From NCBI RefSeq assembly GCF_009711055.1, contig NZ_WMJY01000005.1, positions 70,524-134,523 of the forward strand: DNA of 64,000 nucleotides, read 5' to 3'. Below, one piece after another: positions 1-64,000 of this stretch. The position numbers were made by a program, and so were the translations under genes. This stretch comes from Myroides pelagicus. Lineage in GTDB: Bacteria; Bacteroidota; Bacteroidia; Flavobacteriales; Flavobacteriaceae. The notes under the pieces were generated by a model. It ran no database searches and was not told where the DNA came from. It worked only from the letters and a program-made list of their open reading frames with translations. How positions within the stretch are numbered: position 1 is the first letter of the stretch; the number at the start of each line of letters is the position of its first letter.

Positions 1-140
1 TTTGATGCTCCTGTATCCAAAATAAAATCTCCCCACACACCATTAATCTTAGCCCTTACAAAAAGATGTTGTGTAGATGAAATTTTAAACCTCACACTTT
101 TGTATTTTTCTTTCTTCAGAATCTCTTTTAAGTTTTCCAT
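1..140 (-). CDS. Retropepsin-like aspartyl protease, N-terminal 46 residues
   Basis: The gene runs off the left edge; only the first 46 codons are present, from the ATG at 138-140. The visible protein begins MENLKEILKK and reaches FILDTGAS, the D-T-G-A catalytic motif of single-domain retroviral-type aspartyl proteases, at about residues 39-46. The spacing (short basic lead, then a strand with VRAKINGVWGDFILDTGAS) is usual for bacterial 'retropepsin-like aspartic protease' proteins, which probably work as homodimers. Substrate and location cannot be told from this fragment. It is divergent from tatD. Family call is fairly secure; function is unknown. Confidence 0.6.
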   Translation of the reverse strand, partial: MENLKEILKKEKYKSVRFKISSTQHLFVRAKINGVWGDFILDTGAS

Positions 141-174
141 CACTAAATTTTATTTTTAATTCATTTTATTAAGG

Positions 175-182
175 TACTTTTG
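175..182 (+). promoter_or_regulatory. Candidate -7 box for tatD
   Basis: TACTTTTG matches the Bacteroidota -7 consensus TAnnTTTG and lies 36 bases before the tatD ATG. No clear -33 TTTG is seen at 17-21 bases upstream. The box overlaps a small GTAC-TTTT-GTAC dyad. Confidence 0.35.
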
Positions 183-217
183 TACGCGCAAACTTGCAAA
201 TAAATAAATCAAAAGAA

Positions 218-988
218 ATGATTTTTACAGACACACATACTCACTTATATTCTGATGCATTTGCTGATGACCGCAAAGAAACAATAAATCGAGCGATCTC
301 GAATGGAGTCACTCGTTTTTTTATACCTGCTATTGATTCTACATATGCCAAAAGTATGTTTGCCTTGGAAAGTGAATTTCCAAACAATATCTTCCTGATG
401 ATGGGTCTACACCCAACAGACGTAAAGTCTGAAACTTATAAAAATGAACTAGCTTTCGTAAAAAGCGAATTGAAACGACGTAAGTACTATGCAGTAGGAG
501 AAATTGGCATTGACCTATATTGGGATAAATCGACATTAGAAATTCAACAAGAAGCATTTCAACGTCAAATACAATTAGCCAAACAGTTCAACTTACCCAT
601 CAATATACATTGTAGAGATGCCTTTGATGAAGTATTTGAGGTCCTTGAAAAAGAGAAAGACGAAAACCTTCGTGGAGTATTCCATTGTTTTACAGGAACA
701 GAAGAACAAGCAACACAGGCAATTTCTTATAATCTAAAACTAGGAATCGGAGGGGTTGCTACTTTTAAAAATGGGAAAATAGACCAGTTTCTAAGCAAAA
801 TAGATTTGAAACACATCGTATTAGAAACTGATTCTCCGTATCTTGCACCCACGCCTTTCAGAGGGAAGAGAAATGAGAGTGCATACATTGTAAATATCGC
901 AGAAAAACTAGCTGCAATATACAATGTATCACTTGAAGAAATTGCCAATATAACGACGGCAAACTCCAAAGATGTCTTTGGTATCTAA
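218..988 (+). CDS. tatD: TatD family metal-dependent DNase
   Basis: Cytoplasmic TIM-barrel metal hydrolase of the TatD family, with reported 3'-5' exonuclease/DNase activity on DNA and RNA. Visible metal-binding motifs in order are DTHTHL (residues 5-10), GEIGID, NIHCRDA, FHCF and ETDSPYLAP. I start at the ATG at 218; a TTG eight codons upstream keeps the frame open but gives an atypical N-terminus, while MIFTDTHTHL matches the family. The resulting 256 aa is the usual length. It is probably read with the acyltransferase and asparaginase genes that follow on the same strand. The exact cellular role is not settled for Bacteroidota. Confidence 0.9.
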   Translation: MIFTDTHTHLYSDAFADDRKETINRAISNGVTRFFIPAIDSTYAKSMFALESEFPNNIFLMMGLHPTDVKSETYKNELAFVKSELKRRKYYAVGEIGIDLYWDKSTLEIQQEAFQRQIQLAKQFNLPINIHCRDAFDEVFEVLEKEKDENLRGVFHCFTGTEEQATQAISYNLKLGIGGVATFKNGKIDQFLSKIDLKHIVLETDSPYLAPTPFRGKRNESAYIVNIAEKLAAIYNVSLEEIANITTANSKDVFGI

Positions 989-1033
989 ATAAAAAACATA
1001 CTTAAACACTAGTTATAATAATAAAGCACGATA

Positions 1034-2170
1034 ATGTCTAAATTTGACGAAATACGCCATTACCATGACCACGAGGTAAATGAGGTACTTAAACAGATCT
1101 CGAAACACCCAATGGTCAAAGCTTTAATGGGTTTTACTTTTCCAAACAAATCGGAAAACGACTGGATGGAAGCCTTAAAAGAAGTAAAGTCCATACAGCA
1201 ATTTCAACATGATTTTGTTTATCATTCAATACAAAAAATACTAGAAAAAAGTTCAAGTGGATTGAGCTCATCTGGATTTGAAAAATTAAATAAAAACACC
1301 TCATACCTATATGTTTCTAATCATCGTGATATCATCATGGATACATCCTTATTGAATGTATTACTAAAAGATCACGGTATGATAATGACTGCCTCGGCAG
1401 TAGGAGACAACTTAGTTCAAAAATCATTTTTATTAGCTCTAGCAAAAGTCAATAGAAATTTTCTTGTAAAAAGAGGATTACCTCCTAGAGAGTTACTAGA
1501 AAGCTCTAAACTAATGTCTGAATACATTCGTCATTTAATTATTGATGAAAACCGTTCAGTATGGATAGCACAAAGAGAAGGAAGAACAAAAGACGGAAAT
1601 GATGCTACGCATCAAGGTGTCTTAAAAATGTTAGGAATGGCCTCAGATCAAGAGGAATTAATGGACTACTTTAAAAATTTAAAGATAGTACCTGTTTCGA
1701 TTTCTTATGAATACGATCCTACAGATGCGATGAAAATGCCTCAAATTATAGCTAAGGCAAAAAATGAAGACTATATCAAAAACAAAAATGAAGACTTCGC
1801 TAACTTATACAGTGGAATTATAGGCCAGAAAAGAGGTATTCATATTCATCTAGGAGATGTAATAAACACCGAACTAGATGATATTAAAGCTAATTTTGAT
1901 AAAGCAAACAAACAAATACAAGCGTTAACATCTGTAATTGATCATTCGATCGTTACAAACTATCATTTGTGGCCAACAAATTATATTGCTTATGATATGA
2001 TGTATAAGACTGATAAATTTGCTGATAAATACACTCAACAAGAACGTTCTCTCTTTGAAAGACGCTTAGAATTACGCGTAGATAAAAGTAACCCTATTGT
2101 CGTAGAGAGCTTCTTAGCGATGTATGCTAATCCTGTAGTTAATAAACTAAAATTGACAGAGCATGAATAA
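1034..2170 (+). CDS. PlsC-like glycerol-3-phosphate/1-acyl-G3P acyltransferase family protein
   Basis: Likely membrane-associated acyltransferase of phospholipid synthesis. Block I is YVSNHRDIIMDTSLLN at about residues 93-108: the His is followed by Asp at +2 and +6, so this is H-X5-D rather than the classical H-X4-D. NFLVKRGLP resembles block II and AQREGRTKDG resembles block III (EGTR). At 378 aa it is longer than ordinary PlsC (about 240 aa), with a C-terminal extension and no obvious transmembrane helix. The end overlaps the ansA start by 8 bases, implying co-transcription. Substrate (first or second acylation, or another lipid) cannot be decided. Confidence 0.75.
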   Translation: MSKFDEIRHYHDHEVNEVLKQISKHPMVKALMGFTFPNKSENDWMEALKEVKSIQQFQHDFVYHSIQKILEKSSSGLSSSGFEKLNKNTSYLYVSNHRDIIMDTSLLNVLLKDHGMIMTASAVGDNLVQKSFLLALAKVNRNFLVKRGLPPRELLESSKLMSEYIRHLIIDENRSVWIAQREGRTKDGNDATHQGVLKMLGMASDQEELMDYFKNLKIVPVSISYEYDPTDAMKMPQIIAKAKNEDYIKNKNEDFANLYSGIIGQKRGIHIHLGDVINTELDDIKANFDKANKQIQALTSVIDHSIVTNYHLWPTNYIAYDMMYKTDKFADKYTQQERSLFERRLELRVDKSNPIVVESFLAMYANPVVNKLKLTEHE

Positions 2171-3188
2171 GCCAAACATATTACTAATCTATACAGGAGG
2201 TACTATAGGGATGGTCAAAGATTTTAAAACAGGCGCATTAAAAGCCTTTAACTTTGACCAACTTGTTGATCGCATTCCTGAATTGCATCTATTAGACTGC
2301 TCAATAGACACCTACTCTTTTGAGGTTCCTATTGACTCATCAAATATGCAGCCAGTCATGTGGGTTCAAATGGCTGAAGTTATAGAACAGTATTATGATC
2401 AATTTGACGGTTTTGTGATACTACACGGATCAGATACAATGTCATACTCAGCGTCTGCATTAAGTTTTATGTTAGAAAATATTAGCAAACCAGTCATTCT
2501 AACCGGCTCTCAGCTTCCGATCGGAGACTTACGAACAGATGCAAAAGAAAACCTCATCACAGCCATACAAATTGCTGCGTTACACGAAAATAATCAACCC
2601 GTCATTCAAGAGGTATGTCTATACTTTGAGTACAAGCTTTACCGAGGCAATAGAACATCTAAGGTAAGTGCAGAATTATTCAATGCTTTTACCTCTCCAA
2701 ATATACCTCATCTAGCGGAATCAGGTGTGAATTTGAAGATAAACAAAGCCTTGTTACACCGACCTAGAGTAGGTAGTACATTTAGCATTCACAAAGAAAT
2801 GTCTCAGAATGTTATGATTCTTAAAGTATTTCCAGGTATTCAGCAACGCCTATTTGAGTCAGTATTAAACATCGAAGACCTAGAAGGGTTAGTTCTAGAA
2901 ACTTATGGATCAGGAAACGCTCCTACAGAATCTTGGTTCATTAACACCCTGGCAAAGTCAATACAAAGGGGATTAAAAGTAATCAACGTTACACAATGCC
3001 CAAGTGGCAGTGTACTGATGGGTAAATACGAAACAAGCACTGAATTAAAAGAAATAGGTGTAATCTCTGGTAAAGATATTACCACAGAAGCGGCGATTAC
3101 TAAACTAATGTTCTTACTTAAACAACCTCGTGTAGATGACTTTAAATCACGTTTTGAAACACCTATTTGTGGAGAAATGGAAGATTAA
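2163..3188 (+). CDS. ansA: Type I L-asparaginase (AnsA)
   Basis: Hydrolyses L-asparagine to aspartate and ammonia in the cytoplasm. Both catalytic threonine motifs are present: LLIYTGGTIGMV with Thr14, and LHGSDTMSY with Asp91-Thr92. The PVILTGSQLPIG motif and the C-terminal GSGNAPTE segment are typical of the family, and 341 aa is the usual length of the cytoplasmic homodimeric/tetrameric type. There is no signal peptide, which argues against the periplasmic type II enzyme. The ATG overlaps the end of the acyltransferase gene by 8 bases. Confidence 0.92.
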   Translation: MNKPNILLIYTGGTIGMVKDFKTGALKAFNFDQLVDRIPELHLLDCSIDTYSFEVPIDSSNMQPVMWVQMAEVIEQYYDQFDGFVILHGSDTMSYSASALSFMLENISKPVILTGSQLPIGDLRTDAKENLITAIQIAALHENNQPVIQEVCLYFEYKLYRGNRTSKVSAELFNAFTSPNIPHLAESGVNLKINKALLHRPRVGSTFSIHKEMSQNVMILKVFPGIQQRLFESVLNIEDLEGLVLETYGSGNAPTESWFINTLAKSIQRGLKVINVTQCPSGSVLMGKYETSTELKEIGVISGKDITTEAAITKLMFLLKQPRVDDFKSRFETPICGEMED

Positions 3189-3211
3189 TAGTATATTCGC
3201 ACGTCCAAAAA

Positions 3212-3296
3212 AGAAAGGTGGCCGAGTGGTTGAAGGCGCACGCCTGGAAAGTGTGTATACAGCAATGTATCGAGGGTTCGAATCCCTTCCTTTCTG
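3212..3296 (+). tRNA. tRNA-Ser (anticodon GGA)
   Basis: The acceptor stem AGAAAGG (3212-3218) pairs with CCTTTCT (3289-3295), followed by discriminator G73, the usual base for tRNA-Ser. The anticodon arm CACGC-CTGGAAA-GTGTG carries GGA, reading UCC/UCU. A long variable arm (ATAC...GTAT) and a T loop TTCGAAT complete a class II tRNA of 85 nt. CCA is not encoded. A strong terminator follows directly. Confidence 0.95.
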
Positions 3297-3300
3297 CATC

Positions 3301-3334
3301 AAAAAGTCTTTAGTCAAATGACTAAAGACTTTTT
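3301..3334 (+). terminator. Intrinsic terminator after tRNA-Ser
   Basis: A perfect 15-bp inverted repeat, AAAAAGTCTTTAGTC / GACTAAAGACTTTTT, with an AAAT loop. It starts four bases after the tRNA discriminator, so it sets the tRNA precursor 3' end. Confidence 0.9.
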
Positions 3335-3501
3335 ATATTTGTTTGAGGTACAAAAAAAGAGTGATCCTAAATATAGAACCACCCTTTCCATCGTAAAATC
3401 GATTACTTTATAACTAACTTTAACCTAGGCCTGACTATGTCAGTTACTCCATTGCAGACCACTAATAACTAACCTTAAATATAACTTATATAATTACCTC
3501 G

Positions 3502-3789
3502 TTAGTAATCGATTGCGATACGTTGTATAACAACTTCTTTAATATAACTAACAACTTTTTGATGTTCAGGATGCGCTGCATATATTGCTAAATCCTCCAA
3601 ACTAGCAAAGGTAGTATGCAACATAACGTCAAAATTAGAAATATCAGTCCCTTCCATATTAAACATTACCTGTATACCTATTAATTCCTTTATTTTTCCT
3701 TTTAGAGCTAATAGCTGCTTCTTCATTTCCATAGCATGCTGATCCTTATTCTCTTCTTTTAACTTCCACAAAACAATATGTGTAATCAT
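3502..3789 (-). CDS. Dabb domain (stress-responsive alpha/beta barrel) protein
   Basis: A 95-aa protein of the Dabb ferredoxin-like fold. The N-terminus MITHIVLWKLKEEN, the central MFNMEGTDISNFDVML and the segment YAAHPEHQKVVSYIKEVV are typical of the family, whose members form dimeric barrels. Biochemical roles vary (some are cyclases in other phyla) and none is established for this type. It lies downstream of tyrA with a 65-base gap, so it may share its transcript. Family call secure; function unknown. Confidence 0.8.
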   Translation of the reverse strand: MITHIVLWKLKEENKDQHAMEMKKQLLALKGKIKELIGIQVMFNMEGTDISNFDVMLHTTFASLEDLAIYAAHPEHQKVVSYIKEVVIQRIAIDY

Positions 3790-3854
3790 TCGTTTACTAA
3801 TTTTAATTTTACGTTAGCTAAAGATAATCACATCTATTGAAAAATGGATACTAC

Positions 3855-4706
3855 TTACTTATTCAATTTGCCTTTTATCCTATTCGCTTCTTTAATAAAT
3901 CCAGCTAATTGCTCAGTATCTCTTTCCTTTAAGTGGTCTCTAAACGCGCTTAACTTATCTAAATAAATATCTAAAATAGGTAAGATATGATCCGCATTCT
4001 GCTCAAAAATAGGCAACCACATATCGACAGAACTCTTCGCTAAACGAACTGTCGAAGCAAATCCACCAGCCGCTAGGTTGAATATAGCCGAATCATCTTT
4101 TTCTTTGTCCAGGACAGCCACAGCTAGAGCGTAAGAAATAGCATGAGACAAATGTGAAACATAACCTACATGTTCATCATGAGCATCTGCATCCATCAAA
4201 ATCAAACGCATATTCAAGTGATAATACAATTCTGAAATAAGGTTTAGTGCTTTTGGTGAAGACTTCTCAGGGTCACAAATAATTGCCACTCTATCCTTAA
4301 ACAGCCCTTTAAATGCAGCTTCTGGCCCACTATATTCTGTTCCAGACATAGGGTGTGTTGCCACAAAATTACCACGCATAGTATGCTCTGCAACATTCCT
4401 TGACAAGAGCGACTTTGTCGACCCTACATCAAGTACATATGTATCTTTTCTTATTCTATCCAATACGTAGGGCACCAATTCCACTGTAGCATTCACAGGA
4501 GTTGCAAGAACAATAATATCAGAATGTTCTATCAAACTATCCAATCCAACAGCTTCATCTATAATACTTAATTCTAATGCTTTATTTAAATTCTTTTCTG
4601 ATAAATCAGTTCCTATAATTTTAGAAGCAAAAGACTTCTCTTTCAAGTCTAAAACCATAGACCCACCAATCAAGCCAACGCCGACTAGTCCAATTATTTT
4701 TCCCAT
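3855..4706 (-). CDS. tyrA: Prephenate dehydrogenase
   Basis: Oxidatively decarboxylates prephenate to 4-hydroxyphenylpyruvate, the committed step to tyrosine. The Rossmann motif GVGLIGG is at residues 9-15; further family marks are ATPVNAT, the conserved DVGSTKS, the ATHPMSGTE motif and DAHDEHVGYVSHLSHAIS, which contributes catalytic histidines. At 283 aa it has the dehydrogenase domain only, with no chorismate mutase or ACT domain. An arogenate-specific variant cannot be excluded. It is convergent with the tRNA and ansA block. Confidence 0.9.
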   Translation of the reverse strand: MGKIIGLVGVGLIGGSMVLDLKEKSFASKIIGTDLSEKNLNKALELSIIDEAVGLDSLIEHSDIIVLATPVNATVELVPYVLDRIRKDTYVLDVGSTKSLLSRNVAEHTMRGNFVATHPMSGTEYSGPEAAFKGLFKDRVAIICDPEKSSPKALNLISELYYHLNMRLILMDADAHDEHVGYVSHLSHAISYALAVAVLDKEKDDSAIFNLAAGGFASTVRLAKSSVDMWLPIFEQNADHILPILDIYLDKLSAFRDHLKERDTEQLAGFIKEANRIKGKLNK

Positions 4707-4760
4707 ATACTTTCTTTATCCAATAAACTAATTAAGAAGTCTAAAATACTAATCAATTAG

Positions 4761-6179
4761 TTATAATAGAGATGAAGGACAGACATATTTTGTTTTAGGC
4801 AATGCGCTATTATCTCTGATAGCATTAAACCCACCTTTTACATCCACTAAATTGCGAATGCCATATTTATATAATACTGATGCTGCTATCATACTTCGGT
4901 ACCCCCCCGCACAATATATAATCAATAAATTGTCATCTGAAACCTCATTTATTCGATCAACCAACTGATTAAGCGATAGATTAATAGAATTTTCCAAGTG
5001 CTCTGCATTGTATTCGTTAATCTTTCTTACATCAAAGAGAATCGCGTTACGTTCAATAATAACACCTTCCATTTCATTAACATCAATGCGCTCAATTACG
5101 TCAACAGGCAATGATGCTTTCTTCCAAGTATCAAACCCTCCTTCCAAATAACCAATCGTTTGATCATATCCTACACGGGACAAGCGAATCATACTTTCTT
5201 CCTCTTTTCCTTCGTCAGTAATCAAGACAATCTTTTGTTTTATATCCGAAATCATCTCACCTACCCAAACAGCAAAAGGTCCTTTCAATCCAATATTTAT
5301 ACTTTTCGGTATAAATCCTTCAGAAAAAGTTTGAGGGTCTCTTGTATCCAAAACAAGTATACTATCATCATTCAATAATGCTTTAAAATCTTCTAGCTCG
5401 ATTGGTCGATTAGCGCGATCTAAAACATTTTCTAAATGGTCATACCCCTGAATATTCATCAAAACATTATTGGGGAAGTATTGTGGAGGTTTAGCTAAAC
5501 CACTCAATAGTTCACTTACAAACTCGTCTTCAGTCATATCAGCACGCAAAGCATAGTTGGTCATCTTTTGATTACCTAATGTATCCGAAGTCTCTTTACT
5601 CATATTCTTTCCACAAGCAGATCCTGCCCCATGATTAGGGTAAACAATTAAATGATCTGACAAAGGCATTATTTTAGTTCTCAATGAATGAAACAAATGT
5701 CTTGCAAGAATTTCCTCTGTTATTTCAGATTTAACCAACTGTACTAAATCTGGTCTTCCCACATCACCTATAAAAAGTGTGTCTCCTGTAATAAGAGCAT
5801 GCTCTAATCCTTGCTCATCATAAATCAAATAAGTCGTACTTTCCATCGTATGTCCAGGAGTATGCAAAACCTTTACTCTAACTCCTCCAACATCAAACAC
5901 CTGATTATCTGTTGCTATAATAGCATCATAATTAGGATTAGCGGTAGGACCAAATACAACACTTGCTCCAGTCTTCTTCACTAAATCTAAATGTCCACTG
6001 ACAAAATCAGCATGAAAATGCGTCTCAAAAACATACTTAATCTTTGCACCTGCAGCATCTGCCCTATCAATATAAGCCTGTACATCTCTCAAGGGGTCAA
6101 ATATTGCTACCTCTCCTTGACTCTCTAAATAATATGCAGCATGTGCAATACAACCAGTATAAATTTGTTCTATCTTCAT
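4761..6179 (-). CDS. MBL-fold persulfide dioxygenase-like protein fused to two rhodanese domains
   Basis: Probable sulfide-detoxification enzyme. The N-terminal metallo-beta-lactamase domain (about residues 1-230) carries the metal ligands THFHADFVSGH (His54, His56, Asp58, His63), LHTPGHT and TGDTLFIGDVGRPDL, as in ETHE1-type persulfide dioxygenases. A first rhodanese-like domain (about 260-360) has LVLDTRDPQTFSEG but LITDEGKEEES where the catalytic Cys loop should be, so it is probably structural. The second (about 370-465) keeps the Cys loop IIYCAGGYRSM and should transfer sulfur. Fusions of this kind are common in Bacteroidota. Glyoxalase II is less likely because of the rhodanese fusion. 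Confidence 0.85.
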   Translation of the reverse strand: MKIEQIYTGCIAHAAYYLESQGEVAIFDPLRDVQAYIDRADAAGAKIKYVFETHFHADFVSGHLDLVKKTGASVVFGPTANPNYDAIIATDNQVFDVGGVRVKVLHTPGHTMESTTYLIYDEQGLEHALITGDTLFIGDVGRPDLVQLVKSEITEEILARHLFHSLRTKIMPLSDHLIVYPNHGAGSACGKNMSKETSDTLGNQKMTNYALRADMTEDEFVSELLSGLAKPPQYFPNNVLMNIQGYDHLENVLDRANRPIELEDFKALLNDDSILVLDTRDPQTFSEGFIPKSINIGLKGPFAVWVGEMISDIKQKIVLITDEGKEEESMIRLSRVGYDQTIGYLEGGFDTWKKASLPVDVIERIDVNEMEGVIIERNAILFDVRKINEYNAEHLENSINLSLNQLVDRINEVSDDNLLIIYCAGGYRSMIAASVLYKYGIRNLVDVKGGFNAIRDNSALPKTKYVCPSSLL

Positions 6180-6294
6180 ATAACTTATTTTTCAGATGTA
6201 AAATTAACACTCTGATTATTAAACAAAAATGACATATATCATCAAAAAAATAAGAACCATGTATTAAATCTATTTCTACTTCCAATTCTTTCAA

Positions 6295-6322
6295 TAAAAA
6301 AAGCCTAGCTTTCACTAGACTT
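6295..6322 (-). terminator. Intrinsic terminator of the response regulator gene
   Basis: On the minus strand AAGTCTAG - TGAAAG - CTAGGCTT folds into an 8-bp stem with one G-T pair, followed by seven T. It begins eight bases beyond the stop of the response regulator gene. Confidence 0.75.
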
Positions 6323-6330
6323 ACTTTCGC

Positions 6331-6990
6331 TTATACAAACCCTAACTTAATTGCGTTTTGAACTAAAGTTGCAGTATCAGACACTTCGAAGACTTGCTTC
6401 ATCTTAGCCAATCTTTTCTTTATAGTTGGATTAGAAAGAGGTATATGCTCATCGAGTTCCTGTAATTTATACCCTTTCGATAACAAAACTAAAATAGCGC
6501 GATTGTAATCATCATACATCATCTCTTTTCTAACAATCTCACTAAGACAATGCTTTACAATCTCACTTTGATAACGGGTCCCATTAAGTACCTCTTTAAC
6601 AATACCTATTAAACTATCTGGAGATATTTCATGTTTACTAGCCAATCCATCAGGGCGAATATTCTTCACTATTTCGTAAATAGTCAATACCTCAGTGTGC
6701 CCTGTAATCATCAGTGTCTTACATTCCGGCATAACTTTATTTAGATATAATATTATATCTCCACCGTCATTCCACTTGAAAGTTTCATTAGAAGGCACCG
6801 AAAAATCAACGATAGCGACATCAAAGAAATCACCATTCGCTACAGCTTCATCTATAATCTCTTTCGCAGAGAGACAGTCAAAAGCCTTCGTAAATTTTGA
6901 CTTCCCTAGTAAACCTTCATCCTTATTTAAGGCCAGAATATACCCCTCTACAATCAAAGGGTGATCATCAACTAATAATATACTACACAT
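6331..6990 (-). CDS. NarL/LuxR-like response regulator
   Basis: A 219-aa two-component regulator. The receiver domain has LLVDDHP (acidic pair Asp8-Asp9), phosphoacceptor Asp62 in VAIVDFSVPS, the switch Thr in LMITGH and the conserved Lys in GLASKHEIS. The C-terminal ~60 residues (ILVLLSKGYKLQELDEHI, then LSNPTIKKRLAKMKQVF) read as a helix-turn-helix close to the LuxR/NarL output domain, though divergent. It is transcribed away from the histidine kinase gene at 7223, so the two form a divergent pair and are probably partners. Target genes are not evident. Confidence 0.82.
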   Translation of the reverse strand: MCSILLVDDHPLIVEGYILALNKDEGLLGKSKFTKAFDCLSAKEIIDEAVANGDFFDVAIVDFSVPSNETFKWNDGGDIILYLNKVMPECKTLMITGHTEVLTIYEIVKNIRPDGLASKHEISPDSLIGIVKEVLNGTRYQSEIVKHCLSEIVRKEMMYDDYNRAILVLLSKGYKLQELDEHIPLSNPTIKKRLAKMKQVFEVSDTATLVQNAIKLGFV

Positions 6991-7222
6991 AGATTAACTT
7001 ATAAATTAACTTTAAAGGTAAGAATTATTCAATAAAAAATTAAACAAAACTTCTTTTTACCATATTCAAGTCGTTCAAAATTAGACAAACTATTACAGAA
7101 ATAAAAAACAGTTCTTCTAAAAACATCGCATTTTACAAAAATCCTTAGGTAAACAAGTGAGTATTTGTATAAATTTTAGTTATTTTTATGACTTAACAAT
7201 TGCCCCCATTATCTACACTTAC

Positions 7223-9283
7223 ATGAATTTTATAAAATACTTGTTACTAATACTAGTTGCACTACTACTTACAATTAGCTGTAAGCAAGAAAATAAGAAC
7301 AACTATGTGTTTAACGACCTAGATATCACTAAAGAAGACTCTATTAAAACAATTACAAAGGCGGATAGTTTACTGACTCAGGCTCTATCCCTGAACAATA
7401 ACCAAAAAAACAGATTTTATAGCTACGAACTCCTCAAAAAGTTATACAGCTTAGACCATTTCTCAGAATGTTCAAAATATGACTCGTTAATCAATCAATT
7501 ATTATCTAAAGCCTTAAAAGCAAATGATGATGCTATCGTAAGCCGTGTTTATAAAATAAAATCTATGCGCAGTTACTACTCATCACAATTAGACAGTGCA
7601 TACCATTACCTAGTAAAGGCTGAACAAGGTTTTACTTTTCTAAAAGACAGCATAGAACTAGGAAAAACTGCAATTGCCAAGGCACAAATACTATTTGAAT
7701 ACGGCGTATACACAGAAAGCGAAAAAGAGATCCTTACAGGGCTTAAATTATTAAAAACATCTAATGAGAAACGGATACTCTATAGGGCAAACCATCTACT
7801 AGCAATTAACTTGACTGAACTATTTGAATTTGAACAAGCGAGAAAATACTTTGACAATACACGTGTTCTAATTCAAGAATTATTAGAAGACAAAACCATC
7901 TCTCAAAAACAAGCAGAATATTTCTTAGCAAACCTCAATAATAACCTTTCTCACCTATATTATTATGAGAATGATTATAAAAATGCTAAGAAGTTTGCTT
8001 TAAAAGGAATTTATGAATCTCCTACTTTATCAAAAGACTCACAACTTTATACTATTTTATTAACCAATCTAATAAAAGCTAAAATTGAATTAAATGAGTA
8101 TAAAGACACTAATAAAATCATTGAAGAGATTATCGCAATTGAAACTAGTAAAAACAAAAAAGGCCCATATAGTGGAGGACTACCTAGTACACTATTAGTC
8201 AAAGCTAAGTACTATCTACACAAAAATGATTTAGAGAACGCTATATTCTATGGCACACAGGCATATAAAAGAGCTACTTATGAAAAGAAATATCAACCAG
8301 CAAAAGAAGCGTTAAGTTTTCTAGCTAAATATGACCACGAAAACACTCTATCTCATATACAACACTTTATGGAACTAAATGATAGTTTAATAAAACTTAA
8401 CAGGCATAGCAAAAACACCTTTGCCAGAATAGAATATGAAGTAGAAAGTTTATCAAATCAAAACAAAAAACTAATTGCTGACAAACGAATTATTTTAATT
8501 ATTGGAGGTCTGTTAATCCTGATTTTCATCGGTACTATTATCAGCTTAATTCAGTACATTAAGAACAAAAACTTATTGTTTCAGCACAAAAACAAACTCA
8601 ACGATGAAAAGATATATAAACTTATATTAGAGCAAAAAGAACTCTCGGAAAATGCGAAATTCAGTGAACGAAAAAGAATTGCTAAAGAACTACATGATGG
8701 TGTAATAAATCGTATTTTTACAACGCGCTTTCACTTAATGCAAATCAATTGTAACTCAGAGGAATCACAGCGTTTGATGTTAATAAACGAATTGCATAAA
8801 GCAGAGGAAGAAATTAGGACAATCTCTTATTTACTAAATCAAGAGAAATTATCTGACCAAAGCCGTTTTGACCAACTTGTAGATGATTTAATCTCTAATC
8901 AACAAAACGCGTTCAATACAAAATTTTATTACAAAGCTGATGAAAACTTAAAATGGGATCGTTTAAATAGTGAACAGAAATTAAATTTATACAGAATATT
9001 ACAAGAGATCTTACAAAATATAAACAAACACTCTCAAGCTACTGAGGTAATCATCACTATCGTAAAACTTATGGTAGGTAAGTTCCAACTAATTATCAAA
9101 GATAACGGAATTGGTTATGATGTCAATAAAGTAAAAAACAAAGGATTAGGTCTTAAGAATATCATCGAACGTACTAAAAGACTTGGAGCTAGTATCTCTA
9201 CTACTACCAAACCAAATGAGGGAGTAAAAATAATCTTAGAACTTGATATTTACAATAAGCACAAAAAAAGAGCTAATCGATAA
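7223..9283 (+). CDS. TPR lipoprotein sensor histidine kinase, HisKA_3 type
   Basis: I start at the ATG at 7223, giving MNFIKYLLLILVALLLTISC with a lipobox-like ending (Cys20); a GTG 22 codons upstream gives an unlikely N-terminus. Next comes about 400 residues of helical, TPR-like repeats, presumably periplasmic, then a membrane segment (IILIIGGLLILIFIGTIIS), a coiled linker and the phosphoacceptor motif ERKRIAKELHDG with His491. The ATPase domain shows EILQNINKHS (N box), DNGIGYD (G1) and KGLGLKNI (G2). This layout is common in Flavobacteriia. It is divergent from the NarL-like regulator at 6331. Because a lipobox and a cytoplasmic kinase domain coexist, the lipid anchor would have to be at the periplasmic face. 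Confidence 0.85.
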   Translation: MNFIKYLLLILVALLLTISCKQENKNNYVFNDLDITKEDSIKTITKADSLLTQALSLNNNQKNRFYSYELLKKLYSLDHFSECSKYDSLINQLLSKALKANDDAIVSRVYKIKSMRSYYSSQLDSAYHYLVKAEQGFTFLKDSIELGKTAIAKAQILFEYGVYTESEKEILTGLKLLKTSNEKRILYRANHLLAINLTELFEFEQARKYFDNTRVLIQELLEDKTISQKQAEYFLANLNNNLSHLYYYENDYKNAKKFALKGIYESPTLSKDSQLYTILLTNLIKAKIELNEYKDTNKIIEEIIAIETSKNKKGPYSGGLPSTLLVKAKYYLHKNDLENAIFYGTQAYKRATYEKKYQPAKEALSFLAKYDHENTLSHIQHFMELNDSLIKLNRHSKNTFARIEYEVESLSNQNKKLIADKRIILIIGGLLILIFIGTIISLIQYIKNKNLLFQHKNKLNDEKIYKLILEQKELSENAKFSERKRIAKELHDGVINRIFTTRFHLMQINCNSEESQRLMLINELHKAEEEIRTISYLLNQEKLSDQSRFDQLVDDLISNQQNAFNTKFYYKADENLKWDRLNSEQKLNLYRILQEILQNINKHSQATEVIITIVKLMVGKFQLIIKDNGIGYDVNKVKNKGLGLKNIIERTKRLGASISTTTKPNEGVKIILELDIYNKHKKRANR

Positions 9284-9298
9284 TGATTAGCTCTTTTA
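9267..9298. terminator. Bidirectional terminator embedded in the kinase gene's 3' end
   Basis: AAAAGAGCTAATC (9267-9279) pairs perfectly with GATTAGCTCTTTT (9286-9298), with A-rich and T-rich flanks. The kinase stop codon (9281-9283) lies in the loop. It also sits directly after the stop of the convergent asd gene, so it can end both transcripts. Confidence 0.88.
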
Positions 9299-9300
9299 TA

Positions 9301-10290
9301 TTATACTAGCTTATTAGCCATCAAATATTCAGCAATTTGAATTGTGTTTGTTGCAGCCCCTTTACGAAGGTTATCTGCTACTACCCACATATTTAATGAA
9401 TTTTGCTGTGTTTCATCTCTACGTATACGTCCTACAAATACATCGTTTTTCCCTTCAGCATACAAAGGCATTGGATAGGTATTCGTATCTAGGTTATCCT
9501 GAACTACAACCCCTGCAGTCTCATGTAACAATCTTCTTACCTCTTGAACATCAAAATCATTGATAAACTCAACATTTACCGCTTCACTATGCCCTCCTAC
9601 AACAGGAATACGGACTGCTGTAGCCGTAACTAATACATTATCGTCACATAGTATCTTCTTAGTTTCCTTGACTAACTTCATTTCTTCTTTAGTATAGCCA
9701 TTGTCCTCAAAAACATCACAGTGTGGAATTGCATTTCTATGTATAGGATAATTATAAGCCATATCTCCTTTGATATCTTGATACTCGTTCTCCAACTGTC
9801 TTACTGCTTTTACTCCTGTACCTGTTATAGACTGATAAGTAGAAACCACCACACGTTTAATACCGTATTTTTTATGTAATGGAGCTAGTGCCATTACCAA
9901 TTGTATTGTAGAACAATTTGGATTAGCTATAATCTTATCATCTTTCGTTAAAGTATCTGCATTAATCTCAGGTACAACAAGTTTCTTCGTTGGATCCATT
10001 CGCCATGCTGAAGAGTTATCAATCACCGTTGTTCCATTTTCTGCAAACTTTGGAGCCCATTCAAGAGAAGTAGTTCCACCCGCTGAAAATAAAGCAATTT
10101 CAGGCTTCATTGCTATCGCTTCTTCCATGGACTTGATGATATACTTCTTACCTTTATATTCAATTTCCTTTCCAACAGATTTCTCTGATGCCACAGGTAT
10201 TAATTCCGTCACTGGAAAATTACGCTCTGCTAAAACTTTTAGCATGATCTCGCCTACCATTCCGGTAGCCCCTACTACTGCTATTTTCAT
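9301..10290 (-). CDS. asd: Aspartate-semialdehyde dehydrogenase
   Basis: Makes L-aspartate semialdehyde from aspartyl phosphate with NADPH, for lysine/diaminopimelate, threonine and methionine synthesis. The NADP-binding N-terminus is MKIAVVGATGMVGE; the active-site Cys126 is in IANPNCSTIQLV; VRIPVVGGHSEAV holds the conserved substrate-binding His. At 329 aa it is a normal Gram-positive/Bacteroidota-type enzyme. The partner aspartate kinase is elsewhere in this window (62514). A -7 box lies just upstream. Confidence 0.94.
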   Translation of the reverse strand: MKIAVVGATGMVGEIMLKVLAERNFPVTELIPVASEKSVGKEIEYKGKKYIIKSMEEAIAMKPEIALFSAGGTTSLEWAPKFAENGTTVIDNSSAWRMDPTKKLVVPEINADTLTKDDKIIANPNCSTIQLVMALAPLHKKYGIKRVVVSTYQSITGTGVKAVRQLENEYQDIKGDMAYNYPIHRNAIPHCDVFEDNGYTKEEMKLVKETKKILCDDNVLVTATAVRIPVVGGHSEAVNVEFINDFDVQEVRRLLHETAGVVVQDNLDTNTYPMPLYAEGKNDVFVGRIRRDETQQNSLNMWVVADNLRKGAATNTIQIAEYLMANKLV

Positions 10291-10314
10291 TTTTATATAT
10301 TTAATTGATTCTTA

Positions 10315-10322
10315 CAAATTTA
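10315..10322 (-). promoter_or_regulatory. Candidate -7 box for asd
   Basis: On the minus strand TAAATTTG matches TAnnTTTG, 24 bases before the asd ATG. No good -33 box was seen at the expected distance. Confidence 0.4.
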
Positions 10323-10353
10323 TTCGTTTACAATAAAACTTGAAAGTATTTTT

Positions 10354-12054
10354 TTAGACTAACTGCATATCTTTCATAAAAAGCTGAGTTCGTATACTCC
10401 CTTTCCAATGACTCTCTTCTACAGTATAAACAAAATTAAAAAAGCGACGATTATCGAGTTCTTTATAAAATTTACCAAAATGAAAGCCTAATACCGGAAA
10501 CGACCGATCTAAATTACCTCTCTGTTTGACGTACAAATACAAATGTTCATCTCTATTGCCTATATAGCGCTTTCCTCCAGTATCATATACATTACTAGAA
10601 ATAAACAAAGGCTTTTCATTGCCAGAACCAAAAGGCTCAAACTGTCTCAAAACCCTAATCATCTTAGGATTTAACACAGAGAAATCAACTTCAGCATCAA
10701 TGACTAACTCAGGTATGAGATCTGACTCATTTAACGATTCCGATACCACTTTTTCAAACTTCTCTTTAAATGCTTCAAACTGATCCTTATAAAGTGTTAA
10801 CCCTGCTGCGTACTTGTGTCCACCAAATTGTATCAGATATTCAGAGCACGCTTTAATAGCTTGATAAACATCAAAATTCTTAACGGAACGAGCTGACGCT
10901 GCCAAATGATCTCCACTATCAGTAAACACAATAGTCGGTCTATAATAAGTTTCTATTAACCTAGAAGCAACTATTCCTATTACCCCTTTGTGCCAATTTG
11001 GATTATAGACTACTGTCGATTTATTAAAAACCTCCTTATTTTCTACAATCATTTGCAATGCTTGCTCTGTAATACGCTGGTCGAGATGTTTGCGTTCACT
11101 ATTTATCTCTAAAATATAATCAGCCAATTTATTTGCTGTCTCAATACAATTCGTTGACAACAATGACACCGCATACTTACCATGTTCTAATCTACCTGCT
11201 GCATTAATCTTTGGGCTAATCTTATAAACTATATCGCTTATAGAGAAATGTTCTTGCTTATAAGAGCTCAGCAACGCTTTTAACCCAGGCCGTGGGCTAG
11301 AGTTAATAACATCTAAACCAAAGTAAGTCAATATTCTATTTTCTCCTACCATCGGCACAACATCTGCAACTATAGCAGTCGCAACCAAATCAAGGTAAGG
11401 GGTTATTAAATCTAAAGGTTTTTTATAATATTCAAGCCAAGCTTGCATTAATTTAAATCCAACCCCACACCCACATAGTTCCTTAAACGGATAATGACAA
11501 TCCTCGCGCTTTGGATCTAATACTGCACAAGCATTAGGCAGTGTTTCTCCAGGTAAATGATGATCACAAACTATGAAGTCAATACCTAACTCCGAAGCAT
11601 AGTCAATCTCTCCAATTGATTTAATCCCACAATCAATAGAAACAATCAACTTCACATCATTCTTAAAAGCTTCTTCTATTCCAAGGTGTGAGATTCCATA
11701 TCCTTCATTATATCGATCTGGTATATATGTGTCGACATACGGATAAAAACTCTTAAAAAAGGATGCTAGCATCGCTACAGAAGTCGTTCCATCTACATCA
11801 TAGTCGCCAAAGATCATGATACGTTCATTCGCTGCTATTGCCTTTGATATTCGATCAATAGCCTTATCCATATCCTTCATCAGAAAAGGGTTATGAAGTT
11901 CCTCTAGTGAAGGACGGAAAAACGATCTTGCTTCATCAAAAGTACTAATACCTCGTTGAACTAATAATTTAGCTATAACATAGTCTACCTTTAATACTTC
12001 TTGGAGATGTGCGACTATCTCAGGATTTATTTCCTCTTTTAACTTCCAACGCAT
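10354..12054 (-). CDS. recJ: Single-stranded-DNA 5'-3' exonuclease RecJ
   Basis: DNA repair and recombination nuclease of the DHH phosphoesterase superfamily. The metal-binding motifs are MIFGDYDVDGTTS, VSIDCGI and VCDHHLPGE, and the DHHA1 region has FGGHKYAAGL. The C-terminal OB-fold portion follows, with FEPFGSGNEKPLF. The 566 aa length is usual for Bacteroidota. It lies 5 bases after the OsmC gene on the minus strand, so the two are probably co-transcribed. Confidence 0.93.
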   Translation of the reverse strand: MRWKLKEEINPEIVAHLQEVLKVDYVIAKLLVQRGISTFDEARSFFRPSLEELHNPFLMKDMDKAIDRISKAIAANERIMIFGDYDVDGTTSVAMLASFFKSFYPYVDTYIPDRYNEGYGISHLGIEEAFKNDVKLIVSIDCGIKSIGEIDYASELGIDFIVCDHHLPGETLPNACAVLDPKREDCHYPFKELCGCGVGFKLMQAWLEYYKKPLDLITPYLDLVATAIVADVVPMVGENRILTYFGLDVINSSPRPGLKALLSSYKQEHFSISDIVYKISPKINAAGRLEHGKYAVSLLSTNCIETANKLADYILEINSERKHLDQRITEQALQMIVENKEVFNKSTVVYNPNWHKGVIGIVASRLIETYYRPTIVFTDSGDHLAASARSVKNFDVYQAIKACSEYLIQFGGHKYAAGLTLYKDQFEAFKEKFEKVVSESLNESDLIPELVIDAEVDFSVLNPKMIRVLRQFEPFGSGNEKPLFISSNVYDTGGKRYIGNRDEHLYLYVKQRGNLDRSFPVLGFHFGKFYKELDNRRFFNFVYTVEESHWKGSIRTQLFMKDMQLV

Positions 12055-12059
12055 CTATA

Positions 12060-12482
12060 TTAGTTATTATGGTAATGAATATTAGTCTCAACCTTTGCAA
12101 ACTCTTTAAACATATCCATAACACCACAATATTTTTCAATTGATAAATCAACAGCTCTTTTCAGCTTATCTTTATCTAAATTAGAGCCATAAAAATGGTA
12201 ATCTAAAATTACTGTATGGTACGTCGATGGGTCTTCATCTGTTAATAAACCTTCTGTCTCCATGACAAAATCTTCAACCTCCAAACGCATCTTCTTTATT
12301 AAATGAGCAATATCCAACCCACTACATCCAGCAAGTGCAGATAACATCAAGGCTTTTGGTCTTAGCCCCATATTATCACCTCCATTCTCTGGTCCAGCAT
12401 CTATTCGCAATGTTCCTCCACTTGGATTAGTAGATTCAAATTGCATATTCTCAATCCATTTTGTAGTTACTTTATGTGACAT
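12060..12482 (-). CDS. OsmC family protein
   Basis: A 140-aa OsmC/Ohr-fold protein, the family of thiol peroxidases acting on organic hydroperoxides. The family Cys is seen in LSALAGCSGLDIAHLIKKM and a second in SIEKYCGVMDMF, matching the two redox cysteines of OsmC proteins. It follows rsmI after a terminator and precedes recJ by 5 bases. This resembles the YhfA-like branch; peroxidase activity here is inferred only. Confidence 0.85.
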   Translation of the reverse strand: MSHKVTTKWIENMQFESTNPSGGTLRIDAGPENGGDNMGLRPKALMLSALAGCSGLDIAHLIKKMRLEVEDFVMETEGLLTDEDPSTYHTVILDYHFYGSNLDKDKLKRAVDLSIEKYCGVMDMFKEFAKVETNIHYHNN

Positions 12483-12511
12483 AATTTATTTCCGTTTTTA
12501 TCAAATGTATC

Positions 12512-12555
12512 AAAAAAAATCAATGTATACTGCGCTAAATCACAGCATACATTGA
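12512..12555 (-). terminator. Intrinsic terminator of rsmI
   Basis: On the minus strand TCAATGTATGCTGTG pairs with CGCAGTATACATTGA (two G-T pairs) around loop ATTTAG, followed by eight T. It separates rsmI from the OsmC-recJ pair. Confidence 0.88.
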
Positions 12556-12578
12556 CCTTAACATATTTTGCAACTAAG

Positions 12579-13253
12579 TTACTTCTTTTTTCCAGCGACA
12601 ATGACAACAATTTCTCCCTTTGCTGGCTTCGCCTCAAAGTGCGCCAATACTTCATCTACACTCCCTCTCACCGTCTCCTCATGCAGTTTTGACAATTCAC
12701 GCGATACCGAAATCTGTCGATCCGAACCAAAATATTCTCTAAACTCTCCTAGTGTCTTATTTAACTTATGAGGAGATACGTAGATAATCATCGTTCGTTC
12801 CTCTTCAGCTAATACTAAATATCGAGTTTGTCTTCCTTTCTTATCCGGTAAGAAACCTTCAAAGACAAATTTATCATTTGGCAAACCACTATTCACTAAA
12901 GCTGGGACAAAAGCTGTCGCTCCTGGCAAACATTCTACCGACACGCCAGCTTCTACACATGCTCTTGTCAATAAAAAACCTGGATCTGATATAGCTGGTG
13001 TTCCTGCATCTGATATCAACGCAAATGTTTCTCCTGACAACATACGCTGAACCAAACCCTCTACAGTTTTATGCTCGTTGTGCATATGATGACTAAACAT
13101 TGGTGTATTAATCTCAAAATGCTTGAGAAGTTTACCACTATTTCGGGTATCTTCTGCTAAGATATAGTCCACTTCTTTTAAAACGGTAATTGCTCTAAAT
13201 GTAATATCTTCCAAATTCCCGATTGGTGTGGGAACCAAATATAATTTACTCAT
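12579..13253 (-). CDS. rsmI: 16S rRNA (cytidine-1402-2'-O)-methyltransferase
   Basis: Methylates the 2'-O of C1402 in 16S rRNA. The tetrapyrrole-methylase fold is evident from LYLVPTPIGNLEDITFRA at the N-terminus, AEDTRNSGKLL, ALISDAGTPAISDPG (SAM loop) and EGFLPDKKGRQ. The C-terminal RsmI extension is very short and the protein ends at 224 aa, as usual in Bacteroidota. It lies 2 bases after the acidic protein gene at 13256, so they form one transcript ended by the strong terminator downstream. Confidence 0.93.
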   Translation of the reverse strand: MSKLYLVPTPIGNLEDITFRAITVLKEVDYILAEDTRNSGKLLKHFEINTPMFSHHMHNEHKTVEGLVQRMLSGETFALISDAGTPAISDPGFLLTRACVEAGVSVECLPGATAFVPALVNSGLPNDKFVFEGFLPDKKGRQTRYLVLAEEERTMIIYVSPHKLNKTLGEFREYFGSDRQISVSRELSKLHEETVRGSVDEVLAHFEAKPAKGEIVVIVAGKKK

Positions 13254-13255
13254 AC

Positions 13256-14473
13256 TTATATAAAACGTTTCTCTACAATCGCTAAAAAGCGACTTTCATA
13301 TTCCTCTTTTCCTTCCCAGTTATTGTATTCAGGTTTAACTAAGTGATCAATCAAACTCATCGCTTCTTCAAAATTACTAACCGTATTTAGTTGAGATAAA
13401 ACACGATTTAAGTCTTCTGCACTCCCCCCAAACAAATGTTTTTCAAAAGCGATACGATCATTTAATCCTACTGTAATAGATGAGTTATATATATCATTTA
13501 ATGACTTTGTCTTCGCTATTCCAGGCTCTTTGACAGACATCGACTCTAAGTTAAATAAAGTGCTTTGACCTTCCCTCTCTTTATCTTCTCCATTTACCGA
13601 ATCATTTACTTCTTCCGTCCCTTTTACTTCCTGAGATATCTCCTTTGTTTGAACACTATCCACACGTTGGAAGTCTAAATCTTGAAAGTTAAATCCCGAA
13701 AAAGGATCCTCTTCTTTCTTCAAAGGCGCTAAAGGTTCTTCCTCTGTATTTTCATCAGACTCAGTAGATCCAATATTACAACCATCTGTAACACCGCATT
13801 CCTCCAATGGTTTATATTCCATTGAAATATGATGTATTTCATCTCTTGCTATTTCAAGTTCTTTTGGTTGTGTAGTCTGAACACCCTCGTTTACCGTTTC
13901 CTTTTCAACCATTACCACCTTCTCAACTTCTTCTTCCTTTCTACGATCTATAAACTCCTCATCAGCAACTATTTCATCTTGCTCTTCAAGTATACTATAC
14001 AGTGCCACTTTATCTGCTGAAAGTGTCTCCTCTACAGGAGTAATAGATAAATCAGTCGTATATTCAATTGGTAAAGTGATTGGTATATCATCTTCTAATA
14101 TTTCCGGAGCAATTTTTCGGACTACCTCAGATATAAAATCATCAGAAGTAGATATGACATCTTCTTTCTCGGCTTCTACTACAAGAGGATAATCCTCTTC
14201 TATTAAGTCTAAAGGCATCTGATCACGTTCACTATAATCAATTAGACTTGGCTCATCATCTTCTACAGGAAGTAAAGCTAACTTATTTTCTATATCTTCT
14301 CTTGTTACTCCATCAGTTAGCCCTTTATCAAAACAGTCCTGATAAAACTGTAGGATTAATAGCTTTTCATATAAATTCTTAGTTTCCTTTAAGAGACTTT
14401 TTACATCTTTGTCTTTCATCTGTAGCACACGATGGACAATACTGATCAGCTCCCCTTCTAAGACTTTCTTCAT
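13256..14473 (-). CDS. Acidic protein of unknown function, divergent from tdk
   Basis: I do not recognise a named family. The 405-aa protein has three parts. The N-terminal helical segment (about 1-65) includes LKETKNLYEKLLILQFYQD. The centre (about 70-320) is strongly acidic, rich in Glu/Asp/Ser/Thr and probably disordered. The compact C-terminal segment (about 325-405) has LNDRIAFEKHLFGGSAED and NTVSNFEEAMSLIDHL and looks folded and conserved. There is no signal peptide or membrane helix, so it is probably cytoplasmic. The gene ends 2 bases before rsmI, suggesting a link to translation or a shared transcript only. Confidence 0.7.
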   Translation of the reverse strand: MKKVLEGELISIVHRVLQMKDKDVKSLLKETKNLYEKLLILQFYQDCFDKGLTDGVTREDIENKLALLPVEDDEPSLIDYSERDQMPLDLIEEDYPLVVEAEKEDVISTSDDFISEVVRKIAPEILEDDIPITLPIEYTTDLSITPVEETLSADKVALYSILEEQDEIVADEEFIDRRKEEEVEKVVMVEKETVNEGVQTTQPKELEIARDEIHHISMEYKPLEECGVTDGCNIGSTESDENTEEEPLAPLKKEEDPFSGFNFQDLDFQRVDSVQTKEISQEVKGTEEVNDSVNGEDKEREGQSTLFNLESMSVKEPGIAKTKSLNDIYNSSITVGLNDRIAFEKHLFGGSAEDLNRVLSQLNTVSNFEEAMSLIDHLVKPEYNNWEGKEEYESRFLAIVEKRFI

Positions 14474-14514
14474 AACTTTTAATTTGCATTAGTGATTTCC
14501 CTAGCTTTTTTTGA

Positions 14515-14522
14515 TAAATTTG
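14515..14522 (+). promoter_or_regulatory. Candidate -7 box for tdk
   Basis: TAAATTTG fits TAnnTTTG, 53 bases before the tdk ATG. An upstream TTTG is present but 28 bases away, longer than usual, so only the -7 element is supported. Confidence 0.4.
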
Positions 14523-14575
14523 CACTTATACAAAATAACAAAATTAAACGCTGATTTCAGCCTGAAATTTACAAA

Positions 14576-15184
14576 ATGTTTCTCGAAAATCCCGTTAATC
14601 ACAAAGAGCAATTTGGTTGGATAGAAGTTATTTGCGGTTCAATGTTCTCTGGTAAAACTGAAGAACTAATCCGTCGACTAAAAAGAGCTAAGTTTGCCAA
14701 ACAAAAAGTTGAAATATTCAAACCGTCTATCGACACTCGATATGATGAAGAATCTGTCGTATCCCATGACTCTAATGAGATTAGATCCACACCAGTACCT
14801 TCAGCAGCACACATACGCCTACTTGGAGACAGCTGTGATGTAGTAGGTATCGATGAAGCTCAGTTCTTTGACGATGAAATTGTAAGTGTATGTAATGACC
14901 TAGCCAATTCTGGTGTTCGCGTAATCATTGCTGGTTTAGATATGGACTTCAAAGGAAAACCTTTTGGCCCTATGCCTGCCTTAATGGCAACAGCAGAATA
15001 TGTTACAAAAGTTCATGCAATTTGTACTCGTACAGGAAACCTTGCTAACTATAGCTTCCGAAAAGCAGCTAATGAGGATTTAGTACTCCTTGGAGAAACT
15101 CAAGAGTATGAACCGCTAAGTAGAGCTGCTTACTACAATGCTATGCGAGAAGCTCTACGCGAAAAGAACAAGAGGGAAGAGTAG
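14576..15184 (+). CDS. tdk: Thymidine kinase (type II)
   Basis: Phosphorylates thymidine to dTMP in the salvage pathway. The Walker A loop GSMFSGKT is at residues 21-28, the Walker B/catalytic region is [10 protein letters not shown], and the lasso-like segment near AICTRTG binds substrate. Type II enzymes normally have four zinc cysteines; here only one is evident near AICTRTG and the second pair is missing, as in several Bacteroidota members. The 202-aa length is typical. Confidence 0.9.
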
Positions 15185-15230
15185 CCAACCACACTAACTA
15201 ACCAACCACACTAACCAACACTACAACCAA
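15185..15230 (+). repeat. Short tandem repeat, guanine-free
   Basis: A 17-base unit CCAACCACACTAACTAA at 15185-15201 is repeated at 15202-15218 with one change (CCAACCACACTAACCAA), then decays into a partial third unit. The stretch holds no G, so its transcript would be unstructured. It fills the space between tdk and the MFS gene. Confidence 0.8.
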
Positions 15231-15247
15231 TTCTTTCCTCTCCAATT

Positions 15248-16468
15248 ATGAAAAAAATCTATAAAATCTATATTGATTCATATAGTGGATTATCTTCTGC
15301 TTCATGGATGTTAGCCATCGTTATGCTTATTAACAGAGCCGGTTCGATGGTATTTCCCTTTTTAGGGGTATATATGACAAAAAGACTCTTATTTACTGAA
15401 GAGCAAGCGGGGTATGTACTTGCTTGTTATGGTATTGGATCGATTATTGGTTCTACACTGGGCGGTTGGGTTACCGACAAAATAGGAAACTACAAAGTAC
15501 AGTACCTTAGTTTGTTGTGTAGTATTCCAATCTTTGTTTTATTACCGTATTTCACTACTGTATTAACTCTAGGGCTAATGATATTACTACAAAGCACAAT
15601 TAGTGAAATGTTTAGGCCAGCTAACTCAGTTGCGATTACCATGTATGCCAAACCAGAAAATATTACACGCTCTTTTTCTTTAAATAGGATGGCTGTTAAT
15701 CTAGGTTTTTCAATTGGCCCTGCCATGGGAGGTTTACTAGCTGCTATCTCCTACTCCCTTTTATTCAACATTAATGCTTTTGCAGCTTTCGTTGCAGCTA
15801 TTGTTTTCATCCAATTCTTTAAAAATAAGAAGACAAATAAAGAAATCTATGCAGAAGATTTCAATGAGGAAACAACAAACGAATTAATAACCAACAAAAA
15901 ATCGCCATATAAGGACAAACTATTCCTTGTTTATAGTTTTTTCTGTACACTATATGCTATTGTATTCCTTCAACTTTTCAGTACTCTACCTCTCTTTTAC
16001 GAAAAAATGGGAGGATTAGATGAATCGCAAATTGGTTTAGTACTTGGGTATAGTGGTCTTTTAATTTTCTTAACCGAAATGCTACTTGTTCACTTAGCCG
16101 AAAAATATTTAACAATACGCAAAACAATATTTTATGGTGTTTTGATTAGTGCTCCCTCGTTTTTAATACTTGCTTTTAATCATAGTATCATTACAATTTA
16201 CATATCTATGACTATTCTATGTGTATCGGAAATGTTAGCAATGCCATATATGTCAACGGTAACAGCTATGCGTGCAGAAGCAAATAATAAAGGGGCATAC
16301 ATGGGAATTAATGGACTTACTTTTGCTATTGGCTTTATCGTATCTCCTATCTTGTCAACCAAGATTGCAGCTATATGGGGATATGAATATCTTTGGGTGT
16401 GTACTGCTACTTTAGTAGTTATATCTTCTATAGGATTGCATTATTCAGTCAAAAAAATGATTGAATAA
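15248..16468 (+). CDS. Major facilitator superfamily transporter
   Basis: An inner-membrane transporter of 406 aa with about 12 hydrophobic segments. The MFS loop 2-3 signature is GGWVTDKIGNYKVQ (form GGxxxDxxGxxxxQ), preceded by YGIGSIIGSTLGG, and the internal break between six-helix halves falls at the charged segment near residues 200-225. It resembles the drug/metabolite efflux group. Substrate cannot be predicted. It follows tdk by 63 bases and may be read with it. Confidence 0.85.
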   Translation: MKKIYKIYIDSYSGLSSASWMLAIVMLINRAGSMVFPFLGVYMTKRLLFTEEQAGYVLACYGIGSIIGSTLGGWVTDKIGNYKVQYLSLLCSIPIFVLLPYFTTVLTLGLMILLQSTISEMFRPANSVAITMYAKPENITRSFSLNRMAVNLGFSIGPAMGGLLAAISYSLLFNINAFAAFVAAIVFIQFFKNKKTNKEIYAEDFNEETTNELITNKKSPYKDKLFLVYSFFCTLYAIVFLQLFSTLPLFYEKMGGLDESQIGLVLGYSGLLIFLTEMLLVHLAEKYLTIRKTIFYGVLISAPSFLILAFNHSIITIYISMTILCVSEMLAMPYMSTVTAMRAEANNKGAYMGINGLTFAIGFIVSPILSTKIAAIWGYEYLWVCTATLVVISSIGLHYSVKKMIE

Positions 16469-16576
16469 TCTTCTTTTACAGCAAGAAAAAACTAATTAAA
16501 GAACATCGTGAAATACTTACTTTGTTAAAGTTTGACACAAAAATATCGCTTAATTAGGCTAAAAAACATATTTAAA

Positions 16577-16584
16577 TATCTTTG
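16577..16584 (+). promoter_or_regulatory. Candidate -7 box very close to the 16591 start codon
   Basis: TATCTTTG fits TAnnTTTG and ends only 6 bases before the ATG at 16591. The usual start of transcription, about 7 bases after the box, would fall on or next to the ATG and give a leaderless message. There is no -33 TTTG at the expected distance. Confidence 0.4.
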
Positions 16585-16590
16585 TAATTG

Positions 16591-16959
16591 ATGTATAAAC
16601 ACAGTAAACATATAGCTTGGTTTCTTTGCCTAATCTTTGCTCTTCTAGGAGTTGAGAAAGTAAGCTATGCTTTTGAAAACAATTGCAGCAAGATGGCAAC
16701 ATACTGTCCATCGGCTAGTTTATACACTTACAATATACTACAATCAACAAATAATAAAGAAGATAGCGACTGCAATACAACTAAGTTAACAAATATAATC
16801 TGTGAAACTTTCTTTATCAACAATAACCCTGACATTGAATTAACAGAACAAAAAAGTACTGATTTATTCGCTCCTTTTTATTTTAAACAACGTATCCATT
16901 CGACACCATATATAACACTAATAGACCCTCCACCAATACAATCAGGTTCTTTATTCTAA
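16591..16959 (+). CDS. Small secreted protein with four mature cysteines, unknown function
   Basis: I do not recognise it. The 122-aa protein starts at ATG 16591 and has a clear Sec signal peptide (MYKHSKHIAWFLCLIFALL, likely cut after VSYA). The mature part has four cysteines in NNCSK, TYCPS, SDCNT and IICET, enough for two disulfides, and ends with a proline-rich tail (LIDPPPIQSGSLF). It is flanked by a -7 box and a strong terminator, so it is a single-gene unit. Its short length and lack of family motifs leave a periplasmic or surface role open. Confidence 0.6.
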   Translation: MYKHSKHIAWFLCLIFALLGVEKVSYAFENNCSKMATYCPSASLYTYNILQSTNNKEDSDCNTTKLTNIICETFFINNNPDIELTEQKSTDLFAPFYFKQRIHSTPYITLIDPPPIQSGSLF

Positions 16960-16982
16960 TAGCTTTCTAAGCTATTTTTTTT
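16958..16982 (+). terminator. Intrinsic terminator after the small secreted protein
   Basis: AATAGCTT - TCT - AAGCTATT followed by six further T. The stem begins inside the stop codon. Confidence 0.85.
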
Positions 16983-17469
16983 GCTCAAAAATTAACACAA
17001 GTAAACTATTCAGTAAACTTAAATAGACTTGATAGAATACAGCGATTTATCGTTGATAATTCCGTATTGGTCACATACATATCAATGTACTCCTATACAT
17101 AATACTTGAAAGAATTTTATTCAAAGCAGAAAAGCTTCTTATACAAGTAAAAAACACCTTGTTAAAACAATAATAGGTTAACTAAAAGTACAAAAGCAGG
17201 TAATTAGTAAAGTAGAAAGACCGAAAAGTGCTATACGCAATCAATATACGCAAGGTGAAAAGGTCTAATCCATTCTAAAATAAACCTGCTTTTAAAGTGG
17301 GGTAAAGTTATTTTGACACATAAAAACATGTATCCCTCATCCATCAAACGACATCATCGAGATTACCCTATACAAATCACATACCAAAACAATTTCTCCT
17401 CCATAAAAAGCGATAAAAGACTAGATTAAATTATTTTGTTACATTTGAAAATACAATCAAATAAAAACT
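16983..17469 (+). other. 487-base intergenic region without a convincing gene
   Basis: Only a chance-length 33-codon open frame from the ATG at 17329 was seen. The notable content is a long-range complementarity at 17192-17293, listed separately, and a -7-like TACATTTG about 25 bases before the hydratase start at 17470. Confidence 0.5.
17192..17293 (+). ncRNA. Possible structured RNA closed by a 10-bp stem
   Basis: AAAAGCAGGT (17192-17201) is perfectly complementary to ACCTGCTTTT (17284-17293) across 82 bases. Nested within it AGACC (17218-17222) pairs with GGTCT (17262-17266). The interior holds two copies of ATACGCAA (17233-17240 and 17246-17253). No RNA family is recognised and no conservation can be tested here, so this is a weak candidate for a small RNA or leader structure. 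Confidence 0.25.
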
Positions 17470-18237
17470 ATGCAACAGAATAATACCCCATATGTGAATT
17501 CAAGTATCGAAGGGGCTATAGCAACCATCACTTTCTATAGTCCTGCAAGCAATTCATTTCCGAGTTCACAACTAAAGGAATTAACTAACAAAATAGAGAA
17601 TCTTAGCAAGCTAGAATCAATTACTGTTATCATTTTGCAGAGTGCTGGTACAGGTGCATTTTGTGCTGGAGCCTCATTTGACGAACTACTATCTATCAAA
17701 GATGAAGCAACAGGTAAAGCATTTTTCTCTGGATTTGCTTCAGTTATTGACGCAATTCGCAGAAGTCCTAAAATCTTCATTGGAAGAATACACGGGAAAA
17801 CAGTCGGCGGAGGTGTAGGACTAGCAGCTGCTTGTGAATATTGCTTTGCAACAGATAAAGCAGCTATCAAACTATCCGAATTAGCAATTGGAATTGGTCC
17901 ATTTGTCATAGAACCAGCGGTATCAAGAAAAATAGGAAAAACAGCTTTTACTGAAATGTCATTAGCTGCTCATGAATGGAAGACGGCCACTTGGGCACAA
18001 AATCACGGGTTGTATTCTGAATTATATGATGATAACGAGCGTATGGATTTAGAATTGAATGAGTTTGCTAAACGTATTAGTAGTTATAACCCTCAAGCAC
18101 TTGTAGAAATGAAAACAATATTTTGGGAAGGGACCGAAAACTGGACTGAGCTATTACATAAAAGAGCCGAGATTTCAGGTCGCTTAGTACTCTCTGAATT
18201 TACAGTCAACGCCCTTAACCAATTCAAAAAGAAATAA
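17470..18237 (+). CDS. Enoyl-CoA hydratase/isomerase family protein
   Basis: Crotonase-fold protein of 255 aa. Oxyanion-hole segments are GAFCAGASFDE and HGKTVGGGVGLAAACEYCFA; LSELAIGIGPFVIEP aligns with the usual catalytic loop, where hydratases have one or two Glu (here Glu of LSELAIG is in place). The substrate is likely a short-chain or branched enoyl-CoA (methylglutaconyl-CoA hydratase-like), but crotonases are too diverse to fix this. It stands alone between a long intergenic region and an outer-membrane protein gene. Confidence 0.82.
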   Translation: MQQNNTPYVNSSIEGAIATITFYSPASNSFPSSQLKELTNKIENLSKLESITVIILQSAGTGAFCAGASFDELLSIKDEATGKAFFSGFASVIDAIRRSPKIFIGRIHGKTVGGGVGLAAACEYCFATDKAAIKLSELAIGIGPFVIEPAVSRKIGKTAFTEMSLAAHEWKTATWAQNHGLYSELYDDNERMDLELNEFAKRISSYNPQALVEMKTIFWEGTENWTELLHKRAEISGRLVLSEFTVNALNQFKKK

Positions 18238-18288
18238 TTTCTCTTTAATAGATAATACTGTTTTAACCCAAATAATTAAATAATAAAA

Positions 18289-19104
18289 ATGAAATTAATT
18301 ACTAAAGCTCTCTATGCGTCATTAATTGCACTATTAGCAGTTCCTACTACACACGCCACAACAACAAAAGATCTATTCGCCGAAAAAGGTAGAGACCGCA
18401 ATGCACATTATGCTACTGAATTTTTAGAGCATTTAAATGTATCAGCAGGAATTTCAACACTAGGTTTGACTGTAGAAGTAGCAACACCTATAGCTTCCCA
18501 CTTAAAACTAAGAGCAGGATTGAATTACTTCAATTATAATTCTACAGGGCATAACATAGATTTAGAAGACAATAATGGCTATTTCCAACAAGCTTTAGGG
18601 TACACACCTAACTTAGATGCAGGAGGAAAAGTTAACTTATTCCATGGGCATGCGTTAGTAGATTTTTATCCAGCAAAAAAAGGAATATTTTTTATAACAG
18701 CAGGTCTATATGCTGGTAAAACCTCTGTAAAGACCACTGGTGAACTAAAAGATCATCTAGGAAATCCAGTAGATTTACTAAATGGCCAAGACTGGCCAAC
18801 CTTGGACTTTGAAGGAAACATTATTAGCTTGAACGAGGGAAAACTAAACGAAGAAATAGTCTTAGGAAACACTATAAAGCCATATGTAGGGATTGGACTA
18901 GGACGAGCTGTTTCAAAAAGAAGGTTCGGAGTAAAATTTGAACTTGGTGTTTTGTATCAAGGAGATTACACAATTACAAAACACGCTAACACACAACCAA
19001 GTGGAACAGAAGCTGACCTTTATGTAACTGATACAGAAGATTACACAAAATGGCTAAATTGGTGGCCAAAAGTATCGTTAAGCCTAAACTATCGCATTTT
19101 CTAA
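18289..19104 (+). CDS. Outer-membrane beta-barrel protein, unknown function
   Basis: A 271-aa exported protein with signal peptide MKLITKALYASLIALLAVP, probable cleavage after THA. The body alternates polar and hydrophobic residues in strand-like stretches (LKLRAGLNYFNYNS, HALVDFYPAKKGIFFITAGLY) and ends in a Tyr-Arg-Ile-Phe, the terminal aromatic expected for barrel insertion by BamA. It looks like a small 8-10-strand barrel. No enzymatic motif is visible. Confidence 0.7.
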   Translation: MKLITKALYASLIALLAVPTTHATTTKDLFAEKGRDRNAHYATEFLEHLNVSAGISTLGLTVEVATPIASHLKLRAGLNYFNYNSTGHNIDLEDNNGYFQQALGYTPNLDAGGKVNLFHGHALVDFYPAKKGIFFITAGLYAGKTSVKTTGELKDHLGNPVDLLNGQDWPTLDFEGNIISLNEGKLNEEIVLGNTIKPYVGIGLGRAVSKRRFGVKFELGVLYQGDYTITKHANTQPSGTEADLYVTDTEDYTKWLNWWPKVSLSLNYRIF

Positions 19105-19159
19105 AAATAATAAACAACCTTTACAGCATTTAATAGTTTCAGCAAAGAAGGAAAAACAG

Positions 19160-19180
19160 TTGTATAAGTTCCTTATACAA
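19160..19180. promoter_or_regulatory. Perfect dyad upstream of queD, candidate operator
   Basis: TTGTATAAG and CTTATACAA form a 9-bp perfect inverted repeat with a three-base centre (TTC). It lies 16 bases before the queD -7 box, overlapping where the -33 region should be. No T tract follows directly, so a terminator is less likely. Confidence 0.45.
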
Positions 19181-19196
19181 GAGCACTTTTTTTGCT

Positions 19197-19204
19197 TACC
19201 TTTG
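19197..19204 (+). promoter_or_regulatory. Candidate -7 box for queD-lpxH
   Basis: TACCTTTG fits TAnnTTTG and ends 15 bases before the queD ATG. A -33 TTTG is not seen; the site where it would lie is occupied by the dyad at 19160-19180. Confidence 0.5.
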
Positions 19205-19219
19205 CCAAAATTTTTAGTT

Positions 19220-19672
19220 ATGCCAAAGATTAGAATCACAAAGCAATTTACATTTGAAACTGGACACGCTCTATACGGGTATGATGGAAAGTGTAAAAAT
19301 GTACACGGACATAGTTATAAACTAGCAGTAACTGTAATCGGTAGCCCTATAGAAGACACTAATAATGTAAAGTTCGGAATGGTTATCGACTTTGGAGATT
19401 TAAAAAAGATAGTAAAAGAGGAAGTTGTTGATCAATTTGATCACGCAACTGTTTTTAACAAGAATACCCCTCATGTAGAGCTAGCTAAAGAATTAGAACA
19501 ACGTGGACACCACGTAATACTAGTTGATTATCAACCGACAAGTGAAAACATGGTTGTTGATTTTGCACAACGCATTAAAAGTCGATTACCGAAAGACATT
19601 GACTTAGTTACGCTACGCTTACAAGAAACAGAATCATCATATGCTGAATGGCATCAATCAGACAATTTATAG
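19220..19672 (+). CDS. queD: 6-carboxy-5,6,7,8-tetrahydropterin synthase
   Basis: Converts 7,8-dihydroneopterin triphosphate to 6-carboxytetrahydropterin for queuosine/7-deazaguanine synthesis. The zinc site is FETGHALYG and VHGHSYKL, and the catalytic Cys is in YDGKCKNVHGH; DFGDLKKIV and QLE-like LRLQETESSYAEW follow. I start at ATG 19220; an upstream TTG adds 20 residues lacking in the family and overlaps the promoter. At 150 aa it is typical. The next gene, lpxH, starts 3 bases after its stop. Confidence 0.9.
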   Translation: MPKIRITKQFTFETGHALYGYDGKCKNVHGHSYKLAVTVIGSPIEDTNNVKFGMVIDFGDLKKIVKEEVVDQFDHATVFNKNTPHVELAKELEQRGHHVILVDYQPTSENMVVDFAQRIKSRLPKDIDLVTLRLQETESSYAEWHQSDNL

Positions 19673-19675
19673 GAA

Positions 19676-20464
19676 TTGGAGATAAATATTCAAACAAATA
19701 AACAGGTTTATTTCGCTTCTGACCATCACTTTGGAGCGCCTACACGTGAATTAAGTATCCCACGTGAAAAGCTTTTTCTCCAATGGTTAAATGAAAAACA
19801 ACAAGATATGGGCGCACTCTTTATCTTGGGGGATTTATTTGATTTTTGGTTCGAGTACAAAACAGTAGTACCAAAAGGTTTTGTTAGAATATTAGGAAAA
19901 CTGGCTGAAATTAAAGATAGTGGTGTACCTGTTTTCTTTTTTGTCGGTAACCATGACCTATGGATGGATGACTACTTTCAAGTAGAGTTAGGAATACCTG
20001 TCTATCACGAACCAAAGATATTTAATATCAATGGTAAACGCTTTTTTATTGGTCATGGAGATGGATTAGGCCCAGGTGATTATGGATACAAGAGAATGAA
20101 AAAGGTCTTTACAAATCGATTCTCAAAATGGTTATTCCGCTGGTTACACCCTGATATTGGTGTACGATTAGCCTCATACTTATCGGTTAAAAATAAGCTT
20201 ATTTCAGGAGATGAAGACATTAAATACCTAGGAGAAGATAAAGAGTGGCTTATTTTGTATGCAAAGAGAAAACTAGAATCATCGCATTATGATTACTTCG
20301 TCTTTGGACACAGGCACCTACCAATGATACTTGACCTTGGTAAACAAGCAAAATACGTAAACCTAGGGGACTGGATTAGTTATTTCACCTATGCGGTTTT
20401 TGACAATGACATAAAACTCATCGCTTATGAGCAAGAAATAAAACAAAGGGATACTACAGACTAA
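19676..20464 (+). CDS. lpxH: UDP-2,3-diacylglucosamine diphosphatase
   Basis: Releases UMP from UDP-2,3-diacylglucosamine in lipid A synthesis, at the inner membrane's cytoplasmic face. Calcineurin-like metal motifs appear in order: FASDHHFGAP, GDLFDFWFEY, GNHDLW, FIGHGDGLGPGDYGYKRM and FGHRHLP. No ATG precedes the first metal motif, so I use the TTG at 19676, 3 bases after queD; an ATT or ATA nearby is possible. At 262 aa the length suits Bacteroidota LpxH. It is coupled to queD by position only. Confidence 0.87.
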   Translation: MEINIQTNKQVYFASDHHFGAPTRELSIPREKLFLQWLNEKQQDMGALFILGDLFDFWFEYKTVVPKGFVRILGKLAEIKDSGVPVFFFVGNHDLWMDDYFQVELGIPVYHEPKIFNINGKRFFIGHGDGLGPGDYGYKRMKKVFTNRFSKWLFRWLHPDIGVRLASYLSVKNKLISGDEDIKYLGEDKEWLILYAKRKLESSHYDYFVFGHRHLPMILDLGKQAKYVNLGDWISYFTYAVFDNDIKLIAYEQEIKQRDTTD

Positions 20465-20487
20465 CCTGTAGTGCCCTCTTTTCTTTT
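20447..20487 (+). terminator. Terminator overlapping the end of lpxH
   Basis: AGGGATACTACAG pairs with CTGTAGTGCCCT around loop ACTAAC (one A bulge or mismatch), followed by CTTTTCTTTT. The stem includes the lpxH final codons. Confidence 0.7.
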
Positions 20488-20495
20488 ATATCCTT

Positions 20496-21812
20496 TTAAA
20501 ACGGTTTATCGAGAATCCAATCCGAATGCCAAAAATAATCCCATTTGACAGCACCCAAATCTACAGTGTTATCGACAAATCGATGATAAGGCCTATTATT
20601 TATTGACACAAAGCTATCTGCAAATACTGATACGTCTTCTCCCTTATCTGCATATTCTTTCTTGATATACTGAGCCATTTGCCAAATCATATCAGGTGAA
20701 GTCAATCTAGCAGCTTGTTTTGGGGTTAGCACGTCCGAAAGTGGGTAGTAACTCCTTCCTCCTGTCTGTTTATTTTCAACAATAAAGTCTGTGTACCCTC
20801 CCCTTGATCTCAACATCATCCGCCAACTCAAACGGTGAGCTTCCTCCGTCCACAATGTGTCTCCTTCAATATAATACATACGTAAAGGCAATACCAATTG
20901 AATGAACATAAACACAGCGATTACATATAATTGTCCTTTTGTCAGTCCATATCTTATTCGCTCAACTAAAACATCTGTAGAAACACAAGGCTTTCGTTTA
21001 AAAAACAAACGGCGAATCTTCTCTGGTTCATAGAAGAACACAGAGAAGCTCAGAGCAAAATAAGGAAAAATACCAATGTGTAATGTAGCAGAATTAAACA
21101 AGTGAAAAACTAACGCTGCTACCACCCCAAGTGTACGTGTACGCTTCCATAAAAGCATCGGTACGATCAGTCCATCAAATAAAACACCTAAATAAGCGAT
21201 ACTAATCGTGAACCACTTGGTCGTTAATACTTCTTTAATTGTATCTGATACATAAGCACCCTCATACATCAGTCGAGTGAATGTACCATCTAACCAATCA
21301 GGATAAAACTTAGCAACTGTTCCATAAAAATACAAGACTGAAACCTGAAAAATAAAAATCCACGAAAAGTACCTTGGCATGGTTAGGCTTCGCGTTACCC
21401 GATGACTTCGTTCATCTAGAGAAGCATAAGAACTAGCTGGTAAAAAACACATATAAAAACAAATCACCAGCAGCATATAGTAATGATTGTTATAGGAAGT
21501 CTTTTGTATAAAATAAGCCCCTGCCCATAAAATAGTCAATAGAATCATACTCCATCGATAGCGCCACCCCAACATCACTGCTAAAGAAGCACACCCCATA
21601 ACTGCAAAATAAATATACATCTGTGGACCAACTAATACTTGCAGAAAATCCATATGAATATGAGAAAAGGTCAATTGTACATCGACTAAGTTAGTGCGAA
21701 CCCAGCCGGTCGCAATTGCCCCAAAGGACTCACAAGCGAATAAAAAGCCAAAAAAAATACGGAATAGAATTAGTGGGCTATTATCAATAGGTTGTAGTGC
21801 TTTTTTCCACAT
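20496..21812 (-). CDS. HTTM-domain membrane protein (vitamin K-dependent carboxylase-like)
   Basis: An integral membrane protein with about 8-10 hydrophobic segments. The N-terminal stretch PIDNSPLILFRIFFGFLFACES is characteristic of the HTTM (horizontally transferred transmembrane) family related to vitamin K-dependent gamma-glutamyl carboxylase; FSWIFIFQVSVLYFYGTVAKFYPDWLDG and LVFHLFNSATLHIGIFPYFALS are also family-like. I prefer the ATG at 21812 (MWKKALQPID); 21848 would add 12 residues. Either way the start lies inside ribF, overlapping by at least 29 bases. The bacterial function is unknown, although a quinone-linked modification is one guess. Confidence 0.78.
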   Translation of the reverse strand: MWKKALQPIDNSPLILFRIFFGFLFACESFGAIATGWVRTNLVDVQLTFSHIHMDFLQVLVGPQMYIYFAVMGCASLAVMLGWRYRWSMILLTILWAGAYFIQKTSYNNHYYMLLVICFYMCFLPASSYASLDERSHRVTRSLTMPRYFSWIFIFQVSVLYFYGTVAKFYPDWLDGTFTRLMYEGAYVSDTIKEVLTTKWFTISIAYLGVLFDGLIVPMLLWKRTRTLGVVAALVFHLFNSATLHIGIFPYFALSFSVFFYEPEKIRRLFFKRKPCVSTDVLVERIRYGLTKGQLYVIAVFMFIQLVLPLRMYYIEGDTLWTEEAHRLSWRMMLRSRGGYTDFIVENKQTGGRSYYPLSDVLTPKQAARLTSPDMIWQMAQYIKKEYADKGEDVSVFADSFVSINNRPYHRFVDNTVDLGAVKWDYFWHSDWILDKPF

Positions 21813-22737
21813 ACTGTTCAAAAAATTCACGAGTGATGCGTTCATCATCTTTTAACATACTTACCAACTCGTCTAAGTTACTAAACTTTAATTCATCTCT
21901 AACTCTATCTAAGATACGAACTTTTAGCACTTGCCCATACAAATCACCTTCCCAATCGAGATAATTGACTTCAACACTATAAGGATGATCTTTAAAAGTA
22001 GGATTTATACCGACACTCATCATTCCCTTTACACGCTTCCCATTGATTGTGGATTCGACAACATATACTCCGTTCTTAGGAATCAATTTATACGTTTCAT
22101 CAACGCGAAAATTAGCTGTAGGAAAACCAAGTGTTCGCCCTAGCTTCTTACCGTGAATAACAGTTCCTGTAAAATAGTAAGCATATCCAAGAAACTCATT
22201 AGCTAATGCCATATCACCTATCGCTAATGCCTGTCTCACTTTAGTAGAACTAATGGATACGTGATCAACTTCCTCTGCTAATATCTCTTCAACTTCGAAA
22301 GCATATTTCTGACCAAACGCTTTTAAATCACTAATATCAGCTGTACGATTCTTGCCAAATCGGTGATCATAACCTATAATAATCTTAGAGATATTAAAAG
22401 TATCTACCAGTACTTCTTTTACAAACTGCTCTGCTGTTAATTGAGAGAAATCATAATCAAACTTCTGTACAACGAGATTATCTAAGCCTAAGTGCTCTAA
22501 TAATTCTTTTTTTTCCTCTAAAGTATTTAACAACCGGATACTATTATCTTGATTTAACACCATCCTTGGATGAGGAAAAAAAGTAAGCACAAGACTCTCT
22601 GCACCCTCTTTTTGCGCAGCAGATACAATACGCTGTATAATCTTCTGATGCCCTTTGTGTACTCCATCAAATGTCCCCAAAGTCGCTACAACTTTCTTTT
22701 CCGATTGAAATTCATTAATTGAAGAAAATGTTCTCAC
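21784..22737 (-). CDS. ribF: Bifunctional riboflavin kinase / FAD synthetase
   Basis: Makes FMN then FAD. The adenylyltransferase domain has ATLGTFDGVHKGHQKII and the ISSTKVRQAL motif (residues about 1-180); the kinase domain has GTVIHGKKLGRTLGFPTANF and NGVYVV. At 317 aa it is normal length. The start is GTG at 22735-22737 (MRTFSSINEF). The end overlaps the HTTM gene start, implying translational coupling. Confidence 0.92.
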   Translation of the reverse strand: MRTFSSINEFQSEKKVVATLGTFDGVHKGHQKIIQRIVSAAQKEGAESLVLTFFPHPRMVLNQDNSIRLLNTLEEKKELLEHLGLDNLVVQKFDYDFSQLTAEQFVKEVLVDTFNISKIIIGYDHRFGKNRTADISDLKAFGQKYAFEVEEILAEEVDHVSISSTKVRQALAIGDMALANEFLGYAYYFTGTVIHGKKLGRTLGFPTANFRVDETYKLIPKNGVYVVESTINGKRVKGMMSVGINPTFKDHPYSVEVNYLDWEGDLYGQVLKVRILDRVRDELKFSNLDELVSMLKDDERITREFFEQYVEKSTTTY

Positions 22738-22893
22738 GTGAATTATTTAATTTAATTTTGTTGTCTTAGTTTTATCCCAATATCACCTCATTAGATTCAG
22801 GGAACGTAAAAATACGGCATTTTTATAAATTGCATTTATAAAACCCTTTTAATTCCTTTTCTACTTCTTAGGTTTAACACATTATTATCCAAT

Positions 22894-23721
22894 ATGCTAA
22901 CTAAACTTTTCTGTAAACTAATCTTTTCTACTTTTTTAATCCTGAATATTTCCATACATGCTCAAGTATCAATCATGACTTGGAACTTACAAAACTTAGG
23001 AAAGAGTAAATCTACGGCAGAAATTGAGATCATAGCAAAAGTCATTAGTCAAACAGATGTTGTAGCTATCCAAGAAGTGGTAACCAACCCCTCAGGCATA
23101 CAAACAATTGCAAAAATACAGCAGACACTAAACAATACTACTGGTGTAAAATGGGATTACACCGTGAGTGATCCAACCAATAGTTCTCCCTATCGCTCTG
23201 AAAGATATGCTTACATTTGGAAAACGAATAAAGTCAAATTGAAAAAGAAAGCCTTTCTAGACCCAACATTTCAACAGGAAATAGAAAGAGAGCCCTATAT
23301 CGCCACATTTAGCTATAAAAACAACGTATTTACTTTGAGTAATTTTCACGCCCTTCCTAAAAAACATCAGCCTGAAAAAGAAATTAAATATTTTAAATTC
23401 CTACCAGACTTATACCCAGACATGAATTTAATCTTTTTGGGAGATTTCAACACCCCTCAATACAACAACGTATTTAATCCTTTGAAAAAACAAGGGTACA
23501 CTCCTGCTTTTACTGATCAAAAAACAAGTCTAAAACAAAAGTGTATCAATGGTGACTGTCTTGCCTCTGAATATGACAACATTTTTATACCCCTCTATCT
23601 ATTTGACATCATAGAAACGAAGGCTATATATTTTTTTGAAAACTTAGAGAATATACAAATGGCTCGAAAAATCTCTGACCACATTCCTTTGTTAGTTAAA
23701 ATTCAATTTAAAGAACAATAA
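22894..23721 (+). CDS. Secreted endonuclease/exonuclease/phosphatase family protein
   Basis: A 275-aa exported protein with signal peptide MLTKLFCKLIFSTFLILN (likely cut after IHA). The DNase I-like fold motifs are MTWNLQNLG (N-terminal Asn), VVAIQEV (metal Glu), FLGDFNTP (Asp-x-Asn) and ISDHIPLLV (Asp-His). Substrate could be nucleic acid or a phospho-compound; the motifs alone do not decide. It stands alone, with long spacers on both sides. Confidence 0.82.
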   Translation: MLTKLFCKLIFSTFLILNISIHAQVSIMTWNLQNLGKSKSTAEIEIIAKVISQTDVVAIQEVVTNPSGIQTIAKIQQTLNNTTGVKWDYTVSDPTNSSPYRSERYAYIWKTNKVKLKKKAFLDPTFQQEIEREPYIATFSYKNNVFTLSNFHALPKKHQPEKEIKYFKFLPDLYPDMNLIFLGDFNTPQYNNVFNPLKKQGYTPAFTDQKTSLKQKCINGDCLASEYDNIFIPLYLFDIIETKAIYFFENLENIQMARKISDHIPLLVKIQFKEQ

Positions 23722-23799
23722 TATCTCCTATCGCGATAACTCCCTCTAAATACTTACACCAATCTTTTTTGTTATTGGATATACTAAAAGACTACAGCT

Positions 23800-23910
23800 G
23801 TTACCAAGTTTCCACAATTGGTGCAGCATTCCTGCAGTTTACTAGCCCACAAGCACCTCTTAGCAAGCAAAGTGCTCGTATACTGCAAGTATAGGTCAAG
23901 AAAGCATGGA
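23800..23910. repeat. Dispersed intergenic repeat, copy A
   Basis: The stretch matches copy B at 45359-45470 over about 110 bases with one indel. The best shared cores are GCAGTTTACTAGCCCACA and CTATAGGTCAAGAA-like (TATAGGTCAAGAA). Copy A contains palindromic CTGCAG and a GTGCAG/CTGCA-type inverted pairing. No terminal repeats or target duplications are obvious. Confidence 0.75.
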
Positions 23911-24172
23911 AAAAAGATATCCATGAAGAAAACACCCTTCACTAACAGGCCAATCGGTGATAAAGGACTACTAGAAAAACCCATCTATTAATAGTAAAGA
24001 AAGCATCAACCTTTCTTCTTCAAAATTGAAAATTCAAATCCTGTAAAACGCTAACCAAAGTACATTAATAATCTTTCAGAGACAATTATCTCTGTATAAA
24101 CATTTTATAAAAAGTCTATACATATGATATTGACTCCTAAAATAGGATAAAAACAAAGAGGCCTATTTATAA

Positions 24173-24211
24173 AAAAAGTCACTAGCTTTTAATTAAAACT
24201 AGCGACTTTTT
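24173..24211 (-). terminator. Terminator of the sigma/77-aa/MscS operon
   Basis: AAAAAGTC-A-CTAG-C-TTTT and AAAA-CTAG-C-GACTTTTT fold into a hairpin around AATT with one bulge and one mismatch; T tracts flank it on both strands, so it may serve both. Confidence 0.72.
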
Positions 24212-24253
24212 CTTTTAAAGTGACAAGAGTATCAGCCACTATTTCATCTTTAC

Positions 24254-25078
24254 CTACTTAACGATTTCAATATGACTTTCCGAAACAGTTTTGATAGGTA
24301 AGTAATGCTTCTTACCATCAACTAGTAAACACAGGTAAATATTATCAATCGAGATTACATATCCTTCTAATCCATTAATCTTAACTAATTGACCTAGTTC
24401 TAAATTCTTTCTTGTATAAAATGAAAACAGTAAACGTGTAACTACATCTTTTGCACCTAATCCAATTGACAACGCTACTGTCAACAAAACAGCACCTACA
24501 ATAATCGATATGTTATTCGTAATAATGGATGTATTAATACCAATTTGATTTAAAGTTGTTATAACAACGAAAACCAATAAAAAATAAAACACTATATTCC
24601 CTATCATGCGCGCTCCACTGAAGTCAACAGCTTTCAATACACCTACTACTGCCTTCTTTAACCACGTAGCTAAATAAAGACCTCCAACAAAAATTAATAA
24701 AGCTATAAACACCTGAGGGATGTATAACATTAAGTTCCCAATCTCTTTAGAAACAATGGTTAGTCCAAACATTTCAGCTCCTATCACAACCATTAAGAAG
24801 ATTAAAAACACCTTCATAAAAAAGACTATGACAGCGTCTATTTTAATATTTACATTTGTACGAGCCAGAAACTCGTTTTCATCAATCAATTTTTGGATAC
24901 TTTGTAAGCGAAAAAAATGGAAAATCTTTTTCAACAAATAAGCAAAAAATTTAACCAACACCCAGCATAGTAAAATATATCCTAAGATAAGTACAAACCC
25001 AAGTGCCCCTTTAACGAAAGAATCGACAACTGTATTCAGCATATCTGTAGGGTATTCAAAGTCAGTAAGTTTATTCAT
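24254..25078 (-). CDS. Mechanosensitive-channel family protein (MscS-like / conserved TM helix)
   Basis: A 274-aa inner-membrane protein. Five or so hydrophobic segments are seen, and the pore-like segment VGAVLLTVALSIGLGAKDVV precedes an MscS-like beta domain ending LVKINGLEGYVISIDNIYLCL, the usual order in MscS. Conserved TM-helix (PF05552-type) repeats probably make up the N-terminal part. It overlaps the upstream 77-aa gene by 8 bases and belongs to its operon with the sigma factor. Role in osmotic stress is inferred. Confidence 0.75.
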   Translation of the reverse strand: MNKLTDFEYPTDMLNTVVDSFVKGALGFVLILGYILLCWVLVKFFAYLLKKIFHFFRLQSIQKLIDENEFLARTNVNIKIDAVIVFFMKVFLIFLMVVIGAEMFGLTIVSKEIGNLMLYIPQVFIALLIFVGGLYLATWLKKAVVGVLKAVDFSGARMIGNIVFYFLLVFVVITTLNQIGINTSIITNNISIIVGAVLLTVALSIGLGAKDVVTRLLFSFYTRKNLELGQLVKINGLEGYVISIDNIYLCLLVDGKKHYLPIKTVSESHIEIVK

Positions 25079-25304
25079 CTTTTTTCTCGTTGTTTTTTTC
25101 GTTTATAATTTTCTTAATAAGTTCTTCTTCTCTCTTTTTATTGTTATCTAAAGCTATACTACCCAATGCCTGTGGTACTTTGACAGCATATAACTCAGAA
25201 ACATCTAAGGATAGTTTGATAAAATTCAAATTATCAATTACTCTATCCTTTATATAGACAGGTAACTTTTCGTCCTGAAGTATTTTTTTGAAAGGATTAT
25301 CCAT
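25071..25304 (-). CDS. 77-aa protein between ECF sigma factor and MscS-like gene
   Basis: I do not recognise it. The protein MDNPFKKILQDEKLPVYIKD... is charged and helical, with no signal peptide or membrane helix, and ends in a Lys/Glu-rich tail. It starts 2 bases after the sigma factor stop and overlaps the channel gene by 8 bases. A small regulator of the sigma factor is one possibility, by position only. Confidence 0.65.
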   Translation of the reverse strand: MDNPFKKILQDEKLPVYIKDRVIDNLNFIKLSLDVSELYAVKVPQALGSIALDNNKKREEELIKKIINEKNNEKKDE

Positions 25305-25306
25305 AA

Positions 25307-25885
25307 TTACAGTGAGTTATATATTTCAACAATTTTCTTTTTCGCTCGGTGCAAACGCATTTTAATAGCACTTTCACCTAACTCTAACAGCTGAGAAATC
25401 TCTTTAATGGACTTATCATCTTGATACTTCATCAATAAAATAATTTTATCTTCTGCATCTATCTTAGCCAAAGCCTCTTGTAATTTCTCAACACTTAAAG
25501 AGAAAATTTCTTCATCAGTAATCTCCTCATCAACCATCAAATGCTGGTACTCATCATTTAGGTCTTCCTCGTTTCTTCTCTTCTTTAGTACCAATTTAGA
25601 GTAATTCACACAATGATTGTATGTAAAAGAATATAGCCAAGTGGAAAACTTAGACTCCCCTCTAAACTTCTTTAAATTCAAATACAACTTCACAAATACA
25701 TCTTGCGTCAAATCTTCCGCTACATCACGAGATTCTGCAAAACCTAAACACTTTGAATAAACCTTCTGTGCATACCGGTCATAAAGAATTCCGAACAGAC
25801 TAGTATTACCACTATGTACAATTATTTGAACTAAGTCCTCATCTGACATGGTGGTAAAGTTATTATTCTGTAGATTAACTTTCAT
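25307..25885 (-). CDS. ECF-type RNA polymerase sigma factor
   Basis: A 192-aa sigma-70 family regulator. Region 2 is seen in LFGILYDRYAQKVYSKC, EDLTQDVFVKLY and FSTWLYSFTYNHC; region 4 in ILLMKYQDDKSIKEIS and SAIKMRLHRAKKK. No region 3 or 1 is present, as expected for ECF factors. The start follows a G-rich AGGGGGGA stretch, one of few Shine-Dalgarno-like sites in the window. Its first member of a three-gene operon with a 77-aa protein and an MscS-like channel suggests envelope or osmotic stress control. No anti-sigma with a membrane helix is adjacent. Confidence 0.87.
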   Translation of the reverse strand: MKVNLQNNNFTTMSDEDLVQIIVHSGNTSLFGILYDRYAQKVYSKCLGFAESRDVAEDLTQDVFVKLYLNLKKFRGESKFSTWLYSFTYNHCVNYSKLVLKKRRNEEDLNDEYQHLMVDEEITDEEIFSLSVEKLQEALAKIDAEDKIILLMKYQDDKSIKEISQLLELGESAIKMRLHRAKKKIVEIYNSL

Positions 25886-25906
25886 ATTCCCCCCTTAATT
25901 ATACTA

Positions 25907-25914
25907 CAAATATA
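25907..25914 (-). promoter_or_regulatory. Candidate -7 box for the sigma operon
   Basis: On the minus strand TATATTTG fits TAnnTTTG, 21 bases before the ATG. No -33 TTTG was seen. Confidence 0.4.
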
Positions 25915-25952
25915 AGACCATATACCTTTGTTTGTTTGTTTACTTTACTAAA

Positions 25953-26546
25953 CTATAACTTTCCTAGCTGCATTAATTTAGTCACATATTTACCTATCAC
26001 ATCAAACTCTAGATTTACTTGTGTACCTACTTGGTAATATTGAAAGATAGTATGTGCTTTTGTATAAGGTATAATCGCTACTTTAAAAGTATTCACACCT
26101 GAATCAACCACAGTTAAACTAGTTCCATCTATGGTAACAGAGCCCTTTTCAATAGTTGTATGTAACGAATCTGCTTTATATTCAAAATGATAGTACGTAC
26201 TTCCATCTACATCCTCTATCCCTACACACGTACCGATATGATCCACATGCCCTTGCACTATATGCCCATCTAAGCGTCCGTTAAACAACATGGCACGCTC
26301 TAGATTAATATGCATTCCCTCCGTCCAAGTACCTACTGTGGTAATATCAATTGTTTCTTTGACAGCTGTCACCACATATTGTTGACCTTCAATAGATACC
26401 ACAGTCAAGCAGATACCATTGTGTAAAACACTTTGATCAACTTTTAATTCCTGTGTAAAATTACAATCAACCGTAATATGCAAATTTGAGCGATCACTAT
26501 TTATTTTTTCTATTTTTCCGATGCTTTCAACAATACCTGTAAACAT
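25953..26546 (-). CDS. ribE: Riboflavin synthase, alpha subunit
   Basis: Dismutates two 6,7-dimethyl-8-ribityllumazines into riboflavin. The 197-aa protein has the two tandem lumazine-binding halves: MFTGIVESIGKIEKI at the start and VNLERAML-type NLERAMLFNGRLDGHIVQGH, then GSVTIDGTSLTVV in the second half. The N-terminal MFTGI and the GHxxxGHVD motif (GHIVQGHVD) are diagnostic. It is divergent from pdxA with 56 bases between. Confidence 0.93.
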   Translation of the reverse strand: MFTGIVESIGKIEKINSDRSNLHITVDCNFTQELKVDQSVLHNGICLTVVSIEGQQYVVTAVKETIDITTVGTWTEGMHINLERAMLFNGRLDGHIVQGHVDHIGTCVGIEDVDGSTYYHFEYKADSLHTTIEKGSVTIDGTSLTVVDSGVNTFKVAIIPYTKAHTIFQYYQVGTQVNLEFDVIGKYVTKLMQLGKL

Positions 26547-26564
26547 AACTCCATTTATTTTTAT

Positions 26565-26572
26565 TAAATTTG
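26565..26572 (+). promoter_or_regulatory. Candidate -7 box for pdxA
   Basis: TAAATTTG fits TAnnTTTG, 30 bases before the pdxA ATG, inside the ribE-pdxA divergent gap. Confidence 0.4.
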
Positions 26573-26602
26573 CTTCAAAAGTAGCAATAATTAAGCGATA
26601 CT

Positions 26603-27673
26603 ATGACCCAAAAAAAGGAAAATATAAAAGTCGGAATTTCAATAGGCGATTTGAACGGTATTGGTGCCGAAGTAATCCTTAAGTCTTTTGAAGACAACAG
26701 AATGCTAGAAATCTGTACACCAATCATATTTGCTAATTCAAAGCCTTTATCATATGTAAAAAAGAGTATAAACAACTCAACAACCTTACAAGGAATTGAC
26801 AGTTTAACTCAAGTTGTACCAAACAAATTAAATGTATATAATCTTTGGAAAGAGAACATCAACATTTCATTTGGTAAAAACGACCCACAAGTTGGTAAAT
26901 ATGCTATAAAATCATTTGTAGAAGCGACCCAAGCATTAAAGAATGGAGAAATTGATCTGCTAGTCACAGCTCCTATCAATAAATACAACAGTAACGATGA
27001 GGAGTTTACACACCCAGGACACACAGGTTATTTAGACAGCGAGCTAGAAGGAGAAGCCTTAATGCTATTAGTTACTGATGAATTAAAAGTAGGACTTTTA
27101 ACGGATCACATTCCTCTTAAAGATGTTGCAGCTGCAATAACACCAGAGCTCATTGAGAAGAAAGTAAAGATTGTCAACCAATCGTTAATCAATGACTTCA
27201 ATATCTTTAAACCAAAAATTGCTGTTTTGGGTCTAAATCCCCACGCTAGTGACAATGGATTAATTGGTACTGAAGAACAAGAAGTAATGACACCAACCAT
27301 TAAAAAACTACATGAAGAAGGCATTTTAGTTTCTGGTCCATTCCCAGCCGACGGATTCTTTGGTTCGGAGACCTATAAAAAATTTGATGCAGTTTTAGCC
27401 TGCTATCACGACCAAGGCCTAACTGCGTTCAAAGCACTATCGTTTAGTAAAGGAGTAAATTTCACTGCAGGATTAGATAAAATCCGCACTTCTCCTGATC
27501 ACGGAACTGCTTATGAAATAGCGGGTAAGGGAATTGCTGATGCTACATCATTTAGAGAAGCTATCTATTTAGCTATTGATATTTTCAACAATCGCAACTT
27601 TAATTTAGAAGCTTCCTCCAATCCATTGCAGCCTCAGGAAAAAGATTTTGCTACAAAAAAATTTGATAACTAG
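26603..27673 (+). CDS. pdxA: 4-hydroxythreonine-4-phosphate dehydrogenase
   Basis: NAD-dependent step in the DXP-dependent pyridoxal phosphate pathway. Visible motifs are KVGISIGDLNGIGAEV at the N-terminus, TAPINKY, HPGHTGYLDSEL (metal His), LNPHASDNGLIGTEE and YHDQGLTAFKALSF with the conserved HDQG. The 356-aa length is normal. It is divergent from ribE and 50 bases upstream of yceD. Confidence 0.93.
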   Translation: MTQKKENIKVGISIGDLNGIGAEVILKSFEDNRMLEICTPIIFANSKPLSYVKKSINNSTTLQGIDSLTQVVPNKLNVYNLWKENINISFGKNDPQVGKYAIKSFVEATQALKNGEIDLLVTAPINKYNSNDEEFTHPGHTGYLDSELEGEALMLLVTDELKVGLLTDHIPLKDVAAAITPELIEKKVKIVNQSLINDFNIFKPKIAVLGLNPHASDNGLIGTEEQEVMTPTIKKLHEEGILVSGPFPADGFFGSETYKKFDAVLACYHDQGLTAFKALSFSKGVNFTAGLDKIRTSPDHGTAYEIAGKGIADATSFREAIYLAIDIFNNRNFNLEASSNPLQPQEKDFATKKFDN

Positions 27674-27674
27674 C

Positions 27675-27702
27675 TTGTAATTATAATATTTTTTTATCTT
27701 TG
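27675..27702 (+). promoter_or_regulatory. Promoter for yceD-rpmF
   Basis: TTG (27675-27677), 17 bases, then TATCTTTG (27695-27702), close to the Bacteroidota consensus. Transcription would start near 27709, which excludes the in-frame TTG at 27700 as start codon. Confidence 0.6.
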
Positions 27703-27723
27703 CACGCTCAAATCATGTATTTC

Positions 27724-28311
27724 ATGAAAATTGAAAACAAATTTTTAATTCCTTTCACAGGATTAAAAAATGGAGAGCATAAATTTGAATTTCAAGTAGA
27801 TAATAGTTTTTTCGAAAGCTATGATTACAGAGATTTCAACAGCATCAATGCTACCATAACCGTTCTTTTAAATAAAAAGACCACGCTTTTAGAGTTAAAT
27901 CTTAAAAGTGAAGGAATAGCTAATGTACCTTGTGATGTTACAAATTTAGACTTCGATTTACCCATAACTAATACACTAGATTTAGTTGTGAAATTTGGAG
28001 AAGAATACAATGACGATCACGATGAACTACTAATAATCCCATTTACCGAGCACCAAATCAATATTGGTCAATACGTATATGAAATGTTAGTACTATCTAT
28101 TCCACAAAAAAGAGTACACCCTGGTGTACTAGATGGTACATTAGAATCAGAAGCATTAGATATCTTAGGATATAGCAATGATGATGATTTAGATGAATTT
28201 TTAGAAGAATTAGATGATGAATTCGACGATCAAGAAGATCTTGACGAAGACAATAATGAAGAAATAGACCCTAGATGGGCAGAATTAAAAAAACTATTAA
28301 CGGATAAATAA
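27724..28311 (+). CDS. yceD: YceD/DUF177 family protein
   Basis: Cytoplasmic protein of the DUF177/YceD family, which affects 23S rRNA accumulation in enteric bacteria. It reads MKIENKFLIPFTGLKNGEHKFEF, and the central segment has CDVTNLDFDLPI (the family Cys pair is reduced to one Cys). The last ~55 residues are very acidic (FLEELDDEFDDQEDLDEDNN) and end RWAELKKLL. I choose ATG 27724; ATG 27715 is possible. The partner rpmF starts 9 bases downstream, the standard arrangement. Confidence 0.85.
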   Translation: MKIENKFLIPFTGLKNGEHKFEFQVDNSFFESYDYRDFNSINATITVLLNKKTTLLELNLKSEGIANVPCDVTNLDFDLPITNTLDLVVKFGEEYNDDHDELLIIPFTEHQINIGQYVYEMLVLSIPQKRVHPGVLDGTLESEALDILGYSNDDDLDEFLEELDDEFDDQEDLDEDNNEEIDPRWAELKKLLTDK

Positions 28312-28320
28312 TATAGTAAA

Positions 28321-28518
28321 ATGGCACATCCTAAGAGAAAAACCTCGAAAACAAGAAGAGATAAAAGAAGAACTCACTACAAAGCAGTAGCTCCAACTAT
28401 CGCTACTTGCCCAGTAACAGGAGAAGCTCACTTATTCCACAGAGCTTACTGGCACGAAGGGAAAATGTACTACAGAGGTCAAGTTGTTATCGACAAAACT
28501 ACTGAAGTAGAGGCATAA
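28321..28518 (+). CDS. rpmF: 50S ribosomal protein L32
   Basis: A 65-aa large-subunit protein with the basic N-terminus [20 protein letters not shown]. The zinc cysteines of the C+ form are mostly absent: one Cys in [11 protein letters not shown] remains. That pattern is common in Bacteroidota. It follows yceD and precedes a strong terminator. Confidence 0.95.
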
Positions 28519-28538
28519 CCTTGAGAAAAGTATTAAAG

Positions 28539-28569
28539 AACTCTCACAATGTGTGAGAGTTTTTTTTTT
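28539..28569 (+). terminator. Intrinsic terminator after rpmF
   Basis: AACTCTCACA - ATG - TGTGAGAGTT with a run of T (28560-28569). Perfect 10-bp stem. Confidence 0.92.
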
Positions 28570-28682
28570 GGTCAAAAAAGACGAAAAAACACACTTTATA
28601 AGCTGAAAATGACTTGAATTGGTTTTTTTTTTGTAATTTTCGCTTCTTTTTGGAATGTTTTTATAAAGTAAAGCAACACCAT

Positions 28683-29681
28683 ATGACAAAAATACACGCA
28701 GCCATTACTGCAGTTGGGTGCTTCTTACCAGAAGACAAGCTAACGAATGCGGACTTAGAAACAATGGTTGACACTAACGATGAGTGGATAACAACACGAA
28801 CAGGTATTAAAGAACGTAGAATTCTTAAAGTACCTGGAGAAGGTTCTTCATACATGGCTATTAAAGCCGCGGAAAACCTTATGGAAAAAGCTAATCTAGA
28901 TCCTAAAGATATAGACTTAGTAATACTTTCTTCTGCTACACCAGATATGCCTGTAGCAACCACAGGAGTATATGTTGCGACACAAATTGGAGCAACCAAT
29001 GCTTTTGCTTTTGACCTACAAGCAGCATGTTCTAGCTTCCTTTACGGAATGTCAGTAGCGTCTGCATATATTGAGTCAGGTAGATATAAAAAAGTATTAT
29101 TAATAGGCTCAGACAAAATGTCTTCAATTATTGACTATACAGATCGCGCCACTTGTATTATTTTTGGAGATGCTGCAGGTGCAGTATTATTCGAACCTAA
29201 TACAGAAGGTTTAGGTTTTCAAGATGAATACCTAAGAAGTGATGGAATCGGAAGACAGTACTTGAAAATTGATGCAGGAGGTTCGATTATGCCTGCAAGC
29301 GCTGAAACAGTAGCCAATAAACAACACTATGTGTTTCAAGATGGTAAATCTGTATTCAAATATGCTGTATCAAACATGGCTGACGTAAGTGAAAAAATCA
29401 TGAAGCGCAACAACCTAAGCCATGAAGACGTAACTTGGTTAGCTGCACACCAAGCAAATAAGCGAATTATTGACGCTACAGCGCATCGAATGGGCTTAGA
29501 TGACAATAAAGTACTTATGAATATTGAAAAATACGGGAATACAACATCAGCCACTTTACCCCTATTACTTTGTGATTACGAAAACAAACTTAAAAAAGGA
29601 GACAATATAATTTTTGCTACTTTTGGAGGTGGTTTCACGTGGGGTTCAATTTACCTAAAGTGGGCTTATACAAAACAATAA
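28683..29681 (+). CDS. fabH: 3-oxoacyl-ACP synthase III
   Basis: Condenses acyl-CoA with malonyl-ACP to start fatty acid synthesis. The catalytic triad is in place: Cys116 in DLQAACSSFLYG, His in WLAAHQANKRI and Asn in IEKYGNTTSATL. I start at ATG 28683 (MTKIHAAITAVG); an upstream frame extension adds 23 hydrophobic residues not found in the family. At 332 aa the length is normal. Branched-chain primer preference, as in many flavobacteria, is inferred. It is followed by accB and accC. Confidence 0.93.
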   Translation: MTKIHAAITAVGCFLPEDKLTNADLETMVDTNDEWITTRTGIKERRILKVPGEGSSYMAIKAAENLMEKANLDPKDIDLVILSSATPDMPVATTGVYVATQIGATNAFAFDLQAACSSFLYGMSVASAYIESGRYKKVLLIGSDKMSSIIDYTDRATCIIFGDAAGAVLFEPNTEGLGFQDEYLRSDGIGRQYLKIDAGGSIMPASAETVANKQHYVFQDGKSVFKYAVSNMADVSEKIMKRNNLSHEDVTWLAAHQANKRIIDATAHRMGLDDNKVLMNIEKYGNTTSATLPLLLCDYENKLKKGDNIIFATFGGGFTWGSIYLKWAYTKQ

Positions 29682-29706
29682 AAAACAACTAACCAATTCA
29701 TTGGGT

Positions 29707-30192
29707 ATGGACATTAAAGAAATTCAAAATTTGATTAAGTTCGTAGCAAAATCAGGTGCTACAGAAGTAAAATTAGAAATGGATGATTTCAAAATCACCA
29801 TTAAAACGACTGAAACTGGAAACACTGAAACTACTTACATTCAACAAGTACCAGTTGCTTCATCTTTACCTCAAACAGCTGCTCCAGCACAAGCAAACAC
29901 AGTTGCTACTACTCCAGCTACAGAAGTTAAAGCTGCTGACGAAGATTCTAAATACATCACGGTAAAATCGCCTATCATTGGTACATTCTACAGAAAACCT
30001 GCACCAGATAAAGATCCATTTACTGAAGTTGGAAAAACAATCAAAACAGGAGATGTAGTTTGTGTGATTGAAGCGATGAAACTATTCAATGAAATAGAAT
30101 CAGAAGTTTCAGGAAAAATCGTAAAAGTACTAGTTGACGATGCGTCACCAGTTGAATTTGATCAACCACTATTCTTAGTTGATCCATCTTAA
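29707..30192 (+). CDS. accB: Biotin carboxyl carrier protein of acetyl-CoA carboxylase
   Basis: Carries biotin in acetyl-CoA carboxylase. The C-terminal biotinyl domain has VIEAMKLFNEIE, with the biotinylated Lys in AMKL, preceded by a Pro/Ala/Thr-rich linker (residues about 55-80). I start at ATG 29707 (MDIKEIQNLI); the TTG two codons upstream is unlikely. 161 aa. Follows fabH by 25 bases. Confidence 0.94.
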   Translation: MDIKEIQNLIKFVAKSGATEVKLEMDDFKITIKTTETGNTETTYIQQVPVASSLPQTAAPAQANTVATTPATEVKAADEDSKYITVKSPIIGTFYRKPAPDKDPFTEVGKTIKTGDVVCVIEAMKLFNEIESEVSGKIVKVLVDDASPVEFDQPLFLVDPS

Positions 30193-30278
30193 GAAATTTT
30201 ATACATACAATTCAATTTCACTGATCACCATTAAAGGTAAAAAAGTGAACAACAAAAGTTAAATCAAAATTTCAAGAG

Positions 30279-31631
30279 ATGTTTAAAAAAATATTAATTG
30301 CAAATAGGGGTGAGATTGCTTTACGTGTAATAAGAACATGTAAAGAAATGGGAATTAAAACAGTAGCAGTTTACTCTACTGCAGATGCAGATAGCTTACA
30401 CGTACGTTTCGCTGATGAAGCTGTATGTATTGGTCCTGCACCAAGTAACCAATCTTACTTAAAAATGGCAAATATCATTGCCGCTGCAGAGATTACGAAT
30501 GCTGATGCTATCCATCCAGGTTATGGCTTTTTATCAGAAAATGCTAAATTCTCTAAAATCTGTCAAGAGCACGGTATCAAATTTATTGGTGCAGCTCCAG
30601 AGATGATCGAACAAATGGGAGATAAAGCAACTGCTAAAGAAACTATGAAAAAAGCAGGAGTACCAACAGTACCAGGATCTGACGGATTATTAACATCACT
30701 AGATCACGCCAAAAAGACAGCTAAAGAAATTGGTTACCCAGTTATGATGAAAGCTACAGCAGGTGGAGGTGGAAAAGGTATGCGTGAGCTTTTCAAAGAA
30801 GAAGATTTAGCTAAAGCTTGGGAAAGTGCAAGACAAGAAGCTGCTGCTGCTTTTGGAAATGACGGAATGTACATGGAAAAACTAATCTTAGATCCACGTC
30901 ACATCGAGATTCAAGTAGTTGGAGATCAATATGGTAAAGCATGTCACTTATCAGAAAGAGATTGTTCTATTCAAAGACGCCACCAAAAGTTAACGGAAGA
31001 AACCCCTTCACCATTCATGACAGATGAATTAAGAGATCGAATGGGAGAAGCAGCAGTACGTGCAGCAGAATTCATCAAGTATGAAGGAGCTGGTACTATT
31101 GAGTTCTTAGTTGACAGAGATAGAAATTTCTACTTTATGGAAATGAATACTCGTATCCAAGTAGAGCACCCAATCACTGAACAAGTAATAGATTACGATT
31201 TAATTAGAGAGCAAATATTAGTTGCGGCAGGAACACCAATATCAGGTAAAAACTACACACCTAAATTACACTCTATCGAATGTAGAATTAACGCTGAAGA
31301 TCCATACAACGACTTCAGACCATCACCTGGTAGAATTACAACATTGCATGCCCCAGGAGGTCACGGTGTTAGACTAGACACCCATGTATATTCAGGGTAT
31401 ACTATTCCACCAAACTACGATTCTATGATTGCCAAATTGATAACAACAGCTCAAACAAGAGAAGAAGCTATCAATAAAATGAAACGTGCATTAGACGAGT
31501 TTGTTATTGAAGGAATCAAAACAACTATTCCTTTCCACAGACAATTAATGGACGATCCAAACTATGTTGCAGGAAACTACACAACTGCCTTTATGGAAAC
31601 ATTCAAAATGAAACCATTAGAACAAGAATAA
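30279..31631 (+). CDS. accC: Biotin carboxylase subunit of acetyl-CoA carboxylase
   Basis: Carboxylates the biotin of AccB with ATP and bicarbonate. ATP-grasp features include [18 protein letters not shown] at the start, [14 protein letters not shown] (glycine loop), the SIQRRHQKL motif, and [11 protein letters not shown] (active-site Glu, Asn, Arg). 450 aa is the usual size. It forms an operon with fabH and accB; a perfect 18-bp terminator follows the stop. Confidence 0.95.
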
Positions 31632-31670
31632 ATGTAAAAAGCCATTCCTAGTGAATGGCTTTTTACATTT
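31630..31670 (+). terminator. Intrinsic terminator after accC
   Basis: AAATGTAAAAAGCCATTC (31630-31647) pairs perfectly over 18 bp with 31653-31670 around CTAGT. The stem overlaps the stop codon of accC. Confidence 0.9.
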
Positions 31671-31811
31671 ACGTTTCTATTGAAATATGCCAATAAAATT
31701 AAAACACACAGCACAATCAAGAGAACTATCAAATACTCTCTAAAGAAAGTTTCATTTGACTATTTTTTTTAAAAAAATAAAATATAAAATCGAAATTATT
31801 AAAACAAATCT

Positions 31812-31819
31812 TATATTTG
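31812..31819 (+). promoter_or_regulatory. Candidate -7 box for the cold-shock gene
   Basis: TATATTTG fits TAnnTTTG, 27 bases before the ATG. A long A/T-rich region lies upstream, but no -33 TTTG at the right place. Confidence 0.4.
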
Positions 31820-31846
31820 ATTATTATTAATTTATATTATTTACAA

Positions 31847-32047
31847 ATGCAAACTGGCGTAATTAAGTTCTTCAACGAAGAGAAAGGTTTCGGATTTATC
31901 ACTAACGACGAAACAAAACAAGACATTTTTGTTCACATCACAGGATTAAATAGCAAAAATATCGAACAAGGTAACAAAGTATCATACATTGAAGAAAAAG
32001 GTAAAAAAGGCCTTATCGCTACAGAAGTTACAATTATAGAAGGTTAA
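31847..32047 (+). CDS. Cold-shock domain protein
   Basis: A 66-aa single CSD protein that binds single-stranded RNA/DNA. The RNP1 motif is KGFGFIT and RNP2 is DIFVHI; GVIKFFNEEKGFGFI is the normal order. I start at ATG 31847 (MQTGVIKFFNE); an upstream frame extension adds ten hydrophobic residues and would overlap the -7 box. The sequence suits a CspA-like RNA chaperone; whether it is cold-induced is not visible. Confidence 0.93.
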   Translation: MQTGVIKFFNEEKGFGFITNDETKQDIFVHITGLNSKNIEQGNKVSYIEEKGKKGLIATEVTIIEG

Positions 32048-32079
32048 GAAAAACATTATATAATTAAATACTGCTTCAG

Positions 32080-32110
32080 AAAGCCGTCTTAAAATTTAAG
32101 ACGGCTTTTT
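32080..32110 (+). terminator. Intrinsic terminator after the cold-shock gene
   Basis: AAAGCCGTCTTAAA (32080-32093) pairs with TTTAAGACGGCTTT (32095-32108), followed by T tracts. Confidence 0.9.
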
Positions 32111-32181
32111 ATATACCTTAACACTCTATTTTAAATTAATCTAAATATGTATTTCGCTAATCAGAAGAATAGAGACAACAC

Positions 32182-32203
32182 CTACAAAGCCAAAGCTTTG
32201 TAG
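32182..32203. promoter_or_regulatory. Inverted repeat over the nuo promoter's -33 box
   Basis: CTACAAAGC (32182-32190) and GCTTTGTAG (32195-32203) are perfect 9-base arms around CAAA. The right arm contains the -33 TTTG, so a bound protein would block or alter polymerase access. No poly-T follows it. Confidence 0.5.
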
Positions 32204-32227
32204 AAAGCATACGAGGCACTATATTTG
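32197..32227 (+). promoter_or_regulatory. Promoter of the nuo operon
   Basis: TTTG (32197-32200), 19 bases, TATATTTG (32220-32227): a textbook Bacteroidota promoter. Transcription should start near 32234, giving a leader of about 24 bases before nuoA. Confidence 0.8.
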
Positions 32228-32257
32228 TATATTGTATTAACATAAATACTATATTAT

Positions 32258-32623
32258 ATGCAAATAAGTCAACTTGATTTTATTCCTGTACTGATGCAGA
32301 TAGCATTAGCAGCTGGCTTTGTATCTTTAACAATTTGGGTATCATCAAAATTAGGACCTAAAAAACACTCAAAAGTAAAAGATAGCAACTGGGAATGTGG
32401 ATTGGAATCGCTAGGGAATGCACGTATTCCATTTAACGTAAAGTACTTCTTAGTCGCTATATTATTTGTACTGTTCGATGTTGAAGTAATTTTCCTATAC
32501 CCATGGGCAGTTAATTTCCAAGAACTAGGATGGGAAGGATTAGGCAAAATGGGAGTATTTCTATTTATACTATTAATTGGTTTACTATACGAATTCAAGA
32601 AAAAAGGTCTTGAGTGGGATTAA
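32258..32623 (+). CDS. nuoA: NADH-quinone oxidoreductase subunit A
   Basis: Membrane-arm subunit of respiratory complex I (about 3 helices). The [11 protein letters not shown] motif holds the conserved Cys/Glu; [22 protein letters not shown] is the second helix with the conserved Asp-Val-Glu. 121 aa. It is the first gene of a 14-gene operon and follows the strong promoter. Confidence 0.94.
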
Positions 32624-32637
32624 AATCTACGAAACAA

Positions 32638-33189
32638 ATGAGTGAAAAAAATTACAATATGGTTGATGCCCCAGAGGGTTATGTAGGAGAAGGATTCTTT
32701 GCTACAAAACTCAGCTCTGTGGTAGGATTAGCTAGAGCCAATTCAATGTGGCCATTACCATTTGCAACGTCTTGTTGTGGTATTGAGTTTATGGCAACAA
32801 TGGCAGCTACTTATGATGTTGCACGTTTCGGTTCTGAACGTATGAGCTTCTCCCCTCGCCAAGCTGATATGCTGATGGTAATGGGAACTATCTCTAAGAA
32901 AATGGCGCCTATCCTAAGGCAAGTTTACGAACAAATGGCTGAACCAAAATGGGTTATTGCTGTTGGAGCATGTGCTTGCTCAGGAGGTATATTTGATACT
33001 TATTCCGTTCTACAAGGAATTGACAAAGTAATTCCTGTTGATGTTTATGTTCCTGGATGTCCTCCTAGACCTGAACAAATTTTAGACGGAGTTTTAAGAT
33101 TACAGGAAATCGTAAAATCAGAAGCTGCAAATAGACGTGGTACACAAGAATACGATGACTTATTAAAATCATATAATATAAATAAATAG
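32638..33189 (+). CDS. nuoB: NADH-quinone oxidoreductase subunit B
   Basis: Holds the terminal N2 [4Fe-4S] cluster in complex I. Cys ligands are seen in [18 protein letters not shown] and [10 protein letters not shown] start at ATG 32638 ([10 protein letters not shown]), 15 bases after nuoA; a TTG eight codons upstream would overlap nuoA. 183 aa. Confidence 0.95.
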
Positions 33190-33190
33190 T

Positions 33191-33712
33191 ATGGCACTAG
33201 ATAATATCACTATTCAGAAGAGATTACAAGAATCATTTAATGACAGCGTAGTTAATTTTCACGAACAACACGGTATGCTAGTGCTTGAAGCTACTTCTGA
33301 CAAAGTACACGACATCATCAAATTTTTAAAAGAAGACTCAGAATTGAACTTCAACTTTTTGACTGATGTTTGTGGAATCAACTATGCTGAAGAAGTAGAG
33401 TCAAGACAATTAGCTGTTGTATATCATATGCACAATTGGTTTGACAATGTAAGAATCCGAATTAAAACGTACTTAAATATAAAATCACCAACTGTTGACT
33501 CAGTAACAGATCTGTTTAAAAGTGCAAATTGGCAAGAACGAGAAACATACGATTTTTACGGGATTATCTTTAAAGGTCACCCACAACTAAAACGTATCTT
33601 AAACATGGACACTATGGAATCTTTTCCTCTTAGAAAAGATCACCCAATGGAAGATGGAGGGCGTACAGACAAAGATGATAGATTCTTTGGAAGAACTGTT
33701 CACAATTGTTAA
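33191..33712 (+). CDS. nuoC: NADH-quinone oxidoreductase subunit C
   Basis: Peripheral-arm subunit, separate from NuoD. The family segment ERETYDFYGIIFKGHPQLKR and the conserved MESFPLRKDHP are present. 173 aa. It starts 2 bases after nuoB and overlaps no other gene. Confidence 0.93.
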   Translation: MALDNITIQKRLQESFNDSVVNFHEQHGMLVLEATSDKVHDIIKFLKEDSELNFNFLTDVCGINYAEEVESRQLAVVYHMHNWFDNVRIRIKTYLNIKSPTVDSVTDLFKSANWQERETYDFYGIIFKGHPQLKRILNMDTMESFPLRKDHPMEDGGRTDKDDRFFGRTVHNC

Positions 33713-33738
33713 TTAAACTGGTAAAAGAAAGTATTATT

Positions 33739-34974
33739 ATGTCAAACTTATTATTACCTCCAGAGGAGCGTTATGCTAAGCTTATTGAAGAGAAGTTCCA
33801 AGAAGATGGTACAGAACTACAGATTTTGAACTTAGGTCCAACGCATCCAGCAACTCACGGTATCTTCCAAAATATCATTTTATTAGATGGAGAAAAAGTT
33901 ATTGATGGTGAAGGAACTGTTGGATATATTCACAGAGCATTTGAAAAGATTGCTGAAAACAGACCATTCTATCAAATCAATGTATTAACGGATCGTTTAA
34001 ACTATTGTTCATCGCCTATCAATAATACAGCATGGTGGATGACTGTAGAAAAAGCTCTAGGTATTGAAATACCAAAACGCGTACAGTACATGCGAGTTAT
34101 CATTATGGAACTAGCGCGTATTGCAGATCATATTATATGTAGCTCAGTAATGGGTGTAGATACAGGAGCACTTACCGGATTCCTATATGTATTCCAATAC
34201 AGGGAAAAAATATACGAAATATTTGAAGAGATTAGCGGAGCTCGTCTAACTACAAATATGGGTAGAATCGGTGGATTTGAAAGAGATTGGAGTCCAAAAG
34301 TATGGCAACTTATTGAAGAATTCTTAGCTGAATTCCCTGCTATTTGGAGCGAATTTGAAGGACTACTTACCCGAAATAGAATATTCATGGATAGAACAAT
34401 CAACGTTGGAGGAATCAGCGCTGAGGAAGCTATTAACTTTGGCTTTACAGGTCCAAACTTAAGAGCTGCTGGTGTCGATTATGACGTTCGAGTAGCTACT
34501 CCATATTGTTCATATGAAGATTTTGAATTTGAAATTCCAGTAGGAACAAATGGAGACTGTTATGATAGATTCTGTGTTCGTAATGCGGAGATTTGGGAAA
34601 GTATGAAGATAATCAGACAGGCTATTGATAAAATGCCTGAAGGTCCATACCACGCTGATGTTCCTGATTACTATCTACCACCGAAAGAAGATGTTTACAC
34701 AAATATGGAAGCGCTAATCTATCACTTCAAAATAATCATGGGGGAAGTTCCTGTGCCTGTCACAGAACTATATCATCCAGTAGAAGCTGGAAACGGAGAA
34801 CTCGGTTTCTACTTAATAACTGATGGAAGTAGAACACCCTATCGCTTACACTTCAGAAGACCTTGTTTTATCATATACCAAGCATATAATGATATTGTTA
34901 GAGGAGGAATGCTGTCAGACGCAATTATTACTTTATCAAGTTTGAATATTATCGCAGGAGAATTAGACGCTTAA
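33739..34974 (+). CDS. nuoD: NADH-quinone oxidoreductase subunit D
   Basis: 49-kDa-type quinone-site subunit. Motifs include LNLGPTHPATHGIFQNI (quinone-binding His), GYIHRAFEKIAENR and GRIGGFERDW. 411 aa from ATG 33739; the upstream in-frame segment overlaps nuoC's end. Confidence 0.95.
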   Translation: MSNLLLPPEERYAKLIEEKFQEDGTELQILNLGPTHPATHGIFQNIILLDGEKVIDGEGTVGYIHRAFEKIAENRPFYQINVLTDRLNYCSSPINNTAWWMTVEKALGIEIPKRVQYMRVIIMELARIADHIICSSVMGVDTGALTGFLYVFQYREKIYEIFEEISGARLTTNMGRIGGFERDWSPKVWQLIEEFLAEFPAIWSEFEGLLTRNRIFMDRTINVGGISAEEAINFGFTGPNLRAAGVDYDVRVATPYCSYEDFEFEIPVGTNGDCYDRFCVRNAEIWESMKIIRQAIDKMPEGPYHADVPDYYLPPKEDVYTNMEALIYHFKIIMGEVPVPVTELYHPVEAGNGELGFYLITDGSRTPYRLHFRRPCFIIYQAYNDIVRGGMLSDAIITLSSLNIIAGELDA

Positions 34975-34978
34975 AATT

Positions 34979-35509
34979 ATGGAAGTTAAAAAATACAAAC
35001 AAAACATAAATATCACACCAGAGTTGCAGTCACGCATTGATGAGTTGATTAGCCACTACCCTGCTGATAAAAGTAAATCAGCCTTATTACCAGTTCTACA
35101 TGAAGTACAAGATGCTCATGACAATTGGTTAAGTGCTGAATTAATGGACAAAGTAGCAGAAATATTAAACATAACACCTATTGAAGTATATGAAGTAGTT
35201 ACCTTCTACACAATGTACAACCAAAAACCAGTAGGTAAATATATGTTTGAATTCTGCTTAACTTCATGTTGTGGCATCAGAGGTGCTGATGACATGATGG
35301 AATACGCTTGCGAAAAACTAGGTATTGCTCCAGGTGAAACTACACCTGATGGAATGTTCTCAGTAGTAGGTGTTCAATGTTTAGGTGCTTGTGGATATGC
35401 TCCAATGATGCAATTAGGAGATTTCTACAAAGAACATCTGACAAGAGAAAAAATAGATCAAATCATCGAAGATTGTAAAGCTGGTAAAATAATTCTTCAC
35501 GACAAATAG
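34979..35509 (+). CDS. nuoE: NADH-quinone oxidoreductase subunit E
   Basis: 24-kDa-type subunit with a thioredoxin-like [2Fe-2S] domain. The four Cys are in CLTSCCGIRGADD and VQCLGACGYAP. VVTFYTMYNQKPVGKY is characteristic. 176 aa. Confidence 0.95.
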   Translation: MEVKKYKQNINITPELQSRIDELISHYPADKSKSALLPVLHEVQDAHDNWLSAELMDKVAEILNITPIEVYEVVTFYTMYNQKPVGKYMFEFCLTSCCGIRGADDMMEYACEKLGIAPGETTPDGMFSVVGVQCLGACGYAPMMQLGDFYKEHLTREKIDQIIEDCKAGKIILHDK

Positions 35510-35513
35510 TAAT

Positions 35514-36872
35514 ATGGCAACAAAAATATTATTAGACAAAATCAATATTCCAGGGATAAAGTCCTATGAAGTTTACCGTCAAAATGGAGGGTATGCTTCA
35601 GTAGAAAAAGCTTTAAAAGAAATGACTCCTGATGCAATCACTGAGGAAGTAAAAGCTTCTGGATTAAGAGGTCGTGGAGGAGCAGGATTCCCTGTAGGAC
35701 TAAAATGGAGTTTCATTGACAAGAAATCGGGTAAACCAAGACACTTAGTTTGTAATGCCGATGAATCAGAACCAGGTACTTTTAAAGACAGATATTTAAT
35801 GGAACACATTCCTCACTTATTAATTGAAGGAATGATTACTGCAAGTTATGCTTTAGGAGCAAACCTTTCATACATCTATATTCGTGGAGAATATATGTGG
35901 GTATTCAAAATTTTAGAAAGAGCAATCAAAGAAGCTTATGCAGCTGGATGGCTTGGTAAAAATATTCTAGGAACAGATTATTCTTTAGACTTACACGTGC
36001 ATTGTGGTGCTGGAGCCTATATTTGTGGAGAAGAAACAGCATTAATTGAATCATTAGAAGGAAAAAGAGGTAACCCCCGTATAAAACCTCCATTCCCTGC
36101 GGTTAGTGGATTATGGGGTAACCCTACTGTGGTAAACAATGTTGAGTCAATCTCTAATGTACCATGGATAGTAAACAACTCAGGAGAAGCTTACTCAAAA
36201 TTAGGCCTAGGAAGATCTGCTGGCACTAAACTTATCTCTGCTTCAGGTCATATCAGAAAACCTGGCGTATACGAAATTGAAATGGGAATCACAGTTCATG
36301 AATTCATTAATTCTGATGAATACTGTGGTGGAATGATCGATGATCGACCAATAAAAGCATTAGTCCCTGGAGGGTCATCTGTACCTATCTTACCAGCTCA
36401 CCTTATTTATAAAACCGCTAATGGTGAAGATCGTTTAATGACATATGAATCATTATCTGATGGAGGTTTCGAAACAGGTTCTATGCTTGGTTCAGGAGGT
36501 TTTATTGTATACAATGATACTGCTTGTATTGTAAGAAACACATGGAACTTTGCCCGATTCTATGCACACGAAAGCTGTGGGCAATGTTCGCCTTGTCGTG
36601 AAGGTACTGGATGGTTAGAGAAGATATTACATCGTATCGAAATAGGTAATGGTACTATGGAAGATATTGATCTATTATGGAATATCCAAAGCAATATTGA
36701 AGGTAATACTATTTGTCCTTTGGGAGATGCAGCGGCATGGCCTGTTGCAGCAGCCATAAGACACTTTAGAGAAGAGTTTGAATATCACGTTTTATACCCA
36801 GAAAAAGTCAAAAACAGAGATCACTTTGTCAATGAACCTTTTTCTACAGTAAAACACTTGATTAATAAATAA
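35514..36872 (+). CDS. nuoF: NADH-quinone oxidoreductase subunit F
   Basis: 51-kDa-type subunit that binds NADH and FMN and the N3 [4Fe-4S] cluster. FMN/NADH motifs are LRGRGGAGFPVGLKW and GAGAYICGEETALIES; cluster ligands are SCGQCSPCREG with a fourth Cys in TICPLGDAAAWP. 452 aa. It confirms that an NADH-input module is encoded. Confidence 0.96.
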   Translation: MATKILLDKINIPGIKSYEVYRQNGGYASVEKALKEMTPDAITEEVKASGLRGRGGAGFPVGLKWSFIDKKSGKPRHLVCNADESEPGTFKDRYLMEHIPHLLIEGMITASYALGANLSYIYIRGEYMWVFKILERAIKEAYAAGWLGKNILGTDYSLDLHVHCGAGAYICGEETALIESLEGKRGNPRIKPPFPAVSGLWGNPTVVNNVESISNVPWIVNNSGEAYSKLGLGRSAGTKLISASGHIRKPGVYEIEMGITVHEFINSDEYCGGMIDDRPIKALVPGGSSVPILPAHLIYKTANGEDRLMTYESLSDGGFETGSMLGSGGFIVYNDTACIVRNTWNFARFYAHESCGQCSPCREGTGWLEKILHRIEIGNGTMEDIDLLWNIQSNIEGNTICPLGDAAAWPVAAAIRHFREEFEYHVLYPEKVKNRDHFVNEPFSTVKHLINK

Positions 36873-36913
36873 TATACGCTGACTAAATACTCAGCTTAAA
36901 CAAAGCACAGTTT

Positions 36914-37939
36914 ATGAAAGTTACTATAGACGGACATGAAATAGAAGTAGAACCAGGAACATCCATTCTACAAGCAGCAAGAATGATTGGAGGTGAATCA
37001 GTACCTCCAGCAATGTGCTATTATTCTAAATTAGAAGGTACAGGAGGAAAATGTAGAGCATGTTTAGTGGAAGTATCTAAAGGTAGTGAAGCTGATCCAC
37101 GCCCTATGCCAAAACTAATGGCTTCTTGTAAGACAGGAGTTATGGATGGCATGGAAGTAAAAAGTATCACTTCCCCAAGAGTACTAGAAGCACGTAAGGC
37201 AGTTACTGAGTTTTTATTAATCAATCACCCATTAGATTGCCCTGTATGTGATCAAGCAGGTGAATGTGATTTACAAAACTTAGCATTCAATCACGGTAAA
37301 GAACAAAAGCGATTCAAAGAGGACAAGAGAACTTTTGCTCCTGAAAATATAGGAGAAAATATTCAATTACACATGAACCGTTGTATTCTGTGTTATCGCT
37401 GTGTTAAAACAGCTGAGCAACTAACAGACAAGCGTGTTCACGGAGTTTGTGGCCGTGGTGAACATGCCCAGATTTCCACATACATTTCTACTGCGATAGA
37501 TAATGAATTTTCAGGAAATATGATTGATGTATGTCCTGTAGGAGCTTTGACTGATAAAACGTTTCGATTCAAATCACGTGTCTGGTTCAACAAACCATAT
37601 AATGCTCACAGAAACTGTCCTACATGTTCTGGAAAAGTTACGCTATGGATGTTTGGAGAAGAAATTCAAAGAGTAACTGCACGCAAAGATGAATTTCACG
37701 AAGTAGAAGAGTTCATCTGTAATTCATGTAGATTTGACCATAAAGACCCTAAAGATTGGATAATTGAAGGTCCTAGAAAATTTGAAAAATTCTCTGTTAT
37801 CAATCAGAACAATTACACAACTAAGTTAGACAAAGTAGTATTGAATACTGAAAAACAAATCGTAGAAGGTCGTGAACAAGACCGCAATAAGATTAGTATG
37901 AAAGCTATTCCTTACACTGAACACGAATCTAAAGAATAA
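36914..37939 (+). CDS. nuoG: NADH-quinone oxidoreductase subunit G, short form
   Basis: Iron-sulfur protein of the complex I input module. The 341-aa protein has the [2Fe-2S] ferredoxin domain (TGGKCRACLVEV), the Cys-rich HPLDCPVCDQAGECDLQN, a [4Fe-4S] site in HMNRCILCYRCV and VCPVGALTDK, then the start of an N7-like site NCPTCSGK and ICNSCRFDH. The large molybdopterin-like domain of enteric NuoG (about 900 aa) is absent. Short NuoG is usual in Flavobacteriia, so this is a lineage trait, not a truncation. Confidence 0.93.
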   Translation: MKVTIDGHEIEVEPGTSILQAARMIGGESVPPAMCYYSKLEGTGGKCRACLVEVSKGSEADPRPMPKLMASCKTGVMDGMEVKSITSPRVLEARKAVTEFLLINHPLDCPVCDQAGECDLQNLAFNHGKEQKRFKEDKRTFAPENIGENIQLHMNRCILCYRCVKTAEQLTDKRVHGVCGRGEHAQISTYISTAIDNEFSGNMIDVCPVGALTDKTFRFKSRVWFNKPYNAHRNCPTCSGKVTLWMFGEEIQRVTARKDEFHEVEEFICNSCRFDHKDPKDWIIEGPRKFEKFSVINQNNYTTKLDKVVLNTEKQIVEGREQDRNKISMKAIPYTEHESKE

Positions 37940-37950
37940 ATCAGCTCAGA

Positions 37951-38982
37951 ATGGATAAAACTATTATTATAGATAAAGCGGTTATTATCATTGTCGTATT
38001 TGCAGTGACAATGTTAATGGCGATGTATGCTACGTTAGCAGAACGTAAAATTGCTGCGTGGATACAAGACCGTTTAGGTCCTAACCGTGCAGGTAAAGGT
38101 GGTTTATTACAACCATTAGCCGATGGTCTAAAATTATTTGCTAAAGAAGAGTATGAACCTAATACTCCTAATAAATTCTTGTTCAAATTTGGGCCATTCT
38201 TGTCAATGACTTTAGCATTAATGACAAGTGCTGTTATTCCTTGGGGAGATAAATTCCACCTGTTTGGAAGAGATATAATCTTACAAGCAGCTGATTTGAA
38301 TGTAGGTGTGTTATATATCCTTGCTGTTTTATCAGTTGGTGTTTACGGTATCATGATTGGGGCATGGGCTTCGAATAACAAGTACTCTTTAATGAGTGGT
38401 ATTCGTGCAGCTTCACAAATGATTTCGTATGAGATCGCAATGGGATTATCATTAATCGCCTTGTTATTAATGACGCAAACACTTAGCTTACGTGAAATTG
38501 CTTTACAGCAAAGTGGAATGAATTGGAATATTTTCTACCAACCAATCGGTTTCTTAATTTTCATCATTTGTTCGTTCGCAGAGACCAATAGGGCTCCTTT
38601 TGACTTAGCCGAGTGTGAACAAGAGCTTATTGGAGGATTCCACACGGAATATTCTTCAATGAAAATGGGATTCTACCTATTCGCTGAATACGCTAACCTA
38701 TTCATTTCTGCAACAATCATGTCAGTATTGTACTTCGGAGCGTACAACTACCCAGGAATGTCTTGGGTTATAGAAAACTGGGGAATAAACATTGGTAACG
38801 TATTAGGTATTATAGCCTTATTCGTCAAAATATGTTTCTTCATATTTGTATTTATGTGGGTACGTTGGACTCTACCTCGTTTCCGTTATGACCAATTAAT
38901 GAACCTAGGATGGAAAACATTAATTCCATTAGCATTACTAAACCTAGTAGTGACAGCAGTAGTAATTTTACTTTTAAAATAG
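37951..38982 (+). CDS. nuoH: NADH-quinone oxidoreductase subunit H
   Basis: Membrane subunit at the quinone tunnel entrance. Conserved motifs: AERKIAAWIQDRLGPNRAG, the loop FAETNRAPFDLAECEQELI, and GFHTEYSSMKM. About eight transmembrane helices in 343 aa. Starts 11 bases after nuoG. Confidence 0.95.
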   Translation: MDKTIIIDKAVIIIVVFAVTMLMAMYATLAERKIAAWIQDRLGPNRAGKGGLLQPLADGLKLFAKEEYEPNTPNKFLFKFGPFLSMTLALMTSAVIPWGDKFHLFGRDIILQAADLNVGVLYILAVLSVGVYGIMIGAWASNNKYSLMSGIRAASQMISYEIAMGLSLIALLLMTQTLSLREIALQQSGMNWNIFYQPIGFLIFIICSFAETNRAPFDLAECEQELIGGFHTEYSSMKMGFYLFAEYANLFISATIMSVLYFGAYNYPGMSWVIENWGINIGNVLGIIALFVKICFFIFVFMWVRWTLPRFRYDQLMNLGWKTLIPLALLNLVVTAVVILLLK

Positions 38983-38989
38983 ATTAAAC

Positions 38990-39535
38990 ATGTCATCAAA
39001 TACATATTCACTATCTGGAAGAAAGAAGACAGTCTCTGATAAAAAATTGACTTGGTCGGAACGCATATATTTAGTAGCAATCTTCAAAGGAATGATGGTT
39101 ACCTTGAAACATATGTTTAAGAAAAAGGTAACAATCTCATACCCTGAGCAAACACGTCCTTTTAGTGATGTCTATCGCGGTCGCCATATGCTTATGCGCG
39201 ATGAAGAAGGAAGAGAGCGTTGTACTGCTTGTGGTCTTTGTGCTTTATCTTGTCCTGCAGAAGCAATTACAATGAAAGCAGCCGAGCGTACAGCAGATGA
39301 ACTACACTTATATAGAGAAGAAAAATATGCTGAGATCTATGAAATCAACATGCTTAGATGTATTTTTTGTGGACTTTGTGAAGAAGCTTGTCCGAAACAG
39401 GCAATTTACCTAACAAAGTCAAAACAAATTGCTAAAGCAGATGTTAGTCGTGAAAACTTCATATTTGGTAAAGACAAATTAGTTATGCCGCTAGAAATGG
39501 CTATAGAAAATACTAAACAACAGAATCAAGCTTAA
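38990..39535 (+). CDS. nuoI: NADH-quinone oxidoreductase subunit I
   Basis: Two-[4Fe-4S] ferredoxin-like subunit. Cluster ligands are CTACGLCALSCPAEAI and CIFCGLCEEACPKQAI. 181 aa, with an N-terminal amphipathic lead. Confidence 0.95.
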   Translation: MSSNTYSLSGRKKTVSDKKLTWSERIYLVAIFKGMMVTLKHMFKKKVTISYPEQTRPFSDVYRGRHMLMRDEEGRERCTACGLCALSCPAEAITMKAAERTADELHLYREEKYAEIYEINMLRCIFCGLCEEACPKQAIYLTKSKQIAKADVSRENFIFGKDKLVMPLEMAIENTKQQNQA

Positions 39536-39537
39536 TC

Positions 39538-40053
39538 ATGATAGAAATTTTATTTTACATCCTTTCGACCATTACACTCGGAAGTGCGACTTTAACAGTC
39601 TTGAGCAAAAATCCTATACATAGTGCTTTATGGTTAGTTGTTAGTTTCTTTTCACTAGCAGGTCACTATATCCTATTAAACTCTCAGTTCTTAGGTATGG
39701 TTCATATTATGGTCTATTCAGGTGCCATTATGATCTTAATGCTGTTTACGATCATGCTTATGAACCTTAATATTAGTCATGAAGTATCTAAACCTTTCTT
39801 TACAAAACTTGTAGCAACCGTAGCTTTCTGTCTAGTTGGAATTTTAATGCTAACTATCGTTATGCGTGGAAACCAAGCATACAACATTGAATACAGCTCA
39901 ACAGGAGAGGACTTTCAATCAGTAAGTGTTTTAGGTAAAGTCCTATTAAACGAATACGTGATGCCATTTGAAATGGTAGCTGTGTTATTATTACTTGCAA
40001 TGATTGGTGCTGTACTAATATCAAAGAAAGATAAAACCGAAAAAGAAGCATAA
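39538..40053 (+). CDS. nuoJ: NADH-quinone oxidoreductase subunit J
   Basis: Membrane-arm subunit with about five helices; MVHIMVYSGAIMILMLFTIM is the conserved third helix region. 171 aa. Starts 2 bases after nuoI. Confidence 0.93.
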   Translation: MIEILFYILSTITLGSATLTVLSKNPIHSALWLVVSFFSLAGHYILLNSQFLGMVHIMVYSGAIMILMLFTIMLMNLNISHEVSKPFFTKLVATVAFCLVGILMLTIVMRGNQAYNIEYSSTGEDFQSVSVLGKVLLNEYVMPFEMVAVLLLLAMIGAVLISKKDKTEKEA

Positions 40054-40055
40054 TT

Positions 40056-40376
40056 ATGGAAAATGTAATTGAAATCATCGGTATTGAAAAATACATATAC
40101 CTATCTATCATCTTATTCTGTATTGGAGTATTGGGTATATTATATAGAAGAAATGCAATTGTCATGTTCATGTGCATTGAGATTATGTTAAACTCGGCTA
40201 ATATGTTATTAGTCGCTTTTTCCACCTTTCATCAAGATGCAGAAGGACAAGTTTTTGTTTTCTTTACCATGGCTGTAGCCGCTGCTGAAGTTGCAGTAGG
40301 ACTTGCTATTTTGGTAACGATTTACAGAAATATTGGATCAATTGATATAGATAAATTAAAAAACTTAAAAGGATAA
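40056..40376 (+). CDS. nuoK: NADH-quinone oxidoreductase subunit K
   Basis: Small three-helix membrane subunit. The conserved Glu is in MFMCIEIMLNSANML; the second is in AEVAVGLAILV. 106 aa, starting 2 bases after nuoJ. Confidence 0.94.
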   Translation: MENVIEIIGIEKYIYLSIILFCIGVLGILYRRNAIVMFMCIEIMLNSANMLLVAFSTFHQDAEGQVFVFFTMAVAAAEVAVGLAILVTIYRNIGSIDIDKLKNLKG

Positions 40377-40382
40377 TTCCGC

Positions 40383-42266
40383 ATGGATACAAACGTAATT
40401 TTACTTTTATTATTAGTCCCTTTGATTGGGTCTTTAGTTAATATTTTCTTCGGAAAAAAATTAGGTAATGGTTCAGGAATTATCGCTACTATAGCTGTTT
40501 TAATTTCATTTATCGTTACTGTTATCGCTTTTGTACAAGTAAACAGTACAAAAGTTGCCATACAAGGAGACTTGTTCGAATGGATTGCCGTAGATAGATT
40601 TACTATCTCCTTTGGTTTTTTATTAGATCAACTATCTCTATTATGGTTACTCTTCGTCACTGGAATTGGTACATTGATTCACCTTTACTCTACTAGCTAC
40701 ATGAAAGGAGATGAGAACTACGCAAAGTTCTTTGGTTATTTAAACCTTTTCATTTTCTTCATGATTGTTCTTGTAGCAGGAAGTAACCTATTGATTACTT
40801 TTATCGGTTGGGAAGGTGTAGGACTGTGCTCTTACCTATTAATTGGTTTTTGGCATAAAAACCAAGACTATAATGATGCTGCCAAAAAAGCTTTCATTAT
40901 GAACCGTATTGGAGATTTAGGTTTCTTAATTGGTGTATTCATTTTAGCCTTTTTATTCCAGTCATTAGATTATATGACTATCAAAGAAGCTTTAGCAACT
41001 GGAACAAATCATCAGATCAATACTTGGATTGGATTTGCAGCTCTTGCTATTTTTATCGGTGCTGTTGGTAAAAGTGCACAAATTCCACTTTATACTTGGT
41101 TACCAGATGCAATGGCAGGACCTACGCCAGTATCAGCACTTATTCATGCTGCTACGATGGTAACTGCAGGTATTTTCTTAATCACACGATTAAACTTTGT
41201 ATTTGATCTTGCTCCATTAGTTCAAAACACAATCGCTATCGTTGGTGCATTTACTTCATTGTTTGCTGCCTCAATTGGTCTTGTGCAAAATGATATTAAA
41301 AAGGTTTTAGCCTATTCAACTGTTTCCCAACTAGGTCTAATGTTTATGGCTATTGGTTTTGGAGCATATGAAATTGCAGTTTTTCACGTAATTACTCATG
41401 CATTCTTTAAAGCTTGTCTATTCTTAGGTTCTGGATCTGTAATCCATGCTATGGGTGGAGAGCAAGATATGAGAAGAATGGGTGGTTTAGACAAATACAT
41501 GAAAGTGACTTACATTACTTTCCTAATTGCTACTGCAGCTATTTCAGGATTTCCTTTTCTTTCTGGATTCTTCTCGAAAGATGAAATTTTAATGGTCGCT
41601 TTCGAAAACAATAAATTCTTATACATTGTAGGTTCTATTGCTTCAATTATGACGGCATTCTACATGTTCAGATTGGTATTTCTAACTTTCAAAAAAGGAT
41701 TCAGAGGATCACAAGAACAAAAGAATCACCTACACGAAAGTCCTTTATCAATGACTTTACCATTGATCATATTAGCTTTCTTCTCTATTGTTGGAGGAGC
41801 TATTAATTTACCTGGTAGCAATTGGTTAAATCACTATTTGCAACCTATCATTGTGAAGAGCACTGGTAAAGCACATGAATTAGGTACAGAAGCCTATATT
41901 TTAATGGCTTTAGCTACTGCAGGTTTCTTAATTGGATTAGGATGGGCTTTCTACAAGTATATCAAGAATTCGGAAGTACCTCAAGAAGACGAAAAAATCA
42001 CTGGTTTCCACAAAGTACTATACAACAAATACTATATCGATGAAATCTATATGGTTATTTTCGTAAAACCTATTTATGTTATCGCTACATTCTTCAGAGA
42101 TTTTGTTGAAGTTGCTTTATCAGGAACAGTTTTAGGACTTGGAAAAATTGCAGATGAGTTATCATTACAAGGTAAAAAAGCACAAAATGGAAACATTGGT
42201 CTTTACCTATTTGCCTTTGTATTTGGTATCTGTATATTATTTTACTATTTATTCATTGCTAGATAA
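40383..42266 (+). CDS. nuoL: NADH-quinone oxidoreductase subunit L
   Basis: Antiporter-like proton pump of the membrane arm with a long lateral helix. The conserved segment is IFIGAVGKSAQIPLYTWLPD, followed by AMAGPTPVSALIHAATMVTAG. 627 aa, usual size, with about 16 helices. Confidence 0.95.
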   Translation: MDTNVILLLLLVPLIGSLVNIFFGKKLGNGSGIIATIAVLISFIVTVIAFVQVNSTKVAIQGDLFEWIAVDRFTISFGFLLDQLSLLWLLFVTGIGTLIHLYSTSYMKGDENYAKFFGYLNLFIFFMIVLVAGSNLLITFIGWEGVGLCSYLLIGFWHKNQDYNDAAKKAFIMNRIGDLGFLIGVFILAFLFQSLDYMTIKEALATGTNHQINTWIGFAALAIFIGAVGKSAQIPLYTWLPDAMAGPTPVSALIHAATMVTAGIFLITRLNFVFDLAPLVQNTIAIVGAFTSLFAASIGLVQNDIKKVLAYSTVSQLGLMFMAIGFGAYEIAVFHVITHAFFKACLFLGSGSVIHAMGGEQDMRRMGGLDKYMKVTYITFLIATAAISGFPFLSGFFSKDEILMVAFENNKFLYIVGSIASIMTAFYMFRLVFLTFKKGFRGSQEQKNHLHESPLSMTLPLIILAFFSIVGGAINLPGSNWLNHYLQPIIVKSTGKAHELGTEAYILMALATAGFLIGLGWAFYKYIKNSEVPQEDEKITGFHKVLYNKYYIDEIYMVIFVKPIYVIATFFRDFVEVALSGTVLGLGKIADELSLQGKKAQNGNIGLYLFAFVFGICILFYYLFIAR

Positions 42267-42275
42267 TTAAGAGAG

Positions 42276-43709
42276 ATGAACGTAACTATACTTTTATTAA
42301 CATTATTAGTTGGTGCAATAGCGACCTATTTATCAGGTAAAAAACCAGCTGCAAAAGTTGCTCTTTTCTTCGGATTAGTTGCTTTTGTAGAAACTATTGC
42401 TTTAATCTGCCAACATAATGCAGGAACAGACGCTGGTTATATGACGCAATGGATAGCTAATCCAAACATTCATATTGCACTAAAAGCAGATGGATTAGCA
42501 TTAGCCTTGACATTGCTAACAACAGCATTAACACCTATCATCATTTTCTCATCATTTGGTGATCACATCGAAAAGTCGAATACCTTCTACGCACTAGTCA
42601 TGTTTATGTGCTTTGCCATGACAGGTACTTTCCTTGCTGCGGATGGATTTTTATACTATATCTTCTGGGAATTGTCTCTATTGCCAATCTATTTTCTAGC
42701 TTTGTTATGGGGTAATGACACTTTTGAAATAAGAAAGAATGTAATATTCAAATTCTTCATTTATACATTTGCAGGGTCTCTGTTTATGCTATTAGGTTTT
42801 ATTTATCTATATACAAAAACAGGTAGCTTTCTACTACACGACTTATACAATGCACAGTTATCAAGTACTGAAGAGTATTGGGTATTCTTAGCTTTCTTCT
42901 TAGCTTATGCAATTAAGATTCCGATATTCCCTTTCCACACTTGGCAAGCGAGTACATATGAAAAAGCTCCCACAGTAGGAACAATGTTATTAGCTGGTAT
43001 TATGCTAAAAATGGGATTGTACTCTATCATTCGTTGGCAATTACCAATCACGCCTTCTGCCGCTAAAGAAATAATGCCTACAGTTATCATATTAGCACTT
43101 ATCGGTGTAGTTTATGGTTCTATTGTAGCGCTAAAGCAAGCAAACATCAAACGTTTCTTTGCTTACTCCTCTTTAGCTCACGTTGGGCTGATTGCAGCAG
43201 GTGCATACACCTTGACATTAGATGGTCTTAAAGGTGCGGTACTACAGATGATTGCCCATGGATTTGTTATTGTAGGCCTATTTTACGTAGGTGAAATTAT
43301 CTACAAAAGATACCAAACTCGCATGATTGGAGAAATGGGAGGAATTCGTCAACAAGCACCTAAATTCGCTTCCGCTTTCATGATTTTAATGTTTGCTTCA
43401 ATTGGTTTACCAGGTACATTCAGCTTTATTGGAGAGTTTAACCTTCTTTTTGGACTTTCTCAGGTGAATATTTGGTATGCTATCGTTGGAGGTACTACTA
43501 TCATATTTGGAGCCTTTTATATGCTTAGAATGTTCCAAAAAGCGATGTTAGGAGAAACAAACACAATAGTATTTGCTGATCTTACAACTAGAGAAAGTGC
43601 TATATTGGGTATATTAGCTATTGCTATCATCTTTTTAGGTATTTATCCTAAACCAATAGCTGATTTAATCACACCTTCATTAGTAGAAATCGTCTCATAC
43701 ATTAAGTAA
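42276..43709 (+). CDS. nuoM: NADH-quinone oxidoreductase subunit M
   Basis: Antiporter-like subunit. Conserved proton-channel elements are IFWELSLLPIYFL (Glu) and AIKIPIFPFHTWQAS (Lys). 477 aa, about 14 helices. Starts 9 bases after nuoL. Confidence 0.94.
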   Translation: MNVTILLLTLLVGAIATYLSGKKPAAKVALFFGLVAFVETIALICQHNAGTDAGYMTQWIANPNIHIALKADGLALALTLLTTALTPIIIFSSFGDHIEKSNTFYALVMFMCFAMTGTFLAADGFLYYIFWELSLLPIYFLALLWGNDTFEIRKNVIFKFFIYTFAGSLFMLLGFIYLYTKTGSFLLHDLYNAQLSSTEEYWVFLAFFLAYAIKIPIFPFHTWQASTYEKAPTVGTMLLAGIMLKMGLYSIIRWQLPITPSAAKEIMPTVIILALIGVVYGSIVALKQANIKRFFAYSSLAHVGLIAAGAYTLTLDGLKGAVLQMIAHGFVIVGLFYVGEIIYKRYQTRMIGEMGGIRQQAPKFASAFMILMFASIGLPGTFSFIGEFNLLFGLSQVNIWYAIVGGTTIIFGAFYMLRMFQKAMLGETNTIVFADLTTRESAILGILAIAIIFLGIYPKPIADLITPSLVEIVSYIK

Positions 43710-43763
43710 TAAAATATAAGGAGCTTATTGTTAATAAGCTCCCTTAATTCCAAATTATCACAA

Positions 43764-45140
43764 ATGAATACATTAATAGCAATTGGAGTATTAGCGGTTT
43801 TAGTACTTATAGCAGAAATCATCAATCTGCGTAAACTTGTTATTCCAATGACCATCGTTGGTTTATTAGGGATTTTAGGCTACACAGTTTGTCATATCGA
43901 TGTAGAAGTTTCTTATTATAACAATATGTTTATAACTAAGAAATTCTCAAATGCTTTTACCTCTTTATTTATTGCACTAACCATTTTCTTAGTTGCATTA
44001 AGTAAAGACTTTTATCAGACACAATTTTCGAAGATAGCAGATTATATTTCCTTGAAATTATTTTTACTTATGGGAGCTATCTGCATGGTCTGTTTTGGTA
44101 ATATGGCAATGTTCTTCTTAGGACTTGAAATTTTATCAATCACTTTATATATCCTTTGTGGATCAGATCGAACAAATATTAAAAGTAACGAAGCTGCAAT
44201 GAAGTATTTCCTATTAGGATCATTTGCTTCTGGTATTGTTCTTTTTGGAATTGCTTTAGTATATGGAGCAACCTCATCATTCGATATTGCAGAAATTATC
44301 ACTATTACCTCTCAAGGTACACTACCAATCTGGTATTCCTTGGGTGTAGTAATGATTATTGTAGGTATGCTATTTAAAATAGCAGCTGTACCTTTCCACT
44401 TCTGGGCACCAGATGTATATCAAGGAGCACCTACATTGACAACTGCAATGATGAGTACATTAGTCAAAGTAGCAGCAGTAGCTACGTTATACAAATTGAG
44501 TTTTCACTTACTTAGACAAATGCCTGAAGGTTATACTACAGCGATTGTAGTTATTACTATTCTAACAATGTCAGTAGGTAACATCATAGCGTTGCGTCAA
44601 GACGATATGAAACGCTTACTAGCGTATTCGGGAATTTCACATGCTGGTTTTATGATGATGGCCCTTACTGCACTAAGCACATCAGCATCTAACTTATTCT
44701 ATTACGCAGCCGCTTATGCAGTAGCAGGTATCGGAGCTTTTACTGTGGTATTAGCCGTAACAAAAGGAAAAGACAACCAACTTATTCAACAGTTCAGTGG
44801 TTTAGGAAAAAGAAGCCCTATAATGGCTTTAGTTCTATCAGTATCCTTATTGTCAATGGGAGGTATCCCTATCTTTGCAGGTTTCTTTGGTAAATTTTTC
44901 TTATTCTCACAAGCAGTAGATAATGGCTTTATTACTTTAGTCATTTTTGGGGTTATCAACTCTTTTATCAGTATCTACTACTATTTGAAAGTAATCGTTA
45001 CGATGTACACTCAAAATGAAGTGACAGAAGAAACACAAATTACCGTGCCTCTTTCCTATAAAGTTGTCGGTATAGCTGCAGTATTGATTAACATCATTAT
45101 TGGGTTATGCCCTTCTATCTTATTAGGTCTATTCAAATAA
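43764..45140 (+). CDS. nuoN: NADH-quinone oxidoreductase subunit N
   Basis: Third antiporter-like subunit and last nuo gene. FKIAAVPFHFWAPDVYQGAP and GLEILSITLYIL hold the conserved Lys and Glu. I start at ATG 43764 (MNTLIAIGVL); an upstream TTG adds 12 non-family residues. 458 aa. A terminator lies 17 bases after the stop. Confidence 0.94.
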   Translation: MNTLIAIGVLAVLVLIAEIINLRKLVIPMTIVGLLGILGYTVCHIDVEVSYYNNMFITKKFSNAFTSLFIALTIFLVALSKDFYQTQFSKIADYISLKLFLLMGAICMVCFGNMAMFFLGLEILSITLYILCGSDRTNIKSNEAAMKYFLLGSFASGIVLFGIALVYGATSSFDIAEIITITSQGTLPIWYSLGVVMIIVGMLFKIAAVPFHFWAPDVYQGAPTLTTAMMSTLVKVAAVATLYKLSFHLLRQMPEGYTTAIVVITILTMSVGNIIALRQDDMKRLLAYSGISHAGFMMMALTALSTSASNLFYYAAAYAVAGIGAFTVVLAVTKGKDNQLIQQFSGLGKRSPIMALVLSVSLLSMGGIPIFAGFFGKFFLFSQAVDNGFITLVIFGVINSFISIYYYLKVIVTMYTQNEVTEETQITVPLSYKVVGIAAVLINIIIGLCPSILLGLFK

Positions 45141-45156
45141 TATATAAAACACCAAA

Positions 45157-45187
45157 TTAAAAAGCTGTCCAATAGGACAGCTTTTTT
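45157..45187 (+). terminator. Terminator of the nuo operon
   Basis: AAAAAGCTGTCC - AATA - GGACAGCT followed by seven T. Ends the 13-kb operon. Confidence 0.93.
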
Positions 45188-45358
45188 TTGCACCCTATTC
45201 CAATGCATTTAAGAAAAAAAGATAAATTAGTTATTTGTATATCTCAAAAAAAGATTGCTTTTTTTGTAAATTTCTAGTATGAAACTAAACGGAGATCGAG
45301 CTAATTTGAAGCTATGTTACTTGTTTTAACTCATAAAAATGTCTCATAAATAGTTTTT

Positions 45359-45470
45359 GTTGCCAAGCTTCTGCTATACGTGCAGTATTCGTGCAGTTTA
45401 CTAGCCCACAGGTAGCTTCTTGGCAAGGAAACTGCACGTATTCTGCAACTATAGGTCAAGAAGGAATGGA
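45359..45470. repeat. Dispersed intergenic repeat, copy B
   Basis: Aligns with copy A at 23800-23910. Self-complementary arms are better preserved here: TTGCCAAG/CTTGGCAA, CGTGCAGTTT/AAACTGCACG and ATACGTGCAG/CTGCACGTAT. The CGTGCAGT(A/T)T motif also occurs twice in direct orientation. It can fold into alternative hairpins. No coding frame runs through it. Confidence 0.75.
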
Positions 45471-45551
45471 CAAAAGACACATCTAATGACATTATCAATC
45501 ACTGTAGCCTATATTACTTTTAAATAAAACTGAAGTAAAAGATTGTTTAAA

Positions 45552-45743
45552 TTATTCGATCGCTTTGATAGCATATTCTCTTGCCTTTAGCAGTGCAAAA
45601 AAGGTCTTTAAATGCATTGCCCTACGATGTAATAAAGAAATATGTGAAAAATCTCCAACTAAATAAAGTAAATCGTCTTTTCCAACAGATAAACAATAAA
45701 GGTCTATCGTTTTAAAAAACTTTATTTTTTTCCACCTAAACCA
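45552..45743 (-). pseudogene. Decayed coding remnant, family unknown
   Basis: A minus-strand frame of 63 codons reads IDLYCLSVGKDDLLYLVGD, then HISLLHRRAMHLKTFFALLK, and ends in KAREYAIKAIE. The amino-acid run is protein-like, but no ATG lies near its 5' end, an in-frame stop closes it at 45744-45746, and the boundary falls next to a run of seven A where a frameshift could open the other frame. This looks like the 3' end of a decayed gene. No family is recognised. Confidence 0.35.
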
Positions 45744-45817
45744 TTAGGATAACATTTAAAACTTAACTTGAAAAGTTATCGAGAAATATTTATTTATAAA
45801 AAAATTTATTCAAACTA

Positions 45818-45847
45818 TTTGCTAAATAAGTTTTTTTACTAATTTAG
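45818..45847 (+). promoter_or_regulatory. Promoter of the trp operon
   Basis: TTTG (45818-45821), 18 bases, TAATTTAG (45840-45847, one base off TAnnTTTG). Transcription should begin near 45854, just upstream of the leader peptide. Confidence 0.6.
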
Positions 45848-45867
45848 CCAAACATATTCAGGAGAAA

Positions 45868-45954
45868 ATGAACATTTCAATCTTAAATACAAACTGGTGG
45901 TGGCTTTCTAAATCCAATCTTGGGTTCAGTTGGCTATGGTGTGTATTGAGATAA
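45868..45954 (+). CDS. trpL: trp operon leader peptide
   Basis: A 28-codon frame that begins MNISILNTN, has three consecutive Trp codons (45895-45903) and two more at 45931 and 45937, then a stop at 45952-45954. Five Trp codons in 28 is far above chance. AGGAG stands five bases before the ATG, an unusually good Shine-Dalgarno for this genome. A terminator hairpin 41 bases after the stop and trpE beyond it fit a ribosome-mediated attenuator: Trp starvation would stall the ribosome at the Trp codons. Confidence 0.88.
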   Translation: MNISILNTNWWWLSKSNLGFSWLWCVLR

Positions 45955-45995
45955 TCCTTCCTATTTTGAAGTAAAACAATATTATAACTACATAA

Positions 45996-46032
45996 GAAAA
46001 GCCTACTGGTAACCCCAGTAGGCTTTTCTCGT
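45996..46032 (+). terminator. trp attenuator terminator
   Basis: GAAAAGCCTACTGG (45996-46009) pairs perfectly with CCAGTAGGCTTTTC (46015-46028) around TAACC, followed by TCGTTTT. The 5' arm (46000-46008) can alternatively pair with CAGTTGGCT in the leader peptide (45927-45935), with one T-T mismatch, which would open the hairpin. Confidence 0.85.
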
Positions 46033-46061
46033 TTTATCTATCCATACTAAACTTATTAGAC

Positions 46062-47450
46062 ATGAAATTTACAATCAATTACAAAAAGATGATTGGTGAT
46101 ACCTATACACCAGTTGAATTATATCTAAAACTAAGAGATAAATATCCGAATAGCTTTCTATTAGAAAGCTCAGATTATAGCTCACATGACAACAGCTTTT
46201 CGTTTATAGGATTAAATCCTATAGCATCATACGTTGCAGATAAAAATATAACAAGCATACAACACACCAATGGACAAAAAGAGCAGTTTCAAACCAGAGA
46301 GAAAGATCTGACTGAACAACTCCATCAATTTCTAAAAACTATACAAGTGGAAAACAATAGTGGAATTGATTTCCTAAATACAGGGGTCTTTGGCTATACT
46401 TCTTATGATAGTATTCCTCTGCTTGAATCAATAACATTTAAGCCCAATACCTCTGATTTGCCATTAGTGCAATACCACTTTTTTAAGTACATAATTATTT
46501 TCAATCATTTCAATACAGAATTATACTTAGTAGAGCATAAATTAGCAGAGGAAGAATCACACTTACCAGCATTACTTGAAATACTAAAAGGACAAACCCC
46601 TGCAACTTTCAACTTTAAGACGACCTATGATGAATTAACATCGAATACAGACGAGGAGTTTTTATCACTTATTGAAAAAGGGAAACAACATTGTTTTAGA
46701 GGTGATGTTTTTCAACTTGTACTCTCACGCCAATTCAAACAGAAATTCGCTGGAGACGAATTCAATGTATATCGAACACTACGTTCTATTAACCCCTCCC
46801 CTTACCTATTCTACTTTGACTATGGAAACTTCAAGATCTTTGGATCTTCTCCAGAAGCTCAATTAGTAATTCGCAATAACAAGGCATATATCAATCCTAT
46901 AGCAGGAACTTTCCTTCGCAGTGGAGAAGCAGATAAAGATAAAGAAATTGCCAATGAACTAGCTAATGATCCAAAGGAAAACGCAGAACATATCATGCTC
47001 GTTGATTTAGCTAGAAACGATCTCAGCAAGCATAGTCAATGTGTAACAATTGAGAAACTCAAACAAGTAGAATACTATTCTCATGTTATTCACTTAGTAT
47101 CTAAGGTCAGTGGAAGCCTCGAACAAGGTTATAACCCAATAGAAATCTTCAAAGACACATTTCCTGCTGGGACACTTTCGGGAGCACCAAAATACAAAGC
47201 AATGGAATTAATAGACCAGTATGAAACGACAAATCGTGGACTATATGGTGGAGCAGTAGGCGTCTTAAAGTTAAACGGAGAGATGAATCAAGCCATATTT
47301 ATTCGCTCAGTTGTCAGCCAAAACAATGAATTGCAATATCAAGCAGGTTGTGGAATAGTAACTAAATCCAATACCGCTTCAGAGCTAGCAGAAATAAACA
47401 ACAAATTAAAGGCTGTCCGAACAGCTATTACTAAAGCACAAGATCTATAA
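46062..47450 (+). CDS. trpE: Anthranilate synthase component I
   Basis: Makes anthranilate from chorismate with ammonia or glutamine from TrpG. The feedback-binding element is LLESSDYSSHDNSFSFIG near residue 33; catalytic chorismate-binding segments are SPEAQLVI, IAGTFLRSGEADKDKE and FPAGTLSGAPKYKAMEL. 462 aa. It is first in trpEGDCFBA, behind the attenuator. Confidence 0.95.
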   Translation: MKFTINYKKMIGDTYTPVELYLKLRDKYPNSFLLESSDYSSHDNSFSFIGLNPIASYVADKNITSIQHTNGQKEQFQTREKDLTEQLHQFLKTIQVENNSGIDFLNTGVFGYTSYDSIPLLESITFKPNTSDLPLVQYHFFKYIIIFNHFNTELYLVEHKLAEEESHLPALLEILKGQTPATFNFKTTYDELTSNTDEEFLSLIEKGKQHCFRGDVFQLVLSRQFKQKFAGDEFNVYRTLRSINPSPYLFYFDYGNFKIFGSSPEAQLVIRNNKAYINPIAGTFLRSGEADKDKEIANELANDPKENAEHIMLVDLARNDLSKHSQCVTIEKLKQVEYYSHVIHLVSKVSGSLEQGYNPIEIFKDTFPAGTLSGAPKYKAMELIDQYETTNRGLYGGAVGVLKLNGEMNQAIFIRSVVSQNNELQYQAGCGIVTKSNTASELAEINNKLKAVRTAITKAQDL

Positions 47451-47452
47451 AT

Positions 47453-48013
47453 ATGAAAATACTAGTCATCGATAATTACGATTCTTTTGTCTATAACTTG
47501 ATATACATAATCAAAGAACAGGCAGACCATCAAGTAGATGTCATCAGAAATGATCAACTAACAATTCAAGATATTAATCAATACGACAAAATTCTATTAT
47601 CACCAGGTCCTGGAATACCTCATGAAGCAGGTCAACTAATGGAGGTTATTCACACCTATGCTAAAAGCAAAGATATATTGGGTATCTGCTTAGGTCATCA
47701 AGCCTTGGGTCAATATATGGGAATGCAATTGAAACAATTAGCAGAACCGTTTCACGGTATCTCGAGTAAGATAAACATTGTGGAACACGATATATTATTT
47801 GATGGAGTCTCTAATCACACACCTATAGCACATTATCACTCTTGGGTGGTTGATACACCTCCTGATGAAATCATAGTAACAGCTTATGATGACGAAGGAA
47901 ACGTTATGGCCTACAAACACAGAGAATTAAACATTAGAGGTTTGCAGTTTCACCCCGAGTCCATACTGACTGTGGAAGGAAAAAAAATGATTACAAACTG
48001 GTTAAACAATTAA
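47453..48013 (+). CDS. trpG: Anthranilate synthase component II
   Basis: Class I glutamine amidotransferase supplying ammonia to TrpE. The nucleophile Cys is in GICLGHQALGQ; the His-Glu pair is in LQFHPESIL; LLSPGPGIPHEAG is the oxyanion strand. 186 aa; starts 2 bases after trpE. Confidence 0.95.
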   Translation: MKILVIDNYDSFVYNLIYIIKEQADHQVDVIRNDQLTIQDINQYDKILLSPGPGIPHEAGQLMEVIHTYAKSKDILGICLGHQALGQYMGMQLKQLAEPFHGISSKINIVEHDILFDGVSNHTPIAHYHSWVVDTPPDEIIVTAYDDEGNVMAYKHRELNIRGLQFHPESILTVEGKKMITNWLNN

Positions 48014-48016
48014 GTG

Positions 48017-49006
48017 ATGAAAGAAGTATTAAATCAACTAGCACAACATAAAACACTGACAAAAGAGCAAGCAAAACAAGTACTAAACAATATGGCTAAT
48101 CAGTCGTATACAGAGACACAGTTAGCCGCTCTACTTACAGCCTTTCTCATGCGTCCAATCACCCTAGAAGAGCTCCAAGGATTTCGTGAAGCCATGGTAG
48201 AATTAGCCATTAAAGTAGATCTGTCAGCCTATAATCCTATGGATATGTGTGGAACAGGTGGAGATGGAAAAGATACGTTTAACATTTCTACGCTCTCCGC
48301 TTTTATAGCAGCTGGAGCAGGGATACCAATAGCAAAACACGGAAACTATGGAGTATCCTCTATCTCTGGTTCATCAAGTGTAATGGAAAACCTCGGTATT
48401 CACTTTACTGCTGATGAAGTACGACTCCAACAACAACTAAAAGAAGCAAATATCTGTTTTTTACACGCTCCTTTATTTCACCCAGCCATGAAGACCATAG
48501 CTCCGGTTCGAAAGGCATTAGGGGTTAAAACATTCTTCAATATGTTAGGTCCACTTACTAATCCTGCTCAACCTAAAGTACAATTAATTGGGCTTTTTAA
48601 CCTTGAACTGTTGAGAATGTACCAATATTTTTTACAATCATCAGGAAGCCAATACAGCATTATTCATGCCTTAGATGGCTATGATGAATGTAGTTTAACA
48701 GGCACTGCTAAACTAGCAACAAACAATGGGGAGCAAATAATATCTCCCGCTTATTTCAACTTACAGCCAGTCCGAGCAGAGGAAATCAAAGGAGGTACAA
48801 CAGTAGAAGAATCAGCCTTGATTTTTTGGACTATATTAAAGGGAAAAGGCACTGAATCACAAAACAATGTAGTGCTAGCTAATGCAGCCCTAGCAATACA
48901 AACATATAAGTCCAATTTATCCATTAATGAGGCATTAGAACTAGCGAAAGACTCCTTATTGACAGGCAAAGCTAAACAAGCATTCGAAACACTGAGACAA
49001 CTATGA
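48017..49006 (+). CDS. trpD: Anthranilate phosphoribosyltransferase
   Basis: Adds PRPP to anthranilate. The PRPP loop is CGTGGDGKDTFNIST and the anthranilate-site segment is KHGNYGVSSISGSS. I use the ATG at 48017; a GTG one codon upstream directly follows the trpG stop. 329 aa. Its stop overlaps the trpC start in ATGA. Confidence 0.94.
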   Translation: MKEVLNQLAQHKTLTKEQAKQVLNNMANQSYTETQLAALLTAFLMRPITLEELQGFREAMVELAIKVDLSAYNPMDMCGTGGDGKDTFNISTLSAFIAAGAGIPIAKHGNYGVSSISGSSSVMENLGIHFTADEVRLQQQLKEANICFLHAPLFHPAMKTIAPVRKALGVKTFFNMLGPLTNPAQPKVQLIGLFNLELLRMYQYFLQSSGSQYSIIHALDGYDECSLTGTAKLATNNGEQIISPAYFNLQPVRAEEIKGGTTVEESALIFWTILKGKGTESQNNVVLANAALAIQTYKSNLSINEALELAKDSLLTGKAKQAFETLRQL

Positions 49007-49794
49007 GACATATATTAGAAACGATAAAATTACATAAACTCCAAGAAGTAGAACAACGCAAACAAAACACCTCAGAAGAACAACTGAAAAACGGTGTACT
49101 TTTTAAGCGATCAACGATTTCATTAGTAGATAAAATCAGACAAGCAAATACACCACATATCATAGCAGAATTTAAAAGACAATCCCCCTCAAAAGGTATT
49201 ATCAGAAACAATGCAGATATTGTCAGTATCACAGCAGGCTATCAAGCCCAAGGTGCTTCAGCAGTATCGGTGTTAAATGATACTAAATTCTTTGGTGCAA
49301 AAGCGAATGACTTTATCACAGCAAGAGAGCAATTATCGATTCCATTATTGCAAAAAGACTTCATCGTTGATAAATATCAAATTACAGAAGCTAAAGCTAT
49401 GGGGGCTGACCTAATACTATTAATAGCAAAGATGTTGCCTACAGATGTTTTAAAGCGCTTAGCAGCATACGCACATCAGATTGGCTTAGAAGTATTATTA
49501 GAAACTCATAATGAAAAGGAAATCAAAGATCACTTAACAACCGAATTTGACCTAATCGGAATAAACAATAGAGACCTAAATACTTTTAGAGTAGATATCG
49601 CAAACAGCATTGCATTGAGTCAACTACTCCCAAAAAGCGCTATCAAAGTAGCAGAGAGCGGTCTAGATGATCCACAAGTAGTCACTAAGTTATACCAAGA
49701 AGGGTTTAATGCTTTTTTGATCGGAGAGTATTTTATGAAAGCTTCAGATCCAACGCTAAAACTAAAAGAGACACGCCAAAAAATTGTAATATGA
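49003..49794 (+). CDS. trpC: Indole-3-glycerol phosphate synthase
   Basis: TIM-barrel enzyme. IIAEFKRQSPSKG, LLQKDFIVDKYQI, and GINNRDLNTF carry the catalytic Lys/Glu/Asn residues. 263 aa and not fused to TrpF, which follows with a 4-base ATGA overlap. Confidence 0.94.
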   Translation: MRHILETIKLHKLQEVEQRKQNTSEEQLKNGVLFKRSTISLVDKIRQANTPHIIAEFKRQSPSKGIIRNNADIVSITAGYQAQGASAVSVLNDTKFFGAKANDFITAREQLSIPLLQKDFIVDKYQITEAKAMGADLILLIAKMLPTDVLKRLAAYAHQIGLEVLLETHNEKEIKDHLTTEFDLIGINNRDLNTFRVDIANSIALSQLLPKSAIKVAESGLDDPQVVTKLYQEGFNAFLIGEYFMKASDPTLKLKETRQKIVI

Positions 49795-50426
49795 AACAAG
49801 TAAAAATCTGTGGTATGAAAGATCCAGAGAACATTAAGCAACTCTGTAAACTACCTATCGATTACATCGGTCTTATCTTTTACCCTAAATCCAAAAGGTA
49901 TATAGGTCATATAGAAGAAACTATACTTGATAGTATTCCAACTTCAGTAAAAAAGGTAGGCGTTTTTGTAAACGAAAAGACAGAAGAGGTTCTTCACAAA
50001 AAGAAGAATTACAAACTAGACTATATTCAATTGCACGGCAATGAAACGGTAAATGATTGTGCCTTATATAAGACAAATGGAATAAATGTTATTAAAGCAT
50101 TTTCAATAGGAAAAAACGAGGACTTAGAACAAACTCTTGCTTATAGTCCCTATTGTGATGCGTTTATATTTGATACCCCAACTCCTACTTTTGGCGGTAG
50201 TGGGAAGGTCTTCAATTGGAATTTACTTAACGAGTATCAAGGAAACACTCCTTACCTCTTAAGTGGAGGGCTTGGCATACACAATATACAAGAGGCAATG
50301 AATATACAAGACAACAGACTAATTGGATATGATATCAATAGCCAAATAGAGCAAGAGCATTATTTAAAGAACATTACACTAGCTACACAACTAGTACAAA
50401 AAATAAAAAAGCATGAAGGAATTTAA
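49791..50426 (+). CDS. trpF: Phosphoribosylanthranilate isomerase
   Basis: Small TIM-barrel isomerase. [12 protein letters not shown] has the catalytic Cys and [19 protein letters not shown] the catalytic Asp and phosphate loop. [11 protein letters not shown] follows. 211 aa; overlaps trpB by 14 bases. Confidence 0.93.
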
Positions 50427-51600
50427 CCCAAATAAACAAGGATATTACGGAGAATACGGTGGAGCATTTATTCCAGAAATGCTGTATAACAACGTAGCCG
50501 ATTTACAAGAAAACTATCTTGACATCATACAATCAGACAGTTTTAAACAAGAGCTTGAAAAGCTATTAAAAGACTATGTAGGTAGACCAACTCCTCTTTT
50601 CTATTCAGTAAACTTATCCAAAAAATATAACGCTAAGATCTATCTAAAAAGAGAAGATCTCAATCATACAGGAGCTCATAAAATAAATAATACAATTGGT
50701 CAAGTACTATTAGCAAAGCGATTAGGTAAAAAGCGAATTATAGCAGAAACTGGTGCAGGCCAACATGGAGTAGCTACTGCAACTACCTGTGCTTTATTAA
50801 ACTTAGAGTGTACAGTCTTCATGGGGGCGCATGATATTGAACGCCAAAAGCCGAATGTAGAACGTATGAAAATGCTAGGCGCAACAGTGATAGCTGCAGA
50901 GAGTGGTAGTAAAACACTAAAAGACGCAACGAATGAAGCAATCAGAGAATGGATCAATAATCCACAAGAGACCTATTATGTTATAGGATCTGTGGTAGGA
51001 CCACATCCCTATCCTGACATGGTTGCTAAGTTTCAATCTATCATCAGCAAAGAGATAAAAGACCAGCTCTTAGAACAAGAAGGCACAGCAAATCCTGATT
51101 ATGTAATAGCTTGTGTAGGTGGAGGAAGCAACGCTATGGGTGCATTTTATCATTTCATTGATAATCAACACACCCAATTAATTGCTGTAGAAGCCGCGGG
51201 TAAAGGCATAAATTCAGGTCAAACGGCAGCAACAATAGCATTGGGAAAACAAGGCATAATACACGGAAGCAAAACTTACTTAATCCAGACAAATGATGGT
51301 CAAATTATAGAGCCTTATTCAATATCGGCAGGTTTAGATTATCCAGGGATTGGTCCAGCTCACGCTTATTTGAGAGACACTGGCAAAATCCAGGTAGGAA
51401 GTATTACTGATGAAGAAGCCATACACGCAGCCTTTGAATTAACACGCATAGATGGTATTATTCCAGCATTAGAATCTGCGCACGCCTTAGCCTATCTTAA
51501 TAAAATGGAATTAAAAGAAAATGATATTGTCATTGTTAATCTCTCTGGACGAGGAGACAAAGACATGATTACTTACTCTAAATACTTTAACCATGAATAA
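50413..51600 (+). CDS. trpB: Tryptophan synthase beta chain
   Basis: PLP enzyme joining indole and serine. The PLP Lys is in [14 protein letters not shown] and the glutamine/glycine loop is [25 protein letters not shown] binds phosphate. 395 aa; overlaps trpA by 8 bases. Confidence 0.96.
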
Positions 51601-52363
51601 TAGAATTAATACACTTTTTGAAACTAAAAAATCTAATATACTTTCTATCTATTTCACGGCAGGCTATCCAGCATTAGAAGACACTATGACTATCTTAAAA
51701 AATCTAGACACTGCAGGTGTAGATCTAGTAGAAATAGGGATACCATTCTCTGATCCATTAGCTGATGGTCCTGTAATTCAAAATAGTAGTGAACAAGCCT
51801 TACGCAATGGAATGACAGTTGCTAAGCTATTTGACCAATTAGAGAATATTAGACAAACTGTGCACATACCAATTATTCTTATGGGATATTTGAATCCCGT
51901 GATGCGTTATGGTATTGAAGCGTTTATAGCTAAATGCTCCGAAATAGGTATAGATGGTATTATCTTACCGGATTTACCTATGGACTACTACTTGTCCCAC
52001 TTCAAAGCACCTTGCGAAAGGTACAACGTTAAAAACATAATGTTGATCAGCAATGATACATCAATTAAAAGAGTGAGAGAAATAGACGAACAAACAAATG
52101 GTTTTATATATTTAGTTTCTTCAAATGGAACAACGGGATCTAACAAATCGCTAGAAACTCAGCAAGATTACTACAAACACATACAAGGTCTAGAATTAAA
52201 GAATCCTATCTTGATTGGTTTTGGAGTACGAGATAAGCAAACGTATGAATTAACTAATCAATATAGTTCTGGTGCGATTATAGGTACAGCATTTATGAAA
52301 CACATTAATGAACAAGGCATAGACGTATCCTCTATACAAAGCTTTATAAACAGTATCAGATAG
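51593..52363 (+). CDS. trpA: Tryptophan synthase alpha chain
   Basis: Cleaves indole-3-glycerol phosphate. The catalytic Glu is in [18 protein letters not shown] and the Asp in [21 protein letters not shown] and GTAF are phosphate contacts. 256 aa. Last gene of the operon. Confidence 0.95.
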
Positions 52364-52409
52364 AATGACAAGTCTATTTAGGGTGATAACAGCAGTCCTA
52401 AAAATCAAA

Positions 52410-52436
52410 AAAGGCAGTCCGAACTAGACTGCCTTT
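52410..52436 (+). terminator. Terminator of the trp operon
   Basis: AAAGGCAGTC - CGAACTA - GACTGCCTTT, followed by TATATTTT. Perfect 10-bp stem. Confidence 0.88.
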
Positions 52437-52458
52437 ATATTTTATAAAGCGTAATATG

Positions 52459-52590
52459 TTAAGAACATCCGCAGCTACCTCCGCCACAAGAACCTTTCTT
52501 ATTATTCTTACTCTTCCAAAAGCTTTTTTTTATCAGAAAAGCCACAGCAAGAATAACAATCCCATACGCTATAATTTCTTGATATCCCAT
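52459..52590 (-). CDS. FeoB-associated Cys-rich membrane peptide
   Basis: A 43-aa protein: one membrane helix (IIAYGIVILAVAFLI), a basic stretch, and a C-terminal KKGSCGGGSCGCS metal-binding-like tail. Size, tail and position match the FeoB-associated Cys-rich membrane protein family (PF12669-type). It begins 7 bases after the feoB stop, in the same operon. Probably aids ferrous iron transport; mechanism is unknown. Confidence 0.85.
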   Translation of the reverse strand: MGYQEIIAYGIVILAVAFLIKKSFWKSKNNKKGSCGGGSCGCS

Positions 52591-52597
52591 AATACTT

Positions 52598-54706
52598 TTA
52601 TTTTAAAAATTGAAAAGTCAGCATGGCTGCCAAATAAGCAAAAGCAGTCATAAAGATTAATTGGAAAATAGTCCATTTCCACGATTTAGTTTCTCTACGT
52701 GTAATAGCCACTGTTGATGTACACTGCATTGCGAAAGCATAAAATACCATCAATGACAATCCACTTGCTAAGGTAAATACCTTCTCTTTTGTATCAGGCC
52801 AAACCTCAGCAGACATACGCTGTTTGATCGTGCCATCTTCATCTTCTTCCCCACTTGACCCAACATTATAAATAGTTGCGAGTGTTCCTACAAATACCTC
52901 TCTTGCTACAAAAGAAGAAATCACAGCAATACCAATCTTCCAATCATAACCTAATGGTTTAATCACTGGTTCGATAGACTTACCTATTATACCTATATAA
53001 GAGTTCTCTAATTTATACCCTGCAATATGATCTTCCAATTCCTTTTCAGACACAGATTGCCCCTTATATTGTTCCGTCACGATTTCCTCAGCATTCTCAT
53101 ACTTTTCACCTGGACCATGAGCTCCTAAGAACCAAATAATAATAGACAAAAAGAAGATAATCTTCCCGGCTCCTATTACGAATGCTTTTGTCTTTTCGTA
53201 CATTGTGCTAACAACATTCTTGAAAATAGGCATTCTATAATTTGGCATTTCAATGACAAAATAAGACTTCTTCTCCGAACGAATAAAGAATTTTAATATC
53301 CAAGCACCAACCAATGCTGCTAAAAATCCTAATAGATAGAACAACGTCAACGTTAGACCTTGTAATCCTATCACTCCAAATAATTTAGTATCTGGAATGA
53401 CTAATGCAATTAAAATTATATATACTGGTATCCTGGCAGAACACGTCGTAAATGGTGTCACCAAGATGGTCAATAATCGTTCTTTCGGATTCTCTATATT
53501 ACGTGCCGACATAATCGCAGGGATTGCACAAGCATTTCCAGAGATTAAAGGTACAACTGATTTACCACTCAATCCAAATGGGCGCATTAGACGATCCATT
53601 AAAAAGACGACTCTACTCATATACCCTGTTTCCTCTAAAATAGCGATAAACATAAATAGAATAGCAATCTGTGGGATAAATGGCATAATTCCTCCAATCC
53701 CAGGTATAATACCATCAGCTATCAATTCCGTCAGCTTTCCTGGCTCCATTACCTCATGTATCCAAGTAGATAACGATCCAAACAATCCATCAATCCAATC
53801 CATTGGAATACTAGACCAAGTAAAAATAGCTTGAAATACTAATAACATAATCGCAAAGAAAATAACATATCCCCAAACCTTGTGCGTCAGGATACGGTCT
53901 GCCTTGCTCAATAAATCTGTTGCTGCTTTTATATCTTTTTTATAAACTTCTTTCAACAGATCATTGATAAACTGATAGCGCTTAATCGTTTTCTTTTGTT
54001 GTAATCTCTTAACCTCAGATTCTGATAGTTGTATCCCCTTCTCTTCGATTGAAGACTTATTTATACTGCCAATTTCTAAATCTTGTGAATATATCATCCA
54101 CAATTTATAAATAGGTTCTGTTGGATAAGTCAATGCTAATTTCCCGAAAAACTCTGAAGCTGCAGCTGTTGCATTTACAGATGGTTCAGTAGAGTAGTTT
54201 CGAAAGTCAATAATAGCTGCTTTTAGTTCCTCTATACCTTGTTTTTTCTTCGCACTGATTAATACAACCTTAGTATTTAGTTTTTCCTCTAACTGTTTTA
54301 CGTCAAGTGAAATTCCTTTTTCTGTCATTCGATCAGCCATATTAATAGCTAATACAGACGGTATTCCTAACTCTTTAATCTGCGTAAACAACAGTAAGTT
54401 TCTCTTTAAGTTTTCAATATCAGCAACGACAACGACAACATCAGGATATTCTTTATGTTGTGGGTTGAAGAGAAGATCTAAAACAATCTTTTCATCCAGT
54501 GAACTAGCATTGATACTATAGGTTCCGGGCAAATCAATTACTTTCGCCAAAACGTCATTTGACAATTTAGCATCTCCACTAATCTTGTCTACGGTAATTC
54601 CTGGATAGTTTCCTATCTTATGATTTAATCCTGTTAACGCATTAAAAACAGAAGTCTTTCCTACGTTTGGGTTTCCTATTAAGGCTACGTTTATAATATT
54701 CTTCAT
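52598..54706 (-). CDS. feoB: Ferrous iron transporter B
   Basis: Inner-membrane Fe(II) transporter with an N-terminal GTPase. G-domain motifs: ALIGNPNVGKTSVFNALTG, DLPGTYS, INMADR and ISAKKK. The two gate domains have CSARIPVY and SFVAREVFVG; about nine membrane helices. 702 aa from ATG 54706; a TTG three codons upstream is possible. It is followed by the Cys-rich peptide and preceded by feoA. Confidence 0.95.
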   Translation of the reverse strand: MKNIINVALIGNPNVGKTSVFNALTGLNHKIGNYPGITVDKISGDAKLSNDVLAKVIDLPGTYSINASSLDEKIVLDLLFNPQHKEYPDVVVVVADIENLKRNLLLFTQIKELGIPSVLAINMADRMTEKGISLDVKQLEEKLNTKVVLISAKKKQGIEELKAAIIDFRNYSTEPSVNATAAASEFFGKLALTYPTEPIYKLWMIYSQDLEIGSINKSSIEEKGIQLSESEVKRLQQKKTIKRYQFINDLLKEVYKKDIKAATDLLSKADRILTHKVWGYVIFFAIMLLVFQAIFTWSSIPMDWIDGLFGSLSTWIHEVMEPGKLTELIADGIIPGIGGIMPFIPQIAILFMFIAILEETGYMSRVVFLMDRLMRPFGLSGKSVVPLISGNACAIPAIMSARNIENPKERLLTILVTPFTTCSARIPVYIILIALVIPDTKLFGVIGLQGLTLTLFYLLGFLAALVGAWILKFFIRSEKKSYFVIEMPNYRMPIFKNVVSTMYEKTKAFVIGAGKIIFFLSIIIWFLGAHGPGEKYENAEEIVTEQYKGQSVSEKELEDHIAGYKLENSYIGIIGKSIEPVIKPLGYDWKIGIAVISSFVAREVFVGTLATIYNVGSSGEEDEDGTIKQRMSAEVWPDTKEKVFTLASGLSLMVFYAFAMQCTSTVAITRRETKSWKWTIFQLIFMTAFAYLAAMLTFQFLK

Positions 54707-54731
54707 TAAATACAATTATTCTGTTGACAAA

Positions 54732-54959
54732 CTACTCAACATTTACAAGAATTTCTTTAGCTAACTCTTTTCGAATAGATAAATGGGTATCATTCACATA
54801 TAAGTAGATAGGATCTCCAAGTGGAGCAACCTCTAGCAAAACCACTTCATTCCCAGGCAGACATCCCATTTCTAATAACTTCAATGGCACTTTCTGCATA
54901 TCATAATCCGCTATAATACCTTTGGTATTTTTCTCTAATAAGTCTAAAGTTGTATTCAA
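54732..54959 (-). CDS. feoA: Ferrous iron transport protein A
   Basis: A 75-aa SH3-like protein that regulates FeoB. LKLLEMGCLPGNEVVLLEVAPLGDPIYL is the family core. No ATG is in frame; the start appears to be TTG at 54957-54959 (then NTTLDLLEKN), consistent with family N-termini. 25 bases precede the feoB ATG. No Fur box was recognised. Confidence 0.88.
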   Translation of the reverse strand: MNTTLDLLEKNTKGIIADYDMQKVPLKLLEMGCLPGNEVVLLEVAPLGDPIYLYVNDTHLSIRKELAKEILVNVE

Positions 54960-55127
54960 TTTATTTAGATTTAGTTTATATTACAAAAGTAAACAAATAT
55001 AGACATGTTTACCACAGTGCAGAAAGATTTATTATTACAATTACTACTATTTCTGTTGCTTAACAAAGTTTAACGCTCTTAACCCTAACGATCAAAAGGA
55101 GGAGTAATTCAATTGTTGAGCAATAAA

Positions 55128-55150
55128 AAAGCAGTGTCTAGCACTGCTTT
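55128..55150 (-). terminator. Terminator of the SCO gene
   Basis: On the minus strand AAAGCAGTG - CTAGA - CACTGCTTT followed by TTTATT. 9-bp perfect stem. Confidence 0.82.
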
Positions 55151-55171
55151 CTCTATCCAAAGGAATTTATT

Positions 55172-55876
55172 TTATTTCTTCTTTTCATGCTCATATAGCC
55201 ATTGAATATCTTCCCATAGCTGTTGCATATTTTTATTTTCAGGATCCTCTGTATCAAAGTTTGTACCATCGTAAAAACCACGTATACGACCATCACTATC
55301 TACAAGTACAAAATTCTCTGTGTGAACCATATCATATAACTCTTCTGGAGATCCAGTCTTCACGGCTAAATAAGAATTTCGAGCGATATAATAAATATCT
55401 CTTTTATCACCTGTCACAAGATTCCAAATAGCGTCATCAGCACCTTTAGTTTCTGCATACTCTTTTAATACTTCAACCGTATCAATATCTGGTGTCACTG
55501 AGTGTGATAATAATTTAACGCCTGGTAAAGTCTTCACTTTCTCTTGTAACCAAACCATATTATCTCCCATTATAGGACAAATCGTTTGACAAGTAGTAAA
55601 AAAGAAATCTGCTACATAAATATGCCCACGGTAATCTTTCTCTGTAATGGTATCACCATTTTGATTTAAAAACTTAAATGAAGCGATACGGTGACGTTGC
55701 TTATTGGCTTTATGCTGAATAAGACTATCTACCATTTCAGGATTAACCATTGAAGGTGTATATACTGGAAGTGATTTTCTAATCTTCAATGCGGAATAAA
55801 ACATAGTCATTATCCCCGCACACAAAATGAAGAAAAAGAAAAAGAAAAGACGATACTTTTTGAAGAATTCGAACAT
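55172..55876 (-). CDS. SCO1/SenC family copper chaperone-like protein
   Basis: Membrane-anchored thioredoxin-fold protein that helps assemble Cu(A) of cytochrome oxidase. The N-terminal anchor is FFFFFFILCAGIMTMFYSAL; the copper site is FFFTTCQTICPIMG (Cys96, Cys100) with the distal His in DMVHTENFVLVD. 234 aa. The C-terminal ligand His is present, so copper binding is plausible. Confidence 0.9.
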   Translation of the reverse strand: MFEFFKKYRLFFFFFFILCAGIMTMFYSALKIRKSLPVYTPSMVNPEMVDSLIQHKANKQRHRIASFKFLNQNGDTITEKDYRGHIYVADFFFTTCQTICPIMGDNMVWLQEKVKTLPGVKLLSHSVTPDIDTVEVLKEYAETKGADDAIWNLVTGDKRDIYYIARNSYLAVKTGSPEELYDMVHTENFVLVDSDGRIRGFYDGTNFDTEDPENKNMQQLWEDIQWLYEHEKKK

Positions 55877-55992
55877 AGTGTTTTGAGTTTGTACAAACTT
55901 ACAAATTCACTCGTAAATAAAGGTTAAAGACATTATAAATACGACCTTTATAAAATATTCAACTCTAAATTATTATAACCAAAGATATTTTA

Positions 55993-56000
55993 TATTTTTG
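55993..56000 (+). promoter_or_regulatory. Candidate -7 box for the M13 peptidase gene
   Basis: TATTTTTG fits TAnnTTTG, 37 bases before the ATG. Confidence 0.4.
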
Positions 56001-56037
56001 TTACCATATCATTAATAAACGAAATGTATTTTATACT

Positions 56038-58092
56038 ATGAACAAAAAAGTATTATTAACTTCTGCTTTTGCAGTAGCTACTTTAGTAGCTTGTAAAGAG
56101 ACTAAAGAAGCAGATAAAGAAAACCATGGAATCACATTAGAGTACATGGATCAGTCTGTAAAACCAGGTGATGACTTCTTCCGTTATGTAAATGGAACTT
56201 GGTATGACAAAACAGAAATCCCAGGAGATAGAACTAGATGGGGAAGTTTTGATGAGCTAAGACAAAACACTGACAAAGATGCACTAGCTATCTTAGAAGA
56301 AGCCGTTACGAATCAAAAGTTAGACCCTAAATCTGATCAAGCTAAAGCAGTAGCCGTTTATGAAACGTATTTAGATGAGGCAACAAGAAACAAACTTGGA
56401 GTCGAACCATTAAAACCATATTTAGAGAAAATCAATGCATTAAATACAGCTGCTGATGTTGCAAAACTTATTGACGGTTTAGCTGATGAAGGTGGATTAG
56501 GTTTCTATTCTTCTTACGTTTATGCAGATGCAAAAGATTCTAAAGCAAACACAATTTACGTAAGCTTAGGAAGTCTTGGTCTTCCTGATCGTGACTACTA
56601 CGTTGAGGATAGCGCTGATATGAAAGAAAAACGCGATCAATATGTTGCACACGTAGCGCGTATGTTAGAAATGGCTGGAGATTCTAAAGAAGTTGCTTTA
56701 GCGAACGCTAACAAAGTATTAGCAATTGAAACTAAAATGGCAGAACCTCGTTTAACAAGAGTTGAAAGAAGAGATAGCCGCTTGACGTATAACCCAATGA
56801 CAATTGCTGAGTTACAACAGCTAACACCTGTTGTTGATTGGACTGCTTACTTTGATGCTAAAGGTTTGAAAAACATTGATAAAGTTGTTGTTTCTCAACC
56901 TAAATATATGAAAGCATTAAATGCTATTTTAGTAGATGGAAACATCGAAGATATCAAAGCGTATTTAAAATGGACTCTTGTAAATGGAAGTGCGAGTTAC
57001 TTATCTACGGATATGGAGAAAGCTAACTGGGAATTCTATTCTAAAACTTTACAAGGTGCTAAAGAACAACGTCCTGTAAAAGAAAGAGCTTTAGCTGTTG
57101 TTAATGGTACTGTTGGAGAAGCTTTAGGTCAGTTATATGTAGAGAAGAAATTCCCAGCTGAAGCTAAGGCAAAAGCACAGGCGATGATTAAAAATGTATT
57201 AACTGCTTTTGGTGAGCGTATTAAAGCTTTACCTTGGATGGCTGAAGAGACTAAAAAAGGTGCGCTAGAAAAACTTGGTACTACTACTGTAAAAATTGGA
57301 TACCCTGATAAATGGGAAGACTATTCAACAATGGCTATTAAATCACCTAAGGATGGTGGTAACCACTTCGAGAACATGAAGAATGCAGAAAGATGGGAAG
57401 TTGCTAAAAACAGTGCTGATTACGGACAACCTGTTGATAAATCTCGTTGGGGAATGTCTCCACAGACAGTAAATGCTTATTTCAACCCAATTTATAACGA
57501 GATTGTATTCCCTGCTGCTATCTTACAACCTCCTTTCTATGATTACAAAGCTGATGAAGCTATTAATTATGGGGGAATTGGAGCAGTAATTGGACATGAA
57601 ATCTCTCACAGTTTTGATGATTCAGGTGCTCGTTATGACAAAGATGGTAACTTAAACAACTGGTGGACTGATGCAGATTTAGAGCAATTTACTACTTTAG
57701 GAAACAAGTTAGCTGCGCAATACAGTGCTTTAGAGCCTCTTCCTGGAGTATTTGTTGACGGTAAATTTACATTAGGTGAAAACATCGGTGACTTAGGTGG
57801 GGTTAATGCTGCTTATGACGGTTTACAAATCTATCTTAAAGAAGCTGGTAACCCAGGTCTAATTGACGGATTTACACCAGAACAACGTTTCTTCATTTCA
57901 TGGGGAACTATCTGGAGAACTAAAGCTAGAGATGAAGCTATTAAAAACCAAGTAAAAACTGACCCTCACGCGCCAGGACACTACCGCGCTTATGTTCCTT
58001 TACAAAATGTTGATGCTTTCTATGACGCATTTGACATCAAAGAAGGTGATAAGTTATACATCAATCCAGAAGAAAGAGTTAAGATTTGGTAA
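56038..58092 (+). CDS. M13 family (neprilysin-like) metallopeptidase, lipoprotein
   Basis: A zinc endopeptidase with a lipoprotein signal (MNKKVLLTSAFAVATLVAC). The zinc motif is GHEISHSFDD (His520, Glu521, His524), the third ligand Glu is in LGENIGDLGG, and VNAYFNPIYNEIVFPAAIL is the family substrate-binding segment. 684 aa, a full-length M13 protein. It stands in its own unit with a promoter box and terminator. Substrate likely small peptides; PepO/PgPepO-like. Confidence 0.93.
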   Translation: MNKKVLLTSAFAVATLVACKETKEADKENHGITLEYMDQSVKPGDDFFRYVNGTWYDKTEIPGDRTRWGSFDELRQNTDKDALAILEEAVTNQKLDPKSDQAKAVAVYETYLDEATRNKLGVEPLKPYLEKINALNTAADVAKLIDGLADEGGLGFYSSYVYADAKDSKANTIYVSLGSLGLPDRDYYVEDSADMKEKRDQYVAHVARMLEMAGDSKEVALANANKVLAIETKMAEPRLTRVERRDSRLTYNPMTIAELQQLTPVVDWTAYFDAKGLKNIDKVVVSQPKYMKALNAILVDGNIEDIKAYLKWTLVNGSASYLSTDMEKANWEFYSKTLQGAKEQRPVKERALAVVNGTVGEALGQLYVEKKFPAEAKAKAQAMIKNVLTAFGERIKALPWMAEETKKGALEKLGTTTVKIGYPDKWEDYSTMAIKSPKDGGNHFENMKNAERWEVAKNSADYGQPVDKSRWGMSPQTVNAYFNPIYNEIVFPAAILQPPFYDYKADEAINYGGIGAVIGHEISHSFDDSGARYDKDGNLNNWWTDADLEQFTTLGNKLAAQYSALEPLPGVFVDGKFTLGENIGDLGGVNAAYDGLQIYLKEAGNPGLIDGFTPEQRFFISWGTIWRTKARDEAIKNQVKTDPHAPGHYRAYVPLQNVDAFYDAFDIKEGDKLYINPEERVKIW

Positions 58093-58106
58093 TCTTACTT
58101 CCTTAT

Positions 58107-58144
58107 AAAAATAAAAGGGTCTCGTACGAGACCCTTTTATTTTT
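58107..58144. terminator. Bidirectional terminator, M13 gene / S41 gene
   Basis: AAAATAAAAGGGTCTC (58107-58122) pairs with GAGACCCTTTTATTTT (58129-58144) around GTACGT-like symmetric centre. It lies between convergent genes. Confidence 0.9.
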
Positions 58145-58217
58145 ATATTATTCTATCTTATTTGTTTCTTAAGTTCATACTTAGTAAAAGAGTACTAAAA
58201 AAGTACATTCCCTAAAG

Positions 58218-59798
58218 CTACTGCTCTTTCATTTCATCTATTTTCTTCAACATAGGATCTTTCGTCAATATCCAGTTATAATACGCCTGATCTGACAACA
58301 ACTGTTTAATAAATTCCCCTGTTAAATAGAAATACACTTCTTCCTTTTGTTTGTCAAGTTGTAATTGGAGATTATGTATATGTAAAAACTTAATGTATCG
58401 ATTAATCAATTCCTTGTCATTCATTACTTTATTGACGATAGCCTCTTGGTCTAACACAATATAAGCCTCTCTAGCTTTGTCTAATTCCTCAAAGACAAAA
58501 TAGCTTGTGATTCCAGAGGACAAAACACTATAAATAGCTTCTGTACCATGATCACCTCTTAAAGGCACAAACCAATCTGGAACAATACCTCCCCCTCCAA
58601 ATACGATGCGCCCTTTCAGCGTTTTATACTTTAAGCTATCTGCCACTTTTATACTATCTGCTGCATATAGCTCTCCGTGTTCATAACGCGTTTTAAAATC
58701 ATGGTTATACACTTCTATACCTTTGTCATAAGGACGCTGTATGGAACGACCTGATGGTGTATAATAACGTGCTGTAGTCAATCGGATTGCAGACCCATCG
58801 CCTAGTTGCAACTCTCGTTGCACTAAGCCTTTTCCGAATGTACGTCTCCCCACTACTATCCCTCTATCATTATCTTGTATTGCTCCTGCTATAATCTCAC
58901 TTGCTGAAGCACTATTCTCATTGACTAAAACATAAATAGGGGCTTTCGTAAATAGACCTTTCCCTTGAGCATAGGTAATCTTTTCAATTCCCTTCTTACT
59001 AACTGTTTTGACGATAATTTGTCCTTCAGTTAATACATCTTCTAAGATATCTGTTGCTACACTTAAATAACCTCCGCCGTTATCTCTTAAATCTAAAACT
59101 AACCCTTTGATGTTTTGCTTTTTCAGATCTTCTAATGCCTTTTTAAACTCCGTATAGGTTGTACCCGAAAATCGATTAATCTTTACGTAACCAAGAGCGT
59201 TCGATAACTTTAGAGCCACATCAACACTTTTGATAGGTATAACATTGCGAACGACTGGTACTTCAATGACTGCTTTAGTCATAGGGCGATAAACAGATAA
59301 TAGTGCCTTCGAACCTTCCGCCCCTCTCAGTCGAACTCCCACAGTATCACTTGTAATTTCCTTTCCTACAATCGAATGCTTATCTACCGCTATGATTCGG
59401 TCGCCACCAATAATCCCACCGTTCGCTGCTGGTCCATTGGGAATACTCTTAATTACCGATAAGGAGTCCTTATATAGATAATAATTAATCCCAATACCGA
59501 CAAAGCTCCCCTGCATCGATTCAGATACCCACTGCATTTCATCATTGGCAATATAAACAGAATGAGGATCTAATTGTTCTAAAATATTTGTCACCGTATT
59601 ATCAACAATCGAATCTGTGTTGACATTGTCCACATACTCTTGATCGATAAAATCGATTAGTCTATTCAGCTTCAACTTATTATGATTGGTAAAATACATC
59701 CCTTTTGCCCGATAAGAGGCAGACGTAATAAAGCCCCCTAGAAGTATCCCTAAAGAAAGAGCAATTGAAATAATAAGTGGCCAAAAAAACTTCTTCAT
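58218..59798 (-). CDS. C-terminal processing peptidase, S41 family
   Basis: Periplasmic serine protease with an N-terminal membrane anchor (FFWPLIISIALSLGILLGGF). A PDZ domain (about 100-190: ESMQGSFVGIGINYY, PNGPAANGGIIGGDRI) precedes the catalytic domain with Ser in VNENSASASEII and Lys in GRRTFGKGLVQ. 526 aa. It starts 4 bases after the deaminase gene's stop, so they form a unit. CtpA-like. Confidence 0.92.
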   Translation of the reverse strand: MKKFFWPLIISIALSLGILLGGFITSASYRAKGMYFTNHNKLKLNRLIDFIDQEYVDNVNTDSIVDNTVTNILEQLDPHSVYIANDEMQWVSESMQGSFVGIGINYYLYKDSLSVIKSIPNGPAANGGIIGGDRIIAVDKHSIVGKEITSDTVGVRLRGAEGSKALLSVYRPMTKAVIEVPVVRNVIPIKSVDVALKLSNALGYVKINRFSGTTYTEFKKALEDLKKQNIKGLVLDLRDNGGGYLSVATDILEDVLTEGQIIVKTVSKKGIEKITYAQGKGLFTKAPIYVLVNENSASASEIIAGAIQDNDRGIVVGRRTFGKGLVQRELQLGDGSAIRLTTARYYTPSGRSIQRPYDKGIEVYNHDFKTRYEHGELYAADSIKVADSLKYKTLKGRIVFGGGGIVPDWFVPLRGDHGTEAIYSVLSSGITSYFVFEELDKAREAYIVLDQEAIVNKVMNDKELINRYIKFLHIHNLQLQLDKQKEEVYFYLTGEFIKQLLSDQAYYNWILTKDPMLKKIDEMKEQ

Positions 59799-59802
59799 AT
59801 CA

Positions 59803-60231
59803 TTAGTCTAAAGTTGCTAAATGAACTACCTCAACACCAGCCTTTACGAGGAATTCAACTCCCTCCAAATCCTTATATCCTTCCAAGTAAACGACGCGCT
59901 TTATCCCAGCTTGATGAATCAACTTACTACAGTCTTTACAAGGAGACATCGTTATATACAGCGTAGCATCTTGACAACTTTGCGTTGAACGTGCTACTTT
60001 TAAGATTGCATTTGCTTCCGCGTGCAACACATACCAGTGAGTCGTATCATTTTCATCTTCACAGCAATTCTCAAAACCACTTGGCGTGCCATTGTATCCG
60101 TCTGATATAATCATGCGATCCTTCACAATGATAGCGCCAACTTTCTTGCGTTTACAATAAGACAACTGCCCCCACTCCTTTGCCATTTTCAAATAAGCTT
60201 TATCGTATTTACTGACTTTTGGTGTATTCAT
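59803..60231 (-). CDS. dCMP/cytidine deaminase family protein
   Basis: Zinc-dependent deaminase, probably dCMP deaminase (ComEB-like), providing dUMP. Zinc/catalytic residues are VLHAEANAIL (His, Glu) and MSPCKDCSKLI (two Cys). The N-terminal KKVGAIIVKD...ISDGYNGTPSGFENC segment is typical of dCMP deaminases. 142 aa. Confidence 0.9.
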   Translation of the reverse strand: MNTPKVSKYDKAYLKMAKEWGQLSYCKRKKVGAIIVKDRMIISDGYNGTPSGFENCCEDENDTTHWYVLHAEANAILKVARSTQSCQDATLYITMSPCKDCSKLIHQAGIKRVVYLEGYKDLEGVEFLVKAGVEVVHLATLD

Positions 60232-60440
60232 ATTGATTGTGTTCTTTTTCTTACTATAATTATATAAGCAAAAATAAGTATAAGTTTAAAATATCTGACC
60301 TTACTCCTCTATTCATTTAAAAAAGAAGAAAAAAACCAACTCCAAGCTCAATACTTTTTTATAAAAATTAACAAGTTTTAAATAAATAATCACTAAATTA
60401 AACATATAAAATAACAACCAACAATTTAACACTCGATAAG

Positions 60441-60866
60441 ATGGCATATTCAGATTTATTTGATGCGGGATTCAAGGATCGTAACAGAGGCCATTTTGCC
60501 TCTATTGTAAGAGTTGCCTTAACCAATGGACACATTAGTGAAGAAGAAAAGAAGTTCATTGACCAACTAGCGATACGACTGGACATATCAGAAGAAGATT
60601 ATAGCAAAATACTGAAAAATCCAGAGTCATATCCTATTAATCCCCCTTACCTAGAAATTAATAGAATTGAGCGACTGTACGATCTAGCTCGAATGGTTTA
60701 CGTTGATAACGTACTAGGTAAGAAACAAAAGGATATATTGCGCAAATTCGCTGTTGCACTAGGCTTTACTACAAATGTTGACTACATAGTCGACAAAGCA
60801 CTATCTCTACTTGTGCTAAATGCAGATTTAGACACTTTTATTGATAAAATAAAAACAAAGAAATAA
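60441..60866 (+). CDS. TerB family protein
   Basis: A 141-aa all-helical TerB (tellurite resistance/DUF533-type) domain. The ISEEEKKFIDQLAIRLDIS segment is the family signature, with Asp/Glu residues that may bind metal. Despite the name, no other ter genes are nearby. Function here unknown. Confidence 0.8.
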   Translation: MAYSDLFDAGFKDRNRGHFASIVRVALTNGHISEEEKKFIDQLAIRLDISEEDYSKILKNPESYPINPPYLEINRIERLYDLARMVYVDNVLGKKQKDILRKFAVALGFTTNVDYIVDKALSLLVLNADLDTFIDKIKTKK

Positions 60867-60870
60867 CAAA

Positions 60871-60902
60871 AAAAGCGATGTGCTAGAATACACATCGCTT
60901 TT
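60871..60902. terminator. Bidirectional terminator, terB / fbp
   Basis: AAAAGCGATGTG - CTAGAATA - CACATCGCTTTT, perfect 12-bp stem between convergent genes. Confidence 0.9.
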
Positions 60903-60925
60903 ATATTATTACCAAAAACAGAAGC

Positions 60926-61942
60926 CTATTTTGCAGGATATTGACTCATAAACTCTTCCGCTTTTTCTACCATGTTTTTACTTCCACAGAAGAAAGGTAC
61001 GCGTTGGTGTAATTCGGTTGGCTCTATATCCATTATTCTAGAATATCCGTCTGACGCCTTACCTCCAGCTTGTTCGATAATGTAAGCAATTGGATTACAT
61101 TCGTACAATAATCTTAACTTTCCTTTAGGCGCTTTCGTGCTCGTTGGGTAGATATAAATACCCCCTTTAAGAATATTTCTATGGATATCCGATACTAAAC
61201 TTCCTATATAACGTGATGTATAAGGACGCTCTCCCTCTTCAGCTTGACAATACTTAATATAGTCTTTTACGCCTTGTGGAAAATGCACATAGTTCCCTTC
61301 GTTTATTGAATAGATATTACCATCTTCTTTAATCTTCATGTTGGGATGAGACAAATAGAACGTACCGATTGCTGGGTTAAGTGTAAACCCATTAACTCCA
61401 TTCCCAGTAGTGTACACTAACATCGTAGAAGAGCCATAAACAATATAACCTGCAGCAACTTGGTTTGCCCCTTTTTGCAAGAAATCTTCTTGAGTAACTG
61501 GTGTCCCTATTGGTGTAACTCTTCTGTAAATTGAGAAAATAGTTCCCACTGAAACATTTACATCAATATTAGAAGACCCATCTAACGGATCCATAAGGAC
61601 AACGTATTTATTCTCGTTATTTCCCTTTTTTCCTTGTATCGCAATGAAGTCATCTTCCTCTTCAGAAGCAATTCCACAAACAATCTCTCGATTTACTAAT
61701 GTTTTGATAAATACCTCATTAGCATAAACGTCTAACTTTTGTTGTTGTTCACCTTGGACATTCTCTTTTCCAAAAGCCCCCACGATGTCAACTAAACCTG
61801 CTTGATTAACTTGATGACTTACGACTTTAGCAGCTAATCTTAAAGAGTTGATTAATCGAGTAAACTCACCAGAAGAATACATAAAATCTTCTTGCTTGTC
61901 AATGATAAACTCTCCTAAAGTCTGATTTCTTTCTGTTGTCAT
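60926..61942 (-). CDS. fbp: Fructose-1,6-bisphosphatase, class I
   Basis: Gluconeogenic phosphatase. The metal/substrate motif is [36 protein letters not shown] and [10 protein letters not shown] are conserved. 338 aa. The fbp-GNAT-lysC neighbourhood is what I recall from Flavobacteriaceae. Confidence 0.95.
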
Positions 61943-61988
61943 TTTAAAAATGATTCTTTAGTTGTGTCTTTAATTCTGCAAATATCGT

Positions 61989-61996
61989 TAATTTTG
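61989..61996 (+). promoter_or_regulatory. Candidate -7 box for GNAT-lysC
   Basis: TAATTTTG fits TAnnTTTG, 43 bases before the GNAT ATG. Confidence 0.4.
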
Positions 61997-62038
61997 TTAT
62001 TCCACAGAAGATTATAGCTAACTAAAATCAAATAAACT

Positions 62039-62506
62039 ATGAATATCCGAAAAGCCACGTCTGCAGACATGCCGCGTGTTTTAGAATTAATACAAGAACT
62101 TGCTCTTTTTGAGAAAGAACCTGATGCTGTAGTAATTACTGTTGACGACCTCATAAGAGATGGTTTTGGAGCACAACCTTTGTTTGAGGTTATCGTTGCT
62201 GAAGTAAATCAAGTCATCGTAGGTATGGCATTATACTATAATCGCTATTCTACTTGGAAAGGTAAAACGATACATCTTGAAGATTTAATCGTCAGTAAAG
62301 AACACAGGGGAACGGGTGCCGGTAGCGCATTATACAACCAAATCATGCACATCGCCAAAGAGCAAGGTGTAAAAAGAGTGGAATGGGTAGTCCTTAACTG
62401 GAACACACCCGCTATTGAATTCTATAAAAAATCAGGAGCTACAGTCTTAGAAGACTGGTACACTGTACAATTAGACGAAAACGGAATAAACAATATTATC
62501 AAATAA
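62039..62506 (+). CDS. GNAT family N-acetyltransferase
   Basis: A 155-aa GNAT fold protein with the acetyl-CoA loop EHRGTGAGSALYNQI (QxxGxG/A type, here HRGTGAG). IHLEDLIVSKEHRG and WNTPAIEFYKKSGA are typical of the diamine/small amine acetyltransferase (SSAT-like) group. Substrate unproven. It starts 7 bases upstream of lysC. Confidence 0.88.
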   Translation: MNIRKATSADMPRVLELIQELALFEKEPDAVVITVDDLIRDGFGAQPLFEVIVAEVNQVIVGMALYYNRYSTWKGKTIHLEDLIVSKEHRGTGAGSALYNQIMHIAKEQGVKRVEWVVLNWNTPAIEFYKKSGATVLEDWYTVQLDENGINNIIK

Positions 62507-62513
62507 TTAATCC

Positions 62514-63767
62514 ATGAGGGTATTCAAATTTGGGGGAGCCTCAGTACGTGACGCTGAAAATGTAAGAAATGTTTGTCAAGTATTGCAAACAATTGGATAT
62601 GAAGATTGTCTTATCGTAGCATCAGCTATGGGTAAAACAACGAATGCACTAGAGACAGTTGTACATAACTATTTTCAAAATAGATTTGATCTAGCTGAGT
62701 CAGTAGATCTTGTCAAAGAATATCACTTTGCTATAGTGGAAGAGTTATTTCCAAATAAGGAGCACGACATTTACAATAGATTAAAAGAGTTGTTCGATTC
62801 TATCACCTACTTTTTACTAAACAATAAATCTCCGAACTACAACTTCGTTTACGATCAAATCGTTAGTCAAGGTGAAATTATATCGACAATTATCTTACAC
62901 CATTTTTTACTAGACTCCAATATTGTAAATGAATGGGTAGATGCGCGAAATTTAATCAAGACGGATACCACTTATAGAGATGCTAATGTAAACTGGAATG
63001 TTACAGTAGAAAATATCAAACGCGAAATAAACAGACCTACCCTTTGTATTACCCAAGGGTTTATTGGTTCTGATTACAATGGATTCTCTACAACTATTGG
63101 TCGAGAAGGATCTGATTATTCCGCAGCTATTTTTGCCTATGCGATAGAAGCACAAAGTGTCACTATTTGGAAAGACGTACCCGGTGTGCTCAACGCTGAT
63201 CCACGTTACTTCAATGAAACTGTTCTGTTGGAGCATATTTCTTATCAAGAAGCAATTGAATTGGCCTTTTATGGCGCTTCAGTCATTCACCCAAAAACTT
63301 TACAGCCCCTTAGACAGAAAGAAATACCTCTTTTTGTTAAGTCTTTTATAAATCCATCCTTAGCAGGAACAAATGTATCAAAAGGAGCTCCATTGACTCC
63401 TGAGGTTCCTTGCTTTATCGTTAAGAAAAACCAATTGCTAATTTCTCTTTCTTCCAAAGACTTTTCGTTCATTATGGAGCAAAATATTAGTGATATATTC
63501 AAGTTGTTCTGTGAATACAACATAAAAGTGAATGTAATCCAAAACTCAGCGATTAGTTTCTCGGTCTGCGTAGAAGATAAGTTTAATCTATTCGAAGACC
63601 TAAGATTGCGTCTAATCAATGATTATAAAGTAAGCTATAACGAAAATGTATCACTGTACACCGTTCGTCATTTTGACCAATATTCAGCAGACAAAATATT
63701 GAAAGATAAAACACTACTACTTAAACAAGTAAATAGAGAGACAATGCAGATTGTCACTAAAGAATAA
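62514..63767 (+). CDS. lysC: Aspartate kinase
   Basis: Phosphorylates aspartate, committing it to lysine, threonine and methionine. VFKFGGASVRDAENV is the N-terminal motif; TQGFIGSDYNGFSTTIGREGSDYSAA and WKDVPGVLNADPR are catalytic; EAIELAFYGASVIHPKTL is the domain hinge. A C-terminal region of ~120 aa looks like an ACT pair. 417 aa, monofunctional. Confidence 0.93.
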   Translation: MRVFKFGGASVRDAENVRNVCQVLQTIGYEDCLIVASAMGKTTNALETVVHNYFQNRFDLAESVDLVKEYHFAIVEELFPNKEHDIYNRLKELFDSITYFLLNNKSPNYNFVYDQIVSQGEIISTIILHHFLLDSNIVNEWVDARNLIKTDTTYRDANVNWNVTVENIKREINRPTLCITQGFIGSDYNGFSTTIGREGSDYSAAIFAYAIEAQSVTIWKDVPGVLNADPRYFNETVLLEHISYQEAIELAFYGASVIHPKTLQPLRQKEIPLFVKSFINPSLAGTNVSKGAPLTPEVPCFIVKKNQLLISLSSKDFSFIMEQNISDIFKLFCEYNIKVNVIQNSAISFSVCVEDKFNLFEDLRLRLINDYKVSYNENVSLYTVRHFDQYSADKILKDKTLLLKQVNRETMQIVTKE

Positions 63768-63770
63768 TAC

Positions 63771-63797
63771 AAAAAGAGAGCAATATGCTCTCTTTTT
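63771..63797. terminator. Bidirectional terminator after lysC
   Basis: AAAAAGAGAGCA - ATA - TGCTCTCTTTTT, between lysC and the convergent partial gene. Confidence 0.9.
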
Positions 63798-63812
63798 TAT
63801 TAAAGACAAACC

Positions 63813-64000
63813 TTAAAAGTTTTCTTCATTTTTTGTTACAATATACAATAATACAAAGTCTACGAAGACCGTAGATAATAGGGCGATATAAAAGAATGGA
63901 TCCTTTAAATAGTTAGCATAGTCAACTATACTAACCGTATTACCAATAAAGTAAAACTTATATAAACTTAGATTCAACAAATAAATGCAACAGCATTTAA
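63813..64000 (-). CDS. C-terminal 61 residues of a membrane protein
   Basis: An open minus-strand frame enters from the right edge and ends at TAA 63813-63815. It reads LSLYKFYFIGNTVSIVDYAN then a hydrophobic helix (FFYIALLSTVFVDFVLLYIV) and a charged tail TKNEENF. A bidirectional terminator lies 15 bases beyond. No family is recognised from the fragment. Confidence 0.5.
   Translation of the reverse strand, partial: KCCCIYLLNLSLYKFYFIGNTVSIVDYANYLKDPFFYIALLSTVFVDFVLLYIVTKNEENF

Follow-up and report, generated by a model that had tools for sequence, protein, structure and literature searches.

The stretch of DNA analysed here, called the window in the following, covers 64,000 nucleotides of the Myroides pelagicus genome and carries a trp operon. 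Its genes, all on the plus strand, are arranged in the order trpEGDCFBA downstream of a terminator hairpin, as follows:

45995 to 46029, plus strand: terminator hairpin, perfect 15-bp stem with the loop at 46010-46014, followed by CGTTTTATCT
46062 to 47450, plus strand: trpE, PF04715 above cut-off; the best NCBIfam match is trpE_most, under the cut-off of that model
47453 to 48013, plus strand: trpG, TIGR00566 above cut-off
48014 to 49006, plus strand: trpD, TIGR01245 above cut-off
49003 to 49794, plus strand: trpC, NF001377 above cut-off
49791 to 50426, plus strand: trpF, best match NF002298, under its cut-off
50413 to 51600, plus strand: trpB, TIGR00263 above cut-off
51593 to 52363, plus strand: trpA, TIGR00262 above cut-off

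Among the best 80 loci from named contigs, the nearest named relative of this TrpE was that of Myroides albus, with 76% identity. The terminator stem contains 7 G-C pairs and is closed by a 5-nt loop; since CGTTTTATCT comes directly after the hairpin, the T tract is interrupted. An intrinsic terminator is, as far as sequence can tell, located between the leader described below and the first gene of the operon. The sequence-only reading had reported a perfect hairpin of 14 bp with trpE as the next gene. The perfect hairpin and the position of trpE were both confirmed, the stem being one pair longer than given. On the upstream side the neighbouring gene nuoN ends at 45140, and a separate terminator-like hairpin at 45159-45186, right after nuoN, closes the nuo side. 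The region of about 0.7 kb that separates nuoN from the trp promoter (45141-45850) contained no ORF of at least 80 aa.

Ahead of the terminator hairpin a candidate promoter and a short, Trp-rich ORF were read from the sequence:

45818 to 45821, plus strand: candidate -33 element TTTG
45840 to 45847, plus strand: candidate -7 box TAATTTAG, one mismatch to the Bacteroidota consensus TAnnTTTG
45860 to 45864, plus strand: AGGAG, Shine-Dalgarno-like, 3 nt ahead of the ATG
45868 to 45954, plus strand: leader ORF MNISILNTNWWWLSKSNLGFSWLWCVLR, 28 aa
45895 to 45903, plus strand: Trp codons 10-12 (TGGTGGTGG), presumed sensor; conserved, and in folding the antiterminator appears only with stalls here
45931 to 45939, plus strand: Trp22 (45931-45933) and Trp24 (45937-45939), presumed non-sensors, judged from the tails of relatives and from folding

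A promoter of the Bacteroidota type ahead of the leader is plausible. It had been described as matching, and with one mismatch in TAATTTAG the match is not a full one. In F. psychrophilum the -7 box occupies positions -12 to -5 (PMC9723704), and applying this position to 45840-45847 places the predicted transcription start at about 45852 and not at 45854. In the first leaders of the sub-branch to which the window belongs (the window, L032, L035, L258, L259, L262, L264 and L266), TAnnTTAG was by eye found to replace TAnnTTTG in all eight. Over the whole set, TAnnTTTG was present at most 45 nt upstream of the leader in 196 of 245 cases, and with the published box position applied the predicted 5′ UTR was 0 nt long in 13 leaders and 1-5 nt long in 69. 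Motifs resembling a Shine-Dalgarno sequence were rare (n = 4 of 245), the AGGAG of the window being one of them. Leaderless mRNAs are described as making up 5.5% of 890 mRNAs in F. psychrophilum, and translation in the phylum as starting largely without Shine-Dalgarno pairing (PMC9723704).

Trp residues occupy codons 10, 11, 12, 22 and 24 of the leader ORF, exactly the 28-codon frame with three adjacent Trp codons and two more that had been noticed in the sequence. That such a bias is not due to chance also held: counting both strands, with ATG, GTG or TTG starts and nested starts included, 2839 ORFs of 8-40 aa are present in the window, and the leader is the only one with more than three Trp. 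An ORF with three consecutive Trp (WWW) was likewise found in only 5 of 1066 stretches of 760 nt taken elsewhere in 80 related loci, whereas upstream of trpE in the same 80 loci it was present in 60 on the sense strand and in none on the antisense strand. A chance ORF was ruled out on these two counts.

The conservation of the leader was followed in trpE loci from 120 genomes of the family (that of M. pelagicus included), from 61 genomes of the genus (the 30 best loci), from further named contigs (the best 80 loci) and from 148 genomes of the phylum. The upstream region was read in 106 of the 119 other family genomes; the 13 left out were those without a full operon-type TrpE (11 with none, 2 with one cut or partial). 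A leader with WW or WWW was present in 104 of these 106 regions, the exceptions being L020, which ends at a contig end, and L257, which has no leader. The check for a loss of the Trp codons in close relatives was thereby answered in the negative. Among the 136 distinct loci from the family, genus and named contigs, 112 had WWW and 17 had WW. The other seven were L020, L073 and L132, which are cut short, L070, which is masked, L089 with a WCW leader, and L095 (247 nt read) and L118, neither of which had a WW or WWW leader. At the phylum level a match was found in 128 of the 148 genomes and 40 further loci were read. Within the same class, family and order included, 22 of 24 displayed WW or longer (L157 has WLW, L155 none), and in other classes 14 of 16 did so, one of these (L170, at -546) being doubtful.

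The hairpin accompanied the leader. The 257 loci comprised 230 distinct ones with both leader and hairpin, 10 with a leader and no hairpin by the rule applied, 10 without a leader and 7 duplicates, and the hairpin begins 18-62 nt past the leader stop codon (median 30). Of 1500 control windows, each 116 nt long, 10 contained a terminator-like hairpin with a stem of at least 9 pairs and at least 4 G-C pairs, versus 242 of 245 leaders; because the 245 were preselected for a hairpin, it is fairer to state that by the rule applied no hairpin was found for 10 of 240 distinct leaders.

Three mutually exclusive helices were predicted by folding in the leader transcript, the terminator being one of them and the other two being made up of the following segments:

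45880 to 45895, plus strand: predicted 5′ arm of the protective (1:2) helix, tested across loci
45938 to 45952, plus strand: predicted 3′ arm of the protective (1:2) helix, tested across loci
45922 to 45935, plus strand: predicted antiterminator arm GGGTTCAGTTGGCT, within the leader ORF; co-variation over 97 representatives
46000 to 46015, plus strand: antiterminator partner AGCCTACTGGTAACCC, which spans the terminator 5′ arm and loop and extends one base into the 3′ arm

The antiterminator between 45922-45935 and 46000-46015 would comprise 13 pairs, with -17.7 kcal/mol predicted for the duplex, and its leader arm is predicted to be paired inside the protective hairpin. The growing RNA was folded under constraint, a ribosome footprint of 30 nt being placed such that the A site held the tested codon. 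For a ribosome at W10 the antiterminator was formed at RNA 3′ ends 46006-46020, and for one at W12 at 46006-46022. No antiterminator was formed for a ribosome at W22, W24 or the stop codon. In the absence of a ribosome the protective hairpin held, 8 antiterminator pairs appeared briefly at 3′ ends 46018-46020, and the terminator won from 46022. From 46024 onwards the terminator surpassed the antiterminator in stability, whichever state was folded; as the completed terminator is always favoured thermodynamically, the switch would have to be kinetic.

Co-variation was assessed with 97 representatives, one per terminator core, by pairing each leader arm with its own terminator and with those of others. 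Native arm-terminator pairs had a mean of -16.46 kcal/mol versus -11.71 (sd 0.31) for permuted ones, and none of 2000 permutations was as low; individually, 51 of the 97 representatives were at or below the 5th percentile. The arm of the window, by energy and with bulges allowed among its 13 pairs, reached only the 10th percentile of swapped terminators, and L262 and L035a of its sub-branch reached the 36th and 43rd. By the measure of contiguous runs the antiterminator of the window had 5 pairs, at the 52nd percentile. Over the set, this modelling points to an antiterminator that would exclude the terminator, the swap test for the window alone being weak. For the protective helix the values were -11.79 versus -9.47 (sd 0.19), with none of 2000 permutations as low (120/215 representatives), and both folding and permutation are consistent with a protective 1:2 hairpin that a stalled ribosome would open. 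A weaker duplex signal was present after the leader stop (p = 1.6e-6) and was clearer with the codons before WWW included. The trinucleotide CCA shortly past the leader stop did not hold up as a general signature of the 1:2 helix (54 of 233).

Within the sub-branch, nine leaders share 20 pairs of the protective helix and the terminator, with 89.4% of the pair cells kept. Five of the 20 pairs were changed on both sides, a kind of count that kinship inflates. The covariation score for the nine leaders was above all 500 shuffles and about twice that of the best slid control; two of five covariation measures for these nine were within the shuffles (66/500 and 338/500).

The segment of the terminator that the leader is predicted to contact was compared among 79 terminator types. 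The longest contiguous match to the leader involved the terminator loop in 65 of them, either as loop and 3′ arm (n = 41), as 5′ arm, loop and 3′ arm (n = 12), as 5′ arm and loop (n = 11) or as the loop alone (n = 1); matches confined to the 5′ arm (n = 11) or to the 3′ arm (n = 3) made up the rest. In the form common in the Flavobacteriaceae, GTCGTGA is located at the leader stop codon and TCACGAC in the loop and 3′ arm. Judged from the structure, an antiterminator that begins to pair in the loop would be ahead of the 3′ arm.

We consider it highly probable that the leader and hairpin constitute a ribosome-mediated attenuator which senses charged tRNA-Trp, and the original proposal of ribosome-mediated attenuation is in this respect well supported by conservation and by the co-variation of leader and terminator. 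Points that count against it are the interrupted T tract, the stability of the completed terminator, the brief antiterminator pairs in the absence of a ribosome, the weak swap values of the window and two members of its sub-branch, the two covariation measures within the shuffles, and a score below the cut-off of the Rfam trp leader model RF01692. The switch may be depicted as follows: When Trp is scarce, the ribosome would stall at Trp10-12 and the protective hairpin would open, and the freed arm would then capture the 5′ arm and loop of the terminator before the 3′ arm emerges, so that the polymerase would continue into the operon. With ample Trp, the ribosome would reach the stop codon, the arm would stay folded and the terminator would form. 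The terminator should also form on a leader that is not translated. Both the stalling of the ribosome and the response of the polymerase are what we infer from these helices.

All five Trp codons had been counted as evidence for sensing, and this part had to be narrowed down, as only the WWW triplet is predicted to be placed so as to release the antiterminator. Ribosomes stalled at Trp22 or Trp24 are predicted, from footprint folding, to allow no antiterminator; Trp22 is located within the antiterminator arm and Trp24 within the protective helix. The peptide tail after WWW is FSWLWCVLR in the window, FSWLYLVLK and FGWLYSTV in the two leaders of M. albus and, also in the sub-branch of the window, FSWLCCVFK in L258 and L259 and WDSVEPCM in L035a. 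In L262, L264 and L266 the tail GSVGRTMYL is read in another frame and the RNA GGGTTCGGTTGG is retained. Because the tails of the sub-branch differ and the frame shifts with the RNA kept, Trp22 seems to be tied to an RNA arm, and Trp24 is unconserved. We infer that the triplet is the sensor and not Trp22 or Trp24, both of which may have been kept through RNA pairing or by chance, with no role in sensing.

The partial conservation of residues around WWW in the Flavobacteriaceae, often as N-x-T-WWW, would also be expected of a nascent peptide that senses Trp in the manner of TnaC, where free Trp binds the ribosome-peptide complex and arrests the ribosome, in place of a stall for want of charged tRNA-Trp. 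The residues ahead of WWW, however, are encoded within the protective helix, and its pairing may account for their conservation; downstream of WWW, L262, L264 and L266 have switched to another peptide frame although the RNA is kept. Peptide sensing is accordingly rated as highly improbable. A simple terminator that insulates trpE against transcription from upstream, with the ORF in front of it by accident, is just as improbable. The hairpin is indeed placed after nuoN and before trpE, as such a shield would be, but the leader is conserved in nearly all of the family genomes read, leader and terminator co-vary, and nuoN is already followed directly by a terminator-like hairpin of its own.

Attenuation could also operate as proposed and in addition release an RNA or peptide that acts in trans, for example on a stand-alone trpB. 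rnTrpL and peTrpL of Sinorhizobium are a precedent for a trans-acting leader RNA and peptide. In M. pelagicus the terminated leader transcript is predicted to be short, with about 185 nt and an end near 46036, and the genome has a second Trp-linked locus, both of which would fit such an action. The second trpB has, however, a leader and hairpin of its own, so that no action in trans is needed, and this extension is given a very small probability, a shade above that of peptide sensing or a plain shield. Among other types of control, reinitiation from the leader (PMC4833913) was a poor fit, with the leader stop ending 107 nt before trpE. Control by TrpR, TRAP or a T-box was rejected: no gene for TrpR (PF01371) or TRAP (PF02081) was matched in the genome, a T-box gave no match in the window at gathering score, and none was among the 11 Rfam matches with E up to 5 in 45750-46150.

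The second trpB was encountered through the Rfam family RF01692, whose sole match listed in the M. pelagicus genome (G000:C11:33302-33442; 49.6 bits, just above cut-off) is a Trp leader MNLIITNNWWWIKLTSNIVSGPSYVVL with the hairpin common in Flavobacterium, located before this gene:

L307 2583 to 3932 (G000:C11), minus strand: second trpB, 393 aa, stand-alone, with a Trp leader and hairpin ahead

A second trpB was present in 7 of 14 genomes searched (M. pelagicus included) at 80-100% identity, and all seven had a WW or WWW leader ahead of it, with a hairpin identified by eye. The other 14 trpB genes all lacked such a leader within 420 nt. When 21 TrpB sequences were placed in a tree with midpoint root, the seven second TrpB grouped with those of two ordinary Flavobacterium-type genomes, G163 and G172 (support 100/99), and were separate from those of window-type operons. 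The window-type TrpE formed a branch of 28 rows with support 100 in one quick tree with long-branch warnings, and a TrpE at E 1e-165 or better was found in 19 of 398 genomes of the genus, including that of M. pelagicus. Five rows of this branch (L067, L069, L073, L074 and L075) carried the labels Bacteroidales, Bacteroidetes, Crocinitomicaceae and Chitinophagaceae. This is a hint that the operon and its attenuator may have moved between lineages, or that the MAG labels err. The simplest reading, with the same caution about MAG labels, would be that the operon was replaced and a trpB left behind.

Tandem units of Trp leader and hairpin before trpE were detected in two genomes in a scan of 270 trpE loci, duplicates included; these were M. 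albus (L032, the same record as L061) and G160 (L035). A genome with two switches, together with these tandem switches, offers a natural experiment on attenuators that move with operons or stay behind.

Leaders of a similar kind were also noticed before other biosynthetic genes. In the M. pelagicus genome a His leader MYSSQLHHHHHSTCTLTSW with a hairpin precedes hisG (L284), and His-run ORFs were present in 17 of 17 hisG loci (L271-L287), 16 of them with a hairpin. A leader rich in Ile, Val and Leu, MRNLVSILVVLIIVIVINTFAREPLC, precedes ilvD (L291) and is followed by an 11-bp hairpin; a hairpin was present in all eight ilvD loci followed, which had been chosen from 19 as rich in Ile, Val and Leu. 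Neither the hisG nor the ilvD leader locus of M. pelagicus matched an Rfam family at cut-off.

It is possible, though the proposal is a tentative one, that trp attenuation in the Bacteroidota follows a distinct loop-toehold design and that, in the branch of the window, the operon was replaced by one with its own switch. Here a segment of the leader, in most cases located at the stop codon, would seize the terminator via its loop and often its 3′ side, in a kinetic manner, on mRNAs that may often be near-leaderless and without Shine-Dalgarno signals. An incoming trp operon would have brought its switch along, and the old attenuator would have been left running the stranded second trpB. If so, one genome would read the tRNA-Trp signal through two switches of different ancestry.

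Attenuation of trp genes is not new to the phylum. The sequence-only reading had held that it was not widely described in the Bacteroidota, which is not the case: leaders of this kind have been covered since 2010 by RF01692, "Bacteroid-trp" (Bacteroidete tryptophan peptide leader RNA; PMC2864571), and a paper from 2019 describes it as similar to the trp attenuator of E. coli and mentions its presence upstream of the F. psychrophilum trp operon (PMC6414381). The RF01692 model matches 45848-46007 at 33 bits (E 0.024-0.046), short of its gathering score of 49, and as the model does not accept it the window was not filed as a member. The two have in common a Trp-rich leader ORF upstream of trpE or trp genes in Bacteroidota. 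The long hairpin of RF01692 corresponds to the protective helix of the window and the 3′ end of the model runs into the terminator 5′ arm; since it stops there, the model includes neither a closed terminator nor an antiterminator. A further difference is that the antiterminator arm of the window is located inside the ORF and not at the stop codon. An RF01692 match was found in 88 of the 120 family genomes and 78 passed the cut-off, the filters used being such that weak matches are lost; among 20 hand-picked, mostly divergent loci, 3 passed.

For the transcriptome of F. psychrophilum, of the same family Flavobacteriaceae as the window, 5′ transcribed regions with clues of leader-peptide attenuation are described before amino-acid operons (PMC9723704). 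The words "tryptophan" and "trp" do not occur in the main text of that paper, and its passages on these regions give no pairing scheme (PMC9723704). In the open-licence literature, from which subscription papers mostly fall out, no expression test of these leaders was found. The candidate antiterminator pairing, missing from RF01692, makes mutational tests direct.

With the E. coli trpL type the window shares a short ORF containing neighbouring Trp codons ahead of the operon, a predicted protective hairpin and antiterminator, and a terminator before trpE. E. coli trpL has two adjacent Trp codons, and the window differs from it by having three. The E. coli trp antiterminator uses the 5′ arm of the terminator, whereas the longest match of the leader arms studied here mostly involves the terminator loop, as in the 65 of 79 terminator types above; nor, unlike in E. 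coli, was a TrpR found in M. pelagicus. Nearly every Bacteroidota trp operon that was read has such a leader, including those which the Rfam model misses. Because attenuation presupposes a ribosome close behind the polymerase, these leaders could serve as natural reporters of the coupling of transcription and translation, in a phylum that starts translation largely without Shine-Dalgarno sequences (PMC9723704). Trp attenuation in this phylum is already known as a prediction and the window is a divergent variant of it, ordinary in kind: a well-supported regulator whose divergent anatomy escapes the Rfam model and whose surroundings are in part informative.
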